Below are positions 1 to 64,000 of a stretch of DNA of 64,000 nt, in pieces. Source of the stretch: Halocafeteria seosinensis (Eukaryota > Sar > Bigyra > Bicosoecida); assembly GCA_001687465.1 (NCBI GenBank), contig LVLI01000549.1:1-64000 (forward strand). Direction: 5' to 3'. The position numbers were made by a program, and so were the translations under genes. The notes beneath the pieces are model-generated. The model was not told the DNA's origin. It made no database searches and saw only the letters and a program-made list of their open reading frames with translations. How positions within the stretch are numbered: position 1 is the first letter of the stretch; the number at the start of each line of letters is the position of its first letter.

Positions 1-788
1 GGGTGGATCTGTCTTTTTTACTTCTCTTATTCGAAAAATCTCTTCACTCCAATTTTGACTTACTTCTTTCTCAAACTTCCCTTTAACTCTGCTAATTCTT
101 ACATTTGTCCCAACCTTAAATTTGGGTTTGGTGTTCATATTCTTGTTCCAAAAGAATTCAACTGGTTTCGCTTCTGCCTCTTGGTTATATACTTCTATGG
201 GCTTCGCTTCTATTGAACTATGTTTTGTATTGTTTATTCTTTAATTATTTGTGGTAAAACATCAATCCATTTAAGTGTTTGTTTGCTATCAAAGTGAAGT
301 TGTAATTTCTTGCGTAGACTTCTATTAAATCGTTCAATTACCGATGCTTTATGTTCCGAAAATGTGTGATATGTTTTGATCCCTAAAGATTTGAGAAGTG
401 CTTGAACGTTTTTGGCTGTGAATTCTTTGCCCTGATCTGTCCACAAAAATCTGGGTCTTTTATTTTCTGGTATCTTTTCAAAGAATACTTCCAAATTTGC
501 CCTAACATTTCCGCTTACTTTATTCTTTAAGGGTATTGCCCAAACTCTTCGGCTATGAAGTTCCATAATGTTCAAAATATATCTAAAGTCTTTATTAGCT
601 CTTATCATGCTAGGGTTATTTTTCGTTTGCGTTTTGAATTCTTTTGAACGAGTTTCACCCGTTCCCATCTCCAATAAATCAGCAGTGTGAATATTGTATA
701 AACCTCCTGAAATAATCTTTCTTCTCCTAAAATTTCTTTGAACTTGTTTGTTAACTTCCTTGGCTCGTTGTTGTAAAAAGTCACTCAT
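1..788 (-). pseudogene. Retroviral-type (DDE) integrase, frameshifted
   Basis: The start is the ATG at 788 and the main reading frame runs to a stop at 234 (184 aa). The three acidic catalytic residues of a DDE integrase core can be placed: the Asp of HTADLLEM, the Asp of LWTDQGKEF, and the Glu in the SVIERFNRSL region. The frame ends abruptly at 234-236, but the rest of a typical integrase C-terminus, basic and SH3/chromo-like, stays open in a neighbouring frame from about 233 down to position 1. A one-base change near 236 therefore splits the gene, either a real inactivating mutation or a sequencing error in an AT-rich run. The C-terminus continues past the left edge. A truncated second copy of the first ~36 codons lies at 1592-1692. 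Confidence 0.75.
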
Positions 789-891
789 ATACTTTTATAC
801 TCTTTTGGTAAAAAAATACTTTTTAGGAAAAAGTAAAATCAAAAAAGGTTCTTTTGTGTCTACTTTTCTTTTCAAGAAAAGAGAAATATAT

Positions 892-1485
892 TCAAAAAAA
901 CTTAAGCTCGATCCTTTTCCCATTATCTAATTTCACTGTTTTTGATATTGCTTCTATTGCTTCTCTTTTTTCAAATTCTTTTTGTTTTTTTTCAAATTCT
1001 TTTTGTTTTATCTCCCCTCTTGTTTCTGGTAAAACTTTCCTGTTTTTAGGATNTTCATAATTTTTAANCTCAATGTCGTCAAATGGACATTTATCCAGTT
1101 CTTTAAAGCAATCTAAGCATAATAAATGACTCTCATGACATCCTAACTTTTTAACTTTTTTATTATCTAAGCATATACAACAAACATCATTACTATCTTC
1201 TAACCCTGTAAATTCTATGCTTTTCAAGTTTCTAAATATCATTGCGTTAACTTTAGCACGAAATGATGGACACCAATTTTCTTCAAAATTTATATCTTTG
1301 TTATCTTTTTCATCAATTTTAATATTATCAATGTATATTTCCTTACTTTCTGGTAAATTTACCCAATTTAAGACGCTTATAATAGAAAAATCCTTAATAG
1401 TGTTATCTAATAAACAAATCAATGTTTCATTTCCTAATATGTGCAATTGTGCTTCTAGTTCGGTAGTTTTAACATTATCTATCAT
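892..1485 (-). CDS. RING-finger protein, copy 2 (paralogue of 1736-2410)
   Basis: This 197-aa protein is about half identical by eye to the neighbouring 224-aa RING protein. The N-terminal ~110 residues are of unknown fold. A RING-like zinc module follows at about residues 100-140: CCIC, then a CHESHLLCLDCF block, then CPFDD. The last ligand position is Asp rather than Cys, as in RBX1-type RING domains. This suggests an E3 ubiquitin ligase role, perhaps acting on host proteins. Two ambiguous bases (positions 1053 and 1068) fall inside the gene but do not break the frame. It is part of a tandem duplication with the next RING gene. Confidence 0.7.
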   Translation of the reverse strand: MIDNVKTTELEAQLHILGNETLICLLDNTIKDFSIISVLNWVNLPESKEIYIDNIKIDEKDNKDINFEENWCPSFRAKVNAMIFRNLKSIEFTGLEDSNDVCCICLDNKKVKKLGCHESHLLCLDCFKELDKCPFDDIEXKNYEXPKNRKVLPETRGEIKQKEFEKKQKEFEKREAIEAISKTVKLDNGKRIELKFF

Positions 1486-1527
1486 TTCCTTCTATATTTA
1501 TATTCATTTTTTTATTTTAAATAGTTA

Positions 1528-1692
1528 TTAATCTTCGCCATAGACTAAGTTTCTCATAATCTCAGCCACCCAATTATCACGATCAGCTGTAAAAATATTG
1601 TATAGACCTCCTGAAATTATCTTTCTTCTCCTAAAATTTCTTTGAACTGGCTTATTAATTTCTTTCGCTCGTTGTTGTAAAAAATCACTCAT
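1528..1692 (-). CDS. Chimeric 54-aa ORF: integrase N-terminus fused in frame to ExoX-C-like C-terminus
   Basis: Translation from the ATG at 1692 gives about 36 residues nearly identical to the start of the integrase (MSDFLQQRAKE...). It then switches to the last 18 residues of the ExoX-C-like protein encoded at 2487-2858 (DRDNWVAEIMRNLVYGED) and stops at 1528. The junction lies near 1582-1592 and is in frame. It is most simply a by-product of a tandem duplication of the block carrying the integrase start, a RING gene and the 3' end of the ExoX-C-like gene. Whether it is expressed is unknown; the sequence just upstream (1693-1735) resembles that upstream of the intact integrase start. Confidence 0.55.
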   Translation of the reverse strand: MSDFLQQRAKEINKPVQRNFRRRKIISGGLYNIFTADRDNWVAEIMRNLVYGED

Positions 1693-1735
1693 ATACTTTT
1701 ATACCCTTTTGGATAAAAATATATTTTTCTTATCA

Positions 1736-2410
1736 TTAAAATGGAAAAACATTTATATTATTTGATGTTTTCCCACTTAACCTTTTTTCACGTATATGTT
1801 TTAAGACTTTCCTTTTTAAAATCGCTCTAAATTCAAAAAATCTTTCTCTTTTTTCTTTTCCTGTTTCTTGTAAAACTTTCCTGTTATTAGGATCTTCATA
1901 ATTTTTAATTTTAGTATCATCAAAAGGGCATTTATCTATCTCTTCAAAGCAATCTAAACATAATAAATGACTTTCATGGCACTCCAATTTTTTAACTTGC
2001 TCATTTCCGAAGCATATACAACAAACATCGTCACCATCTTTTAAGCTCGTTAATTCTATAACTTTTAAATTATTAAATATCATTTTGTTAACAAGTACCC
2101 TAAAAGGTGGTTCATTTACGTTAAAAGCAGGGGGGAAATCCTCATCATTTATCCTAAAAGGATTTGGAAAACGATCATCATTTAAATCTATATTATCCAC
2201 TTCATTGATTTTAATATTGTCTATATATATTGTCTTCTTTTCTGGTAATTTTATCCATTCATTAACATTTAAAAAAACTATTTCCAAAATATTATTATTT
2301 ACTAAACCAATAAAAGGCTCGTTATCTATTATATGCAATTCGGCTTTTAATCCTTCACTTTTTGATATATCTGTAACACCCACAACGCTATCTATCTTTG
2401 TTGTTTCCAT
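1736..2410 (-). CDS. RING-finger protein, copy 1
   Basis: This 224-aa protein starts at the ATG at 2410. The first ~130 residues are rich in Asn, Asp and Ile and match no family I recognise. The RING-like module near residues 135-175 has CCIC, a CHESHLLCLDCF segment and CPFDD, with Asp in the last metal-ligand position. It probably acts as a ubiquitin ligase. It has a longer C-terminal basic tail than its paralogue at 892-1485. A copy of the element's shared upstream motif (2431-2450) sits 20-40 nt before the ATG. Confidence 0.7.
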   Translation of the reverse strand: METTKIDSVVGVTDISKSEGLKAELHIIDNEPFIGLVNNNILEIVFLNVNEWIKLPEKKTIYIDNIKINEVDNIDLNDDRFPNPFRINDEDFPPAFNVNEPPFRVLVNKMIFNNLKVIELTSLKDGDDVCCICFGNEQVKKLECHESHLLCLDCFEEIDKCPFDDTKIKNYEDPNNRKVLQETGKEKRERFFEFRAILKRKVLKHIREKRLSGKTSNNINVFPF

Positions 2411-2430
2411 CTTTATATTATTACTAACTA

Positions 2431-2450
2431 CTTTTAGTTCTAAGTAGTAA
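2431..2450 (-). promoter_or_regulatory. Shared upstream motif before RING copy 1
   Basis: Read on the minus strand this contains ACTACTTAGAACTAAAAG. The same core (ACTACTTAGAA or a close variant followed by an A-rich run) occurs 20-45 nt upstream of the ATG of several genes of this element, which fits a promoter element. Confidence 0.5.
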
Positions 2451-2486
2451 GATTTTACTAATTATCAATATTAGTTTTCTCCGTCC

Positions 2487-2858
2487 TTAATCTTCGCCAT
2501 AGACTAAGTTTCTCATAATCTCAGCCACCCAATTATCACGATCAAAATTATTTGCTATAAACTTGGCATAGTTAAAGTGTTTCAAATATATTTGTTTCAA
2601 AGTAAGTTTATCCTTATATTTCCCAAATGGAATAATTTGACCCGCTTTATAAAATTCATCATCTCCCACCTCTTCTATAATTTCAACGTCTTCGTCTTCA
2701 TCTTCATCAAAAAATATTTGCAAACCATCATCGGTCTTATATTTAACAAAATAATATATATGTGGGAAATCTCTGGCTAATTCTCTTATACATATACCTT
2801 TGTATTTCCCTTTACTTATTGGTGCTTCTGGTGGTGGTCTTTCTTTTACTTCGGTCAT
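2487..2858 (-). CDS. Small acidic protein with two ExoX C-terminal-like motifs
   Basis: This 123-aa protein starts at the first true ATG in frame (2858). Two similar segments are visible. One near the N-terminus contains ISKGKYKG followed by an aromatic stretch (HIYYFVKY); the second contains IPFGKYKDK followed by an Asn/Tyr/Phe stretch. The GKYK(G/D) motif followed by an aliphatic/aromatic helix is typical of the small domain at the C-terminus of exonuclease X and of DUF3820-type proteins. An acidic linker (DEDEDEDVEIIEE) separates the two. No nuclease active site is present, so the role is probably DNA or protein binding. The last 18 codons are duplicated at about 1531-1585. Confidence 0.5.
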   Translation of the reverse strand: MTEVKERPPPEAPISKGKYKGICIRELARDFPHIYYFVKYKTDDGLQIFFDEDEDEDVEIIEEVGDDEFYKAGQIIPFGKYKDKLTLKQIYLKHFNYAKFIANNFDRDNWVAEIMRNLVYGED

Positions 2859-2917
2859 TATAATATTACTCAAGATAAAATTTTTAACTAGTTTTGATAT
2901 TTTCGAAATTACTTAAA

Positions 2918-3436
2918 TTAATTTTGATATTCTTGACATTTCTTTGTTCTTTGATGTCTTGGTAAGTCATTTTTTATTAACTCCGATCCACAGTGTTGAC
3001 AAATTATTTTTTGTTTCATTTTTGCAACTAAGTGTTCCTTATTGTTTTCATAGTATCGTTTTTTATATTCCTTAAAGTGTTCTTTATTTTCTTGCTTATA
3101 TTCTTTTTTATTCCTGCTAGGTATTTTCATATTTAAATTAGCTCCAAGTTGTTCAATCCAATATCTTTCTCTTCTTTCAAGCTCATATTTATCATTACAG
3201 GGATACTTTTCAATCAAAATCATGTCCCAGTTTTCCCAACCGCCTTTTTCTCTAATAAATTGGTAAACATGATAATTATAACTTTTGTGACTTTCCATAT
3301 TACAAGACATTTTGTGTGTTCGCTTTCTTTCCTTAAAATTGGTGGTTGAACCAACATAACAATTTGTTATTTCTAGATCTTTGCACACTATTTTATAAAT
3401 CATAGCATTGTTATAATCCACTTTTTTATATGGCAT
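2918..3436 (-). CDS. GIY-YIG endonuclease with C-terminal zinc-finger tail
   Basis: This 172-aa protein starts at the ATG at 3436. Residues about 10-95 form a GIY-YIG domain: MIYKIVC gives the first strand, NCYVGSTTNFKERKRTH carries the second half of the signature and the conserved Arg, and the Glu of YELERRERYWI fits the metal-binding glutamate. A lysine-rich helical linker follows. The C-terminus has ICQHCG and a later LPRHQRTKKC, a C2H2/C2HC-type zinc finger. The same tail module makes up most of the separate 59-aa gene at 7688-7867, so it is probably a DNA-binding module reused within the element. A shared upstream motif lies at 3461-3480. Confidence 0.8.
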   Translation of the reverse strand: MPYKKVDYNNAMIYKIVCKDLEITNCYVGSTTNFKERKRTHKMSCNMESHKSYNYHVYQFIREKGGWENWDMILIEKYPCNDKYELERRERYWIEQLGANLNMKIPSRNKKEYKQENKEHFKEYKKRYYENNKEHLVAKMKQKIICQHCGSELIKNDLPRHQRTKKCQEYQN

Positions 3437-3460
3437 CTTACTTTATAACACTTAATAACT

Positions 3461-3480
3461 TTTTAGTTCTAACCAGTTAC
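3461..3480 (-). promoter_or_regulatory. Shared upstream motif before the GIY-YIG gene
   Basis: The minus-strand reading is GTAACTGGTTAGAACTAAAA, matching the core TTAGAACTAAAA seen upstream of RING copy 1. It sits 25-44 nt before the ATG at 3436. Confidence 0.5.
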
Positions 3481-3496
3481 TTTTTAATAATTTGGT

Positions 3497-6400
3497 CTAA
3501 TTACTATAATTTTTATAGTGACCAAGTGCCAACGTGTTAACCCCATCATCCAACACCCACCGTTTTGTGTCAATTCCATCCAAAGCACGCTTATAACTTG
3601 TTTGTTGATAAACATTAAATTTTTCGCTTGATATTTTTGTTATTTTTACGCTTTTGCTCATGTCTTCATCATTATCAGGAATCGCACATTTTAGAAAGTT
3701 TAAAAAACTCAAGTCTTTCTTTACTACTGATTTTTTCACGCCTTTGGCTTTTATCTCCTCTTCATCTTCTTCCGTTATAAAACTATACATTTTAGGTTTC
3801 AGCCCGACAAATTCACGCATAATTTTGCCTTCACATTCATCTTTCATATATCCTAATTGTTTTTTATTTTCAATACTATATAACTCTGATTCTTTTGGGT
3901 AATTTGATAAATCAAACTCGTTCTTGAATTCTTTTATATCCTCATATAAATCTTGGGTTTTAATCTCATAACATAAACTATCGGTATCAGTAAACATTAA
4001 ATTAGCATTATTCCCATATCTTGGCTTCATAATATCATAGTTAAATCGGTACATTGTTATTTTGCTTAATTCCAAAATAGCACTACCAACCGCAATAGGC
4101 TTTGTAAATTTCACACTTTCTTTTGTGTTATCTATTGCCACTAAATAATCATCTTCTATTATATTACTTGATTTAAAAGTTGGTTTATTTACATATTTTT
4201 GTGCTCTTTCTTTACTTGTGCAAAAATGTAAATTTGAATAGTTTCGAACGTTCTCCATTGTCTTACCGAAACAACTGTTACACATTAATTTGAATAAATT
4301 CTTTTCAAATTCGTCTTTTGCTAAACTTCTCAATTTTGTGTTTTTCTCTATGTATGGTTTCATAAAAGACTCCTGACGAAATTTTAAAACATTATGAACC
4401 TTTTTCAATTTCATACCATGATCCAAGTAAAATTGTAAATTATTGATATGACAAACATAATTGACCTTATCATATAAATTTGGTATTAATTTGGTTTGTT
4501 TGTCTTCTGGTTTTTTCCCAAGTTTCTCCGCTGTTTGTTTCATAAACTCCGAAAATTCTCCGGTTGTGTTTTCTGGTGCTAAGGGGTAATCACTATGAAA
4601 GTCATGGATTTCTTTGGGATATTCTAAGTCTACTTCCACAAATGCCCCATATTTCCCATTTGTATCCCATTCTTTTATATATTCAGTTGTATATTTCTCA
4701 ACATTATCCCATTCATATTCTCCAACTGGTAATTTTTGGATCATAGCCAACCCATATAAGTTATTAGCATCAACATAAAATAAATATTTTGTTTCTTGAT
4801 TTGGGTCGTAATCTTTCATATATTTATTATTTGCTTTAGCGTGCCTTTTGCTTATCATGCTCATGCCTCCACGTTTTGCACGCTCTGCAAATAATAACAT
4901 ATCATATTGATCATTATGAAATAATTCAATTTGATGTTGTTTAGTTTTTAACATTGCTTCCCATCCAAGTCCAGGAACTCCCAAATACCAACAAGGCTCA
5001 AGTTGGTAATTTAGTTTAATAACTTTTCTAAACTCGTCAAATACATCTGCTAATAATAAAACATCAGTTTTTAAATATAATTCATGATATTCTTTAAATT
5101 CTTTACAATTAAATTTTTCCCAAACTTTCAAAGCATGTTTATAATCTTCTTCGCTTATTTCCTCTTCTGTTAATTCATTATAAAATTGTCCCTTTTCTGG
5201 TAATTCATTAACATAAAAACGGTTTTCATCTCCATTCATAAACCTATACGGGTATACTCCTTTTTGTGTTAACAGTTTTATTCGTTCTTCTGTACACTTA
5301 TTAAAATGCTTTCTTAAATGATTAAACTTATCTTCTTTCTTAGTTTTCAAATTCTCAACTAAACTTTCTAATGATCCCGATACAAATGCACAAGAGTCCA
5401 TAAATCTCAACTTAGACTTTCTTGGTCCAAAACTCTTAAACTTTTCTGAATTTTCCGGAATTCCTTCCAATTCATTCTCGCTATTTCTTGCCACTTCTCT
5501 AATTAAAAACTTACTATCGTAACCGGTCATATTATGAAATAAAACGGGAATTTTCCAACCCTTATTAAAGTTCTTATTTAAATTACAAATATTATGTGAA
5601 GCTCCTCTAAATTCTCCTGTTAAATGACAATGGTCTCTAACCTTGTCTAAGTTCCCGTTTTTATCTACTCCAAATTTTTCACCACAAATATAACATTTAT
5701 CAGTATTCCAGAATTTTTTATTTTCTTCTTTTGTCAAGTTCATTTCCTCATATGTCTCATACATTTTTCTCTTCATACTTTTCTCCTTCTCAAACAACCA
5801 ATTAATATATTTTCTTATACAACTTTCTTTTTCATCATTATAAAATATTCTTAATTCCCCATTAAATTCCTCAAAGCAACTAGACACATACCCACAAATT
5901 GAATTGGGTACATGTTTATTTGTATAACCCTTATTTTTGGGATCTTCATAAGGTACTAAATTACTTTCTAAATCACTATATATAACAAATGGTAGTTCTA
6001 GTTCTTTATGATAATTTTTGAAATTTAAATAATGTTCTCCTTTTTGTGGTAACTCCGGCCTTGCTGATTCATTGTTAAAACATCCCATTTTTATATGATT
6101 TTCGTAACCTTCTTTAGTTGTTCTTTTCTCTAAACAATTGGGACAATAATAAGCTGATCTACTTCCATGTTGATTTAATACAGTACCTAATTTTTGAATA
6201 CGACACCAATGAGATATTTTCTTGCTCTCATCTGTATAAAGTAACATATTTATTTGATGTTCTGCGTCTTGCTTTTTTGATATTCTTAGCGGACTTAATT
6301 CCTTTAAATATAACCTATCTTCATGAAGCTTTTCTTCTTTTGGGTTTCTTTTCTTTTTTTCATCCTGCTTACCAAATTTAGGCATAAACGCGTTTATGCT

Positions 6401-7579
6401 TAACTGTGGGTTTTGTTTTTCTATTTTTGCTAATTCACTCACTGTTATCGGCATTGAAATACCTTTTAAACTTAATTCATTTTCAAATTTCTTATATTTG
6501 CTTACTCTTTGTTGATTTTTCTTTATTTCTGGGTGAATTGCTGAAATAATTACCCACTTCCCACAATCTCCCTCTTTTGTTCCACTCATGTTTATAATTC
6601 CCGGATTTTTCTCCAAACATTCCGGAAGTTTAACGTCTCCTTTTCCTTCAAGTGGGTTAAATTTAGTTGTTTTAATTTGCAAATTCTCAATTTTTGCTAT
6701 TACCCAACCAGATCCCCTTGACTCAAAATTATTAAAAGCTTGGATAATTTTGTTATATGACTCTTGTAACTTTAATTCAACTTCTTCTTTATTATTTATT
6801 TCAGGTGCTGAACTTTCTTTTGTACTAAAAAACCTAAAAGCTAAAGTTTCATTCGTCTCATCCGTTGGTTGTCTAAGCTTTGCTTCTAATGCTACTTGTA
6901 ATTTTATGCTTGACTTTTCTACATCCTTTTTAATTATTTCTTTCGCTTTTGGTTCTACAGTACTTAGAAACCTGTTTATATCTCTCATTTTTGGATCTGT
7001 TTTAATTGTATAAACTTGAATAATATCACTAAACTTTTCTCCTTCTTCCAAATTCACTTTAAATTGTTGTTCTTCTTCTTTCTCTGGTACTTCCTTCAGT
7101 TGCTCTTTATTTAATTTTTGTTTCTTTTCTATTCTTATTCTCGCTATTTCCCTTTTAATTTCTCTATTTTTGCTTGTTAGTGGTATCGTTGCAAATCCTT
7201 CCTTTTTCAACTCTTTTAGTTCTTTCTTTAATTCTTCCCTTCGTTTTGGTGGTTTAAATCCGCTTCTCTTTAAACTTCTAAATTTATTTGCGTTCCTTGC
7301 TAAACTTTCCTTAATGTCTGCTTTGCTTCTCGCTTTTGTGTCTCCAATACCATGTTGCAAAAAATTATTGTGCAATTGCTTTATTTGTTGAAAATTATTA
7401 GTTAATAAAACGTTTTTCGTCTCTCTTGGCATTTGTCTAAATAATTCCCTAGCCGTGTTTAATTGNTGTTCTAGTTGTTTATTGCTTAAAACTCTCAAAG
7501 AACCGCTTATAAGACCCAAGTTTTTAAATTCTCTAGCTTCAGTAATCAGTTGTCTATTTATTCCTAAACCTTCACTCAT
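3497..7579 (-). CDS. polB: Protein-primed type B DNA polymerase with endonuclease VII-like zinc module
   Basis: This 1360-aa protein starts at the ATG at 7579. The N-terminal ~350 residues are basic and coiled. A Cys/His finger (YYCPNCLEKRTTKEGYENH) lies near residue 490. Exonuclease motif I (YSDLES) is near residue 536. A zinc module like recombination endonuclease VII follows near 627 (CYICGEKFG, then RDHCHLTGEFRG and HNICNLN), and exonuclease motif II (FHNMTGYDSKFLI) comes after it. An Exo III-like segment (TDVLLLADVFDEF) precedes polymerase motif A (FYVDANNLYG, ~933), motif B (NSCFGKTMEN, ~1100) and motif C (FTDTDSLCYE, ~1198). All catalytic acids seem intact, so it is probably active in replicating the element. 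One ambiguous base at 7465 does not disrupt the frame. Confidence 0.9.
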   Translation of the reverse strand: MSEGLGINRQLITEAREFKNLGLISGSLRVLSNKQLEXQLNTARELFRQMPRETKNVLLTNNFQQIKQLHNNFLQHGIGDTKARSKADIKESLARNANKFRSLKRSGFKPPKRREELKKELKELKKEGFATIPLTSKNREIKREIARIRIEKKQKLNKEQLKEVPEKEEEQQFKVNLEEGEKFSDIIQVYTIKTDPKMRDINRFLSTVEPKAKEIIKKDVEKSSIKLQVALEAKLRQPTDETNETLAFRFFSTKESSAPEINNKEEVELKLQESYNKIIQAFNNFESRGSGWVIAKIENLQIKTTKFNPLEGKGDVKLPECLEKNPGIINMSGTKEGDCGKWVIISAIHPEIKKNQQRVSKYKKFENELSLKGISMPITVSELAKIEKQNPQLSINAFMPKFGKQDEKKKRNPKEEKLHEDRLYLKELSPLRISKKQDAEHQINMLLYTDESKKISHWCRIQKLGTVLNQHGSRSAYYCPNCLEKRTTKEGYENHIKMGCFNNESARPELPQKGEHYLNFKNYHKELELPFVIYSDLESNLVPYEDPKNKGYTNKHVPNSICGYVSSCFEEFNGELRIFYNDEKESCIRKYINWLFEKEKSMKRKMYETYEEMNLTKEENKKFWNTDKCYICGEKFGVDKNGNLDKVRDHCHLTGEFRGASHNICNLNKNFNKGWKIPVLFHNMTGYDSKFLIREVARNSENELEGIPENSEKFKSFGPRKSKLRFMDSCAFVSGSLESLVENLKTKKEDKFNHLRKHFNKCTEERIKLLTQKGVYPYRFMNGDENRFYVNELPEKGQFYNELTEEEISEEDYKHALKVWEKFNCKEFKEYHELYLKTDVLLLADVFDEFRKVIKLNYQLEPCWYLGVPGLGWEAMLKTKQHQIELFHNDQYDMLLFAERAKRGGMSMISKRHAKANNKYMKDYDPNQETKYLFYVDANNLYGLAMIQKLPVGEYEWDNVEKYTTEYIKEWDTNGKYGAFVEVDLEYPKEIHDFHSDYPLAPENTTGEFSEFMKQTAEKLGKKPEDKQTKLIPNLYDKVNYVCHINNLQFYLDHGMKLKKVHNVLKFRQESFMKPYIEKNTKLRSLAKDEFEKNLFKLMCNSCFGKTMENVRNYSNLHFCTSKERAQKYVNKPTFKSSNIIEDDYLVAIDNTKESVKFTKPIAVGSAILELSKITMYRFNYDIMKPRYGNNANLMFTDTDSLCYEIKTQDLYEDIKEFKNEFDLSNYPKESELYSIENKKQLGYMKDECEGKIMREFVGLKPKMYSFITEEDEEEIKAKGVKKSVVKKDLSFLNFLKCAIPDNDEDMSKSVKITKISSEKFNVYQQTSYKRALDGIDTKRWVLDDGVNTLALGHYKNYSN

Positions 7580-7600
7580 TATATACCATTACAATTTATT

Positions 7601-7646
7601 TTTTCTAAGTAGTAACTAACTACTAATTGATATTATTAGTAGTTAG
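7601..7646 (-). promoter_or_regulatory. Shared upstream motif and perfect 12-bp inverted repeat before polB
   Basis: The minus-strand reading of 7601-7616 is GTTACTACTTAGAAAA, another copy of the element's upstream motif, 22-37 nt before the polymerase ATG. Arms CTAACTACTAAT (7616-7627) and ATTAGTAGTTAG (7635-7646) form a perfect inverted repeat with a 7-nt loop. The hairpin lies between the stop of the zinc-finger gene and the polymerase start, so it could end one transcript and start the next. Confidence 0.5.
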
Positions 7647-7687
7647 CTTCTATAAAAATAGATGCAACAAAGTAAAAATTAACCCAG

Positions 7688-7867
7688 CTAATCAGCTAGA
7701 TTCTTACATTTTTTCGTACGTTGATGACGCCTTAAAACTGATTGACTTACATATGTGCCACATTTATCACATTCTACCTTTTCAACCTTATACGCTCTCA
7801 ATCTGTCGCGGTTGTTATAGTAATAATCAAGCTTCCTCTTCTTTATTTCTTTATTATCTTGTGTCAT
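7688..7867 (-). CDS. 59-aa single zinc-finger protein
   Basis: This short ORF runs from the ATG at 7867 to the TAG at 7688. Its first ~30 residues are basic (KEIKKRKLDYYYNNRDRLR). They are followed by CDKCGTYV, then VLRRHQRTKKC: a C-x2-C-x11-H-x5-C finger. The HQRTKKC end is identical to the end of the GIY-YIG protein encoded at 2918-3436, so the two genes share a module. The element's shared upstream motif lies 24-43 nt before its ATG (7891-7910). The homology and the upstream motif together argue for a real gene despite the length. The function is probably DNA binding or regulation of the element. Confidence 0.6.
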   Translation of the reverse strand: MTQDNKEIKKRKLDYYYNNRDRLRAYKVEKVECDKCGTYVSQSVLRRHQRTKKCKNLAD

Positions 7868-7890
7868 CTTCTTGTAATTACTACTGTTTC

Positions 7891-7910
7891 TTTTTCTTTA
7901 AGTAGTTACT
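7891..7910 (-). promoter_or_regulatory. Shared upstream motif before the 59-aa zinc-finger gene
   Basis: The minus-strand reading is AGTAACTACTTAAAGAAAAA, the same core as the motif before polB and the RING gene. It ends 23 nt before the ATG at 7867. Confidence 0.5.
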
Positions 7911-7953
7911 TGAACATTTATCTGTTCAAATTACTACCACCATGTAAATATAA

Positions 7954-8098
7954 CAAACTTTTGTTTCACTTATGTCTTCCTCATAAAGCGTCAAACTTTC
8001 CTTTTACCTTCCCTGAAGCAACAAACTTTCCTTCTATCTATCCCTCTCTTACAAGTGTCAAACTTTCCTTTCAAGTTCCCTGATGCAACAAACTTTTC
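7954..8098. repeat. CAAACTTT direct repeats at the element's right flank
   Basis: CAAACTTT recurs five times, starting at about 7954, 7992, 8022, 8059 and 8089. The segments beginning at 7989 and 8056 are two copies of a ~67-bp unit that includes TTCCCTGA and GCAACAAACTTT. The block lies where the AT-rich element gives way to host-like sequence and may be subterminal DNA of the element. No gene is seen from 7911 to 8332. Confidence 0.6.
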
Positions 8099-8332
8099 AT
8101 TCAGTTACCGTGCCACTGTTGAAGTTGAAGAATAATGGAACATTTTGTTTGCTTCACTTCTGCAGTCTATTACCATACTGAATACTGGATTGTGCACAAT
8201 ACAACCGGTAATCATCCAAAGCATTTTTGTGTAAGAAAGCACTCTTAGTTCTATTTGCGTGAATATCTATCTTAACTGTTCATACGAAGCGTGTGCATTT
8301 ATTGTTTGCGTGCGTCAGAGTCTCAGAGAACA

Positions 8333-9239
8333 ATGGAGCATAATAACGCAACAAATAGTGTCTCTAACTCTGGAAATGATCCGACTGTGAACACTTCAGC
8401 TTCTAATAATGCTGGTGATTCGTGTAATTCTTTCTTAGGGCCTCCTGTTAACATCTCAAACCGTACTATTCCAGACAATGAAGTTGAACTTCCTGAGGAT
8501 GGTCTTGTCCTGGAAGGTGAAACTTTTACCGGACGTCAGGAACAATTATTGAATCCATCAATCGGAGCTGATTCTGTGCGTTCTCATTTCCTCACAAATG
8601 CTTCATCATTGCGTAATACAAGACCCCAAAAGGCTCGAAAAGTTGGACGTCCGACTGAAGTTGAACGCTGTGCGAACATGTTGAGCAACCTCCAAAGCAT
8701 CGAAAAGCAACTATATGAAAGCTATGAAGTTCCAACTTCTCAGCAGGGAGGTAATGCAGAGACTGTTGAACCCCTCCACCCAAAATTCTTCGAAAAAGTT
8801 CTTATGGAATGTGCACCACCTTCTCTTCTGCAAGATCTTGATGGGCTGAAGTTCTACAAGACCACTATTCAGCGTGTTTTTGACGTGCTCATTAAATTTC
8901 ATGAACTGGATCAGAAACGACGCGAATTTGGAAACAAGGCGAAGCAACGGTTTTGTGCTCCATCTACTCGAGAACGCTTTTGTCGACAACAAGAACATTA
9001 CCTTGAAGCTATGGCTTTTCTGTTGGAAAAAGTAAGTTCGCTTGACCCTCCTGTGTGACTTGTACCTATATTTTGTTATCTTGCGTTTGCAGGAGCAAAT
9101 CCTATTCCGCTTTTATTCAACTCGCTCTGGAGTTACTCTTAGCAATTGTCTTATTAAGGAGTGGTGGGACGTAGAAAGACACTCTGTGCAGAACTCAAAC
9201 TACGTTCCAGCATCTGCAGACCCAGACAGAGATTTGTAG
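8333..9239 (+). CDS. Unrecognised two-exon protein with AT-hook-like motif
   Basis: Exons 8333-9031 and 9093-9239 are joined by a 61-nt GTAAGT...GCAG intron in phase 0, giving 281 aa. The first ~90 residues are rich in Asn, Ser and Thr. A short basic motif resembling an AT-hook (ARKVGRPTEVERC) lies near residue 103. The rest is predicted helical and charged (KFFEKVLMECAPPSLLQDLDGL; FHELDQKRREFG). I recognise no family. The motif and charge suggest a nuclear or DNA-binding protein, but this is inference. It lies just outside the mobile element, so it could be a captured or element-associated gene. An in-frame upstream ATG at 8291 would add 14 residues. Confidence 0.55.
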
Positions 9240-9330
9240 TATTTTCTCTGTCCCACCACTCCCAAATGTTGACGGGTTGGATGGTCAACACGCATTGTAT
9301 GCGTTGGGTTCAACTCCCACCGTTAACATC

Positions 9331-9492
9331 TCTGGAGAACTAACAATAGTTTTCAACAAGGGAACTTCAGCGGAGTTGGTAGGCTCTGGAGAACTAACAT
9401 TAGTTTTCAACAAGGGAACTTCAGCGGAGTTTGCAGGCTCTGAAAAACTAATGTTAATTTTCAACAAGGAACTATTTAGAAATTTACCATTG
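9331..9492. repeat. 54-bp tandem repeat, three copies
   Basis: Copies start at 9331, 9385 and 9439, each beginning TCTGGAGAACTAACA or a close variant, with a run TTTTCAACAAGG. The third copy is diverged. The period is a multiple of three, so one plus-strand frame shows an 18-residue repeat, but I see no convincing gene around it. Confidence 0.8.
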
Positions 9493-9780
9493 GAAAGTGT
9501 GTAAGTAATTTAGATGCAATATTGCAAACTTAGAGAAGTGTAAATGACAAGTACAGGTTGAAAGTTGACAACGTTCTGAAATTTCCCATTGTCATTTGTG
9601 TAAGGTATTTAGATGGGAAATTGCTAACTTATTGAAGTGTTAAATACAGGTTCAGCCACTGTGAATTAAACAGAAGTTATACACTGCAGTTTTTAAAAAT
9701 AAATTACCATTCGAAAGCCTGTAATTTATTTTTACCTCATGATGTACACTTTTACTTTTGCACATGTCACGTTTCGGTTG

Positions 9781-10030
9781 CTTCTTGACAACGTTCTGGT
9801 TTTTAGCATTGACAAGTGTTTACCATAAAAATCCCCATCCAGAAGCCTGACACCGAAATTTGTGACAAGGTCTTGAATAGGTGACTAGCATTTTAGAACT
9901 TCCTCGGGTGCTTCTTGACAACGTTCTGCTTTTTAGCGTTGTCAAGCGTTTACCATAAAAATCCCCATCCGGAAGCCTGGCACTGAAATTTGTGACAAGG
10001 TCTTGAATAGGTGTGCCAGCCATAGACTTC
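9781..10030. repeat. 130-bp tandem repeat, two copies
   Basis: Copies begin at 9781 and 9911 with CTTCTTGACAACGTTCTG and share TTTACCATAAAAATCCCCATC and TTTGTGACAAGGTCTTGAATAGGTG nearly exactly. A weaker partial copy (TTGACAACGTTCTG) is near 9567. The second copy ends at the stop codon of the first kinase gene. Confidence 0.8.
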
Positions 10031-11264
10031 CTACACTACTCCCGAGGTCAATCTATAGTCCGGATCAACACAAAGCATACGAGTAATTAAATTGATGAGA
10101 TCATTGCTCCAGGAAGAAGGCCAGGCGAATTCTACATTGTGACTACGGGCTGCTATAAACGCCTCGCGAATTTCCTCTATGCCCCCCATTTCAGTTGCTC
10201 CATACCGGTTGTTGATGGAAACAATTTCTTGAACCAGTCGTATCATGTCATCTTCCTGGTTAGTAGTTTGCAGAAAAGCCACGAAGTACGCGTCACCAAG
10301 GCTCGCTTTATGAAACGGAAGTGTACCGGACAACATTGCAAAGAGCACCATCCCCAAGCTCCACGTATCCGCATCAAACGCGTCCCACATATATTGTGGT
10401 GCCACTTCGCAACCCCCTGGTCGATATTGAGTGAATATTTCCGGAGCCACATACTGGTCAGTCCCAGCAATACAGTTTGTCAAGGCTCTTTCACTACCAA
10501 CTGCTGTAATAGTCGATGCCCCCCAGTCCGCTACACGAACATCGCCAGTGGCTGCAAACAGAATATTTCCAGGTTTCAGGTCTCCATGAGCCACTCCTCG
10601 ACTGTGTGCAAACGCAACCACTGCGCATTTCATATTCAGTTTCGTTCTTAAACAACGTAAGATAATAGTTCCTCACAACACTTACCTTCCAAAATTTGCA
10701 TCATGCATTTCTGAGTATACCCCTCGCTGAACTTTCCGCCGTGTCTGAGTGCAGTAAGCAAGTCTCCCCGGCATAATTCCATCGGCAGAGCTATCTGACA
10801 TCCATGCAGCTTCTCTACCTGCTGCTTGGATAACCTTGAGAAGTCACAACGACCGAACGGTTGAAATGGATGCCCCACCCTCAGAATGTAGCGACATCGT
10901 GACCCCAAACGCTCGTACTGCGACCGGTCCATGGTCACAATTACACTGTGCAGAGTATCATGATTCGAGTACTAGCCTTACTGCCTTCAGCTCTCCAATA
11001 TCTGCTGTCCCATTCGTCCTGCGCAGGAAAATCTTTACCGCGAATTCCACTTGGGGATATTCAGAAGATTCCGCAACGAATACGGAGCCTTGGGATCCTC
11101 CTCCAAGTTGTCGCTGCGACGTAGTAATGAATGCAGTCAGTTTCAAAGCACTAAAAGCCAAGAAATGGGCAGTGCAATGCACCTTTAAACGGTAAAGTTC
11201 TTACCTTGAGTACGATCGACGCGGACGGTGACTCAGTGTTCTCACAAACCTCGACGTCACTCAT
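10031..11264 (-). CDS. Ser/Thr protein kinase 1 of the tandem cluster (C-terminally short)
   Basis: Four exons, complement of 10031-10620, 10686-10917, 10982-11113 and 11205-11264, give 337 aa. Exon 1 encodes 20 residues ending IVLK. Exon 2 carries the glycine loop (LGGGSQGSVF) and the VAIK lysine (FAVKIF). Exon 4 holds the catalytic loop HGDLKPGN, the metal-binding segment ADWGAS in place of DFG, and VAPEIF. Replacing HRD Arg by Gly makes it a non-RD kinase; the catalytic Asp and Asn remain. The protein ends soon after YRLTSGVV, where the paralogues continue with an HPWF segment and a ~130-residue tail. The stop codon abuts a 130-bp tandem repeat, so the gene may have lost its 3' end. Confidence 0.75.
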
Positions 11265-11897
11265 TACTCCGGAGTGTAGGCTATCAGATGCAAGACCCCT
11301 TGTATAGTTCGAGTATGGGCTGGCACGAGCTAGGTAGACCCTTTTTCAGAGCACAGGCTGTCGGGGATGGGGGTGAGAAAAACGCAATCGAATCGACCTT
11401 TTGGCCACGTCAGCCGGCAATACTTCAAGTTGGGATGTTCGCATCCTGTTACAGATAGGCGCACAAAACGCCCGCGTAGTAAGGCAAAATTCAAGTAAGC
11501 CGTCTTGACAATTCTTAGGCAATACCCAACTCTGAGAAACATATTGTTTTTGGCGAACTTGCAACCATCGATCCTTGTGTTCTGCACTGTGGGTGAGTCA
11601 ACTTGCGACGTCGAGACTCCCGGAGTTGCTCCGGAGCGCCTCTTGAATTGGTCGAATTGAGGCCGGCTTCTCAATAACTGATAACGTGTTTCCATAAATT
11701 TGGGATTGCGTGCGCTTCAGAGAATAATTGCTGTTCAGTAATTATTAATAAGCGGAGAAACCCATGCATAAACGTAGGTGTGCAACAGTCCAACCCAACG
11801 CAACATGAACAAAATGCCGCGAGGTTGGTGCTGCTTACTTATAGATGCGCAGCAACAAGCTACCTGTCTGACTATCTTACATCGTCTACAGCTAGAC
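11265..11897. other. Spacer between kinases 1 and 2
   Basis: I see no gene here. Short open frames on both strands lack recognisable motifs. It should contain the promoter of kinase 1 and the 3' end of kinase 2. Confidence 0.5.
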
Positions 11898-13557
11898 TTA
11901 GCTTCTACTTTTCGCGAAACACCGGAAGGGAAACGCACTCCGCAAAGAGTTCCAGCACCCCTTGCTGCGTTGGGGCCCCGGTGGCAGATGGGCTGATTGT
12001 TCTCGTTCCACAGTATCTGTGAGTTGAGCGAATTGATCCAGCGAGACGGCGAAGGTATAGCACCAATTTCCACTGCATTCTTTAATAGTAACCGGGGCTC
12101 CACTCGGACAATGTCGTGGGACGTCGACCAAAGGAAACGTTTTTGACTTCCGCCAACCGCTCCGGTCACGTACATTAATGTGGAGATTACTCAGGCTCTC
12201 ACATTCACGGGTTACTTTACACGTTGGACATTGGACGCTCGGCAGCGCCAATTTGAGCTCAACCAAGGCATAGCTTTGAATGGAATCTACGGACAGTGTC
12301 GGCGACTCGCAGCCTTTTTCAATGTGTCGTGCGAACCACGGATGACTGCGCACGTCATCAATCCCTATCCTCTGGGCAGGATTAACGGTGAGCATTTGTC
12401 TAACCAAGTCAATGACATCTCGGCTCCACGAGGACGGCCAGACAAAGGAGACATTGAAGCTTCGAGCTCTTATGTACCCGTCTCGAATTTCTGCTAGATT
12501 GACTAATCCTGTACAACCATGTTGAGAATTCGATACAGCAATTTCATGGACCAACCCAATCATGCTTTCTTCCTGTTTTGTAGTGCGTAGAAACGCAACA
12601 AAGTATGGGTCGGAAAGACTAGCCTTGTGAAACGGGAGAGTACCAGAGAGCATCGCAAAGAGGATGACTCCTAGACTCCAAGTATCAGCGTCGAAGGCAT
12701 CCCACGCATATGCCGGCAGAGCTTCCGCTGCTCCAGGATTATACTGCGTAAGAACCTCTGGAGCTACATATTGATCAGTTCCTGTAATGTGGGTTGTTAG
12801 AGCTTGCTCACTACCAACCGCAGTAATAGTAGCTGCCCCCCAGTCGGCAACTCGCAAGGTGCCTTCTGTAGTGTACAAGATATTCCCAGGTTTCAAGTCT
12901 CCATGAGCCACTCCTTGGGCATGCGCAAATGAGATAGCTGCACATTTTCAGGGATGGGCTAATAACAAACCAATCACTTTTCGTAGACGACGTTGTACTA
13001 ATTTGCTTACCATTCAGCATCCCTTGCATTTGCTTCCGACTAACCTCCTCATCGAATCTCCCCGTTTTCTTGAGAGTATCAAGCAAGGTCCTGCAGCAGA
13101 GTTCCATTGGAAGGATAATATGATCTTCTTGAAGTTTCTCGGCTTGATGGATAGGAAGCTTTGAAAAATCGCAGTGACCTTTCGCCCGAAACGGACTCCC
13201 TACCCTGAGGACGCTACTACAATGCGAGCCCAGACGGCGATACTGCAGAGGCGCTAGAACGGATAGACCAGTATCTGAGGGACTATCTCATAGACAGCAC
13301 CATATACATACGGCTTGAACTTCTACAATGTCATCAATGCATTGATTGGTGCGCAGGAAGACTTTGGCTGCAAATTGAAGGTCGGGATATTCTGTGCAAC
13401 CTGCCAAGAATACACAACCTTGCGACCCAGATCCCAATTGTCGCTGCGAAAGCATGAAAGGATGAAATATGTCAGCCTTAGGAACTGCCTAACGAATCTT
13501 GCTGCTAGCACTTTCTCTGACCTTCAATACCACTGACTGAGGTTGCAGGCTTTCCAT
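11898..13557 (-). CDS. Ser/Thr protein kinase 2 of the tandem cluster
   Basis: Four exons, complement of 11898-12937, 13011-13242, 13312-13443 and 13522-13557, give 479 aa. Exon 2 (132 nt) and exon 3 (232 nt) are exactly as long as in kinase 1. The glycine loop is LGSGSQGCVF and the lysine motif is FAAKVF. The catalytic loop is HGDLKPGN and the metal-binding segment is ADWGAA. YVAPEVL and a C-lobe ending HPWFARH follow. The tail contains a VELKLA motif shared with the paralogues and ends in a Cys/aromatic segment (GCWNSLRSAFPFRC). The kinase is probably active, with substrate unknown. The first intron uses GTCAGA, less canonical than the others. Confidence 0.8.
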
Positions 13558-14129
13558 TACTTCCACGTCATTCTTGAAGCTCAACTACACTGTATGGTTC
13601 TCACGGCCATTAGATCATCCGTGCATTCTGTTAGCTCATCTGAGGCACTTATGCAAGAATGTAGAACCGAACGAGCCGAACTAGCTTTAGAGTCTATAGT
13701 TCACATTCGCATTCATCGAGGCTGTTCTACCAAAGTTGGCTGTTCTCGGCTCGGATCTCGCTACTGCAAGCCTAGATAGTGCTGGTTCGCGCCTGGGAGA
13801 ACGGAACTTGTTGAATGAGAGAAGTGCGACGGGATACCTTATATTGTCAGTCTTACACGCGCTGTCTGCAATGACAATCACAAACGACCAGTAAGTAGTG
13901 TTCAGAACCCTGCGCTATCGCCCGTGACCTTCAGAACAGAGATTACGGAAACTCCGCCCGAATGTACGCACAGAAGCCCTCTGGCAGTTCGGATCTGAGC
14001 TCCTTCATGTAATATACACTTCCCGCATGCCCCGCCGATGAGCTTAGCATGAGAACCCAAGGCGAATCAATGTTGCCATGTGTCCTGTACTCCGCCGGAG
14101 CGTAGCAATTAATTTCTGCTTTTGGAGTA
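13558..14129. other. Spacer between kinases 2 and 3
   Basis: I find no gene, RNA or repeat that I can support here. Confidence 0.5.
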
Positions 14130-15804
14130 TCAGCAACCGCACAACAACGGAAACGAGAGCTTTTCCTTTAGCGTTTTCCAGCACCCACTTTTTGTTTTTG
14201 CTGTATCCCTGTCAGTAGTCTGACACCGGATGTCTGCCGGACCCCCTGTTGAACCACCAGCGAACTCCGAATAGCTGGAGTACCAATCTCTATACCTTGC
14301 ACAACTAAATTGTCGAATACCGGTAGTTTGGCGCCTCTTTGAAATGTTGGCCAAAGGGAAGGTCTTAGAAAGGATTGGTAGAGTGCTCTTCGCCCGTTCA
14401 ACCCCGACCGCTCCGCGTTTGCCAAGATTACTTTTGGCATGTCGATGCAGGTCATGTTCCTCTTGATCTTCATTTCGAGCAAGTTTGAGCTCAGCTAGAG
14501 TGACGCCTCGTACGGGTAAACTTGAAGACTGGAAAAACTCCGGAACATTCTTGATGTAACCATGGTGACCAGTTAGCCAGGGATGCTGACGGATACCCCA
14601 AACGGTTATTCTGTAAGCTGGGTCCACTGTCAGCATTTGGCGTATCAAATCGACAGCATTGCGACTCCATGAAGAGGGCCACGTGAATTTAATATTATAG
14701 CCAAGAGCTTTGCTGTACGCTCTTCGGAGTTCTTCCAAATCGACCAATCCGCTTCCTCCACAGTGCTCGTTTGCCCAGGCAATTTCATTCACAAGGTCAA
14801 ACATACTCTCCTCTTGTTGTGTAGCCTGGAGGAACGCTACATAATGAGGATCCTCCAGACTAGCCTTGTGGAATGGCAGTGTGCCCTGCAGCATGGCGAA
14901 GAGCAAGATCCCCAAACTCCACGTGTCGGCATCAAAAGCATCCCATTCATACTGAGGGACGAAGCTCGTTGCTCCGCGTTTGTACTGAGTGAATATTTCC
15001 GGTGCCACATACTGGTCCGTTCCTGCAATCATAGCTGTTAGAGCTTGTTCGTCCCCCACCTCTGTAATAGTTGCAGCTCCCCAGTCGCTCAGGCGTATGG
15101 ACCCGTCCGCAGCAAAGAGAACGTTTCCCGGTTTTATGTCACCGTGGGATACTCCTTTACTGTGGGCGTATGAAATGCCTGCAACAGGTAGTTTCGTTTC
15201 TAATGTCTCTCTCCCTTTCTCTCTCTGTAGTCCCTAAAGAGATAGAAACCAAACATACCTTCCAAAATGCTTTGCATGCACCTTCGACTGGAATTTTCGC
15301 TAAACCCTCCTGTTTTCCGTATTGTCCCGAGTAAGTCTTCTTTACAGAGTTCCATAGGAAGTGCTATTTCGTGCCCTTTTAGTTTCCTCTTTTGCTGCTC
15401 TGGCAACGCTGAGAAATCACATCTACTGCCTGCCACAAATGGGAGCCCTACCTTTAAGATATGGGAGCATTGCAAGCCGAGGCGAGAGTACTGCAGCTCA
15501 TTGTCAATTTAAAGGCTGCAAGTGTAGTAGTACCCTGTTCGATGTGCATCGACAAATGCACTTACAGCTTGTAGTTCCCGTATGTCCGAGACTGAATCCT
15601 CGTTGAATACGTATAGTTTTACCGCAAATTCGAAGTCTGGGTGGTTCTTCGCGGCCGCCAAGAATACGCAGCCTTCTGAACCGCCTCCGAGTTGGTGCTG
15701 TACTAGTCCCAAAAGTTCGTTCAGTTCCACAATTGCGCTCACGAGAAATCGCTTACCTTTATCACGATGGTGTTTGACGATGTGCTGTCCCTTGAGCCAC
15801 TCAT
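14130..15804 (-). CDS. Ser/Thr protein kinase 3 of the tandem cluster
   Basis: Four exons, complement of 14130-15178, 15259-15490, 15566-15697 and 15757-15804, give 486 aa. The intron positions and phases match kinases 1 and 2. Key motifs are LGGGSEGCVF, FAVKLY, HGDIKPGN, SDWGAA and YVAPEIF, then a C-lobe ending HPWL. The tail has AELKLA and ends SGCWKTLKEKLSFPLLCGC. The Cys at positions near the extreme C-terminus could be lipidated, suggesting membrane attachment; this is inference from composition. The conserved gene structure shows recent tandem duplication. Confidence 0.8.
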
Positions 15805-16470
15805 CCCAGCAGGAAGTTGTCAAACTGAGACTCTCCCACGATCTGATTAGCCTCTACGCGTGTGCGTTCACTTAATTTCAATGTTTGACTGCTTTCTCAG
15901 AATACGGCTTGGAAGACACCCATCAGCTGCTGTACTTGGAATACCCTACAGTGCAGTGTACTACCTTAAATGCCAGGGTACTGCCTCTGCATACGTATGT
16001 ACATCGCAAGATCGAGCTAGCATGGACTTCGTCGGGTCCAACGAATTTGTCAACAGTACCAATCCAACTGCGCTGTTTTGCTATGCAGTGTTCTCTCTCT
16101 ATGAGACTCTCTGCATCATGTTTTGTGGGCCGGAACACAAAACTCCGAGACCGAGACTCAGAGTCCACACGAGTATTACTATCGTAATTACGACCTGTTT
16201 GGAGTGTTCTCAGTTATGTATTTCGCGTATTGTGTATGAGCAGTTCCCTACGTTTAAGAGCATGTCCGACAACGTGCCGTAGATGCGTGTTCGACCCTGA
16301 ATTTCGTGGTGAATTCCGCGGTGTGTGGTGCGACAAACATGTACATCTACCGGTAGGTACACTGAGCACTGAGGAACAATTATTGCAAAGACGTTGTTGG
16401 AATGATTGCCATTGGTAAAAATTGGAACTCGTACAATGCGCTGGCGTGTGACATTTTCGTGTGGAACTAG
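15805..16470. other. Spacer between kinases 3 and 4
   Basis: No coding region or RNA gene is supported in this 666-bp stretch. Confidence 0.5.
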
Positions 16471-18185
16471 CTAAATTGTACGGCAACACTTGGATGAAAA
16501 CAGCCGTAGCAGGAAAGAGCAACACCCTGTGCCATTTGTAGATGTTTGTTTGGCTTGCGTTGGTCGCCGCGACTGTTCGGTCAGTACATCTTCGTAGTCT
16601 TCGATATACTGTCTGCTAAAGTTGAAGGGGAAGCTATTCGTTGCAATATCGCCCGGGTTAACACTGCTACTACGACTTGGTGACGAGAAGGGAAGTGTCC
16701 TATTTCGAGAAGGGCAAATGTCCAAGGATGAAGATTGATGTCTAGCACTAGGCATAGAAATAGCTTCCACCGCACTGCTCTTACAGCTGTCTGCAATACT
16801 GGTTCGCATGTATCCCATCAACAATTTCAGCTCAGCCAAGAATCTAGGGTTGTTAGGGCCCGTGGGCGCTCCAGTAACATTTTCAGTACTGAAGGTCCTG
16901 AAAAACCAAGGATGAGCGTAGACCTGCTCCGTACTGATTCGATCGTCAGAATCTACCTTAAGCATTCGCTCAATCAAGTCCTTAAGTTCTCGGCTAAACC
17001 AGCTTGGCCACTTAAAGTCTACTTGACGTCGTTGGGCAACAGCATATCGTTTTCGGTGTTCTGTTAAGTCGATCAGAGCACGTCGGCCTGCTTGATAGTT
17101 CGTCTCAACGATGCTATGAACCAATCGAGACATACTGTCTTCCTGTTCAGTTGCTTCAAGGAAACCCAGAAAATACGGATCTTCAGTACTGGCTTTATGG
17201 AAGGGTATTGTACCGGTCATCATTGCAAACGCTAAGACGCCTAAACTCCATATGTCAGCAGCAAATGCATCCCACTCGTATTCAGCGGTATCATTCCCCA
17301 ATTGGGGGCTGTACTGCAGAAGGATTTCCGGTGCTGCGTACTGCTCTGTCCCAGCAACGCTATTAGTCAGTGCCTGTGAGGAACCTTGTGGAGCAATAGT
17401 TGCAGAGCCCCAGTCGCATACTCGGATATTATTGTCCATTGCGAAGAGAACATTTCCGGGTTTGATGTCTCCGTGTGCGACACCGCGATGGTGCGCATAT
17501 TTCACGGCTGAGCGATAGTTTACAGCTGCCACAATACCGGTAACAAAAACTAAAGGATCGAAAGAAGCTTACCTTCGACAATTTCCAGCATATAGTACTG
17601 CCCGTACGACTCCTCGAATTTTCCTTCAGTGCAAAGTTTATGGAGTATCTCTTCGCGGCAAAGTTCCATCGGCAGCGCAACCAGTTCTTGAGACCCGTCC
17701 CGTAGTGGCGATCGATCTTCCTCTGACATTTCTGAAAAGTCTAACTCTTGTAGCGAATTAAATGGGTTCCATACCTTAAGAACATACGGACAATCCCATT
17801 GCAGCCGATAGTACTGGAGTAAGACGTACAGGAAGCTCCAACAACTTTGGGAGTGGTACTGGGGACCGACAGGCCCTTGACACTTACGGCTCTGATTTCC
17901 GTCAAATCGTTTGGGTGACAGTCCTTTCGGAAAATCTTGACAGCGTACTCTTCTTCCGGCTTTCCTGGGATGTGGGCTAGAAACACATGGCCTTGAGATC
18001 CTCCTCCAATGCGACACTGCACCAGCAATATTCCGCAATCAACCATTTCTCACTTTGCACTCAAGCCGAAACGGCATTTCCCAGGTGAAATGAGCACAAT
18101 GTTTCAGCGAGTTATCGTGCAATACATGATTGGCTATTCTTACACGAAGTACCGCAGAATATCGATATTGGGGTTCCAATGCCAT
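16471..18185 (-). CDS. Ser/Thr protein kinase 4 of the tandem cluster
   Basis: Four exons, complement of 16471-17507, 17573-17813, 17888-18016 and 18144-18185, give 482 aa. This is the most diverged paralogue: exon 3 is 241 nt rather than 232, exon 2 is 129 nt rather than 132, and the first intron is longer (127 nt). Motifs are IGGGSQGHVF, YAVKIF, HGDIKPGN, CDWGSA and YAAPEIL, with a C-lobe ending HPWFF. The tail has AELKLL, a Ser-rich linker, and ends GCCSFLLRLFSSKCCRTI, again Cys-rich and hydrophobic. The first exon (14 codons) was chosen because it ends SAVLR just before the glycine loop, mirroring the IVLK ends of the other paralogues. Confidence 0.75.
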
Positions 18186-18689
18186 TTTCGCAAGCGGAGT
18201 ATTCACCGTCTCTTCGATATTAGGCGCTTCCTTTTCGCATTTGTACACATGTAATGCCTTCCGTTCTTTCGACTATGAGTTGAATGACTAGAGTAGTTCA
18301 TATCCAGCTAGGGATTGTAACCAGATATCCGAAATCTATTCGGATTTCTGCTGGTTTTGGGAAAGAGCAATATCCCGCGCAGAACAAAGGAAGATTCGGA
18401 CTGATAGTAGGGCTATCACACCATCTATTACCGTTCAACACACTAAACCTATTACCTACAGCAATATGGAACAGCATCACAAGAGACTAACAATGCTATG
18501 GAAACTACCGGTACTTGATGAGTTAGGACACCGCGTCGCCGACCTGACTCACACAGTTGAAGTTTGAAATCCCGGACCATCTATCTTGGATAGACGGCTG
18601 AGATTCCTTCCTTCCTCCACGCCCTTTGCTGATAGTATCTCAATGCCCCATGTAGATAGCCCACCGGCCGGGGAGTTGACCGCATCCTC

Positions 18690-19393
18690 TTAACGAGGAG
18701 CGGTATGCGCCCGTGTTAAGCAGCGACGGGCCCGCTGTTCCTGCATCCATAGAAGAGATTCGTGGTTCTGCCTCCAAAATGCAAGAGATGAAATGTCCTT
18801 GTTACTGAGGCCCTTCATGGAGTTTTTTGCAATCTTGAAATAAACAGTGACCTCTCGTCTTAATGCTGAGCTAAAGTCTAGAGTACCTTGAGCCACCGCC
18901 TCAATGTCAAAGTTTTCCGTCCCGTACAAGTGTAATAGCCCTTGGTTCCGCGGTGTCGACTTTTCTGGTTGTTTGCGGACCACTCATCACAGGCCACGGA
19001 AAGGCCGCGGACTGATTTAAGGCAATGCTTTGTCCTTTTGTCACTGTCAAATATGATAACAGTATCGAACGCCCCGAAGCTTATACATGTATTGTTTTCT
19101 ATCGTGAAATTAACACACGCCGCTCGAAAGGTATCCAAGATACGTGGTTTCTTCAATGAATTATGTGCTGGAACAGTGTATTTCCAAAGTGTACCACTGA
19201 GCTTTCCTGGCTTGAGTTCCCGTTTGAATTCTTCCTCCCCTTGAGCGTTAACTAAATGGCGATAAAGGTTACTTGAACTCCTTTCACACAATTTAAACTT
19301 GTGAGGGTACCGCTTGAAGGCCTTGCCTTTGCTTTCTAGATCGTTTTCCGCCGGTATGAGAAAACCACAACGCACTCTACCGTCGTCATCCAC
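18690..19393 (-). pseudogene. Possible hAT-type transposase remnant
   Basis: A 171-aa minus-strand frame (18878-19393) overlaps a second frame (18690-18983) that seems to continue it, as if a frameshift had occurred. The first frame has CERSSSNLYRHL, like the SSNLxRHL end of a BED zinc finger. It also has FTIENNTCISFGAF and CDEWSANNQKSRHRGTKGYY, which resemble the core start of hAT transposases. Dimerisation-domain sequence typical of hAT C-termini is not found. The resemblance is modest and could be chance. Confidence 0.35.
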
Positions 19394-20226
19394 TTGGTCG
19401 CGGGAGAAGAACTTCCATATATACTAAAGACGACTCTGGGAGCCTTGACTTCTTTGGTTACCGCAGCTCCGAACTCGCTTCTTGTCGATTTGGGCATTGT
19501 AGTGGCTTTGTTATGTGGTATTGTTCAAACATATGCTTGATTACTCGTCTTACGTACTTTGAAGCCACTATGTATTGCAGCATGTGACTCCGCAATAGCC
19601 GGAGGATTTTGGGTGGGCGAGTGCGGGTAAGGACAACCCGCGAGCTCGTGGCTGCGGTACAAGCATGTTGTTCATTTACAATCGTGAGACCTGGGGTAGA
19701 TTCATGACTTGGTTCCATGAAAACAAATTGCGACAAATTGTGACTTCTGCGGGGAATGAGGTACCAAGGGATGATGGCTGTGAACGAAGTGTTGTCTTTT
19801 GCAGTCTAGGTTTATTAGTTCTTTCGTGAACCACTCAGTTTGGATCAAATTCACAATTGCAGATGTGTATTTTCGCTCTTCCGCTGCAAGCCACCAGCAT
19901 AACCTTGCGTAACAGTACTGAAGTAGTCAGGCAGCTTCCAGCGGCGCAAGAATCCTGAAGCTCCATTGGGTAGTTTCGTGGAGACTGGTTAGCCCCTGCT
20001 GGGAAAATATCTGTTCCAATACACAAAACAATCGATCATACTTTTTATATCCCGTATCATGACCACAAGAATAATTCCGCTAGCTAACATAATCGATGAC
20101 TCGCTCTTGGAAACTCCACGTGATCGCGGTTTGGTGTAGTTGTCGATTGAACACTTCGGTATAGACTTCGATGTACGCTCCATCAAACCCAAGTGTGGCA
20201 GCTCTGAACCAGAACTATGAATCCCC
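19394..20226. other. Spacer downstream of IRE1
   Basis: I see only short open frames without recognisable motifs in this 833-bp stretch. The region 18186-18689, on the other side of the possible hAT remnant, is likewise empty. Confidence 0.5.
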
Positions 20227-23200
20227 TTAGTTGGGAGTTTTTTGGGAGTCTGAGTTTGCCCCCTGGGATTTAGCAATAGCAGACGACCCAGTCCGGCGAT
20301 TAGATGTAATACGATGCATATCCTCTTCAAGCTGTTCCAATGAGCGTCGCACTCGCATTTCGACTGCACCATGAGCGAAATCGCATCTAATTCCTCTAGC
20401 ACAATATCCACCATTTGTGCGAAACCAATCCTGACATAATTTAGTTTTGTACCGCGCGTTACTTATGTTAGCTCCACCTTTATACTTTGTATTTTGCGCC
20501 CTAATTTTTTCATGCGCACTGATAACGGGAATGATTTCAAGATCTCCTTCGTCTTTGAGAGTGCTGAAAACCGGATTACTTCCATGAGGTATTCCATGAT
20601 GACGTAGCTTTTCCTCATCAATAAGATCATTCAACCTACTTCGAGGTAAGACTCGACCGTCCTCTCCCTCCTTGTATATCATTGGGTTGTCCGTAGCGGC
20701 ACGAAGACTGATACGATGACAAGTCTCCTGCCAGGATCCATAATCCAAGTACCAAGGGTTTGATTCTGTTCCAGTTTTCTCCATAGGTCGCCCTAGCTGA
20801 TCTTCGTTCGATGTGGGGGATGCTATTCGTGCCGTCACTACTCGCCGTACCTTCTTTAAATATCGACCACATGTGTTCTTGCCTAGCATCTCCTGAAAAT
20901 GAGGCTCGTGAGCAAACATTTCCAGTGCAACCTCATAGCAAGCTATCAAAAGTCTAGGAAAGCGTTCAGGAGCCAAGAAAAATGGAACCAACGCCACGTA
21001 GGAATCACTACCGATGACGTTTGAACGAACATGTTGCGGAATGTCACGATAGTGGTTGCGTTTGTTGCGGAAGACACGCAAGCAGTCCAAGACGGAACCA
21101 AAGTTATATCGACGGTATCGTGACATTTCCGTAAGGAATTCGGAAGGTAGCCTCTTGTCCCACGATGTACCAACTACGATGGAAGCTTTGGATTCGATAT
21201 ACCGGACGGCAGGGCTGTCTTCTGCTTCGATCTCTAGGCGATCCGAAACATCCTGTAAAAACTGCGAGCGTTTCTCGTCATCCCAAAAGAATGGGTGTTC
21301 AAGGATTTCTGATGTACGTGGCCGCTTTCTTGGATTCGAATGCAGCATCTGCTTCAACAAATGCTGCAATTCAGGAATGTGATCTAGCCGCCGTAGGTCC
21401 GCCTTGCCTGATAGGATCCGTCCTTCCCGCTCAAATGGCACCCCAAATGGATGTTCTCCAGCATCCACAACATAATAAATGATGCATCCCAGTGACCATA
21501 CATCAACTAACCGGCTGCTCCGCGATGGCTGCACAGCACCTTCTCCTTCACCCTCGCTGGTATCGTCAGAAGGAACATCCTCAGAAGCTTCTTCTTCGGT
21601 TCTTGACCCGCTACGGTCCACAAAGTTCCGCCAGTTTCCACCCATGCTGTTGTATAGTTGCCTCAATATTTCCGGCGCTTGCCAGCCTACCGTCCCGGGG
21701 GCGTTTCCCGTTATGCTGTGGTTATTTCCAGGAGCTGATATACTCTCCTCTTCGCTGCTACTATCCGATAGAGCAGCGTCAGCAAATTTGTTCTCTGCCA
21801 TAGTGTTATTTTGACGAGCCTTTTTTTGTAGCCTTTTCTCCGTCTTCTGGGCTTTCGCGAGGCGCTGTTTATTTTCATCCATATAGGACCCAGTGGACGA
21901 CGCGTTCAGAGCCGATTGCGCACCAGAAGCAGTGGTTTCAAGGAGAAGCTTTCCCAACCCCATGTCACTAATTTTTGGTACCCATCGAAGACCGAGTTGG
22001 TGAAACTCTCTGTGGGTACCGAAAGAAACCTGACTCTTTTCATCTGCATTCTCATCATCGGTATTTGTCTTCTGCTTCAAAAGGATGTTCTGTGGCTTGA
22101 GATCACGGTGTACAATACGCTGACAATGCAGATGATGAACCCCTGACACCAGAGCTTTCAAGAAGGAACGCGTGTATCCACTAGGAACAGCGATAGAACG
22201 ATTTCCGCTACCGCTACCACTATACGAATTTCTGGACGCATGACGACGATGAGCACTCTTCAAGATAGCAGAATCAAGCGAGCAATCACACTGTTCAAGA
22301 GCTAAGTGGACAAAATCGCCCCATTCTTTCCTATTAAAATAGCGAACTACGTTAGGATGCCCATCACTCTTTATAAGGAGGTTAATCTCTCGTTCTGCTG
22401 TCTTGAAAAAACTCTTGAGCATCTTTTTCACCGCAACCGGACGTCCTTCCAACAGCCCAGCGTAGACGACGGTGCCATGGGAGCCATATCCCATAATGTG
22501 ATCACTTATTCCCAATTCATCGATAAACTGGTACTGACGACCATTCACATTCTTGTACACCGGGATTACTGGGTTATTCTGGACATTGGTATCGGAAGAA
22601 GCAGCTCCCGGAGAGTCATCGGGGGTGCCTTGCCGTTCAGTATCCTCACCCACAGGACGAGGATGGTCAACTTTGATGCTATCCTTCTCTTTCAACAAAT
22701 CGTCTTTCCTTTTGAACGCACTGTATTTCTGGATATTGCGAATGGTGCGGTAAGGTATGTAGAGGCAGACACCAACTGCAATGATAGAGCTAATCCGGAC
22801 TAACGGGTTCTCATCAGCTTCTACTTTCCCGTAGTAACCAAGTCCTAGTACCCACTTAATTGAAGACCAGAATGACACTTCGGATATCCCTTCGAAATTC
22901 TCGACCGCGCGCATCTCACTTTCAAGCGGTGGAAACCAGTTCCTTGCGGAGAGATATGCGTACCCCATTGTTGTCCACACGCCAATGTTTGAAAGCGGCC
23001 AAGGAGACTTCAGCATGTACCGTAGCAAAGATGGCACAGAAACGTGTGCCAGGTATATGTTACTTCTTTCTTTCGATGCCTCATCCATGAGTTCTTTGGC
23101 TGCTTGAAGGGCTGATCGACCGATTTGAATATGATGCAAGATGCCAGAGCTAGTAACTGCCGCTGTCAACAAAGGCGCTAAATCCGAACGTCTCTGCAAA

Positions 23201-25827
23201 CCCCGTTCGTCTTCCATGTTCCACACAATGACAAAAGGGACGAGCGTCTTTTTTCCTGGCTCTTGATCGCCGGCTTTCGACTGTCCTGAGTTCTCAGCTT
23301 GCCTTCCTAAATACTCGCTGGGCATCAAATCCCTCCATCCCTGTGTAACGTCATCTTTGGATGCATCAAGCGGTTCGGTTTTATCACGAAGCTTGGAAAA
23401 TCCGTCAGCAAACGAATGCCTCGTAGCTGCAGGATATGCGGCTCCAGAGTTGTCTGTCTCGACCTGTGCGCCTTCATTTTCCCAAATACGACCTCCAGCA
23501 GTATAGCCCAGCAAGCCTGAGGCTGTGTCAGGTTGCGGCAGTTGCAGACGCTCCTCCGGAGCAGCGGCGATATGATTCGCTGAGCTATGTCCATCCTGTC
23601 TCTTCTCATCGGGAGCAACACTATCAATCAAAACAGCATGTACCCCATCTTCCTCTCCTTTCTTGCGACCTGTTCGTGGTACCTCATTGAGATCGTAGAC
23701 GTCCGTTTCATTACGTGGATCATAGCAAATGGTTTCATTGATATTCCAATTGGACACCTTGCACTTGGCGTCCGATTCACTTTCATAAGGTCTGGAAACA
23801 GCATTCTTATCGCGAACACTGACAGCACTAAAATAGTCATCAATGATACGGGATAACTGGGTTTTACTTAACGGCTTAATATTGGTAGCAAACCGTTGCC
23901 CATTTCCGAAACTGCCAATGTATACCTGAGCCGGTAGTTGAGGTTTTCCACTGCTTTCTGTTAAAGCTGCATGGAGACGATCAGGGGGAGGCAATGACAC
24001 AAAAGAAGGGGAGGAATCATCGGGCCAAACTTCTTCAAAGTGAACACGCATTGCTGTGTAGCTTCGAGGAATTGACCCATCATTCGTCTCTCCAAGACGC
24101 GATCCGACACGGAACATCGCCAGTACGGGTCCTCCCAGCGAGTTCTGCCACAACCATTCACCGTTGTCTTCTCGCAAAGCCATGAGGTGGCCTTGTACGG
24201 TGCTTGTGAGAACAATTTCGAATTGGCGGGCGCGAGGAAACTTTCTTCGGTGTTTCCTCGCCCTTCGAGGGTGAGCATGATGCATTTCCTCTAACGTACC
24301 ATCGCTGTCAAAACTGCGAGTAACATAACCAAGGAGGAAATTTACATATATAAGTCTCGCTACTGAGGATTTAATCGATGGGTAACAGTTATACATAACG
24401 AACACACAAGAGAGACTCGTCAGAATACCTTCTCACGATTGGTTCGCGAGCGGCGATTTCAACACAACGCTTCCTTTGCAGAGAAGGCAAGAGGCACTGC
24501 CCAGACTTCCCTAAGGAAATGTTACTAATATTCGGCCTTTTGTTTTAACATCACTCGAATCTCAAGTGAGCTCAAACATTCGCAACTTACTTTTCGACAG
24601 GCGGTGTCGTACCACCAGCGATTGTAACCTGGGGTGTGAGCACGTCTGCTACCGTGAAGTTCCAGATTTCTCGATTGCTTACACCGCGGTTTCCAGTCTG
24701 GAATGCTCTGACATTGTGGTGTTTCTGGGTCAGCCATACAAGGTCCTGCGCTTCTCGGCAACGATAGCTACTCCTGTGGGTACTTTCATCGTTGTCAAAA
24801 CATAGATCACTGTCAGTTCCGGTTGGGGGGAAGACAGCCTTTAGGGCGCCAGTTTTCAGATCGACCCCGAACATGGTGGCTGAAGTAGCCCCCGTCACCA
24901 CAGTCTTATCCCCATCGGAAAACGGGCTCCGTTCAACAAGTTGCTGTACAGTGTTCGGTAGTCGCTGGATACTGTAGTAGTCGTAGGCAAAGATACTGCC
25001 ATCAATAGCCGGAACCATCATGGCCGTGCCGATCGAAGAGTTCTTCTGATCCACTTGGAACGAGCTCAGAAAGGGCTGATCCACGTTGTACGTCCACTGC
25101 ATTCACGGTTCGGACATACGAATCACCATACGACATGAGGGTGATTGACAACTTTCGTACAGGACGTACCAAACGCTTCCCGTCCTTCGCTTGGATCGCA
25201 TGGTAGCGACCGTCCACTGTCGCAGCGATCAAGATGTCGTCGCTGCACGCGAACACAAAAGTTCCACACACACCATATCACGTCAATGAAAGTAGTCGAA
25301 GGAAAAAGCAACGAAATGGCACTGTGGCCTTGTATACTCGATGGAATCATCATGCATAAACAACACGTGTCTTACCTTCTCGCAGGTCCCACTTTGACAC
25401 CATGTCCTTCCCTCTCTTGTTCATTACCATCTCCATCTGGGTAATGGGTTTGAGAAGCATCATGGGACGAAATATCGGCGTTTAAAGTGGTGGCAGGGTC
25501 CAAAGTTGATCCTTGAAGTGGCGATGGCCGAGCCGCAAACGCAAATGCTGGAGTTCCTACAGACCCTGTAAACGAACACAAAGGACGGCGATAACGATTA
25601 GGAGGTCCGTTCCATCCGGGTAAGCCACCAGTTGCTATGAAGATGCCACATAGCGCCCATACAAGGGTCGAAGTGATCAGAAAACGGGCTCCTCCACTTC
25701 GTGAAGCAGTGCTTTTGCCCGTGATTTCAACCCTTTCACCGTTCCCCGTCTCCATTCTGAGGCTTGTTATCGTAGAAACACCACAATTACTACCATTCCG
25801 TCTGGATATATCGGATACATCCCACAT
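20227..25827 (-). CDS. IRE1: IRE1 ER-stress sensor kinase/RNase with C-terminal CCCH zinc finger
   Basis: Exons are complement of 20227-24313, 24591-25096, 25170-25242 and 25376-25827 (~1705 aa), in phase throughout; the 277-nt first-listed intron is the least certain. An N-terminal hydrophobic segment is followed by a luminal beta-propeller-like domain (IAATVDGRYHAI; GSIFAYDYYSIQ; WLWQNSLGGPVLAMF). A membrane span lies near residues 848-868. The kinase has VAVKKM (~972), HRDLKPQN (~1080), SDMGLGK in place of DFG (~1128), an acidic Ser-rich activation insert and GTVGWQAPE. The KEN RNase domain (~1358-1485) keeps the RNKRNHY motif carrying the catalytic Asn and His. The protein continues ~220 residues to a YKTKLC-led C-x10-C-x5-C-x3-H finger (~1635-1657). 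Canonical IRE1 proteins stop after the KEN domain, so this is an RNase joined to a probable RNA-binding finger. The KEN domain rules out PERK. Confidence 0.9.
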
Positions 25828-25864
25828 AATGGGAGGTGAATGACTTGATCTTGAGATCCGGGCT

Positions 25865-25887
25865 CATCCGGGCCGAGGGCCCGGATG
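25865..25887. promoter_or_regulatory. Perfect 10-bp GC-rich inverted repeat upstream of IRE1
   Basis: CATCCGGGCC and GGCCCGGATG flank a 3-nt loop (GAG). It lies 38-60 nt upstream of the IRE1 ATG, probably in the 5' leader or core promoter. It could form a stable hairpin in the mRNA or be a dimeric protein site. The rest of 25828-26182 is the divergent promoter region shared with the SND3-like gene. Confidence 0.5.
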
Positions 25888-26182
25888 CCTTCTGACACAG
25901 ACTGCCTGCATTTGACTGGTTTTTAGGTGTATTTATAGATACTTTTCGCTAATCAGAATCGTCTATACGATCTGCAGTAGTGTCAATGTGCGAGGGGTTC
26001 TAGAACGTGGTGTTTGTGTAGAGTAAAAGGGACGATTTCTGTGGAAAATCGGTGCCAACCTCGGTATTTTGTTGGCCTTTATTCAGTCTAAATCGCTCTA
26101 TAATACAGCACTTGGTAGTGCTGAAAACGAGAAGTAAAAGTATAGATTTTCCCCCAAAGAAAAGAAGGGAAGAAAAAGAGCC

Positions 26183-27594
26183 ATGAATGGAGTTGTACGC
26201 CAAATATTGACGCTGGGACTGGTGCTCCTCTCCAGTCGATTGGACTCCACGGATCCCAGGGTTATGCTCATTGTGCGAACGTTATACGTCATTGCACAAG
26301 TTACAGCGATTTCCGCCCTCTACTACACCCAGAGACAAGTCGAGGCAAAGCAAGAAAAGGTAGGAAAATACTTCAACTTCGTGCTTCGCGAAGCACTTCA
26401 CCAACCACTTGTGACTTTACAGACTCCGAAAATATGGGTGAGAACTGAAGAGGCGAAGGCCAAACAAATGACCAGTGGCGGTTTATCCAGCATGTTCCAA
26501 AGTGTTCTCACGGGGAAAATGGAGTCATCGGCAGCGACGGAGGACGAAGAAATAGATCCGGAAGATGTAAGTGACTAGGTCTCTGATTTCGTGAAAGATA
26601 TTCATGCAAATTTCCTTTATCTGTGTGCTGCAGTTCAAGGAGTCAAACTACCACGATGTTGAATTAGAAAAACTCAGCAAAGACATGAACCAGGCAATGT
26701 TTGGGGTTCTCATTATGTTGGGTTTGCACTTATACATGGGACTGTTTATCCCGCTTATCATACAAGTTCCCTCAGCGGCGTTTAACACCCTTGACAACCC
26801 GGTCTTCAAACGGCATGTCTTAGGACACGCAGAAGAGAAACCCTACGGTGAACTGCTACAAGAGTAAGTTTATGCTATACCACGCAGCTAGCCACACTAG
26901 TCTAGCCTCGTCATTTTGTGTAATCCCTTCAGTCCGAAAGAACTCAAGGACAGCAAAGAGTCAAGTAACAGAGAAGCCGTTGCTGACGTGCCAAACAACG
27001 CCGATGCTGTCCCAGCTGAGTCACCCTCAAGGAGTTATTGCGAAGAAATGGAGGAGGCCATATATAGAAGCTGGGAAACAGCAGAGCCCATTGACCCGGA
27101 TAGCTTCGACGCAATTATTAAGGCTAAGAAGCAGTCGATAGATTTTCGGACAAAGAATGAGGGATGGACAGTTCTCATGATAGCTTGCGGAAGCCCACAG
27201 AACGACAAGGAGTTGATACAGCGTATAATAGATATGGGAGCCGACAAAACAGTAACAGATGATGATGGATGGACTGCACTGGTACGTTCATCTGAAGCAC
27301 AATTTACCATTGCTTTCCTGATTAACACTCGATACTAAAACCTAAAATTTGCAGCATTGGGCTTGCTACCACGATTGCCCTCAAGCAATTGAAGCGCTTT
27401 TAGAGAATGAAACAGTTGAAACAATGCGACGTTTGCTTCTTAAAACTTGCAAAGAAGATAAGACGGCAGTCGCGTTGGCGAGAGAGAACAGAAGCGAGTC
27501 ATGTGCAAACATTTTGCAACATTACGTCAATCTTGCTTCCCTGGACTTGGAATCCACCACTGACAACACCAAAGAAGACAATAAGTCGGAATAA
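26183..27594 (+). CDS. Pho88/SND3-like ER membrane protein fused to ankyrin repeats
   Basis: Exons 26183-26566, 26634-26863, 26933-27281 and 27355-27594 give 400 aa in consistent phase. The N-terminal ~200 residues match the Pho88/SND3 family: a first hydrophobic segment, a second span with YVIAQVTAISALYYTQRQV, a KYFNFVLREA segment, then NYHDVELEKLSKDMNQAMFG and a span (LIMLGLHLYMGLFIPLIIQ). In yeast SND3 acts in SRP-independent targeting to the ER. The C-terminal half carries ankyrin repeats (GWTVLMIACGSPQNDKE; GWTALHWACYHDCPQAIEALL) and an acidic end. The usual family protein is ~180-220 aa with no ankyrins, so this is a fusion. Its 3' end lies 22 nt from the stop of the convergent coiled-coil gene. 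Confidence 0.75.
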
Positions 27595-27616
27595 ATGTTT
27601 GGCAGGAACCTCCGAG

Positions 27617-30600
27617 CTAAGCAGGCCTCCTTACACGTTGATGCCATTTAGGATAGTCTCTACGCTGTTGCTCAGATTCGTACCCATACGACGTCACGTT
27701 CTCCACCGGCTCCACAGTTCCGGATATTCCTTGGGTTCCGGATGAGGAAGGGTCACCGCCATGTGAGTACGTTGGTGGCATGAACACAGTCGGTGGAGTC
27801 GCCGACTGAAAAGGGATCGGAACATAGTGTGTATAAACAGCCGCGTTGCCGTGCTGATAGGAAATAGAACCATGTTGTTCTGACGTTTGTCCAATGTTGC
27901 TTCCATAATGAGCGGTATACGATGGTTGAGAATATGGGTGCACATTCTCGTCATTTCCACCAGTAGACATTGCTGCACTCGCATATTTCGGCACTCTGTT
28001 GGATGAGCTGTATCCGGTGCCGGCGCGATCTGACCTTGAAGTGGATGGGGTAAGACCAGTCGCAGTTTCCTGTTTGCTCTCATATACATTATCATTTTCC
28101 TCGATGGTTTCCGTCTCCACCCTCTTGCTTTCTTGCTTCTCCTCGTTCTCGTCGGGTGCATCCTCGTGACCACGGTGGCCTTCCTGGATTCTTCTGCTAA
28201 GACCCCGGGATTTTAGTGCTTGCTGAACCAACGAAACGATACTCTCAACATCTCCACGCCTGTCAAGCACTCGTTTCAAGTCATTTTCTGCTTGCTCACG
28301 GGAAGACTCTGCATCATCAAGCTGAGCCTTAATTTCTTGTATTCGTCTATACAGTCTATCGTTTTCATCTCGTGCTTCGCGAAGCAGTTGCTCTTTCTCA
28401 CGCATTTGCTCAATCTGAAGGGGAAAAAAGAGATATCAGCCGCTATTACTTACTACAAAAGGAGAGTTCATACCATGTATTTCTGCGGTTTCCCAGTCGT
28501 CTCTAGCTCACTGGCTAAGTCATTGTATTTCTCCCGTTCACTATCAACCCTCTCTTGAGCACGTTGCAACTCTGCCTTCAGCCTTGAGTTGTCTCGCAGG
28601 GCCTGCAATTACCAGGACTAACGGTGAAAGCATGAATGACACTCCGCGGCCTACGACAGACAACCTACCTGCATTAAGCGACGTGCGAGATCTATGCTCT
28701 GCCGGATCCTTCTGCGAGTCTTCGTTGGTACCCCACTGCCCATGGTTTCCATCACCTGCTGGGACGACGAAGAGAAATCTTCTTTATTTTCATCGGATGC
28801 AGGCTGTTGTATGCTATTCTCTACATTCGCCTGAACGAGTACCGCAGAGTCTAAATCCAATTCCAGTTGTTCGTAGGCAGAAACTTTTTCTCGCTCCATT
28901 TGGAGCTGAGACTCAAGGGATGTTAATTGCTTTGATGTTTGCGCATCTAGTTCCGAGTATGCATCTTTGGCTTCCTGTAATTGTTCAGCGACAACATCGT
29001 ATTGTCTTTGCAACTGCTTCAAGCTAGCTGTCTGCTCCTCCAAGGAAGCTGAACACCGTTCGTACTCAAACATTTTCATTTTCAGCTGACCTCGCAAGTC
29101 AGACATCTGATTCTCATAGGTACTACAAGCAGCATCATAATCGTCCTTGAGTTGATCGTATTTTGAAGAGGTATTGTCCAGTTTTTGTTGCAAGCGTTCG
29201 ACCTCCATCAGTGCATCACTCTTCGCCTTCTCCAAGTGCTGTACCTCCCGTTGATGCAATTCCCGTGTACTCTCGCGAATATACTTGATTTCCCTGTCAC
29301 TTTCGCTTTTCACCTTCTCCAATTGTTCTGACGCACGTTTTTCAATGTCATTTTGAACATGCTGGCGGACTTCTTGTATTTGTTGCGCAAGCTTTTCGGC
29401 GCGTTGTTCAGCTCGTTCTTTCTTTCGCTCTAGTTCTTCAAGAGCTTTTTCTCGCTTGCTTAACGTATCTTGAACATCCTCAACTTTCACTGATAAATGC
29501 CTCTTATCTGCTTTCAGCATCTCAAGTTCTTTGCGTGCATCTTCCAGCTGCCCCTGAAAGTGATCTCTTTCCCTAGAAGCGCTTGAGAGTTGACTCTTTA
29601 GCTCCTCGAGTTGTTTGACATCATTTTCATGCAGATGTTCCAGCTCTTCTTTCCTTGAGTTTACAGAGTCATACTCATTACTCTTGTGCTTAATAACTTC
29701 AATTTCCGATAGAGCTTCGCTGAGGCGTTCTTGCATACGATTGTTCGACTCTCTCAAAGCATCCTGTTGCCGCTCTGCGCTCGCTTGGCGTGTTTCCGCT
29801 ATGGATGCCCTATGTAGCAATTCTGAGACGTTCTTTTCTTTGTCTGTTTTTGCTTCGCTCTCGGCTTCTTTCGCGGCATGCAACTCTTCTCGCAAGCTCT
29901 TCACTTGGTCCTTAAGGGGTTTAACAGATTCATGTACAAGATATTGAATATGTTCTTTTAGGGAGACCTGGTGTTCAGGACGAATCTTGATGTCCCTCGC
30001 GGTGTCATCACTGATTAACAATTCATTCGATGAAGGAAATTCTTCCTTGGCGCACTTGACATTGTGGTCCGCTTGTTTCACCCGAGTCTCTAGATTCTTG
30101 ATTTTGCTCTTATACGTTTCTTCCTTATTTTTCGCTTTTTCCTGGAAAAGGATTTCGTACAATCCGACCAAGATCAATACGGTGTGTGGCACTTACGCGC
30201 CTACAAAATCACTTACTTGTGCTACTTTGAGTTTGGAGCTCAATTCCCCGAGCTTCTTGTCATAAGAAACCGCTTGGACATGTTTCTGGTGTTTTGTGTC
30301 TTCGAGCTCATTTTCCAGATCGGAAATCCGTCGCTGTAGTCTGCAGAAATGGAAACCAAATAAATGAGAACAAAATGCTTCGGCGATCCAGTGTAGTTCG
30401 AAAGAAACGATAATCACGTACTGCTGTATACGCTGACGCGACGGCTGACTGTCTCCTCTGTATGCTTCTTCATCCTCATCAAGCCCACCCCGCAAAATAC
30501 TTGTACGAGGAGTGCTCTCCTCCCACACACTACTGTCACCGCTACGACTGGGTGTGTTAATAACAGCGTTCTCCTCCCCACTACTGGGACCACCACTTCC

Positions 30601-31128
30601 ACTGGATGAGGAATTGCCTCCTGTATTCATAGCGCTGTCAATTTGTTTTTTCTGCGGCGTCGAAAACAGGGAAGCAGGGAGCTGCCCAGATTCTGCGGCA
30701 GATGACGACGGATGTCCACTCGCTGCCGCTGCCCCCGTAGTAGCGCCTCCTGAAGCAAACGTCGTTGGTTCTCGGCCGATACGGTTAAAGGCACCTTCGC
30801 GCTGTGAGCGTTGCCTCCTCTCCTGTGTTCTCCTGCTCTCAGGTGCCACATCCGAGCCTGCTGAGTACCCTCGGTCAGTATTGCTATTATCTGATCCACT
30901 GTGGGGTGGCGTATAGCTCTCCGAATGGGAGGAATAGCTCCCGTATGACCCTCCTCGGGCAGGCTGCTGCCGTGTGGTTCCTCGTCGTTGTCCACTAGAT
31001 GAAGATGACGAGTTCGACGACGCTTTCGAGATCACCTCTTTGATCTCCTCTTCATCGAAATAACCAGTCGCCCCAGCTTCGGCAAGCACCTGTGTGGCCT
31101 CCGCTTTGAGAGACTCATCAGACGACAT
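27617..31128 (-). CDS. Large coiled-coil protein, possibly PIBF1/CEP90-like
   Basis: Exons are complement of 27617-28414, 28474-28602, 28669-30141, 30217-30340 and 30422-31128, in consistent phase (1076 aa). The first ~235 residues are Ser/Gly-rich and disordered, with a short acidic helix near the start (YFDEEEIKEVISKA). From about residue 240 to 900 it is almost continuous heptad coiled coil. A short segment, LLISDDTARDIKIRPEHQVSLKEHI followed by PLKDQV, loosely recalls a conserved part of the centriolar-satellite protein PIBF1/CEP90, but I am not sure of this. The C-terminal ~150 residues are rich in Tyr, Gln, Ser and Pro and probably disordered. A structural or scaffolding role in the cytoskeleton is the safest inference. 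Confidence 0.7.
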
Positions 31129-31571
31129 TAGGCGTTAAAAATGGCGTGGAATTCAAATCGAAGTCAGTCCTCTTTGAAAGCTTGTATTTCTATAGATACC
31201 GCCTCTATTTAAACGCCGATAAGCTTATTCGAGACAGTATACAATTATTTATCTAATGACGTGATGCTGACTCTATACTAACGAGACAAACACATTGAAA
31301 TCGATAGAGTATGCATGGGTGGCTACCAAAACGGCTGGCTAAAAGGACGCCCGTCGAGAGGGGAGTTGGCAGCGTCCTTAGAAGGGATTTCTCCTAAAAT
31401 GGAAAAATTGGGACGTGAGCAACCTTATGGATGATGCGCGTTTCAAAATCAACAACGACCCTACCGAATGGAATGAGGTTTGATCCTCGTGGTTCGTGAG
31501 GTTATGGTGGTTGGTTGACTTCCACTTCACTTCTGTCGCGTAAGCTTCGGGTAGAACTGCCTTTTCAGTTT
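31129..31571. other. Divergent promoter region
   Basis: No gene is seen. It separates the starts of the coiled-coil gene (minus) and the AAA-ATPase gene (plus). Confidence 0.5.
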
Positions 31572-34142
31572 ATGGTGATTGTCTGGGTACTCCCGTATTG
31601 TATCCTCTCTGCTTACCGTGTTTTGGTTGGGCTTACATTGTTCTGTGCGAGCAAAAGAAGCAGGTCTTTCTCTTTTCCAGACAGCCTCGGAGAAATGGCA
31701 AAAGGACGAGAAGTTACTGAAGTTAGTCCCATCAGCAGACAACGAGATCGTAGTGGTACGGGTACCGCAACCCACAATGAGACGGAGGACGCCTCTCTAT
31801 ACAGCCTAAGGGAGAACCTATGGTATCAAGCCTTCGTTGGCGTTGGTTTCGTCGTTGGTCTTGGTGCTACCTTATGGAATTTAGATGAAGAGAGACGACA
31901 GCAGTTTGCTTTTATCGCCGGAATATGTATTCTTATAGCAGGACTGTACCACTTCGTCATGCCTAATTTAACTCTGAGTAAGACAAGCAAACGCTGACAT
32001 TCAAAACCGGGTTACTGTAGGAACTATTCTTTCTGGTCTGTATGGCTTTGCTTGCAGGAGGGAGTGACTCAGGCCCGAACTCGACACAAGGTAGGCCACT
32101 TACATGATGTGGGAATGCATGTCACAGTTGAAAATATAATAATAAAAACTACCGCAGAAGTGTACTTTACCAGTGCCGATGTTCAGTCTTTAAAGAAACG
32201 TCTGCGGGAGAATATTCTACTACGCCGAGCCGCAGCACTTAGTGAAGAAACATACAAGTTCCAAGGAGTTTGCGACGAGAGTCATGTGGAGAGTAAATTG
32301 CATGATATGATACCAAACGGAAACTTCGTCGACAAAAGCAGCATATACCGAGAGTGTATGGAGCGGTCGCCTGAGAAGACTCTAGGAGTACAGCTGGCAA
32401 CATTTCCCCGTCGATTTGGGAAGACGACCTGGCTTTCCTTTATGGACCTCGCAGTAGGTCCCAAACTTTGGAAGAAGCCACTGGAAACAAGGAAGAGATT
32501 TTATCGTTCGCTAGCTACCCTAAGAGAAGGAAAATGGTTTTTGCGATCCCCGGTAAGACCCGTTGTCAGGATCAGCATGGCAAGTATCGATTCAGGAGAG
32601 AGTATGCAGCTAATTATCAAAGGCATATTCGAAAAGTACGGAATACGATCCGCGGTGGGTCTTCCTTTCGGTGGAGGATACCTGCAACGGGCTTTTCAAG
32701 CGCTTGAAGGGATCTACGAACAAGCGATCAACGAATTAGATGTGGAGGAGCCCGATTTGGATGTTCGAACACATGCTTCATCGTCGGTGTTAGTTCTTGT
32801 AGATGAGTATGACAAACCTTACCGGGACTATGAAACTGAAACAAAGGCTAAGGAAAAGAATACTGTTTCAAATATTATCCGCTGCCAGGACGTTTTTTTT
32901 GCATGCTTAAAAGACCTTCTCGAGAGCAGTACGATTTGGGGTGTGTGCATTGTGTCATTGATTCCTCTTGGAAAAGCTGGTCTTTCGGTGCTCCAATGCA
33001 CTCAGGCGTTGACGTTTCGAAAGAAGTTCCATAATCTATTTGGTATCGCTGAAACGGAGCTTTTGTGTGCTCTAGAGGAACAAGCAAGTCAGTCAATGTC
33101 TTTGACCAACGTTCTCGAGTGGGCCGCAACTCCGGAGGTAGCTATCGTCGAACCCAACAGCTCGTGGGTGCAAAAGCGGGAGCAGCTCTTAACTTACCTC
33201 CGCTCAAAAGTCAATGGCTTTTGCATGGCCCTTGATTTGACCGAGCGACTACAGCCGCTCTACAGTCCACTTGACGTAGTGAAGATGCTGTTGCACGTGC
33301 AAGAGTCTAAACCCGAGTTCCCGGAGCTGCAATGGCTTTATAATTCTCGAAGCCCGTATGCCCACCTTCTGAAGAAGATTGGGCGCGAGGGTTTCCGAAA
33401 CGCTATGATAGGTGGTATTGTGAATGCTACGTACTTTCAGCAACGTCAGGCACTATCAGAATACTATGGAAATGATTTCGGGGCGCATTGTTCTCTGCTT
33501 TTCTTTTTGGGCTTACTACAGGTCTCTTGGACTGATGGTAGGAAAGTGGCGCTTGTACCTTCCGACGATGGCCGAAGTTTGTTAGCAAAGATAGAGCTTC
33601 TGGATTGGACCTTTCCGAGACTGAACGCATTACCCGAGAGACAAGTGGACCGCTTCCGTAAAAATCCTACCACCTTGATACAGAAAATTGTGGAATGCAT
33701 TTTGAAGAGTGCCAGGAGAGTAGGCATAAATTACAGGGATCAGACCAACGAACCGCGGGAAATTCCTTTCCAGGGTGCGGCATACCATTGCTTGTACGAC
33801 GTGCTGTACCACCGGCGGATATCTCTGTCAATAGAGACCTATATCAGGAATGATCGAAAGAGAATCGATATAAAATGCGTCGTGGATAGTCTTCTTACTG
33901 TCATCATAGAATTGAAGATGCTCAGAACGAAAAATTTCAGCAAGATGAAGCTCAGAGAGGCTTTAAACCAAGCAATTGATTATACGCGTCGCTTGAATCA
34001 AACTGCTGATAACTGCTTTCTTATCGGGGCTGTGATGCACTGGCATACGTCGAAAGTCTACGTCTCCCACAGACAGTTTGCGGAGGGAATCGACGATGAG
34101 CCTCACTATGACTCATACAACGTTTTTGGTCTACATAAATAA
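31572..34142 (+). CDS. AAA-ATPase-like/PD-(D/E)XK protein with membrane-spanning N-terminus
   Basis: Exons 31572-31977, 32058-32090 and 32158-34142 join in phase (807 aa) through introns of 80 and 67 nt, the local norm. The N-terminus is hydrophobic (VIVWVLPYCILSAYRVLVGL), and two further spans lie at AFVGVGFVVGLGATLW and FAFIAGICILIAGLYHFV. The ATPase part has a Walker A-like PRRFGKTT and a Walker B VLVLVDEYDKP, as in the AAA-ATPase_like (PF09820) family. The C-terminus has RIDIKCVVDSLLTVIIELKM, matching the D...ExK core of the nuclease domain that usually accompanies this ATPase. Such proteins are common in bacteria and some protists with unknown function. The start could instead be the ATG at 31695. 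If the introns are not real, the ATPase part would begin at the ATG at 32115. Confidence 0.7.
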
Positions 34143-35424
34143 ATAAGGTGAACACAAATGCACCTCATGTACTGGAGTTAGAGATGCTGCCTGTGAAACT
34201 TCCCTTTGGTCAGGAGGATCGGGATTGGGACATTTTGATGAATCCCTTCTACAGTATGGCGAATACCGTGTTTATAAAGATATCACAGGTATATCTATAT
34301 GCTATTAGATAAGGGGAATCTGATGATGTACTGTATGTGGTTTGTTGGATAAACGCTTTGTTGGGGAGGACGATCGTCGATCAGTCTAAAGTCCTATCGA
34401 AAGATTGTTCGAATAAAGTACTTAGTGAAATTTGTGCTGGGTGAAAGAACTCCACTAGAGCATGTATTATTTATTATTATTATTTATTATTATTTTTTGG
34501 CTTCGAGGGCCATATGGCTCCATGTCTGCCACAGAATGCGATGAGCAGATCTCGAGCGTATACAGCGGCAGAAACAGGGGCTGTTTAATGCGTTCTCATG
34601 ATGCTACCGCCTGTCTTTCCGTGGAATTTACTCTATGTGGATTCACCCAGTGATAGAAGACCTAAGCGATGAGGAAGTAGGGCTGTTGGATGTGTAATGG
34701 TGAGTGGAACAGGAAGAAACTGGTGTACCACACGGTACTTGGTAGTGGATTTCTGTTCCCCTCAATAAATACCGTCATAGAAGGAAGAACCACCATCAGT
34801 ACAGTTTATGTACCTGCTAGGGTAACATTCCCCTGTTACCAAAGGTAAAGCAAGTACAGCTGCTACGGACCACGGCCCCCATACAATCGTACAACCGTAC
34901 CACTTCGGGACTTATTCCCACCGGAGCTCATTCTTCGTCGCTGTGGCATCCTTTGCATAGGAAGAAAGCAATCTCAAAGAAAGGAAACACAAGTGGGCAA
35001 ACAAAGACTGTTTCAGAGCATTCTTAGTGCAACTTTCTACAACGGAACAGTTGCACAAGACTTGTTGGGGTACCGGTAATACATGGGTATAAATTAAAGA
35101 AAGAACGCACTTCCTTACACCGACGCTCCTCACCAATCAAACAAGGCTATCAACCGCATGTACGTTACAAAAAGTCCAACCTAAAGGATTGTAGCTACAG
35201 CTCACTTCCAGGGGGTAGACTCTACCGGTAGATTCCAGCTTTGTCCTGAAGAACACTTTCCGCATCTCGTGTTGTTTGTCGCGTTCTAGCTCCATGTTGA
35301 GTGCACAGTGCACTGCAAATTTAACTAGTTGTTGCGAAGCAAGGATACATAGTGGTTGGAATTGTCCGTATCGGTCTTTCTCGTTAATTTGTCTCGAAAG
35401 AATACACAGAAGGGGAAAAGGAAG
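34143..35424. other. Intergenic region with an AT-rich run
   Basis: I see no gene in this 1.3-kb stretch. A TTATTATTATT-rich simple run lies at about 34464-34498. Short frames on the minus strand near 35137-35442 lack recognisable motifs. Confidence 0.5.
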
Positions 35425-35939
35425 ATGTCGTCCCAGGTGCACGCTCTACGCAAAGCCGAAAAGGATGCTATGGAGATGATTCAGGCGGCTCGAGATGGTA
35501 TGTCGGCGGTCATATACTTTCTTTAGTATATTTCCTTTGATACTGACTTGTTTTGGAGGTGCGATTCGATGTGTACAGAGCGCCGAACGCGTCTGAAACA
35601 GGCCGTCAAAGATGCCGATGAGGAAATCGCTGAGTATGAACGCCAGGAAATGGAGCGATTAGACCGTACACACCCTCCGGTATCGGAGACAGAGAAGGAA
35701 AAAGAGAAATCATCCGAGTCGAAACAGGCTGATGAGAAGATAAAACACATGCAGTAAGTGAGCATCCTACCAGCTGCTGCAGAACAAGCAAGCTCATGGG
35801 TGGGATGTATGAGAGTATGTCTTACATGTTAGCGATATGAGTTTTGCGATCTTGTTTTCTTTCGTGCAGCAAGGAATTCGAAGAAAATAGGCAAAATGCC
35901 AAAGACTTCTTGATTCATGTTGTCACCAACGTAGAGTAG
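35425..35939 (+). CDS. V-type H+-ATPase subunit G
   Basis: Exons 35425-35497, 35579-35753 and 35870-35939 give 105 aa, close to the usual length (about 110-120). The N-terminus has the family pattern HALRKAEKDAMEMIQAARDE followed by RRTRLKQAVKDADEEIAEYE. A charged coiled coil and a short C-terminal helix (KEFEENRQNAKDFLIHVV) complete it. Subunit G forms part of the peripheral stalk that links V1 and V0 in vacuolar and endosomal proton pumping. All three exons join in phase at GT..AG introns. Confidence 0.85.
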
Positions 35940-36385
35940 AAAGCGGGCATAGAATGCACAGCTTTTGAATGCACAGCTTTTCTTCGGCAAGAAAATGTAC
36001 GCGGCTCAGATCACTCTTTTGTAGTTCACCTTCGATGTGAATTGATGTTCGATTGTAGATAGCCGATTCATTTTGCTTCCTCTTTCTCTTGTAAGTACCA
36101 GCGCTGGTGAGACCGGAAATCTGCCATGTCTGTAGTAGCGTAGATATATTAGGGCATCCCGAGACGCTCGGTAGCATGATCTATTTTGTTTTTCTGGCTG
36201 CCATATGAACCATAACACAACACGCAACCGATAATTAAATTACATTATGGATACGGAAGGAACCCTTGTCTTATTTTACGCGACGCATTCCACATTTTGT
36301 GACCGCGGCAACATAATTTGAGTTGACACACCAATTGCAGCGCACAGTTCGAGACAAAACACACTTGGATCCGGTGTTCTCTTGA
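35940..36385. other. Spacer after V-ATPase G
   Basis: No supported gene or RNA is seen here. Confidence 0.5.
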
Positions 36386-37234
36386 CTATTGGTTTGGATT
36401 CGAGTCATTGACACTGTAAGTGACCGCTCTTTTATTCACATGTTTCCAGACAAGCTTCAAAAACTGACCGCTGCTTCTTTGCTTTACGTACTGCCGTCGA
36501 AACTCCATGAATTGTCTTATCGTCTGGCTTTTGCGTGGAAATTTGTGTAAAAAATGGGCTACTGTGTCGCCCATACCAAGGACAAAATCGACCATGGATG
36601 AACGACTTTCTTCCGGCACCGCGGTGGTCGTCTTGAGCCATTTCAACCTAATCATAGAGCCTTCTAAATTGACAAAATCCGCGTTGACACCATCCTGTTC
36701 ATATATTTTGCCCAAAATATATTCTTTGGTCTTTGTTGTGTCCATGCAAGATACACTTGGTCCTTTTGCGTAGAGAAGACCGGATTGTTGCCCAGGAAAT
36801 CCAATAAGACACACCGTAATGTCTTCCCTTAAACACAGAACACGCAAGACAATCACTGATTGGCCCAATTTCCGGAACGGGTAGTTCTGGTAGCTAGCAA
36901 ATAAAGACCGGCCATCCTTTTCGTCGATGCGTCGACTAATATCTTGAAATGCTTTCCATATGCAGTCCGTCACGAATCCGACATCCATGCCAGCGTACAA
37001 TTTTTTCCAGACAACAGACTCGACACCAACATCCTTCAGGAGTGCATTGTGCGCAAAATATTCATACAATGAATTATACTGGAGGACAGAGAGGTGAGCT
37101 TCCCGCCATCGGGACGGTGTACTAGGCCCATGCCGCGTCAACTTCGCCTTCCGCGTTGGAACACGTTCAGGCGTGTACGGCTGTCGTTCGATGCCGGGGC
37201 GGTTTGCTGCTGAACGTGTCAGCTTTGGACACAT
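36386..37234 (-). CDS. Unrecognised single-exon protein
   Basis: This 282-aa protein starts at the ATG at 37234. The first ~45 residues are basic and Pro/Arg-rich (PTRKAKLTRHGPSTPSRW), possibly a disordered or targeting tail. The rest looks globular with alternating strands (LGQSVIVLRVLCLREDITVCLIGFPG) and a C-terminal basic helix (MEFRRQYVKQRSSGQFLKLVWKHVNKR). I recognise no family, no catalytic motif and no membrane span. Confidence 0.6.
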   Translation of the reverse strand: MCPKLTRSAANRPGIERQPYTPERVPTRKAKLTRHGPSTPSRWREAHLSVLQYNSLYEYFAHNALLKDVGVESVVWKKLYAGMDVGFVTDCIWKAFQDISRRIDEKDGRSLFASYQNYPFRKLGQSVIVLRVLCLREDITVCLIGFPGQQSGLLYAKGPSVSCMDTTKTKEYILGKIYEQDGVNADFVNLEGSMIRLKWLKTTTAVPEESRSSMVDFVLGMGDTVAHFLHKFPRKSQTIRQFMEFRRQYVKQRSSGQFLKLVWKHVNKRAVTYSVNDSNPNQ

Positions 37235-38146
37235 TTTGATACACGAAATGCAAATATGATTACCTACAGCAACGACGATAGATCCTACAATACAATACAG
37301 TCGTTCGTATATAGCCTGGCAAAACTACAAACCTACGCCACTTCTTCGCCGGTGCTGCGAGTTTTTTTCACCGAGAAATTTATATCAGGCCCGTCCGCGT
37401 GTGTAATAGTATTGCTCCTACCGGAAGATGTGTAGGCCTGTCCGTGTGCAAACTTTCCCATCCTGCGTTGTATCCTCTTCACATCGTTTGCATAGTCCCA
37501 AGTCCCTGCATATCTCCCCTGGTCCGATTTGGCGCCGTGGAAATTGCTTTTTTGGGATACGTACAACCAATAACGAGGGCAGGAAGAAAAAACAGTGTTA
37601 ACTCAACCTAAAGGCGACTGTACCGCTGAGAGAAAAAACAAACAATACTCGTAGCCATCCGTGGAGTTGTACATAAAGTTGTTTCGAGTCGAAAAACTTT
37701 CGGCAAAGGACCAAGAAGAGTGTGTCAACTTGTCAAGATGGAAGAAATAGAAGAGAATGAAAACGAAAATGACATGTCGACGCACAACTTCCAATTCCAA
37801 AGACCATGTACGGTATACAACTAAGAAAAATCGTCGAATAACATGCGCGCGATGACTCAGTAGTCGACAGCAACCAACTCGAAAGACGTCCTTGAATTTA
37901 ATCCGAACGGCTACTCTACTTGTATGGTAAAAGAAATGCGGTTGACATTGCTTACATTGGGAGAGGCAAAACTACTGTACTCTTATATTCGTTCAATAGC
38001 TGTTCCATTCATACTCCGCAGTCCCGTATCCTCCCTACTTACATAGCCGAATTGTATTTTGTTTTATAGAACCAATTGTGATAATTAACATTGCGAGCAA
38101 GTTATTGTTATTCCATCATTATCCGTTCAACTTTACCAGTATGCTT
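37235..38146. other. Intergenic region
   Basis: I see no supported gene in these 912 bases; the open frames are short and carry no recognised domain. Confidence 0.5.
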
Positions 38147-38573
38147 CTACTCGTTTCCTTCCATCCCATATTCACGGCGGAACTCTTGTCGAGCTTTCTC
38201 TGCCACCTCTGGGTCTATTTTTCCCGTCATTGGGTCAGTCCCTAAGGGTCTTCGGAAGAGTAAAATATGAGGTTCCGGTCTGTATTCACAAGGATACCTC
38301 AAGCAGTCCAGAGGGTACATGTTGGTTTGACCAGCCTGAAGAACCACTTACCGATGCAAAGCGTAATGTGTCCATCCACGACTCTGTAGAGACAGCAAGA
38401 GCAAACACACATTATTCACACCCAACGGCATTTTCATTGGATGCACTTTAGATATACGTACTTGTTGAATACCTATACTCCTCCATTCTTGTTCCGAAAG
38501 TAATCTAGACTCTGGCACACTCTTCGCCAGTTCCTTTGGGAGTATAACGTGGCGGTACTCATAGTTATCGTCA
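38147..38573 (-). CDS. CKS1: Cyclin-dependent kinase regulatory subunit CKS1 (first exon not located)
   Basis: Three exons are clear, complement of 38147-38279, 38352-38383 and 38462-38573. They encode the conserved CKS core: YEYRHVILPKELAKSVP, then LSEQEWRSIGIQQSRGWTHY, then HRPEPHILLFRRPLGTDP. The family binds CDK1 and phosphorylated substrates; the HxPEPHILLFRRP segment forms the beta hinge and strand. The first ~10 residues must come from an exon upstream of 38573. A candidate ATG (MASES...) near 38651-38666 does not join in phase with confidence. A short polar tail follows the core. Confidence 0.85.
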
Positions 38574-39704
38574 CTGCGTAGTATGGAGAAAGAAAAGACA
38601 CACAAGTCAGATTCCGGGACTCCACGCGAAACTTTCAGAAGCCATCAACATTAAGAACAACAGCCATCCCACAACCAGAATGTGCGTAGAATTTTTTGGC
38701 GCATCGTTGAAGCCCCATAAACGGCTGGTAGAACATTCCACAGGGGCCGCCAAGGGGAACAAAAAAGGTTTTTTGAATCTTTCAAATAGCATTTTCCCAT
38801 TTTTCGCACCGCACTCGACGTAGTCATGTGCCACATGCATGCTTTCCCATCATAATGCGAGGAAACGAGCGCACATGTTTTGCGAACCATTTGAACCTCC
38901 TGGGATAGGGTATTCCACCCTGCAATGCGCTCAGGCCTCTCCAGGTTTCTCTCACGCATTTACTCCACCCCACTTCACACAGGTCAATGGCAATATAATG
39001 CCCTTCTCTTGTGTTCTCGATTAGACCACTTGGCCTAGCGCAGGGAGCCTCAATACCCAGACGCATTCATGGAGAACATTCATGTAAACGCCCATGGACG
39101 CGCGTATTTTGCTCGGGGAACTCAAAAAACCAGCACGAGAATATCTTTCTCACGAGGGAGTGTATCACTTACCAGTACTTTTCTGAGTACTCAATTCGGG
39201 ACCGTATATCCTGAGGCATTTTTATGTATAGTGTTTGTGTGTCCTTTCTGTAAAACGGAGATCCTATTAAATGGAGCTCTCGAGGATTTGGCGCGAAAAA
39301 CCCTTGCTCGCGGCAAAATTCAATGAATGCTACACGACAATAGCCAATTGGGCAACGTAAGAATATCGCTAGCTATTTTCTTTTTGTAGAAATGTTTTAT
39401 GAACAGTTAATCGGTTATGTACCAATCCCATGAAATGATCACTTATGGAAAATTCTGGCAAGTGTTCCACGTTGAAGTCTTGCTAAACGCTCGTTTTCCG
39501 CACAAAATGGGTGTGTTGGAATTCAAAAACGTACAGTGTCCAGTGTTGCAGTGCTACCAACAATGTCTAGTGTCAGTAGTACAATACAGTAGTGCCTAAC
39601 CTAGTCTAGTAATTCGTCTGTTATGTATCCGTAGAAAAAGGGTGGTACTTTCGGCCAGCTCTGCACAGTGCAAGTGTATTTTCTCCCGCACACACACACA
39701 CACG

Positions 39705-39738
<34 letters not shown>

Positions 39739-40381
39739 CCGTATATATATATATATGTGACAGATAGCCCTTTCTCCCGTGCTAAAACTGCCGAGGCAGT
39801 GCGGACTCATCTGGTTCATACACTGTATTGAATCAGAAATAACGATCGCGCAGGAGTGGAGGTTACTGTCAAACGTTTAGACATACTGATACAGGTCAGT
39901 AACATTCTATCAGCCTGCTTAGAATTGATACTTGAGGCCAAGTCAAGTTCATGGTAACCTCGATTGGGACGAGTTCGGAAACCGGCAACAATTCCCTGGG
40001 AAACTTTTACCTCCCGCTCTCGAAATGGACTACAGAAACCGTCAATTGTAAGTACATGACATTCTTCAAATTATCCTGGCATATTTCGGCAACGGCGTCC
40101 GGCAACATGAGCAATCCAATCAGCTACACCAATCGTGGCATGCCACGCCATCCATATTTCATTCGGCCCTCCGTGCAGGTGCCTGTCTTTCTGTACTTAT
40201 GCTCCAGTCCCAGTGCAGTGTCCCATGAAGTGTGCTTTTTGCTCGAAGTCTTTGCATTCTAGTCAGTTCCGCCAGTGTGTCACGCAACGAGGTGTTCATA
40301 GTTTACTCAGCAACGTAATCTTGGCGAAATAAAACAGTGTCTTAACTGGATTTTTTTCCGTAAGGAACAATGAATTGTATC
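38574..40381. other. Intergenic region with a CA/TA microsatellite
   Basis: Apart from the possible first exon of CKS1 near its left end, I see no gene here. A simple repeat of CA then TA dinucleotides lies at about 39690-39756. Confidence 0.5.
39690..39756. repeat. (CA)n/(TA)n microsatellite
   Basis: An interrupted run of CA repeats passes into TA repeats, broken once by CCG. It lies in intergenic DNA. Confidence 0.9.
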
Positions 40382-41947
40382 CTATTCGCTACACCTTTTC
40401 CCGCGTTGAGGAGGAATATTCTGTTTCCCAGTTAACGATTCAGGCGTAACCGATGGAGTATAGGTCCTGGAAGGAGTAGAACACTGTGTGGTTGATGGGG
40501 AAGGAGTATTGCTAGTGGATGAAGAGGCGGTGCCTGTGGCTGAACGCGTTGACGTTAGGGTTCCCGACGCACTAGCACTCCCAGTAGGTGTTGGAGTCAT
40601 ACTGGGCATTTGGAAGCGCAGAATCGGTAGGTTGCTAGCACTCGTTTCATCTAAAGTCCATACAGCTTCCGACCATAAGGGCTTTTGTCCAGAATGGTAT
40701 AATTTACCTTCAATTTCCTTCAGGTTATCTGTGTTTCCTTGAGAGCGGTCGACGCCGCCAACTCCTATGAGTTTTCCTGGCCCGTTGTACACAGAGAACT
40801 CCACGTTGATGAAACCAGTTGCAGTGGCAACGACATGTCCAATGATTCCACCTGCCTCTGTTCCTGTGATAGATCCTGCCGTATATGTATTGAGAACATG
40901 CACAATTCCGCTCGGCGCTTCGGTTTCACCTCCAGTCATTGCACCACAGACACCACCAGATCTCTTCCCGACGATTTCCCCTCTGGTATAGCAATCTTCA
41001 ATGCGTACTTCTCCGTTATCCTCTGCCGTATCTCTTCCCGCTATACCTCCGCTATGAAGGCCAGATATATTCCCAAGAGTGTAGCATTCCTTAATGTACA
41101 TAAATCCATGATTAGACGCAGCACCGCTTACAATACCACCAGCGTTGTCACCTCTTATATCGCCAACGGAGTGGCATTGCTCTATAAACACGCTTCCGCG
41201 ATGCGTTCCAACAGGGCTTCCGCAAATACCACCAGCCCATGGCCCCTTGATGTCCCCTTTTGAATGACAATTGCTGACGTTTGCAATACCATTATCATAT
41301 CCCACTTTCCTTCCAATTATACCGCCTGCCCGATTGCCCATAGTTCCCGTTGAGTAGGAGTTCGAAATCTTGATTTGCCCATAATTCCTACCGCTCTGGT
41401 ACCCGCAAATTCCACCTCCTCCCCAATTGTCAATCGCTCCTGTTGAGCTGCAGGATTCTACGATGAAGTATTGCTGCCGACTTTGAACTATGAAGCCGGC
41501 TTTAGATGCAATTCTCCCATTTCGAAGATGAACATTCTTTATAGTGGGTGCTTCAGCGAAGCTGGTGACACCTTCTATAGTGAAAAGTCCATCGAAATCA
41601 AGAATGCCATCCAAATCAATAGCGTTTCCATAACCTCCATCGAATATCTCATTCCTGCCTAACGAGATGTGGTGCTGTTCTGAATACTCCCATCGAAGCG
41701 TCTTGCACACGAGTCTGAACGTATTCGTCTCCCGCTCGAAGCGAAAACAGGGCTCGCTCCCGTTTACGATGCTCTCCCTCAAGTCTGTAGTTCTGGCCGA
41801 AAGGCAATACTGCGTTGTCCATGCGAGAACCAAGACAAACGTCACGGTCACGGTGGAAAAGACATCAGCGCGTTTCCGGACGGAAAGAATGCGTAAAGAA
41901 AGCAGACTGTTTAACGGAGTGAGATGCACACCACGGTTGAGCAACAT
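40382..41947 (-). CDS. Secreted or cell-surface GLUG-repeat protein with Ser/Thr stalk
   Basis: This 521-aa single-exon protein starts at the ATG at 41947. A hydrophobic segment near residues 30-50 (VTVTFVLVLAWTTQYCLSA) suggests a signal peptide or anchor after a basic N-terminus. Between about residues 170 and 390 there are seven repeats of ~30 residues built around AGGI(C/I)G or close variants (GGGGICGYQSG, AGGIIGRKVG, SGGIAGRDT), the GLUG pattern. These probably form a beta-helix. The C-terminus is a Ser/Thr/Pro-rich stalk with SxT repeats. GLUG repeats occur in bacterial adhesins and in algal and viral surface proteins; here adhesion or a wall role is inferred. The base composition is like the neighbours. 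Confidence 0.7.
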   Translation of the reverse strand: MLLNRGVHLTPLNSLLSLRILSVRKRADVFSTVTVTFVLVLAWTTQYCLSARTTDLRESIVNGSEPCFRFERETNTFRLVCKTLRWEYSEQHHISLGRNEIFDGGYGNAIDLDGILDFDGLFTIEGVTSFAEAPTIKNVHLRNGRIASKAGFIVQSRQQYFIVESCSSTGAIDNWGGGGICGYQSGRNYGQIKISNSYSTGTMGNRAGGIIGRKVGYDNGIANVSNCHSKGDIKGPWAGGICGSPVGTHRGSVFIEQCHSVGDIRGDNAGGIVSGAASNHGFMYIKECYTLGNISGLHSGGIAGRDTAEDNGEVRIEDCYTRGEIVGKRSGGVCGAMTGGETEAPSGIVHVLNTYTAGSITGTEAGGIIGHVVATATGFINVEFSVYNGPGKLIGVGGVDRSQGNTDNLKEIEGKLYHSGQKPLWSEAVWTLDETSASNLPILRFQMPSMTPTPTGSASASGTLTSTRSATGTASSSTSNTPSPSTTQCSTPSRTYTPSVTPESLTGKQNIPPQRGKRCSE

Positions 41948-42883
41948 ACTCTCATCCCTCTTATTCTACGTCGTTGTACCTCGAAGTTATTTTCTTAAGT
42001 ACCAATGGTAGTTCAGCCGTAATTTTGTCCGGAACCCGGGGTTTCCAGTAATACACACACTGTTCATGAGAATTGCGTCAACAACATGTAGTATGCTGCC
42101 AGCTCAAGAAGCACGTGGAATCTACCCGTTTCTTTTTTTGCGCCGTGTGTTTGTAACTGTGTCACAGTGAAAATGATCTTGGGCTCCAGAATCTAAGCCC
42201 AGATATCAGCAGAATCCACTGATGAAGCAAGAAACCCCGGCCTTCCGCTGTTGTACGCTACTTCGGTAGTTCCTGCTCTATTAAGAGGAGAAAAGTGGTT
42301 TATACGTATAATGTGCTCCATGCTGCTTCTGACACTCGTCTGTGGATAGTTGGACGGAAATATACATGTCACGTCTTCCGAGCGCCAGTGGATCACACTT
42401 AAATAGTGCCTCAATCACTATCACTGGTGAACTGGGAAGAGTGGAGCTGTTTCAGTCTTGAGGAGGTACCGAACACACTGGAAAAGAGTAAAGCAAGTTG
42501 CTTTAAGCAACAAGTTGCCGACAACATATGATCAATGAAATGACTGTTTCGAAGTCGAGGAAGCGCAGGCAGTCCGGGGAGGCCAGGGACGCAGCCTTGG
42601 CTAACGGAAAAACGGTGTAGAATTCGGGAAGGGATAGATCGACTTCGACGGTCGGAGGAGTGGTCTTTCGCATGCTAAACGGTGGCGAGGTAAACGGGGA
42701 GAGGACGTTTATTGTGTATGTATCCAATGAATTCGCTATTGCTTAAGCAATTACTTAGTTTATCGAATCGACGCTGTACTGTTGGCTACAGGCTTCTGCC
42801 ATCGTTATTAAAAAAGAATAACAATTATTGGAATCCTCCACCTTGTATATCATCAGAAAAGTCTCTGAAATGTTCGCACTAAG
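41948..42883. other. Intergenic region
   Basis: No supported gene is seen in these 936 bases. Confidence 0.5.
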
Positions 42884-43525
42884 TTACTGGGCAGCTTCCT
42901 CCTTCTTCTGTTCTTCCTCTGGTTCATCGCCGATATCTCTCTGGGCTTCCTGTATGACGACTAAAGTGGCAGCATCTCCTGGAGCAATAATAAGTTCCTT
43001 CTTTGCCGTTCTTAACCTCAAGCACTGTACGAGAGGATCCATCTCCTGCATTTCAATGAGTGATCAATAGTAATTTGTTAGCGTCGCAGTGCGGCGCTAC
43101 TTACTTCCGATAGACTTTCTGTTCCTGAATGATGGTGATGCTGTTGATTATTACGGCCAAATAACTTTCGACAGCTTCTTTGGGATCGTTGGACTAACTG
43201 TGATACAAGGGCTGCATAATGTGTAACCGAAGCTGGGATAGTGGATGATGCCGGTGCTTCCGTTTCTCCTGGCATGCCAGACAGGGCTTCTTGAGCTCCA
43301 AGAGCACCCGTATTCCCATCGAAACCATTCTGGGACCACTTAACAGGAATTCCAGCTTCGTTTACAACCATATATCCTACAACTCCGGGTAAATGAAGCA
43401 GTGGCTTCATCGTGGCATCCACGTCTGGAGGACCTTCATCCTGCATTTCCCGTTACCAGAGACACTCAAGAGGATGGAAGCGTACTATAAGGAGAAAATA
43501 CAAGGCTTACATTTCGGTCTGCCAT
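42884..43525 (-). CDS. Roadblock/LC7-type dynein light chain with long insertion
   Basis: Exons are complement of 42884-43045, 43105-43440 and 43511-43525, joined in phase (170 aa). The first exon encodes only five residues (MADRN). The roadblock fold is recognisable: LLHLPGVVGYMVVNEAGIPVKW at the start, and in the last exon DPLVQCLRLRTAKKELIIAPGD followed by TLVVIQEA. The usual protein is ~96-100 aa. The extra length is a Gly/Pro/Ser-rich insertion between the first strands and the central helix, a His/Ser-rich linker near the exon 2/3 border, and an acidic tail. Roadblock proteins join cytoplasmic or ciliary dynein intermediate chains. Confidence 0.75.
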
Positions 43526-43969
43526 TGTATCGTGAATTAAAAATCTCTCAGTGTAAGCAACAAGCCGTGGGATCCACCGAAGCCGTTAGTTCCGTCGCAC
43601 GATTCAAAGCAGTATACGAGTATGGTACAGCTATGATCACGTCTGTAGGTAAAATAACTTGTATATGCACAGTTCACTATCCTCCATCAAACTTTATACA
43701 TACAAATAGTAACTTTGTAGAGCAATGGCCCGATATTGAAAGGCGTTCCCTCAGGTTGAAGTTGTATACTTCAGTCAAATCCAGGAAGTACCCACAACTT
43801 GGGCCACAACTTGTCACCCACAAGTAGGCCCACAACGGACCACATACAAGCTTGATAGAAAATAGGGGATCGTTGCATTTAAGATACCGTTTCTATCAGT
43901 GCAATGGGTAGTATATTGATAAATGAAGTTGCGTAATGGTGACCCTGAGCAGGATATGCATAGCGAGTC
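43526..43969. other. Spacer
   Basis: No supported gene is seen between the roadblock gene and the NYN gene. Confidence 0.5.
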
Positions 43970-45085
43970 TTATGCAAACGCAAATTTGGCTTTGTGATTG
44001 TATTGCGAAAGACATTCACGGACACCAGAATGAGCTCCCATTTGTTGATTATCCTTTGTTTCTTGAAGATCTGCTGTATATGCAGTGTGGTCGTCAATGA
44101 GTGACAAAGTGATAGAACCTCCTTCGCCTTCTTGCTGGAGAAAACGATCCTCGGAGCGAATTGCGTGATTGAGCAATGCACGCCGCTTATCAGCGCTGCT
44201 GAAAACAGGGTTCGCCTCTTTGAGCTTTATCCCCACCAAGGATTTGAGTGGCTTAGGATGTCCTTCGTTTCGAAGTTCCTCCATTATATACCGAAGAAGC
44301 GTACAGTCGTCTTCCTGGACCTCGGTGGCTGTGAGCACCGAACTAGCCGCTGTCGGAGAAGAAGCACCCTCACGAGCTTCTCCTCGTGACACTGAAGGAC
44401 GAGGAAAGCAGTCACCGAGAACATCCGTCTCCCACCGTAGACAAGAATCCGCTTGCATGTGTAGTACCGACTGCATTCTACCGGGATGGACCAACACACT
44501 GCCACAGTTTGTATCTGTACGAAGCACGGAAAACATGTATGAATAGTCCTTGTCTCCTGTGACAAAGCAGATCCGAGCACCATCCGGGTGTTTTGCTGCG
44601 AATGCCATAGCATCTACCAGGATCATCTTATCCGCCACTTCTTTTCTGCGAAGATGGGGGGTATCAATAAGGTGGCACCCCGACAGCTGCATCTCGCTTC
44701 GTTTCTCTGGTGGAAGAGTGCCCTCTTCTACAGACAAATACGCCCGGAAAGACATGAGGTAGCCAAATGCTGAAAGCTTCGATTTCAATGCATTGGCAGC
44801 ATCTTTCCCCGAGATTGAAGTTGGAATTTGCACGTTCTCTACGTCCCAGAATATCGCCAGAGGTTGCTTGGCTCGCCTTCGTTGTTCCTCAAAAAACATC
44901 GAAGCAGTATGTACGATATCACGAGCGGCTAATCGAGGGATATCTTCGCACATGAGGTCCTCAACAATGTCTGCTGGTGGCCGCAGAAAAGTCTCGCGGC
45001 ACATATTCAGCTTCTTCAGCGTCTCCTTATGCCTGCACACAGGCAATATGTCTGTAGAATTAAGCCAATCATCGAAACTCTCCAT
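43970..45085 (-). CDS. NYN-domain putative RNase with possible LOTUS/OST-HTH domain
   Basis: This 371-aa single-exon protein starts at the ATG at 45085. Residues about 75-215 form a NYN (PIN-like) nuclease domain: AIFWDVENVQIP gives the first acidic residue, KMILVDAMAFA the second, and ICFVTGDKDYSYM the third. This matches MARF1/limkain-b1 type proteins. The later part (LRYIMEELRNEGHPKPLKSLVGIKLKEANP, then a Phe-rich end) resembles a winged-helix OST-HTH/LOTUS domain, though less certainly. A basic linker with Ser and Thr lies between. The protein probably degrades or edits RNA, target unknown. Confidence 0.75.
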   Translation of the reverse strand: MESFDDWLNSTDILPVCRHKETLKKLNMCRETFLRPPADIVEDLMCEDIPRLAARDIVHTASMFFEEQRRRAKQPLAIFWDVENVQIPTSISGKDAANALKSKLSAFGYLMSFRAYLSVEEGTLPPEKRSEMQLSGCHLIDTPHLRRKEVADKMILVDAMAFAAKHPDGARICFVTGDKDYSYMFSVLRTDTNCGSVLVHPGRMQSVLHMQADSCLRWETDVLGDCFPRPSVSRGEAREGASSPTAASSVLTATEVQEDDCTLLRYIMEELRNEGHPKPLKSLVGIKLKEANPVFSSADKRRALLNHAIRSEDRFLQQEGEGGSITLSLIDDHTAYTADLQETKDNQQMGAHSGVRECLSQYNHKAKFAFA

Positions 45086-45539
45086 CCTCTTTAAGTTTTC
45101 CTCGTATGCCTACAAGTAGTAAGATCTGTTGTGTCATCAATCCTTAGTACGCCATTCCTTGCTTACAACTTGCGACGTCTTGCGACGTATCTTCACAAAA
45201 CTGTGCGGGTCCGATGCAATGGGTCTGCCTAGAGTTCGATGATACCACAAACTTCATTGCTCGAATAATTCTAGTCGTGAAGCCTCCCGTCTCTCAGAAT
45301 TGCGGGCATGCACAAACTACAGCATACAGTAGGGATATCTTCCTCGTCTTCACGGGTGAAATAACGAGCATACTCATAGGTTTCTCTCACCAATTAAGCA
45401 CGAGTTTGACACCAAAGTTTCATGCTGCTTAAGTAGCTCCCGAGCACTTTATGGGTCTCGGAAATTGTGTTGCTCAATGAATTCATGAAAGCAACTTCAA
45501 CTTAGAGCGACCTCTTTCGCAACGCAGGCCTGGTACAAC
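45086..45539. other. Divergent promoter region between NYN and WRAP53 genes
   Basis: No gene is supported here. It separates two divergent starts. Confidence 0.5.
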
Positions 45540-47472
45540 ATGCCACAGGATAGGATAGTATCATCTCCTTCCGTTTCAAAAGCTCAAACCATTGTACAAT
45601 CGTATACGATGAGTTCTGCCGCCTCTGACAACGTAGATCAAACAATGGAGAGCAATAACCCTTTGGAACCTGCTGCTGGGAACTCCCAGGCCGAAGATAT
45701 AGACGAAGCTACAGCTACTGGCACAGACCAAGCCCAAATTTCATTCACTCCAGTGGGTACCAGTATACCTTGCTACTTTGATTTTGAATCTGCGGAGCCT
45801 TTTAATTTTGCACAAGCCACAAAGCCATTTGGATCCTCGCCATCGCCAGCCAGGACTTCATCGTCCACAGTGAATGTAAGCTAGTGAGCACTACTCTATG
45901 GGCCAAGTATGAGAGTGATATTGTTGCTATGTTTCCACGGCACCGGATACAGGATAACTTCCCTAAAGGAGCGTCATTTGCACCGACTGGTTTGCAGTAC
46001 TTGGTGAGCTCCGAAGACAATGCGCTTCGGATGTATCAGATTCCTTATCACTCGTTCGATCATTCCGTAAGTGTTACTACCAGCAGACTTGTGTTAGTTT
46101 CTGGATGAAGTGAAACTACGTATAAATACGCTTCTTGTTTGGACAGTATCGGCCGGAGCAGCCGGAAGAGCAAGAGCCCATCTGGACCGTGTTCGAAGGA
46201 GAAACAGTGCATAACTTTCATTGGTATCCTTGTGCTGATCCTGCTCAGCCTGAATCTCTATTGTTCGCGACTGCAATACGCGACCACCCCTTACACTTAT
46301 GGGGCGCAAAACAACAGAAGGTAAGGTCGATCCGTCTATGTGAAATACGAAGTCTTATTAAACTATAGAACCCCAATCACAGGTAATTGCACAATATCGT
46401 GGACACAACCAGTCGGATGAAGTGGCTTCTCCCATATTTTGCCGCTTTAACCAAGCAGGGGACCATCTATATGGATGTTACGATCGATCGGTATGATGCA
46501 TTGCTTTTTTCTGTGTCTTGTGTGGGGATCAGTGCACTGCTGTCGTTTGATGTGAGGCAGGTCAAAGTGTTTGACGTCAATCGACCAGGGCCACCCATAG
46601 ACGAACGGAAGACCACGCCGACGAGGAGGAGTAAAGAAGGACAAAAAGGCATCATATCTTGCATGGACTTTAATCCCGACATGTCTGGGTACGTTTGCTT
46701 GAGTTTAGTGTGGCTATGCTGCAATCATATCACATCATTCGACGGGCTACACGCAGAATTTATGCCTGTGGATCTTTTTCGGGAAGCGTCTTCTTGTATG
46801 GCGAAGACGATGGAGAAATTCTTTTAGGATTTGACACAGATCGAAAAGGTGTCACACAAGTACAGTTTTCACCTTGTGGCAATATTGTTTACGCTGGTAA
46901 GTGATGCCTTCAAGTTGTGACGCAATCATAGGAAACGTCGTTGTATATGGTTCCGCAGCTGCGAGAAGAAACAAGACCATTTATGGTTGGGATATACGTG
47001 GTAGACAGCAAGAGCTCCATTGCTTTGAGAGAGATGCATCAACTAACCAACGTATTGGTTTTGATATCGACGCCTCCGGCACATACTTGGGAACTGGGAG
47101 TCGGGTATGTAGCTGTTAAATTTGCTCACACTCATCGGACAAATCAAATGTTTGCTATTGCAGGATGGGAACGTGTATGTATACAACTTGAAAACGGGAC
47201 TATTACGGCATCAGGGTGTAGCAACATGTGAGTACTTCTTGAGTTTATGATGGACGAGCGTTAGTCATGGTGTTCATTTTCCAGCGTCGTATGATTGTGT
47301 CAATGGATTCAACTTTCACCCAAACGGTATTGTGTACCTGCTAACCTGCGGTGAACGGCGATTTTCTGCAAATGGAGGAGACAGCGATAAGTCTGATTCG
47401 GAAGAATCCGGTCAGGCCGTTCAGGCGATGCGGGGGACATTCTTGTATCGAACGGTCTACGTGTATCAATAA
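45540..47472 (+). CDS. WRAP53: Telomerase Cajal-body protein 1 (TCAB1)
   Basis: Nine exons (45540-45875, 45953-46066, 46147-46320, 46383-46490, 46561-46688, 46757-46896, 46959-47104, 47164-47227, 47285-47472) join in consistent phase to 465 aa. After an acidic, Ser-rich N-terminus, six to seven WD40 blades follow. Diagnostic stretches are NFPKGASFAPTGLQYLVSS, EGETVHNFHWYPCADP, ATAIRDHPLHLWGAK, IAQYRGHNQSDEVASPIFC, IISCMDFNPDMSG, IYACGSFSGSVFLYGEDDG and KTIYGWDIRGR. This is the WRAP53/TCAB1 pattern rather than a generic WD40 protein. TCAB1 binds the CAB box of scaRNAs and telomerase RNA and directs them to Cajal bodies. The start may instead be the in-frame ATG at 45609. Confidence 0.88.
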
Positions 47473-47687
47473 ACGAGATGCTATCAATGTAAGACATTCT
47501 AAACGTGCGGACGTCCACACAAAACAACGCTAAGGATGCAGGAATGATAAAGAAGGGCCGATGCCGCATGGGAAAAATGGTAATGAAGCGGCGATGAGAT
47601 CTGTAAGTCTTGATGATGTATGTACATTCGAAAGTAATAGCCAAAGAGAGCGATAACGCAAATTTGGTCATATGGCGAGGAGTAAAC
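47473..47687. other. Convergent 3' spacer
   Basis: This short gap separates the convergent stops of WRAP53 and the choline-transporter-like gene. I see nothing further in it. Confidence 0.6.
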
Positions 47688-49677
47688 CTATGGATCGCGT
47701 AGTGGCTTCGAGCTGGAAGACTCGAAGCCCTCCTTGACGGGATAATCCCGAACATCTCCTTCATATCGCTCGCGATAGCTTTCCATCATCTGCAAGACCA
47801 GGAAAATACTTCGGGAAAGTGTTTTGTTTGCGAGTGTTTGTGTTGTTAGTACGTACCGCAGGGTACATTTTGCACCATGCCTTAAGCAGCTTGCGGAATT
47901 TATCGGGGTGAGTGTGCAACAAGCTACCAGGAGCCTTCGCCCAGCACACGTACACCGATTTTACGGCAGCTTCAACGACGGATATCACAAGAAGGGATAC
48001 GAACAGCCCGAGGCCGTAAGATCCAAATCCGCCGGCAAAGTACATAACCTTCTGATCATCACTAGGCATATCTCGAGATGCGGCATAAGCAAACAGGAGC
48101 CCAAAGGCACCGGAGAACAACGCGATGAATAAGCATGTCATGCGTAGAACACGATCTACCATGAAATCATTCAGAATGGTAGTGAATCCTCGATTCTGGA
48201 TGCCAGGGTACAAAACTGGTAGAGCGAAACACGCACTGCACCCTACTCTCAACAGTACATACCTTGAACAGTTTGAAGACTTCCTTCCCTGAGTCAATGA
48301 AGCTTTCTCCGTAAAGACCCACGTAGATGAATGCATATTCGGTAAAGTATTGTACTACTCTCTGCACTATCATTGTAAAAGGAAGGCCACTGCATGACCC
48401 GGGGCAATGTGATTAGGGAGAGGAAGAGAGACGTACCTCCAGCATGTAGGCGAAACAGCGCAGACAGAGTCCCAGAACACCATGGCCAGATCTCCGCTGA
48501 AGCTGCCGCCTTAGAGCCTTTACTATAGCGACAATTAAGGCTCCAAAGCAGATGCTTCCAAAGCTAGTGGTCAACGCGCGTTTAACACTGTTGCACGTCG
48601 GATCTTGGCGTTCTGCTTCGGTTTGCACCCACCAGGAGCCCACAGTTCCACTAACAGAAGCTACGATAATACCATGCAGAACAGTAAATCCCCATAGAAT
48701 GCAAATAGATACCAAGAATACAACGAATCCTTCATGTTCCTTCAGTTTGGCAAAAACTCCGATGACTGCAAAGATCGATAATATAATCCACACAAGGTCG
48801 ACCATAGCTGTCGAAAACGCGACCAGCTGTGTGGCTGGATAGTCTTTGATCGCTGCGCCGGCAGCAGCAAGATTCGCTCCTGCGAATTCTATTCGAGTCT
48901 TCAACAGGAATCTGAGAAGGACGAACAAAAGACCGATCGCGATACATACGCCCCCTATAATTTTTGTTGCAGTCACTGGAACGGCAGCGATTAAGGCAAT
49001 CCCACCAATAGTATAGATAGCACCACTTATGTAAAAAGAGGCAATGACAAGTCCTTCTCCGTATCGAGTAAGCAGTCTAACCCATCCTTGGGCCAAGAGA
49101 ATCGCAATGACAATGACCGCTACTGCAATTCCCACAAGTGATTTCAGCATCTTGGCCTCAGTCGAGGAAAGGTGAAAGTCGATATCATCTCCCTTCGTCT
49201 CCTTTTCAGCGTCATCTGCAGAAATTGGATGCATAGCTAGCATTGAAATTTGGAAAAAGGAAAACGCACTTTTTTGAAAGCAAAAACTTACTGACAGCGT
49301 GCACCGTTGCGGGGATTCCATACCCACATCCTGCCACTATCATGAGCACGCATACGATTCCAAAGATGACCGCACATGGTACATCCCTCCACTTGTTGCT
49401 TCGGCTATCGAGATCCATGTCCTCATTCATAGCATCCTGCACGCAAAAGAGGCACATGGTGCCTGAAACACCCCGTTGTTCAAGATGCAACAACCGTATA
49501 TACCTGCGGGGGTGCTACAGGGACAGCCGCTGCCCCTTGGTATTGAGCCCCTTGTCCATACACGCCGTAGTCTTGCTGCTTGTAGAACCCGGGTGTATCG
49601 TCCATTCCTCCTCCGTATTGGCCTGTGTAGCCAGAGCCGCCACCACCACCGATGTGCATATGGGCTTTGTCGCTCAT
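47688..49677 (-). CDS. Choline-transporter-like (CTL/PNS1) membrane protein
   Basis: Six exons (complement of 47688-47789, 47857-48195, 48263-48361, 48437-49215, 49292-49436, 49504-49677) join in phase to 545 aa. The N-terminus is Gly/Tyr-rich (MHIGGGGGSGYTGQYGGG). About ten hydrophobic spans follow. The family signature is in the second half: FTEYAFIYVGLYGESF, then DSGKEVFKLFK, and a later NDFMVDRVL segment, as in PNS1 and CTL proteins (PF04515). The short C-terminal tail is Ser-rich. These proteins sit in plasma or organelle membranes and are linked to choline or lipid transport; several remain of unclear substrate. Confidence 0.85.
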
Positions 49678-50430
49678 GGTGTCTCGCAGTGGGATGAAAC
49701 TTTGTCTCTTCTTGCAATACACACCGCACCACAGTGTCTTCAGACGACCAAAGAGAAGAAAAAGAGCAATCAATCCGGATGAACTTGGAAATAGTGTTTA
49801 TCCTACTTGCCTTGCCTGGAATACCCTAGGATGCATGCATGCGACTTCCACCGTCCGGGCACGTCTTCTGACTCACCGATCCCTTGCACCAGGGAATGTG
49901 AAAATGGACGACGACGGGAAGGGGAAGATTCTTCTATTGTAGGGGAGGGGATTAAGAACCTGGTCCCTTATATTTTGTTTGCTACATTTGATGAATGGAT
50001 GGCACTTCTATTGTACAACCAGTTTCGGAGCTTAAATTCCAGATAATGTGGGCGTAAAAGTGAGCCTCATCACGAGTGCGATATCAATGGAAACACATTG
50101 TTTGCCTGACATATCTGAAAAACAGACTTCAGTGTCCAGTAGCACTCGCTGGTTTAAGGTGCAACTTGGCACTCGTTGGTTGCGGTTAGAATTCCTGCCT
50201 GGGTGGAAGTCTATTTGGACTGACCCCTAGTTGCAAGAATGCATGGATATAAACATTAACTTCCTTAAATTAATTCGATTAATGCATGCACTCTACACGA
50301 ACTCCATACAATGCGTGCTCATTTGAACTTCCACCAGGAAGTTACTTAAGAAGGGATACATACCACCCAGTTAGTTGGTAGTTCGATGTATTGATAATGG
50401 TAGCTATCAGTAATTTTTCTATATAGTAAT
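49678..50430. other. Divergent promoter region between CTL and EFL1 genes
   Basis: No gene is supported in these 753 bases. Several ATG-rich short frames on the plus strand have no recognised motif. Confidence 0.5.
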
Positions 50431-53400
50431 ATGGCTCACACGTTAGATGCGCACCGTCTAGAGGTGCTGCAAAGTAGTCCTCGGCATGTCCGGAATATCT
50501 GTATATTGGCCCATGTAGACCATGGCAAGACCACTTTGTCGGATGGACTCATTAGTTCCAATGGCATTATATCGCCCAAACTGGCCGGGAAAATACGCTA
50601 CATGGACAATACGGAGGATGAACAGATACGTGGTATCACTATGAAAAGCAGTGCCATTAGTTTATTGCACTATGATCGTCGTTATAGGGAGCTGAAGCCC
50701 GAGCAACAGCAGCAGCACGCGGGGGAGGCCTCCGGAACTGTGGATAATAAGAAGGATTACGTGCCGTATTTGCTCAATTTGATTGATTCCCCGGGTCATG
50801 TAGACTTCTCTTCAGACGTATCGACGGCTGTGCGTATTTCAGATGGAGCCGTGGTGGTGGTAGACGTCATTGAAGGAGTCTGTATACAAACCCACGCTGT
50901 CTTGAGACAAGCATGGGAGGAAGGAATCAGGCCTTGTCTTGTGTTGAATAAGATGGACAGACTGCTGACGGAATTGCAGCTTACTCCCAGTGATGCCTAT
51001 GCTCATCTGTGCCGAATCATTGAACAGGTAAATGTCATTGTATCCTCGCTTTTCACGGCGGAACTCTTGGCCACGAGTCACAGCAGCAACAGCAGCAACA
51101 GCAGCAATCCCTCTACGAAGCAAACGGAAACCTCGACTAGCGATGCAAACAACGGTAGTACCTCAAGGAGTGGTGACGGTTCTTCCACAAAGGAGACGGA
51201 TGATGAACTTACTGCGAGGTTTGAGAGTTGGGCCGTCCCGTTGGATGCGAAAGAAGAGCAGTCGATATTCTTCTCTCCCTCTAAGGGAAATGTTGTATTC
51301 GCTAGCGCAATCGATGGGTGGGCATTCTCGACCGAGGATTTTGCTGCTCTGTTTGAGGGACGGTTGGATATGAAACGTAATATCCTTCGGAAAGCGTTTT
51401 GGGGGAACTATGCTATAGTGACCAAAAAGGATGGGCACACCAAGAAAGTTGTCTCGCTAGATGATGAAACGCAGTCCAAAGGAAAACCAGCCTTCGTGGA
51501 ATACATCCTCGAAACAATATGGAAGGTATGTTTGCTGAATTTCCCGAGGAACAGTGCTCCTCTGATAAAGTCGGTCTGTTTACTTCGCAGATGTACGACG
51601 TATCTGTTACGAATTTCAATGCGGACAAGATGGGAAAGATAGTAAAGAAATTGTCAATTGATGTACCTGCGCGAGATTTGAAACAAAAGGAAGGCCGCAG
51701 TCGTTTCCAGAGTATAATGCGTGCATGGCTTCCACTTGCAAAAGCTGTGTTGAATATGATAGTCCGAGTGGTTCCGTCCCCAAGAGAATCTCATTCATCA
51801 AAATTAAAGAAGCTGTTTCCTCCTCTCGATCGCATCCAGCTTCAGCATTCAATGGGACCCTCTGAATTCGAAACATTCTTCAATTCTATTGAAAGAGTGC
51901 GAAAAGCAGTAGAGACTTGCGATACTAGCGACGAGGCTCCATGTGTTCTCTACGTGTCAAAAATGGTTGCATTCCCGAGGAGTAATCTACCCTCTGATGA
52001 AGAGTCAGAAAGCCCCGAATTTGCTCCTCGAGAGTTGCTTCCTCCACGAAGCTCAGACTTGCTAGGAATGCCACTGCGTGAAGGAGTGGAATTATCTACC
52101 CGAGAAGAAGAGAATCTTCCTTCATGGTACAAGTCTTCTGACGTCGAAACGGTTGTATGCGATCCGTTGTTCCCCTCGGGTCTTATTGGTAGTACTCGCC
52201 GGGAAATTCAGGAAGAAGATACGGAGAATAGCGTTGAAAGAGGATATGATGCTTCTATGGAGGGTGCAGGCGAACATGATCAGAAGGAAACTTTTATAGC
52301 ATTTGCGAGGATATTTAGTGGATGTTTGAGGCCCAATGTGCCGCTGTATATTCTGGGCCCGAAGTATGATCCGGGTAACCCATTCCGAGATCATTCAGCT
52401 CACATTACCCAAACCACTGCTCCGATTCGGTTATACATGATGATGGGAAGAGATATGAATCCGCTTCGCAAGATAACTGCAGGTAATATAGTAGGCATAA
52501 AGGGTCTTGGGAATAACATTTTGAAAACTGCGACAGTATCGACAACCCCGCTATGCCCTAGCTTGGTGCCAATGACATTCCAATCAACGCCGCTTGTCCG
52601 TGTCGCAATTGAGCCTAAGCACGTTACGCATTTGTCATTTTTGCAGAAAGGGCTTCGGCTCCTAAATCAGGCTGACCCCTCTGTTGAAGTAACGACGACT
52701 GCTACAGGGGAAATGCAACTGGCTGCTATTGGAGAGCTCCATCTGGAACGCTGTGTGCGCGAACTTGAAAATCGGTTTGCTGGTGTCGAAGTGGTAGTTT
52801 CAGAACCGATCACAACGTTCAAAGAAACCATCACCAAGCAAGTATCGGATCATCTGTTGTGGCTGAGCCATCAACAGCAGAGTAAACGAAGCCACATTCG
52901 CCATAGAGGAGAAGGGGACTCTGATGAAGAGAAGGCTCACCACAATGCGGAAGAAGAATACCTTAAACCAGGATGCCATTTTTGCGTTAAAAATGGAGCG
53001 ATCTATGCGACAACAGCTGATGGAAAACTTACTATAGTCCTTCAAGCATTCCCAATGCCTAAGGCGTTGGCGGACTTTCTTAACTCCAGTACGAACATGA
53101 TCAAACAATTGTTTTATCGCCTAGAGAGTCACAGAAACGATACAGATTCAAGCAATAACAGAGACTCGGACACGGGAGGTTCAGAAAAGTCAACTGTAAG
53201 CCCTCAAACGAAACGTTTTCTGAGGGAGCTGTCCCATGTTTTAGAAAACGAGGACCCAGTATGGGGACTGCGCTTACGAGAGATGTGGGCATTCGGTCCT
53301 CGGGGCATCGGACCTAATGTACTTGCAGCGGGGTTTAATCAGGACTTTACTGCACGTCCATCTGCGAGTGCAAGCTCATCATGCTCGGGTTCTGCATCTA

Positions 53401-54328
53401 AAGAAGCGAGCGCTATCCCAAGGCTGCCATCGGAGGCCGAATCGCTTGCGGGGATGGAAGAAAAGGGCATGAAAACATTTTGGGAGGAAGTAGGCCTGAA
53501 CATTGAGGGAAATGTAACTTCAAGAACAGACAGAGAGGAGTTTAGTACGCTGGGTTCTGCCTCTCATAGGTATTTGGCGAATCTGCGGAGTTACTTTGAA
53601 CAAGGTTTTCAGCTAGCAACCTACGAGGGTCCAATGGCTGCTGAACCTACATGGGGCTTGAGTTTTGTGTTGAGGGACGTGATCTTCCACACTGGTTTTG
53701 AAGAGGCAGTTGCTGAAGGAGCAAAGTTGAATACACGAGTCATAACGCTAATGAAGAATGCGTGTCACAAGGCGTTTGAGGCAGGCTCTCAGCGAATAGT
53801 GGAGGCTATGTACAAATGTGAACTTCATTGCTCTGGGGGGCGATCTGGTGGCGGTGAGCAGTTAGGCAAGCTGTACAGTGTGTTACACAAACGACGAGGC
53901 AGGGTTATTTCTGAAGATATTTTAGAGGGAACTACTACATTTCAAGTCATAGCATATCTGCCTGTTGTTGAGAGTTTTGGGTTCGGAACTGATCTTCGCA
54001 AGCAAACGTCTGGTGCCGCCACGAGTCCGCAGCTGATGTTTAGCCATTGGGAGGTACGTCTGCGGGGAACAAAAGGGATTTTTGTTGATCACTTTCATTC
54101 GTTCTTTGCCTTTCTGTTTCTGGTTCACAGGTATTAGACGTAGATCCATATTTCCAACCGCAAACTGAGGAGGAGCAGGAAGAATACGGAAGTGAATTCC
54201 ACCAGGACCAATACGTGAACGTTGCCAAGGACCTGATTGAACGCGTGCGCCGACGTAAAGGCCTGGATACCGAAAGAAAGATTGTGATCCATGCCGAAAA
54301 GCAACGAACACTAGGAAAAAAGAAATAA
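50431..54328 (+). CDS. EFL1: Elongation factor-like GTPase 1 (ribosome assembly)
   Basis: Exons 50431-51525, 51591-54053 and 54131-54328 join in phase (1251 aa, near the usual 1100-1150). The GTPase motifs are AHVDHGKTT (residues ~27-35), RGITMKSS, DSPGHVDF and NKMDR. An EFL1-type insertion between domains is rich in Ser, Asn and Thr. The later domains include RVAIEPKHVTHLSFLQKGL and the ELHLERCVREL segment. The end AEKQRTLGKKK is close to that of EFL1/Ria1. With SBDS, EFL1 releases eIF6 from the nascent 60S subunit in the cytoplasm. The EF-2-like length and the missing diphthamide region support EFL1 over EF-2. Confidence 0.92.
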
Positions 54329-54882
54329 TCAATAATTGAACGACAGGGCTGGATTGGAACTCATGTTTCAGGGCTCGGCGGTGATTTGTGCACGTCATCA
54401 GGAAGAACTCGAGTCAATAGACCTCATCGTAGTGCTTGACGTGCCTGACACGCGTTTTGGAAACTGTGCAATGTTGCTATGCGACAACATTGTTTTAATC
54501 AAAGACGAGTAGGTCTGTAGGTAGTTCTTAGTGGAGCTGTACCTTGCTTGTGTGAGACTGTATTGTGGGGCGGTGTCTCGTCCAATAATTCCACGACGTG
54601 GCCCATGAGCAGTCGAGGAGTTGCAAAGGCTGGGGTAAACTTACCATTGTCGTAACGCAACCAGCACAGTTTTAGTGGATCGTAGATCCATTTTCTCTGC
54701 TGTCTGCGAGTGAGAATTAATGAACTGTAAAACATTACGGGTACGGCTTTTCATTATTATCCCATTCCAATGCATTCAAAATGTATTGTCATATATTTTG
54801 CAAAACTTTTAATACTTTCTCGCTTGTTAATTGAAATAATTTTTTTGTTTTGTTTTTTGTTTTGTTTTGTTTTGCATGCATC
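54329..54882. other. Spacer between EFL1 and DOT1-like genes
   Basis: No supported gene is seen. The last ~45 bases before the DOT1-like ATG are a TTTTG-rich run, possibly part of the promoter. Confidence 0.5.
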
Positions 54883-56253
54883 ATGTCGTCGGAAGAGAAA
54901 CCTCGTGTGGAGGTGGCGGGGAGCATGGAAGAGGAGGTGGAGCAGCGTTTGGATCGCGATTCCACCGATGACGACGCCAAGAAGCGTCTAGAGGCGTATA
55001 AACGCCTCGTTGACAAACAGCAGCAATTGTCCCCCATGGCTCAGAGACTGTACATGCTCTCGGCCTTGTCGAAACAAGGTGAAATCATCCCTCAATGTGC
55101 TGCCAAGCGCTTAAAAAGTGCTCTGTTAAAGGACGACGATGCTCGGGTCAAGGAGGCGCTTAATACAGCCCAACACGATTATTCACATCTTCGGGAACGC
55201 ATTATGGAGACATTCCGTACGTGTGTGGTATTGCTGCGGTATGAACCAAATGCCATTGATTTACTGTGGCTTGCAGATGCCAAAGCCGAAGCTGAATTCC
55301 ACGAGTTATTCAAGGAGCATGATACAGATTTAGGCAAACACGTCTCGCGCGATGAGCGAAGGCGGATGGGCATTCTCGATAAAGACACGAACCTCGTCTA
55401 CGGAGAGGTGGAATTCAACGCGTTCGCGGATATCTTGTCCCAATTGACGGTTCCACCCAATTCCAAATTCATCGATCTGGGAAGTGGTTCTGGGAAAGCC
55501 GTGTACGCAGCAGCCATGCTTCAAGATTTTGCACACGTGGCTGGCATCGAGTGCCTGGAATCTTTGCATAATATAGCCGTACAACTGCTGCCAAGGTTTA
55601 CCAAGCTGCAAGAAGACAATGGCCTTGTCCTCGAGGAAGACACTCCAGAAATAGTATTCCATCATGGCTCCTTCTTGGATGACCGATTCGACTGGAGTGA
55701 CTACAATGTATGTTTTTCTTCATGTTGAGGGTATGTTCTAACATGATAAAAAGTGTTCATAACGTGGATCACGCAGGTTGTATTTGCCAATAGTACATGC
55801 TACGACGATAAACTGATGAATAGTATTGCGGAGAAGTGTTCGACATTATCGGATGGCGCTTATATCATAACGTTCACGAGGAACTTGGATGCACCTTATA
55901 TTAAAATATTATCTCGCCAAAGTTACTACCAAAGCTGGGGAGCGGCAACATGCTATATACATCAGAAGGTGAACTCGAGTGCAGCAGCACTTCATAACTC
56001 CTTTTCTTCTGCTGAGGGGGACCGCTCCGAGACGCATCACGATATGATGTCCTCCCCACAATCAACCGCTCTGTTGAAAGCTAAGCAGGCTAGAAGCCGT
56101 GGTATGCGAGAACACCATGTTGCTCAAAGGCTACAGCATGATGACCACGACGACGGTTCCGCGTCACCGCAAGGCGATGCGCTCCTCGCCCGGAAAATCT
56201 CGCAATTTCAAAAAAACAGAGAAGGCACACGTCTCCAACAGAAATTTTACTAG
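54883..56253 (+). CDS. DOT1-like methyltransferase
   Basis: Exons 54883-55707 and 55777-56253 give 433 aa in phase. The first ~170 residues are charged and helical. A Rossmann methyltransferase follows: VYGEVEFNAFADIL, then FIDLGSGSGKAVYAAAML as the SAM-binding motif I, then GIECLESLHNIA, and VVFANSTCYDDKLMNSI. The layout (GxGxGK loop, GIE acidic residue, then NST in the place of the DOT1 NNFxF motif) matches DOT1-type lysine methyltransferases. DOT1 normally methylates histone H3K79. The His/Ser-rich C-terminus is unusual. The in-frame ATG at 54850 would add 11 hydrophobic residues and is less likely. It ends 34 nt from the convergent SCFD2-like stop. Confidence 0.7.
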
Positions 56254-56286
56254 AGCTTTTGTAGATCGTAAAGCTTGCTAGCTTGG

Positions 56287-59200
56287 TCAAGCACACGTAA
56301 AGTCGTGTAAAATAGAAACGTTACTGCACAAATGGCTGGATATAATGATTACGCGCTTGCCAGAGCCAAAATACTTGTTTTCGGCTTTCCGTCTTAGAGC
56401 TTCCAAAGAAGCAACATCTATTGCCGATACCCCGCCAGTGATAAAAACAACAATTGTGCTAAAATTAGCCGGATGGGATTTCCAGGAGGTCATATGTTGC
56501 TTCACACTGCCCACTGTAGACCCCAAGAATTTCCCTGCCGTGTCATGTAAGGAGCTCTTGAATGCCTCCCCAAATGTGCTTGATAAGGCACCAACACCAC
56601 GCTTGACAAAAGATTCGGCCGCCCCAATTGTGGCATAAGCCGCCTGTGCTGTCGCTCGAGAGAGCTGTTGCGCCTTAGAGCCCAACTGAACCAATTCAGG
56701 TATTTCTTCCGAGTCGTTATTCAATATCAAGTCAACCAGCCTTGCAAAATAAGGCGAATAAGGTTCCTGCAGAGAGTTCAAGGAGAATCGAAGTCCTGAT
56801 AGACAAGAAAAATCTGTCAGGGGAGATTCTTCCAAGGAGGAATCAGCGTTGGATGCTTCCTGAGCGAACTCCCTCATATTTTTTCTCATATGGCTCACTT
56901 CGATACTTTTTCTCAACCATTTACGTACAACGTTGTTTTCCAGGCCCTTTTGGATTAAACGAATCTTTTGTAGCGTACTATCATTCTCATCATGCTGATC
57001 TTGCCGCTCTTCCGACTCTTCTTCAGACCACTGTGACCATGATTCTTCCCAGTCCTCATCTGGCACATCTTTTTCATCCGCGTTGGAATCAAAGAACTCA
57101 GGTGTTAGCTCAGCAAACTTGTCGGAAGACAGAAAGCTTTTTATCGTCTTACATTTTTCGATAATCCGCTCAAGAGGGTTAACCACAGACGAGAGAGCAT
57201 GCAGTTGTTCGAGCTGATGCTTCGATCCAGGAAACCACCTATCGACTTCCGTGTGCTTGGCTAGGAGCATGGCAGTGCCTATACATTTCAGAGCGACGAA
57301 AAACGTATGCCCTTGAACTGTTTTCTTATCCACATTCAGATGCTCTTGATCGGCAAGAGCCACAGATTCGCCATGCATCGATGCCACCAGTAGGATAGAG
57401 TGAACGATGGTCCCAAATGACGGAACTCTTGCTTCTGATTTCTTTTCCGAAGCTGTACCTGCAAGTTCGTACCATCTGGATTCTATGTACTGGTAAACCA
57501 GATCCAGGACTACCATCCAGGGATCAAGTAAAAATCCTCCAGCTTGTCCATGCAGCTGATCCTTAGTTTGCATCAGGAACGGCAAAATAGCGGAGAGGTC
57601 GTAGTTTTCTTCAGTCTCATCGCGAGGATACCTATCAATTCGTTGTGCAGGATACGCCAAGTAGTTCCATATAGGGATTTCCATCTGACTTATCAAAATA
57701 CTTTGTATAAAACTGATCACATTACCGTTTGCAATACGACTTGCTTGTGGCTTCCGAACCAACGTAAACCACAGTTTGGTTAACTGCTCCAGCTTTGTAC
57801 TCTTTTGACCACTTTTGATGCAAGCTGTGCGAATAATCGACTCTAACAGTACTAACTCTGAATTCGCGTCGCGAGTAGTCTCGAGTATAATACCCCAGGT
57901 GCCGTCATGCTCAATGCGAACGCCCAACTCGGATGCTTCATCATGAATACCCAGGTATTCAACCAAGAATTGGATAAGGTAATCAAGTGCCTTCTCTATG
58001 CCACTCAAGCATATCAAGTAGCGGAAATGGCAGTTTAGTTGGTCTTGAGCGGAAAACAACGAAGGTCCGAACCGCCAGTAGGAGCGGAACAAATGATACA
58101 ACATATGTTTTGCAACGTCTTCATATATCTCCTCACCCGACAAAGGATTGTTCGAATAAAAGACTGAATCCCATGCTTTCAAAACGGAGCCATCGACAGC
58201 CACTGCCCCCAGTGACTCTTCGGATACTTGCTCTCGAAGAATGGGCAACCACGCTGTCGTGTGCACTCTTCTCCAATTATCAGAGGTAGCGTGGACTCCG
58301 AATGAATGTCGTTTCTCAGCAGCGTATTCCCAAAATGACCATACCTGATTTAGTAAATTTGATGATACATTGCGGATTGAGATAGGGTTCGTGTCCTTGT
58401 TCGAAGAACTGCCTCCCGAGTGAGGCTGTAGCAAGGGTCCCACCAAGTCCAAAGACCGGTCTAGGAGAATGAGTGCCGCTGATTCTAAATGGCTATTCGA
58501 CGAGTGCTCATGCCGTTTGCTAAAACTAGGATCTTCGAACGCTTGTTGCATGACACAGTTTCCAATCCATGTGCTGAGCCTTCCCATACCAAAGCAAGCA
58601 CCCTTCCCCGAAATATCTAAGTTCCTTCTATGCATTTCACACAGTAGTATATGGCCTATATACTTCATCTCTTGTACGAGGGGAGTTGGCAAGTCTGACG
58701 GGCTTATATCATACAACGACTTGACGGAATCCTTATCGCGTATACTGGAAAACGCCGGACGGTTACGCTTCCCAATATCTTCTACAAACATGCATGTAAG
58801 AAATCGCGCACGCATTGAAGAGAACATAGATACTTCTTCCGGCCAATGTAATCCGTAAACACCACTTGAATCATTTTTTGTCTTCTCTCCAGGATTGCCA
58901 CCATCTACAGAGGCAATACAAGATTGGGGAAGGACAACAAAGCGCACCGAAACAGTAGGAACCGCTACGTTTTTGCCTTCCTCCTCGCGGTCTCTTTCGT
59001 GCAATCCACCACCTTCTTCTTGTTCTTCGAGGTATTTCTGTGCCGAAACTTCCAGGAAGCGCAGGAAAGGAAGTACTTCGCCCGTGTCTGCTTCGTGGTG
59101 TCGTCTTGAGTCTGATTCCAAGTCTTCTCTCTGGCGATGGGAATAGGCATGTCTATGGCCTCCCTCTGATTCCTTATCATCTTTCGATTGATGAGGATGA

Positions 59201-59670
59201 TGGTTTGCTCGATGAAGTGAGTCGTATCCATAATCAGATAATTCACTCAGAATCAGCACACTGTGGTAGGGCCGTCTCCTTGCATACTGCGCAATAAACC
59301 ACGCTATATCTTCTTTATGCGCCCAGGGGCACCGTAGAATCAGCACCAATCTCTCACGAGTACGAGTGCTCCCTTCCGTTGCTCCCCTGTGGTGTGTGGC
59401 CTCAATATCGCCCTTATCCAGGTCATTTTCCTGTAGCTCCGGCGCTTCTAAGGCCTCCATAAACACGGATCGTATAGATTGGGGACCCCCTTCGGGGTCC
59501 ATTGCATACAAAGACTGTATAAGTGCTGCATGAGCGCTTCTCTGGGCGTGTATATCGTGGTCATCGTGTAATATCACACGAATATCGACTTGCTCGGGTT
59601 GATCTTCCTCCGAAAACAGGAGCGATGGCGTGATAGAGACACTATGATGATGATGATGGTATTGTTCCAT
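56287..59670 (-). CDS. Sec1/Munc18-family protein, SCFD2-like
   Basis: This 1127-aa single-exon protein starts at the first ATG in frame (59670); the frame has a TTG just upstream. The sequence fits the Sec1 family loosely. FMGRLSTWIGN-like, ALILLDRSLDLVGPLL and QSILISQMEIPIWNYL segments match the SCFD2/VPS33-type order. The C-terminus ends with VVFITGGVSAIDVASLEAL, the IxGGVTxxE-like signature of this family. It is longer than human SCFD2 (~680 aa) because of His/Glu-rich insertions in the N-terminal third. Such proteins chaperone SNARE assembly in secretory traffic. The assignment to SCFD2 rather than another SM family is tentative. Confidence 0.6.
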   Translation of the reverse strand: MEQYHHHHHSVSITPSLLFSEEDQPEQVDIRVILHDDHDIHAQRSAHAALIQSLYAMDPEGGPQSIRSVFMEALEAPELQENDLDKGDIEATHHRGATEGSTRTRERLVLILRCPWAHKEDIAWFIAQYARRRPYHSVLILSELSDYGYDSLHRANHHPHQSKDDKESEGGHRHAYSHRQREDLESDSRRHHEADTGEVLPFLRFLEVSAQKYLEEQEEGGGLHERDREEEGKNVAVPTVSVRFVVLPQSCIASVDGGNPGEKTKNDSSGVYGLHWPEEVSMFSSMRARFLTCMFVEDIGKRNRPAFSSIRDKDSVKSLYDISPSDLPTPLVQEMKYIGHILLCEMHRRNLDISGKGACFGMGRLSTWIGNCVMQQAFEDPSFSKRHEHSSNSHLESAALILLDRSLDLVGPLLQPHSGGSSSNKDTNPISIRNVSSNLLNQVWSFWEYAAEKRHSFGVHATSDNWRRVHTTAWLPILREQVSEESLGAVAVDGSVLKAWDSVFYSNNPLSGEEIYEDVAKHMLYHLFRSYWRFGPSLFSAQDQLNCHFRYLICLSGIEKALDYLIQFLVEYLGIHDEASELGVRIEHDGTWGIILETTRDANSELVLLESIIRTACIKSGQKSTKLEQLTKLWFTLVRKPQASRIANGNVISFIQSILISQMEIPIWNYLAYPAQRIDRYPRDETEENYDLSAILPFLMQTKDQLHGQAGGFLLDPWMVVLDLVYQYIESRWYELAGTASEKKSEARVPSFGTIVHSILLVASMHGESVALADQEHLNVDKKTVQGHTFFVALKCIGTAMLLAKHTEVDRWFPGSKHQLEQLHALSSVVNPLERIIEKCKTIKSFLSSDKFAELTPEFFDSNADEKDVPDEDWEESWSQWSEEESEERQDQHDENDSTLQKIRLIQKGLENNVVRKWLRKSIEVSHMRKNMREFAQEASNADSSLEESPLTDFSCLSGLRFSLNSLQEPYSPYFARLVDLILNNDSEEIPELVQLGSKAQQLSRATAQAAYATIGAAESFVKRGVGALSSTFGEAFKSSLHDTAGKFLGSTVGSVKQHMTSWKSHPANFSTIVVFITGGVSAIDVASLEALRRKAENKYFGSGKRVIIISSHLCSNVSILHDFTCA

Positions 59671-59716
59671 CTTCAATTAGTTTATATACCATAATAATAA
59701 TCAGTGTCCATTGACA
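59671..59716. promoter_or_regulatory. 46-bp divergent promoter between SCFD2-like and RIC1-like genes
   Basis: The ATG codons of the two genes are only 46 bp apart on opposite strands, so they must share or overlap promoter elements. The segment is AT-rich. No splice or TATA-like signal is clear. Confidence 0.55.
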
Positions 59717-62700
59717 ATGGCATCATTTTTATCGTCATTATTGGGCTACCACGATGAAACAGGGTCCTCTTCCTCGGAAGAGGACCAAGATAAAGTGAAT
59801 GCACATGCACATGCACAAGGGGAGGAGGAGGAGGAGGTTTATGATGATAAGGAGGCAGATACCGGCAGCTATTTGGCCGCCCAACAGCGGCCAGTGGATG
59901 AAGAGGGAGACGAAGGGGAAGGAATGACAGTGGCTTACGCGAAACTACACTATCTGAGCTGGAGCAATGAGCCGTATATACACGAGAAGGCGGCCAACCC
60001 TCATTGGCAGATATTTTTGGCTTCCCCTCCTCCTGCTCCTCCTCCTCCGGCGCGACAGGAACAGCAAGAGGAGCGCAGGAAGGAGTATGACTCTGTGTTG
60101 GTGGAAATCGGCACGACATATATTACGGAGAACCCGGTAGCGGAGAAGGAATGTCGACACAAGCAGCCATTGGCAATACTTGTTAAGCGCCCAAGGACGA
60201 CAGTTCCAAACGGAAGCTCAGATAGGGGTGCCAAATATAGTGGCGACATTGACCAGGAGCTAATCATTCACTGGCATCCGGAGGGGCAGCAATTCGCAGT
60301 CGAAATCGTTTCACAGAAGTGCTGCCTGTTATTTAGTATCGGTAAAGAAGGACCGACGATCATGGAGCGACTACAAAAGGCCAGCTATACGACTACCTTA
60401 ACAGCAGTGTTTGGACCTGTGGAACGAACTTACTCTCCCTTGTGCTTAACTTGCTCTACGTTTGCTCTAGGAGACATTCAATGCTGTGGATTCTCTCGTT
60501 CTGGCTTCTCAATAGTCCAAAGTACTAGTTGCAAAAGGGAATCTGATAAATGTTGCCTAGTAATGGGGCATTTGGCACGTTTTGAATTAGGATCTTTGGA
60601 AGTATCGGTAAAAAGAGATATTGTGTTGGGATCTATCGTGCTACGCCAGCATACCCTCTTTCGTGGAGCTGATGTAGACATAAACGGACTGAGGCTTGTG
60701 CGAATGCTTCCTTTAGATGAAAATATTGCCCTTCTTGTAACGTCGAGCGGGAATCTATTCTTTATTGATATGGCCCGGGAGCGTGGGGGGTACTCTCCAC
60801 AGCTACACGATCCCCGAGGTCTCCACCGCCACTTGTTAAATGGTGCTAGCAAACGGATACAAGGACATGCTAGCTCTGGCAAAACCGAAGACTCATATAT
60901 TGGTGCGACGTTTCTACAAGGCAAAGCAAAGAGAGTAAACAAGGAAGCTCAACTCTATCAAGTGGAAGCGATTGGTATTGCAGGGAGAGATATCGTCATT
61001 GCAAACGACCAACGGCAAGTTTCCTTCATTAGTTTCGATAACTTACTCCATCATCTTCGGACTCGCTCGGACGCCAATAATGGTTTTGACAGTGGAATGT
61101 GTGAAATGCCCCGAGAAAGATGTTCCGTACGGCTCCCCAAGGTGCCTGTGAGTGCCTTCTTTCGGATCCATGGATGCCGAACCATTGTCCTGGGAAATCT
61201 TTGCTGTAGCGTGGCAAGCGTAGGACCTTTCACCGTTGCATGCTCTTTGGATGGCCAAACTATTCTGGAACGTGCCATTCCCAAGAACTATTCGAACTGC
61301 TCCCGCAACTTAATGTCATTAATATCTAGACGGGGCTCAGTGCATGCTGTAGATCTCGAGCAATTGGGCCTTGAATTGCTGGACTATGAGACAGCAAATT
61401 TGTTTTCCATTTCCTCGAAACAAAGCCTTGTCTCTCGGAAACTATATGCCTACGAGTACTCTTCAGTCGCAAGCTGCATACCTTCGGCGACTCTCTGTTC
61501 GTTTCAAGCACACCCTACCCCGACAATATTCGATGCGGTGAGTGATCAATCTGAACACGGAACAAACGGTTCAACAGATCTTGCATGCACGTTCCATTTC
61601 CTGGATGATGACTGGAAGCATGCCGCGCGTCTAAACGATATTGAGCCTCACTCTCCACGGGCCATTAGTGAATTTATATCTGGATTTTTCGGTAATGTGG
61701 ACCTCGTGTTACGTAACCATGTAGGTCACGTTGTTATTTTAACCAGCCGACAGGTGGTCATATTGCTTCCGGAGAAGGAATTTGGTCTCGCAAGGTTTTC
61801 CAACGTAGCCGTAGCAACTAATAACCCGGCATCAAGGAAGGGCATCTGGCTGCGAGGAACAACGTTACTCATTGAAGAACAGTCCGCATTTGGTCACACC
61901 CTGTATATGTTGGAACTGGATCGCTTAGGGCAGACTGCGCGTTCATCCTCAAGTGCTAACGCTCCTAAGTGCTGCAGTTGGAAGGGGTTAAGAATAGTGA
62001 GTTTGGCTATCGGTAATTCGTTGTCGTTGCTACATAATAATGCTTTGAAGGAGGAAGGACAGTTTCAAGAAGCTCTGCTTCTTATGTCGTCGGAGTCTCT
62101 ATTACCAAGCTCGAAGGACTCTCGGAGCACACATGGTGATAGTGCCGGAAATTTGCAAATTGCATCAGTGCCACTAAATTCGACTAGTGTGGAAGAGCTT
62201 ACAGTCGCCGCTTCATGGTATTTTAGTCGAGATTTAGCTCGCTACTGCTTCTTGACTCCACGACATGCCGCGTGTACTCTGTATGAACCAACTGTTGATG
62301 GCTCAATCTGTGGTCTCTATGCTATAAGAGATGAGGAGGGCCTTCTACAACTAGTGGACATCTTTAGAGGTACTTTTTCCGGTGCCACAAACCTCGGATA
62401 CAGTCTGCTAACAGATTCCACGCGTTTCTTGCCACTAGATCCTTCCCTCAGTCGTCTCTCCTTGGGGATGCTTATTTGGTTCGACCGGATCCAACGTCGA
62501 TTTCAAGTCGCTTTTCTAAGGGCAGATCAGAGCCACTACATGCTGTCCCACGCTGACAGCCTCGTTAAGGAGGTGGCAGCGGTACGGGATAAGCGCTTGC
62601 CAAAGCTAGCCTTGACCTCTGTAGAATTGTATGTGGAAGACAGTCAAGCATCACTGTACAGTATCTTCAAGTGTTCCTCGGGGGTTGAATACCGAATTTG

Positions 62701-63568
62701 TTTGGGAGGATTCCTTCTGGTCGCTTCCGTTTATGCAAACGAGTTCCACCTAGCGACAAGGCTCCTCGCAACACTGGCCACTCGCTCTGGGAACCCGTCG
62801 CCAGAAGAACTCCCCCCTTCTTTCCAGGGCTCGCCTGATACCTTACTCGAGCACTGTATAGTTCGGATCGAGGACTTTTTGTATGAGGGGTTGAAAACAA
62901 TTTTTAAAGGCCTGCAAACTTCCGTCATTACCGAACGCAACTACTCGTTCGAACAGTGGCTCGTAGAGTCAGTTTTGTGGCCGTTTTTCCAAACTAAGAT
63001 TCCTCTTACCCTTGAACAAATTGGTGAAGCGGCAGTAGCTCCATACTACAAGTACAGAATGTGCTCCTTGTTCTACTCATGGATATCAGTATTGGGTTTG
63101 CTGAAACACTTTTCGAGGAGGATTCAATTGGATATAGTAACGAAGTTAGCAAGAAAATGCGAGTACACGAAGCTACTGTTGCTGTTCCCGTTTGTGGGCT
63201 CACCCGCCAGTTTGCTCACAGAATGTTTGGAGGGTGGGTTTTTTGACGTCGCGAGCCGTCTTATATTACTCGTACAGGAGTTTACTACTGTTGTTGTTGA
63301 AAAAGCTTGTGTTAACTCCTCAGCGTTTATTCAATCGGAAAAGCACCAGTTAGAATCATCAACTGGTGATTGTAGTCCCAGCCTAGATTCTGGGGACTTC
63401 AACGAACAACACATAGCCCTGGTACTGGCTTTCAAGGCCGCTCGTCTTCTAGAATGGGAAATGCGAATTCACTCGGGGGTACAGGAGAATTCACAAGAGC
63501 TACTTGAGCAAGTTCAGGATTATGCATCCCGGCTAGAACGGGCTGCCGAAGTTGAGATGAATTCATAG
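59717..63568 (+). CDS. RIC1-like Golgi trafficking protein (RAB6 exchange-factor subunit)
   Basis: This 1283-aa single-exon protein starts at the first ATG of the frame (59717). The acidic N-terminus is followed by a beta-propeller-like half, where IIHWHPEGQQFAVEIVSQKCCLLFSI resembles the RIC1 pattern of a WxPD segment followed by short strands. The second half is helical. The C-terminal ~200 residues (LARKCEYTKLLLLFPFVGSPASLLTECLEGGFFDVASRLI, then EQHIALVLAFKAARLLEWEM) fit the RIC1 C-terminal domain. RIC1 with RGP1 activates RAB6 at the Golgi. The identification rests on pattern and layout rather than strong motifs. A 53-bp exact tandem duplication overlaps its stop codon. Confidence 0.55.
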   Translation: MASFLSSLLGYHDETGSSSSEEDQDKVNAHAHAQGEEEEEVYDDKEADTGSYLAAQQRPVDEEGDEGEGMTVAYAKLHYLSWSNEPYIHEKAANPHWQIFLASPPPAPPPPARQEQQEERRKEYDSVLVEIGTTYITENPVAEKECRHKQPLAILVKRPRTTVPNGSSDRGAKYSGDIDQELIIHWHPEGQQFAVEIVSQKCCLLFSIGKEGPTIMERLQKASYTTTLTAVFGPVERTYSPLCLTCSTFALGDIQCCGFSRSGFSIVQSTSCKRESDKCCLVMGHLARFELGSLEVSVKRDIVLGSIVLRQHTLFRGADVDINGLRLVRMLPLDENIALLVTSSGNLFFIDMARERGGYSPQLHDPRGLHRHLLNGASKRIQGHASSGKTEDSYIGATFLQGKAKRVNKEAQLYQVEAIGIAGRDIVIANDQRQVSFISFDNLLHHLRTRSDANNGFDSGMCEMPRERCSVRLPKVPVSAFFRIHGCRTIVLGNLCCSVASVGPFTVACSLDGQTILERAIPKNYSNCSRNLMSLISRRGSVHAVDLEQLGLELLDYETANLFSISSKQSLVSRKLYAYEYSSVASCIPSATLCSFQAHPTPTIFDAVSDQSEHGTNGSTDLACTFHFLDDDWKHAARLNDIEPHSPRAISEFISGFFGNVDLVLRNHVGHVVILTSRQVVILLPEKEFGLARFSNVAVATNNPASRKGIWLRGTTLLIEEQSAFGHTLYMLELDRLGQTARSSSSANAPKCCSWKGLRIVSLAIGNSLSLLHNNALKEEGQFQEALLLMSSESLLPSSKDSRSTHGDSAGNLQIASVPLNSTSVEELTVAASWYFSRDLARYCFLTPRHAACTLYEPTVDGSICGLYAIRDEEGLLQLVDIFRGTFSGATNLGYSLLTDSTRFLPLDPSLSRLSLGMLIWFDRIQRRFQVAFLRADQSHYMLSHADSLVKEVAAVRDKRLPKLALTSVELYVEDSQASLYSIFKCSSGVEYRICLGGFLLVASVYANEFHLATRLLATLATRSGNPSPEELPPSFQGSPDTLLEHCIVRIEDFLYEGLKTIFKGLQTSVITERNYSFEQWLVESVLWPFFQTKIPLTLEQIGEAAVAPYYKYRMCSLFYSWISVLGLLKHFSRRIQLDIVTKLARKCEYTKLLLLFPFVGSPASLLTECLEGGFFDVASRLILLVQEFTTVVVEKACVNSSAFIQSEKHQLESSTGDCSPSLDSGDFNEQHIALVLAFKAARLLEWEMRIHSGVQENSQELLEQVQDYASRLERAAEVEMNS

Positions 63569-63638
63569 CGCACCACCAAAGGAGACTAGAACGGGCTGCC
63601 GAAGTTGAGATGAATTCATAGCGCACCACCAAAGGAGA
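63533..63638. repeat. 53-bp exact tandem duplication over the RIC1-like stop codon
   Basis: Two copies (63533-63585 and 63586-63638) match exactly, starting CTAGAACGGGCTGCC. The first copy includes the RIC1-like stop codon. Confidence 0.85.
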
Positions 63639-64000
63639 CTAGCATGTATATGTATATATATCCAGTCTACCAAACGACTTGAAAAGCAACGGAATATGGG
63701 AACTTCGTTTGTCAGAACTCAACAGTTTTGGTATAAAGAGTATGGAAAACTGGTGGAGCAGAGATACGTCCAGTCCTCGTTACGATTGTGGTAGCTTCTT
63801 CGTCCACTTCTGATCATCTTCGTCGCCACTGTGTCACGTCCTCGGAACGTCGGGATCTCATCTTCCTTGAAATAACCTCCCGATCCTATTGAGCACTAAA
63901 CTGCCAGCTAGCCACGCCCACGCGGGTGTGCTGAGGACAAGATTGCTGAAGTACGGATTTGTGCCAATGCTTTCAACAAGCGGTGAATAATACGTAAATG
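63569..64000. other. Right-end spacer
   Basis: Apart from the second copy of the 53-bp repeat, I see no gene here. Confidence 0.5.

Follow-up and report, generated by a model that had tools for sequence, protein, structure and literature searches.

IRE1 works as an oligomer whose RNase end is cytosolic, and it usually ends at the KEN domain, although this ending is not strictly defining. To our knowledge, how IRE1 picks the mRNAs that it degrades is not settled. Zinc fingers of the tristetraprolin (TTP) type, for their part, bind single-stranded RNA. A combination of these elements has appeared once in a domain survey, where a table row describes the KEN domain as 'Fused to S/T/Y-Kinase, along with ankyrin repeats, CCCH in some' (Anantharaman et al. 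2013, PMC3710099); the part of that text available to us gives no species, domain order or function for the KEN-kinase-CCCH proteins, which may not be membrane IRE1s. Since the combination stands in that row, the novelty of the gene described here is limited, and we regard it as a new member of a known but little-explored architecture. A literature search, mostly outside subscription journals, found no functional study of an IRE1 with a CCCH or other zinc finger in algae or stramenopiles. In Chlamydomonas, IRE1 splices bZIP1 (PMC11062448), and the passages that describe this make no mention of a 'zinc finger'.

The gene studied here lies on the minus strand of a 64,000-nucleotide stretch of the Halocafeteria seosinensis genome (contig LVLI01000549.1, positions 1 to 64,000), referred to below as the window. 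Like known IRE1 proteins (ERN1, yeast Ire1 and those of plants and algae), its predicted product has a luminal domain, a membrane helix, a kinase and a KEN domain with the catalytic residues kept; unlike them, it carries a long insert in the kinase and, beyond KEN, a linker of 145 residues, a CCCH finger and a tail. With TTP/ZFP36 it shares the YKTKL lead-in, the CCCH finger, the FAHG end and the best structure matches, and it differs from them in having one finger rather than two, a first spacing of x10 rather than x8, an Arg at the Tyr170 position and the fusion to IRE1. It resembles RNase L in joining a kinase-like domain to KEN, with a weaker structure match (4o1o, E 7.1e-14), but unlike RNase L it has a luminal domain and a membrane helix. 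Pfam detected no ankyrin repeats in the open frames that contain exon 1, exon 3 and the last exon.

The minus-strand frame 24405-20227 is open over 1,392 codons and represents the last exon of the IRE1 gene, on a contig whose genes are intron-bearing and eukaryotic. A five-exon model with four introns (25375-25243, 25169-25097, 24590-24511 and 24465-24314) yields a product of 1,720 residues free of internal stops (Table 1). An earlier splice model contained stops, and the clean frame was obtained after one more intron and a weak fourth donor were admitted. For that last intron, the donor GTATTC looks better yet leaves an in-frame stop, so GTGTTG was chosen (24465-24314); because the choice was made to avoid a stop, the junction of exons 4 and 5 is to be taken as a model and not as a result. 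The right end given to the feature in an earlier note on this DNA, 24313, is where the last exon begins in the gene model.

Table 1. Modelled exons and predicted domains of the IRE1 gene (positions in the window).
Feature	Position	Strand	Remarks
Exon 1 (model)	25376..25827	-	N-terminus, hydrophobic signal/anchor segment (hydropathy); start ATG putative
Exon 2 (model)	25170..25242	-	Start of luminal domain; flanked by GT-AG introns 25375-25243 and 25169-25097
Exon 3 (model)	24591..25096	-	Luminal domain; once joined, the luminal part matches the luminal structures of PERK and IRE1
Exon 4 (model)	24466..24510	-	Luminal domain; weak donor GTGTTG, 0/4 consensus letters
Exon 5 (last)	20227..24313	-	Remaining luminal domain, membrane helix, kinase, KEN, linker, finger, tail, stop
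Membrane helix	22750..22806	-	ORF aa 534-552, hydropathy peak
Kinase domain	21283..22500	-	VAVKK, HRDLKPQN, DMG, long insert
KEN RNase domain (PF06479)	20887..21267	-	Catalytic Y, R, N, H kept
Linker, KEN to finger	20452..20886	-	145 residues; in-frame coding bias over aa 1174-1313
CCCH finger	20368..20451	-	C-x10-C-x5-C-x3-H, YKTKLC lead-in, Pfam match
C-terminal tail after finger	20230..20367	-	46 residues; open frame, codon scores

The luminal part of the modelled spliced product is of the IRE1/PERK type, and its match to PERK (4yzy, E 2.1e-14) is better than that to yeast IRE1 (2be1, E 5.4e-8). A single membrane helix, predicted by hydropathy only, separates it from the kinase part. In the last-exon frame, Pfam detects a protein kinase (Pkinase, E 7.8e-31) followed by the KEN domain (Ribonuc_2-5A, E 6.1e-30, aa 1047-1173), and the best solved-structure matches of the kinase-KEN part are IRE1 chains (2rio, E 3.1e-66). 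The motifs of an active kinase are all found, with Met in place of the Phe of DFG (SDMG at 21969-21958, minus strand), as the earlier note had read it; plant IRE1 likewise has DMG. The long insert, which lies between the two kinase matches, is serine-rich and acidic. The KEN motif RNKRNHY, also reported before, lies at 21069-21049 on the minus strand, and alignment with the 2rio chain of yeast Ire1 indicates that Y140, R153, N154 and H158, presumably the four catalytic KEN positions, are kept. A profile search of the genome (30.6 Mb, 605 contigs) returned this KEN match only. The NCBIfam scan, which uses a prokaryote library, gave kinase-like matches far under the cut-off and one BamB match, and no relative was found among the viral contigs, prokaryote contigs and plasmids scanned, a result that is uninformative on orthologues of a eukaryotic gene.

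The protein does not end at KEN, since 219 residues follow the KEN match. The earlier note had claimed a single open frame with kinase, KEN and finger, the last two about 150 residues apart, and this stands: Pfam matches were obtained for all three, the frame 24405-20227 contains no stop, and the linker is close to the proposed length. By chance, 219 codons would stay open at the local base composition with a probability of about 1.6e-6, and the two shifted frames across linker, finger and tail contain 9 and 17 stops. We also scored the region with a codon model for which 13 further frames of the window served as the training set. The linker scores 0.107 per codon in frame, and 0.041 and 0.017 once the frame is shifted, while the tail scores 0.120 versus -0.020 and -0.082; the rest of the frame, finger excepted, ranges from 0.073 to 0.163 per codon. 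The finger region itself scores 0.024 in frame against 0.189 in the +1 frame, which counts against coding there, albeit over a short stretch of 34 codons. At the level of the DNA sequence, it is confirmed that the finger belongs to the same open frame as the kinase and KEN. Structure prediction of the KEN-linker-finger part, run from the single sequence without an alignment, reached a mean pLDDT of 35.4, too low to be of use.

The single CCCH finger reads YKTKLCQDWFRTNGGYCARGIRCDFAHG (20451-20368, minus strand). It matches zf-CCCH with 26.1 bits for a cut-off of 20.5 (E 7.9e-6, aa 1319-1346); when the 70 residues of the finger region are submitted alone, the E value becomes 2.7e-7. Pfam shows no second CCCH stretch. 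Among solved structures the finger matches TIS11d best (1rgo, deposited as Butyrate response factor 2, E 1.5e-10), followed by TTP (1m9o, E 2.1e-10) and by a C3H1 protein (9y10, E 3.7e-10), with a two-residue insertion in every one of the three alignments. The finger retains its three Cys and its His together with the FAHG end and the YKTKL lead-in, so its zinc binding looks intact. The earlier note's description of an IRE1 that ends in a TTP-type finger within one open frame is supported, and the cysteine and histidine spacing is as the note gave it. What does not hold for this genome is its remark that x10 is unusually long. The genome search for CCCH domains gave at least 12 matches, and among the 12 listed the first spacing is x10 in four (L002, L008, the IRE1 finger itself as L009, and L010), x8 in four and x7 in four; the idea of an abnormal spacing was rejected. 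The IRE1 finger and the second finger of a tandem CCCH protein on contig C459 are identical at 18/28 positions; with fingers on contigs C197 and C14 the identity is 17/28 and 15/28, respectively. These three TTP-like CCCH proteins (L014, L017 and L015, respectively) have x10 and are the nearest to the IRE1 finger of the in-genome fingers compared. Since x10 is common and similar fingers occur in the genome, the spacing is usual here, and the IRE1 finger may derive from the genome's own TTP-like set.

Whether the finger would bind AU-rich RNA, as had been suggested from its type, is another matter. The alignment with 1rgo places an Arg at the position of TIS11d Tyr170, a residue that is set beside Arg17 of an adenosine-binding viral finger in PMC4051120. 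Given this Arg and the lack of a second finger, AU-rich binding is less secure than the earlier note implies, and it must be considered unproven.

The reading that we favour, with moderate confidence, is that the finger brings RNA to the RNase as a tether and selects mRNAs for decay resembling RIDD, and possibly for splicing. The protein would be an IRE1-type sensor of the ER membrane, whose luminal domain would sense misfolded protein, while its kinase and KEN domains, in the cytosol, would oligomerise to cut RNA; these three activities are taken from the known family. At the end of its linker of about 145 residues, which would give it reach, the TTP-type finger would act as an RNA tether, keeping elements of single-stranded RNA close to the RNase and so concentrating chosen mRNAs locally. 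Binding by one finger should be weak, but oligomers, by joining several fingers, could provide an avidity like that which TTP owes to its two fingers in tandem. The RNA binding of the finger, its sequence preference and its tethering role are inferred. A bolder and more tentative version is an IRE1 with its own substrate reader: oligomers formed under ER stress would read short RNA elements with several fingers at once, RIDD would be addressed by motifs in this lineage, and the TTP decay code and the unfolded-protein response would be united in one polypeptide. An IRE1 with a built-in RNA-binding finger would allow a direct test, by removing or relocating the finger, of how IRE1 chooses its targets. 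Taken as a whole, the earlier interpretation is reasonable and partly supported.

The tether supposes that the finger is present in the mature protein, and an intron could remove it, or confine it to one isoform. The earlier note had named a stop or a splice between KEN and the finger among the findings that would refute its proposal; there is no stop, but in-frame introns that take out the finger can be drawn. A count of GT..AG pairs no shorter than 50 nt gave 568 with a start between 20886 and 20370. Of these, 31 satisfy a loose filter, uncalibrated against known non-introns (donor with at least 2/4 letters, at least 7/12 pyrimidines). Fourteen of the 31 overlap the finger and five of these keep the frame, including 20462-20364, an in-frame candidate of 99 nt that would remove the finger almost exactly. 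The filter is crude, rejecting two introns of our own model (24465-24314 for its donor, 25169-25097 for its pyrimidines), and therefore the pair count neither supports an intron nor rules one out. Such pairs are common by chance, whereas the true frame alone stays open through linker, finger and tail, and a well-formed finger in frame would be hard to account for were it never translated; we judge this explanation very unlikely. It is also conceivable, though we think it improbable, that the finger is translated but serves as a structural or protein-protein module, binding for instance a factor of decay or of the translocon, and plays no part in substrate choice. CCCH fingers are able to bind proteins, and the Arg at the Tyr170 position would fit such a use, but the strong similarity to RNA-binding TTP fingers, lead-in included, argues against it.

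A narrower role would be that the finger tethers one HAC1/XBP1-like mRNA for unconventional splicing, standing in for the targeting elements of other lineages. In animals, RtcB performs the ligation step of IRE1 splicing. The genome encodes RtcB (three exon matches on contig C243, best E 1.8e-57), so splicing of a target is possible, and bZIP genes are present as well. However, no twin CNGNNGN stem-loops with a spacing of 14-60 nt and a stem of 3 or 4 were found in 11 bZIP loci (nine, then two more), in a scan of fixed stretches around the exon matches that had no positive control and may have missed some. When the spacing was extended to 400 nt, four pairs were observed versus a mean of 6.6 in shuffled sequences for stem 3, and one versus 0.82 for stem 4. 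The profile of the Trl1-type ligase (PF09511) had no match in the genome, nor in the controls, which makes this result uninformative. A dedicated splicing tether seems unlikely. One bZIP gene (L019:919-1668, minus strand) encodes a bZIP followed by a PAS domain and is aureochrome-like; this is the arrangement of the aureochromes, which are stramenopile photoreceptors. A profile search of the genome gave no match to the chlorophyll-binding family, and taken together the two observations would suggest a stramenopile that does not photosynthesise.

Finally, several neighbours of the IRE1 gene may be mentioned. Directly downstream, at least three similar Ser/Thr kinase frames (11898-18046, minus strand) apparently form a tandem family, one of them matching Pkinase with E 1.5e-34. 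The first 8,000 positions of the window are AT-rich (29% GC versus 45-48% elsewhere) and include an ORF for a type B DNA polymerase (3497-7579, minus strand; DNA_pol_B_2, E 5.8e-20), together with an Endonuclease_7 match under its cut-off; this part has the look of a mobile or viral insertion, or else of an assembly join near 8 kb. On the other side of the gene lie an AAA-ATPase_like protein (32052-34142, plus strand; PF09820, E 9.1e-8) and an NYN-domain protein (43970-45085, minus strand; E 6.7e-15), which belongs to a predicted RNase family.
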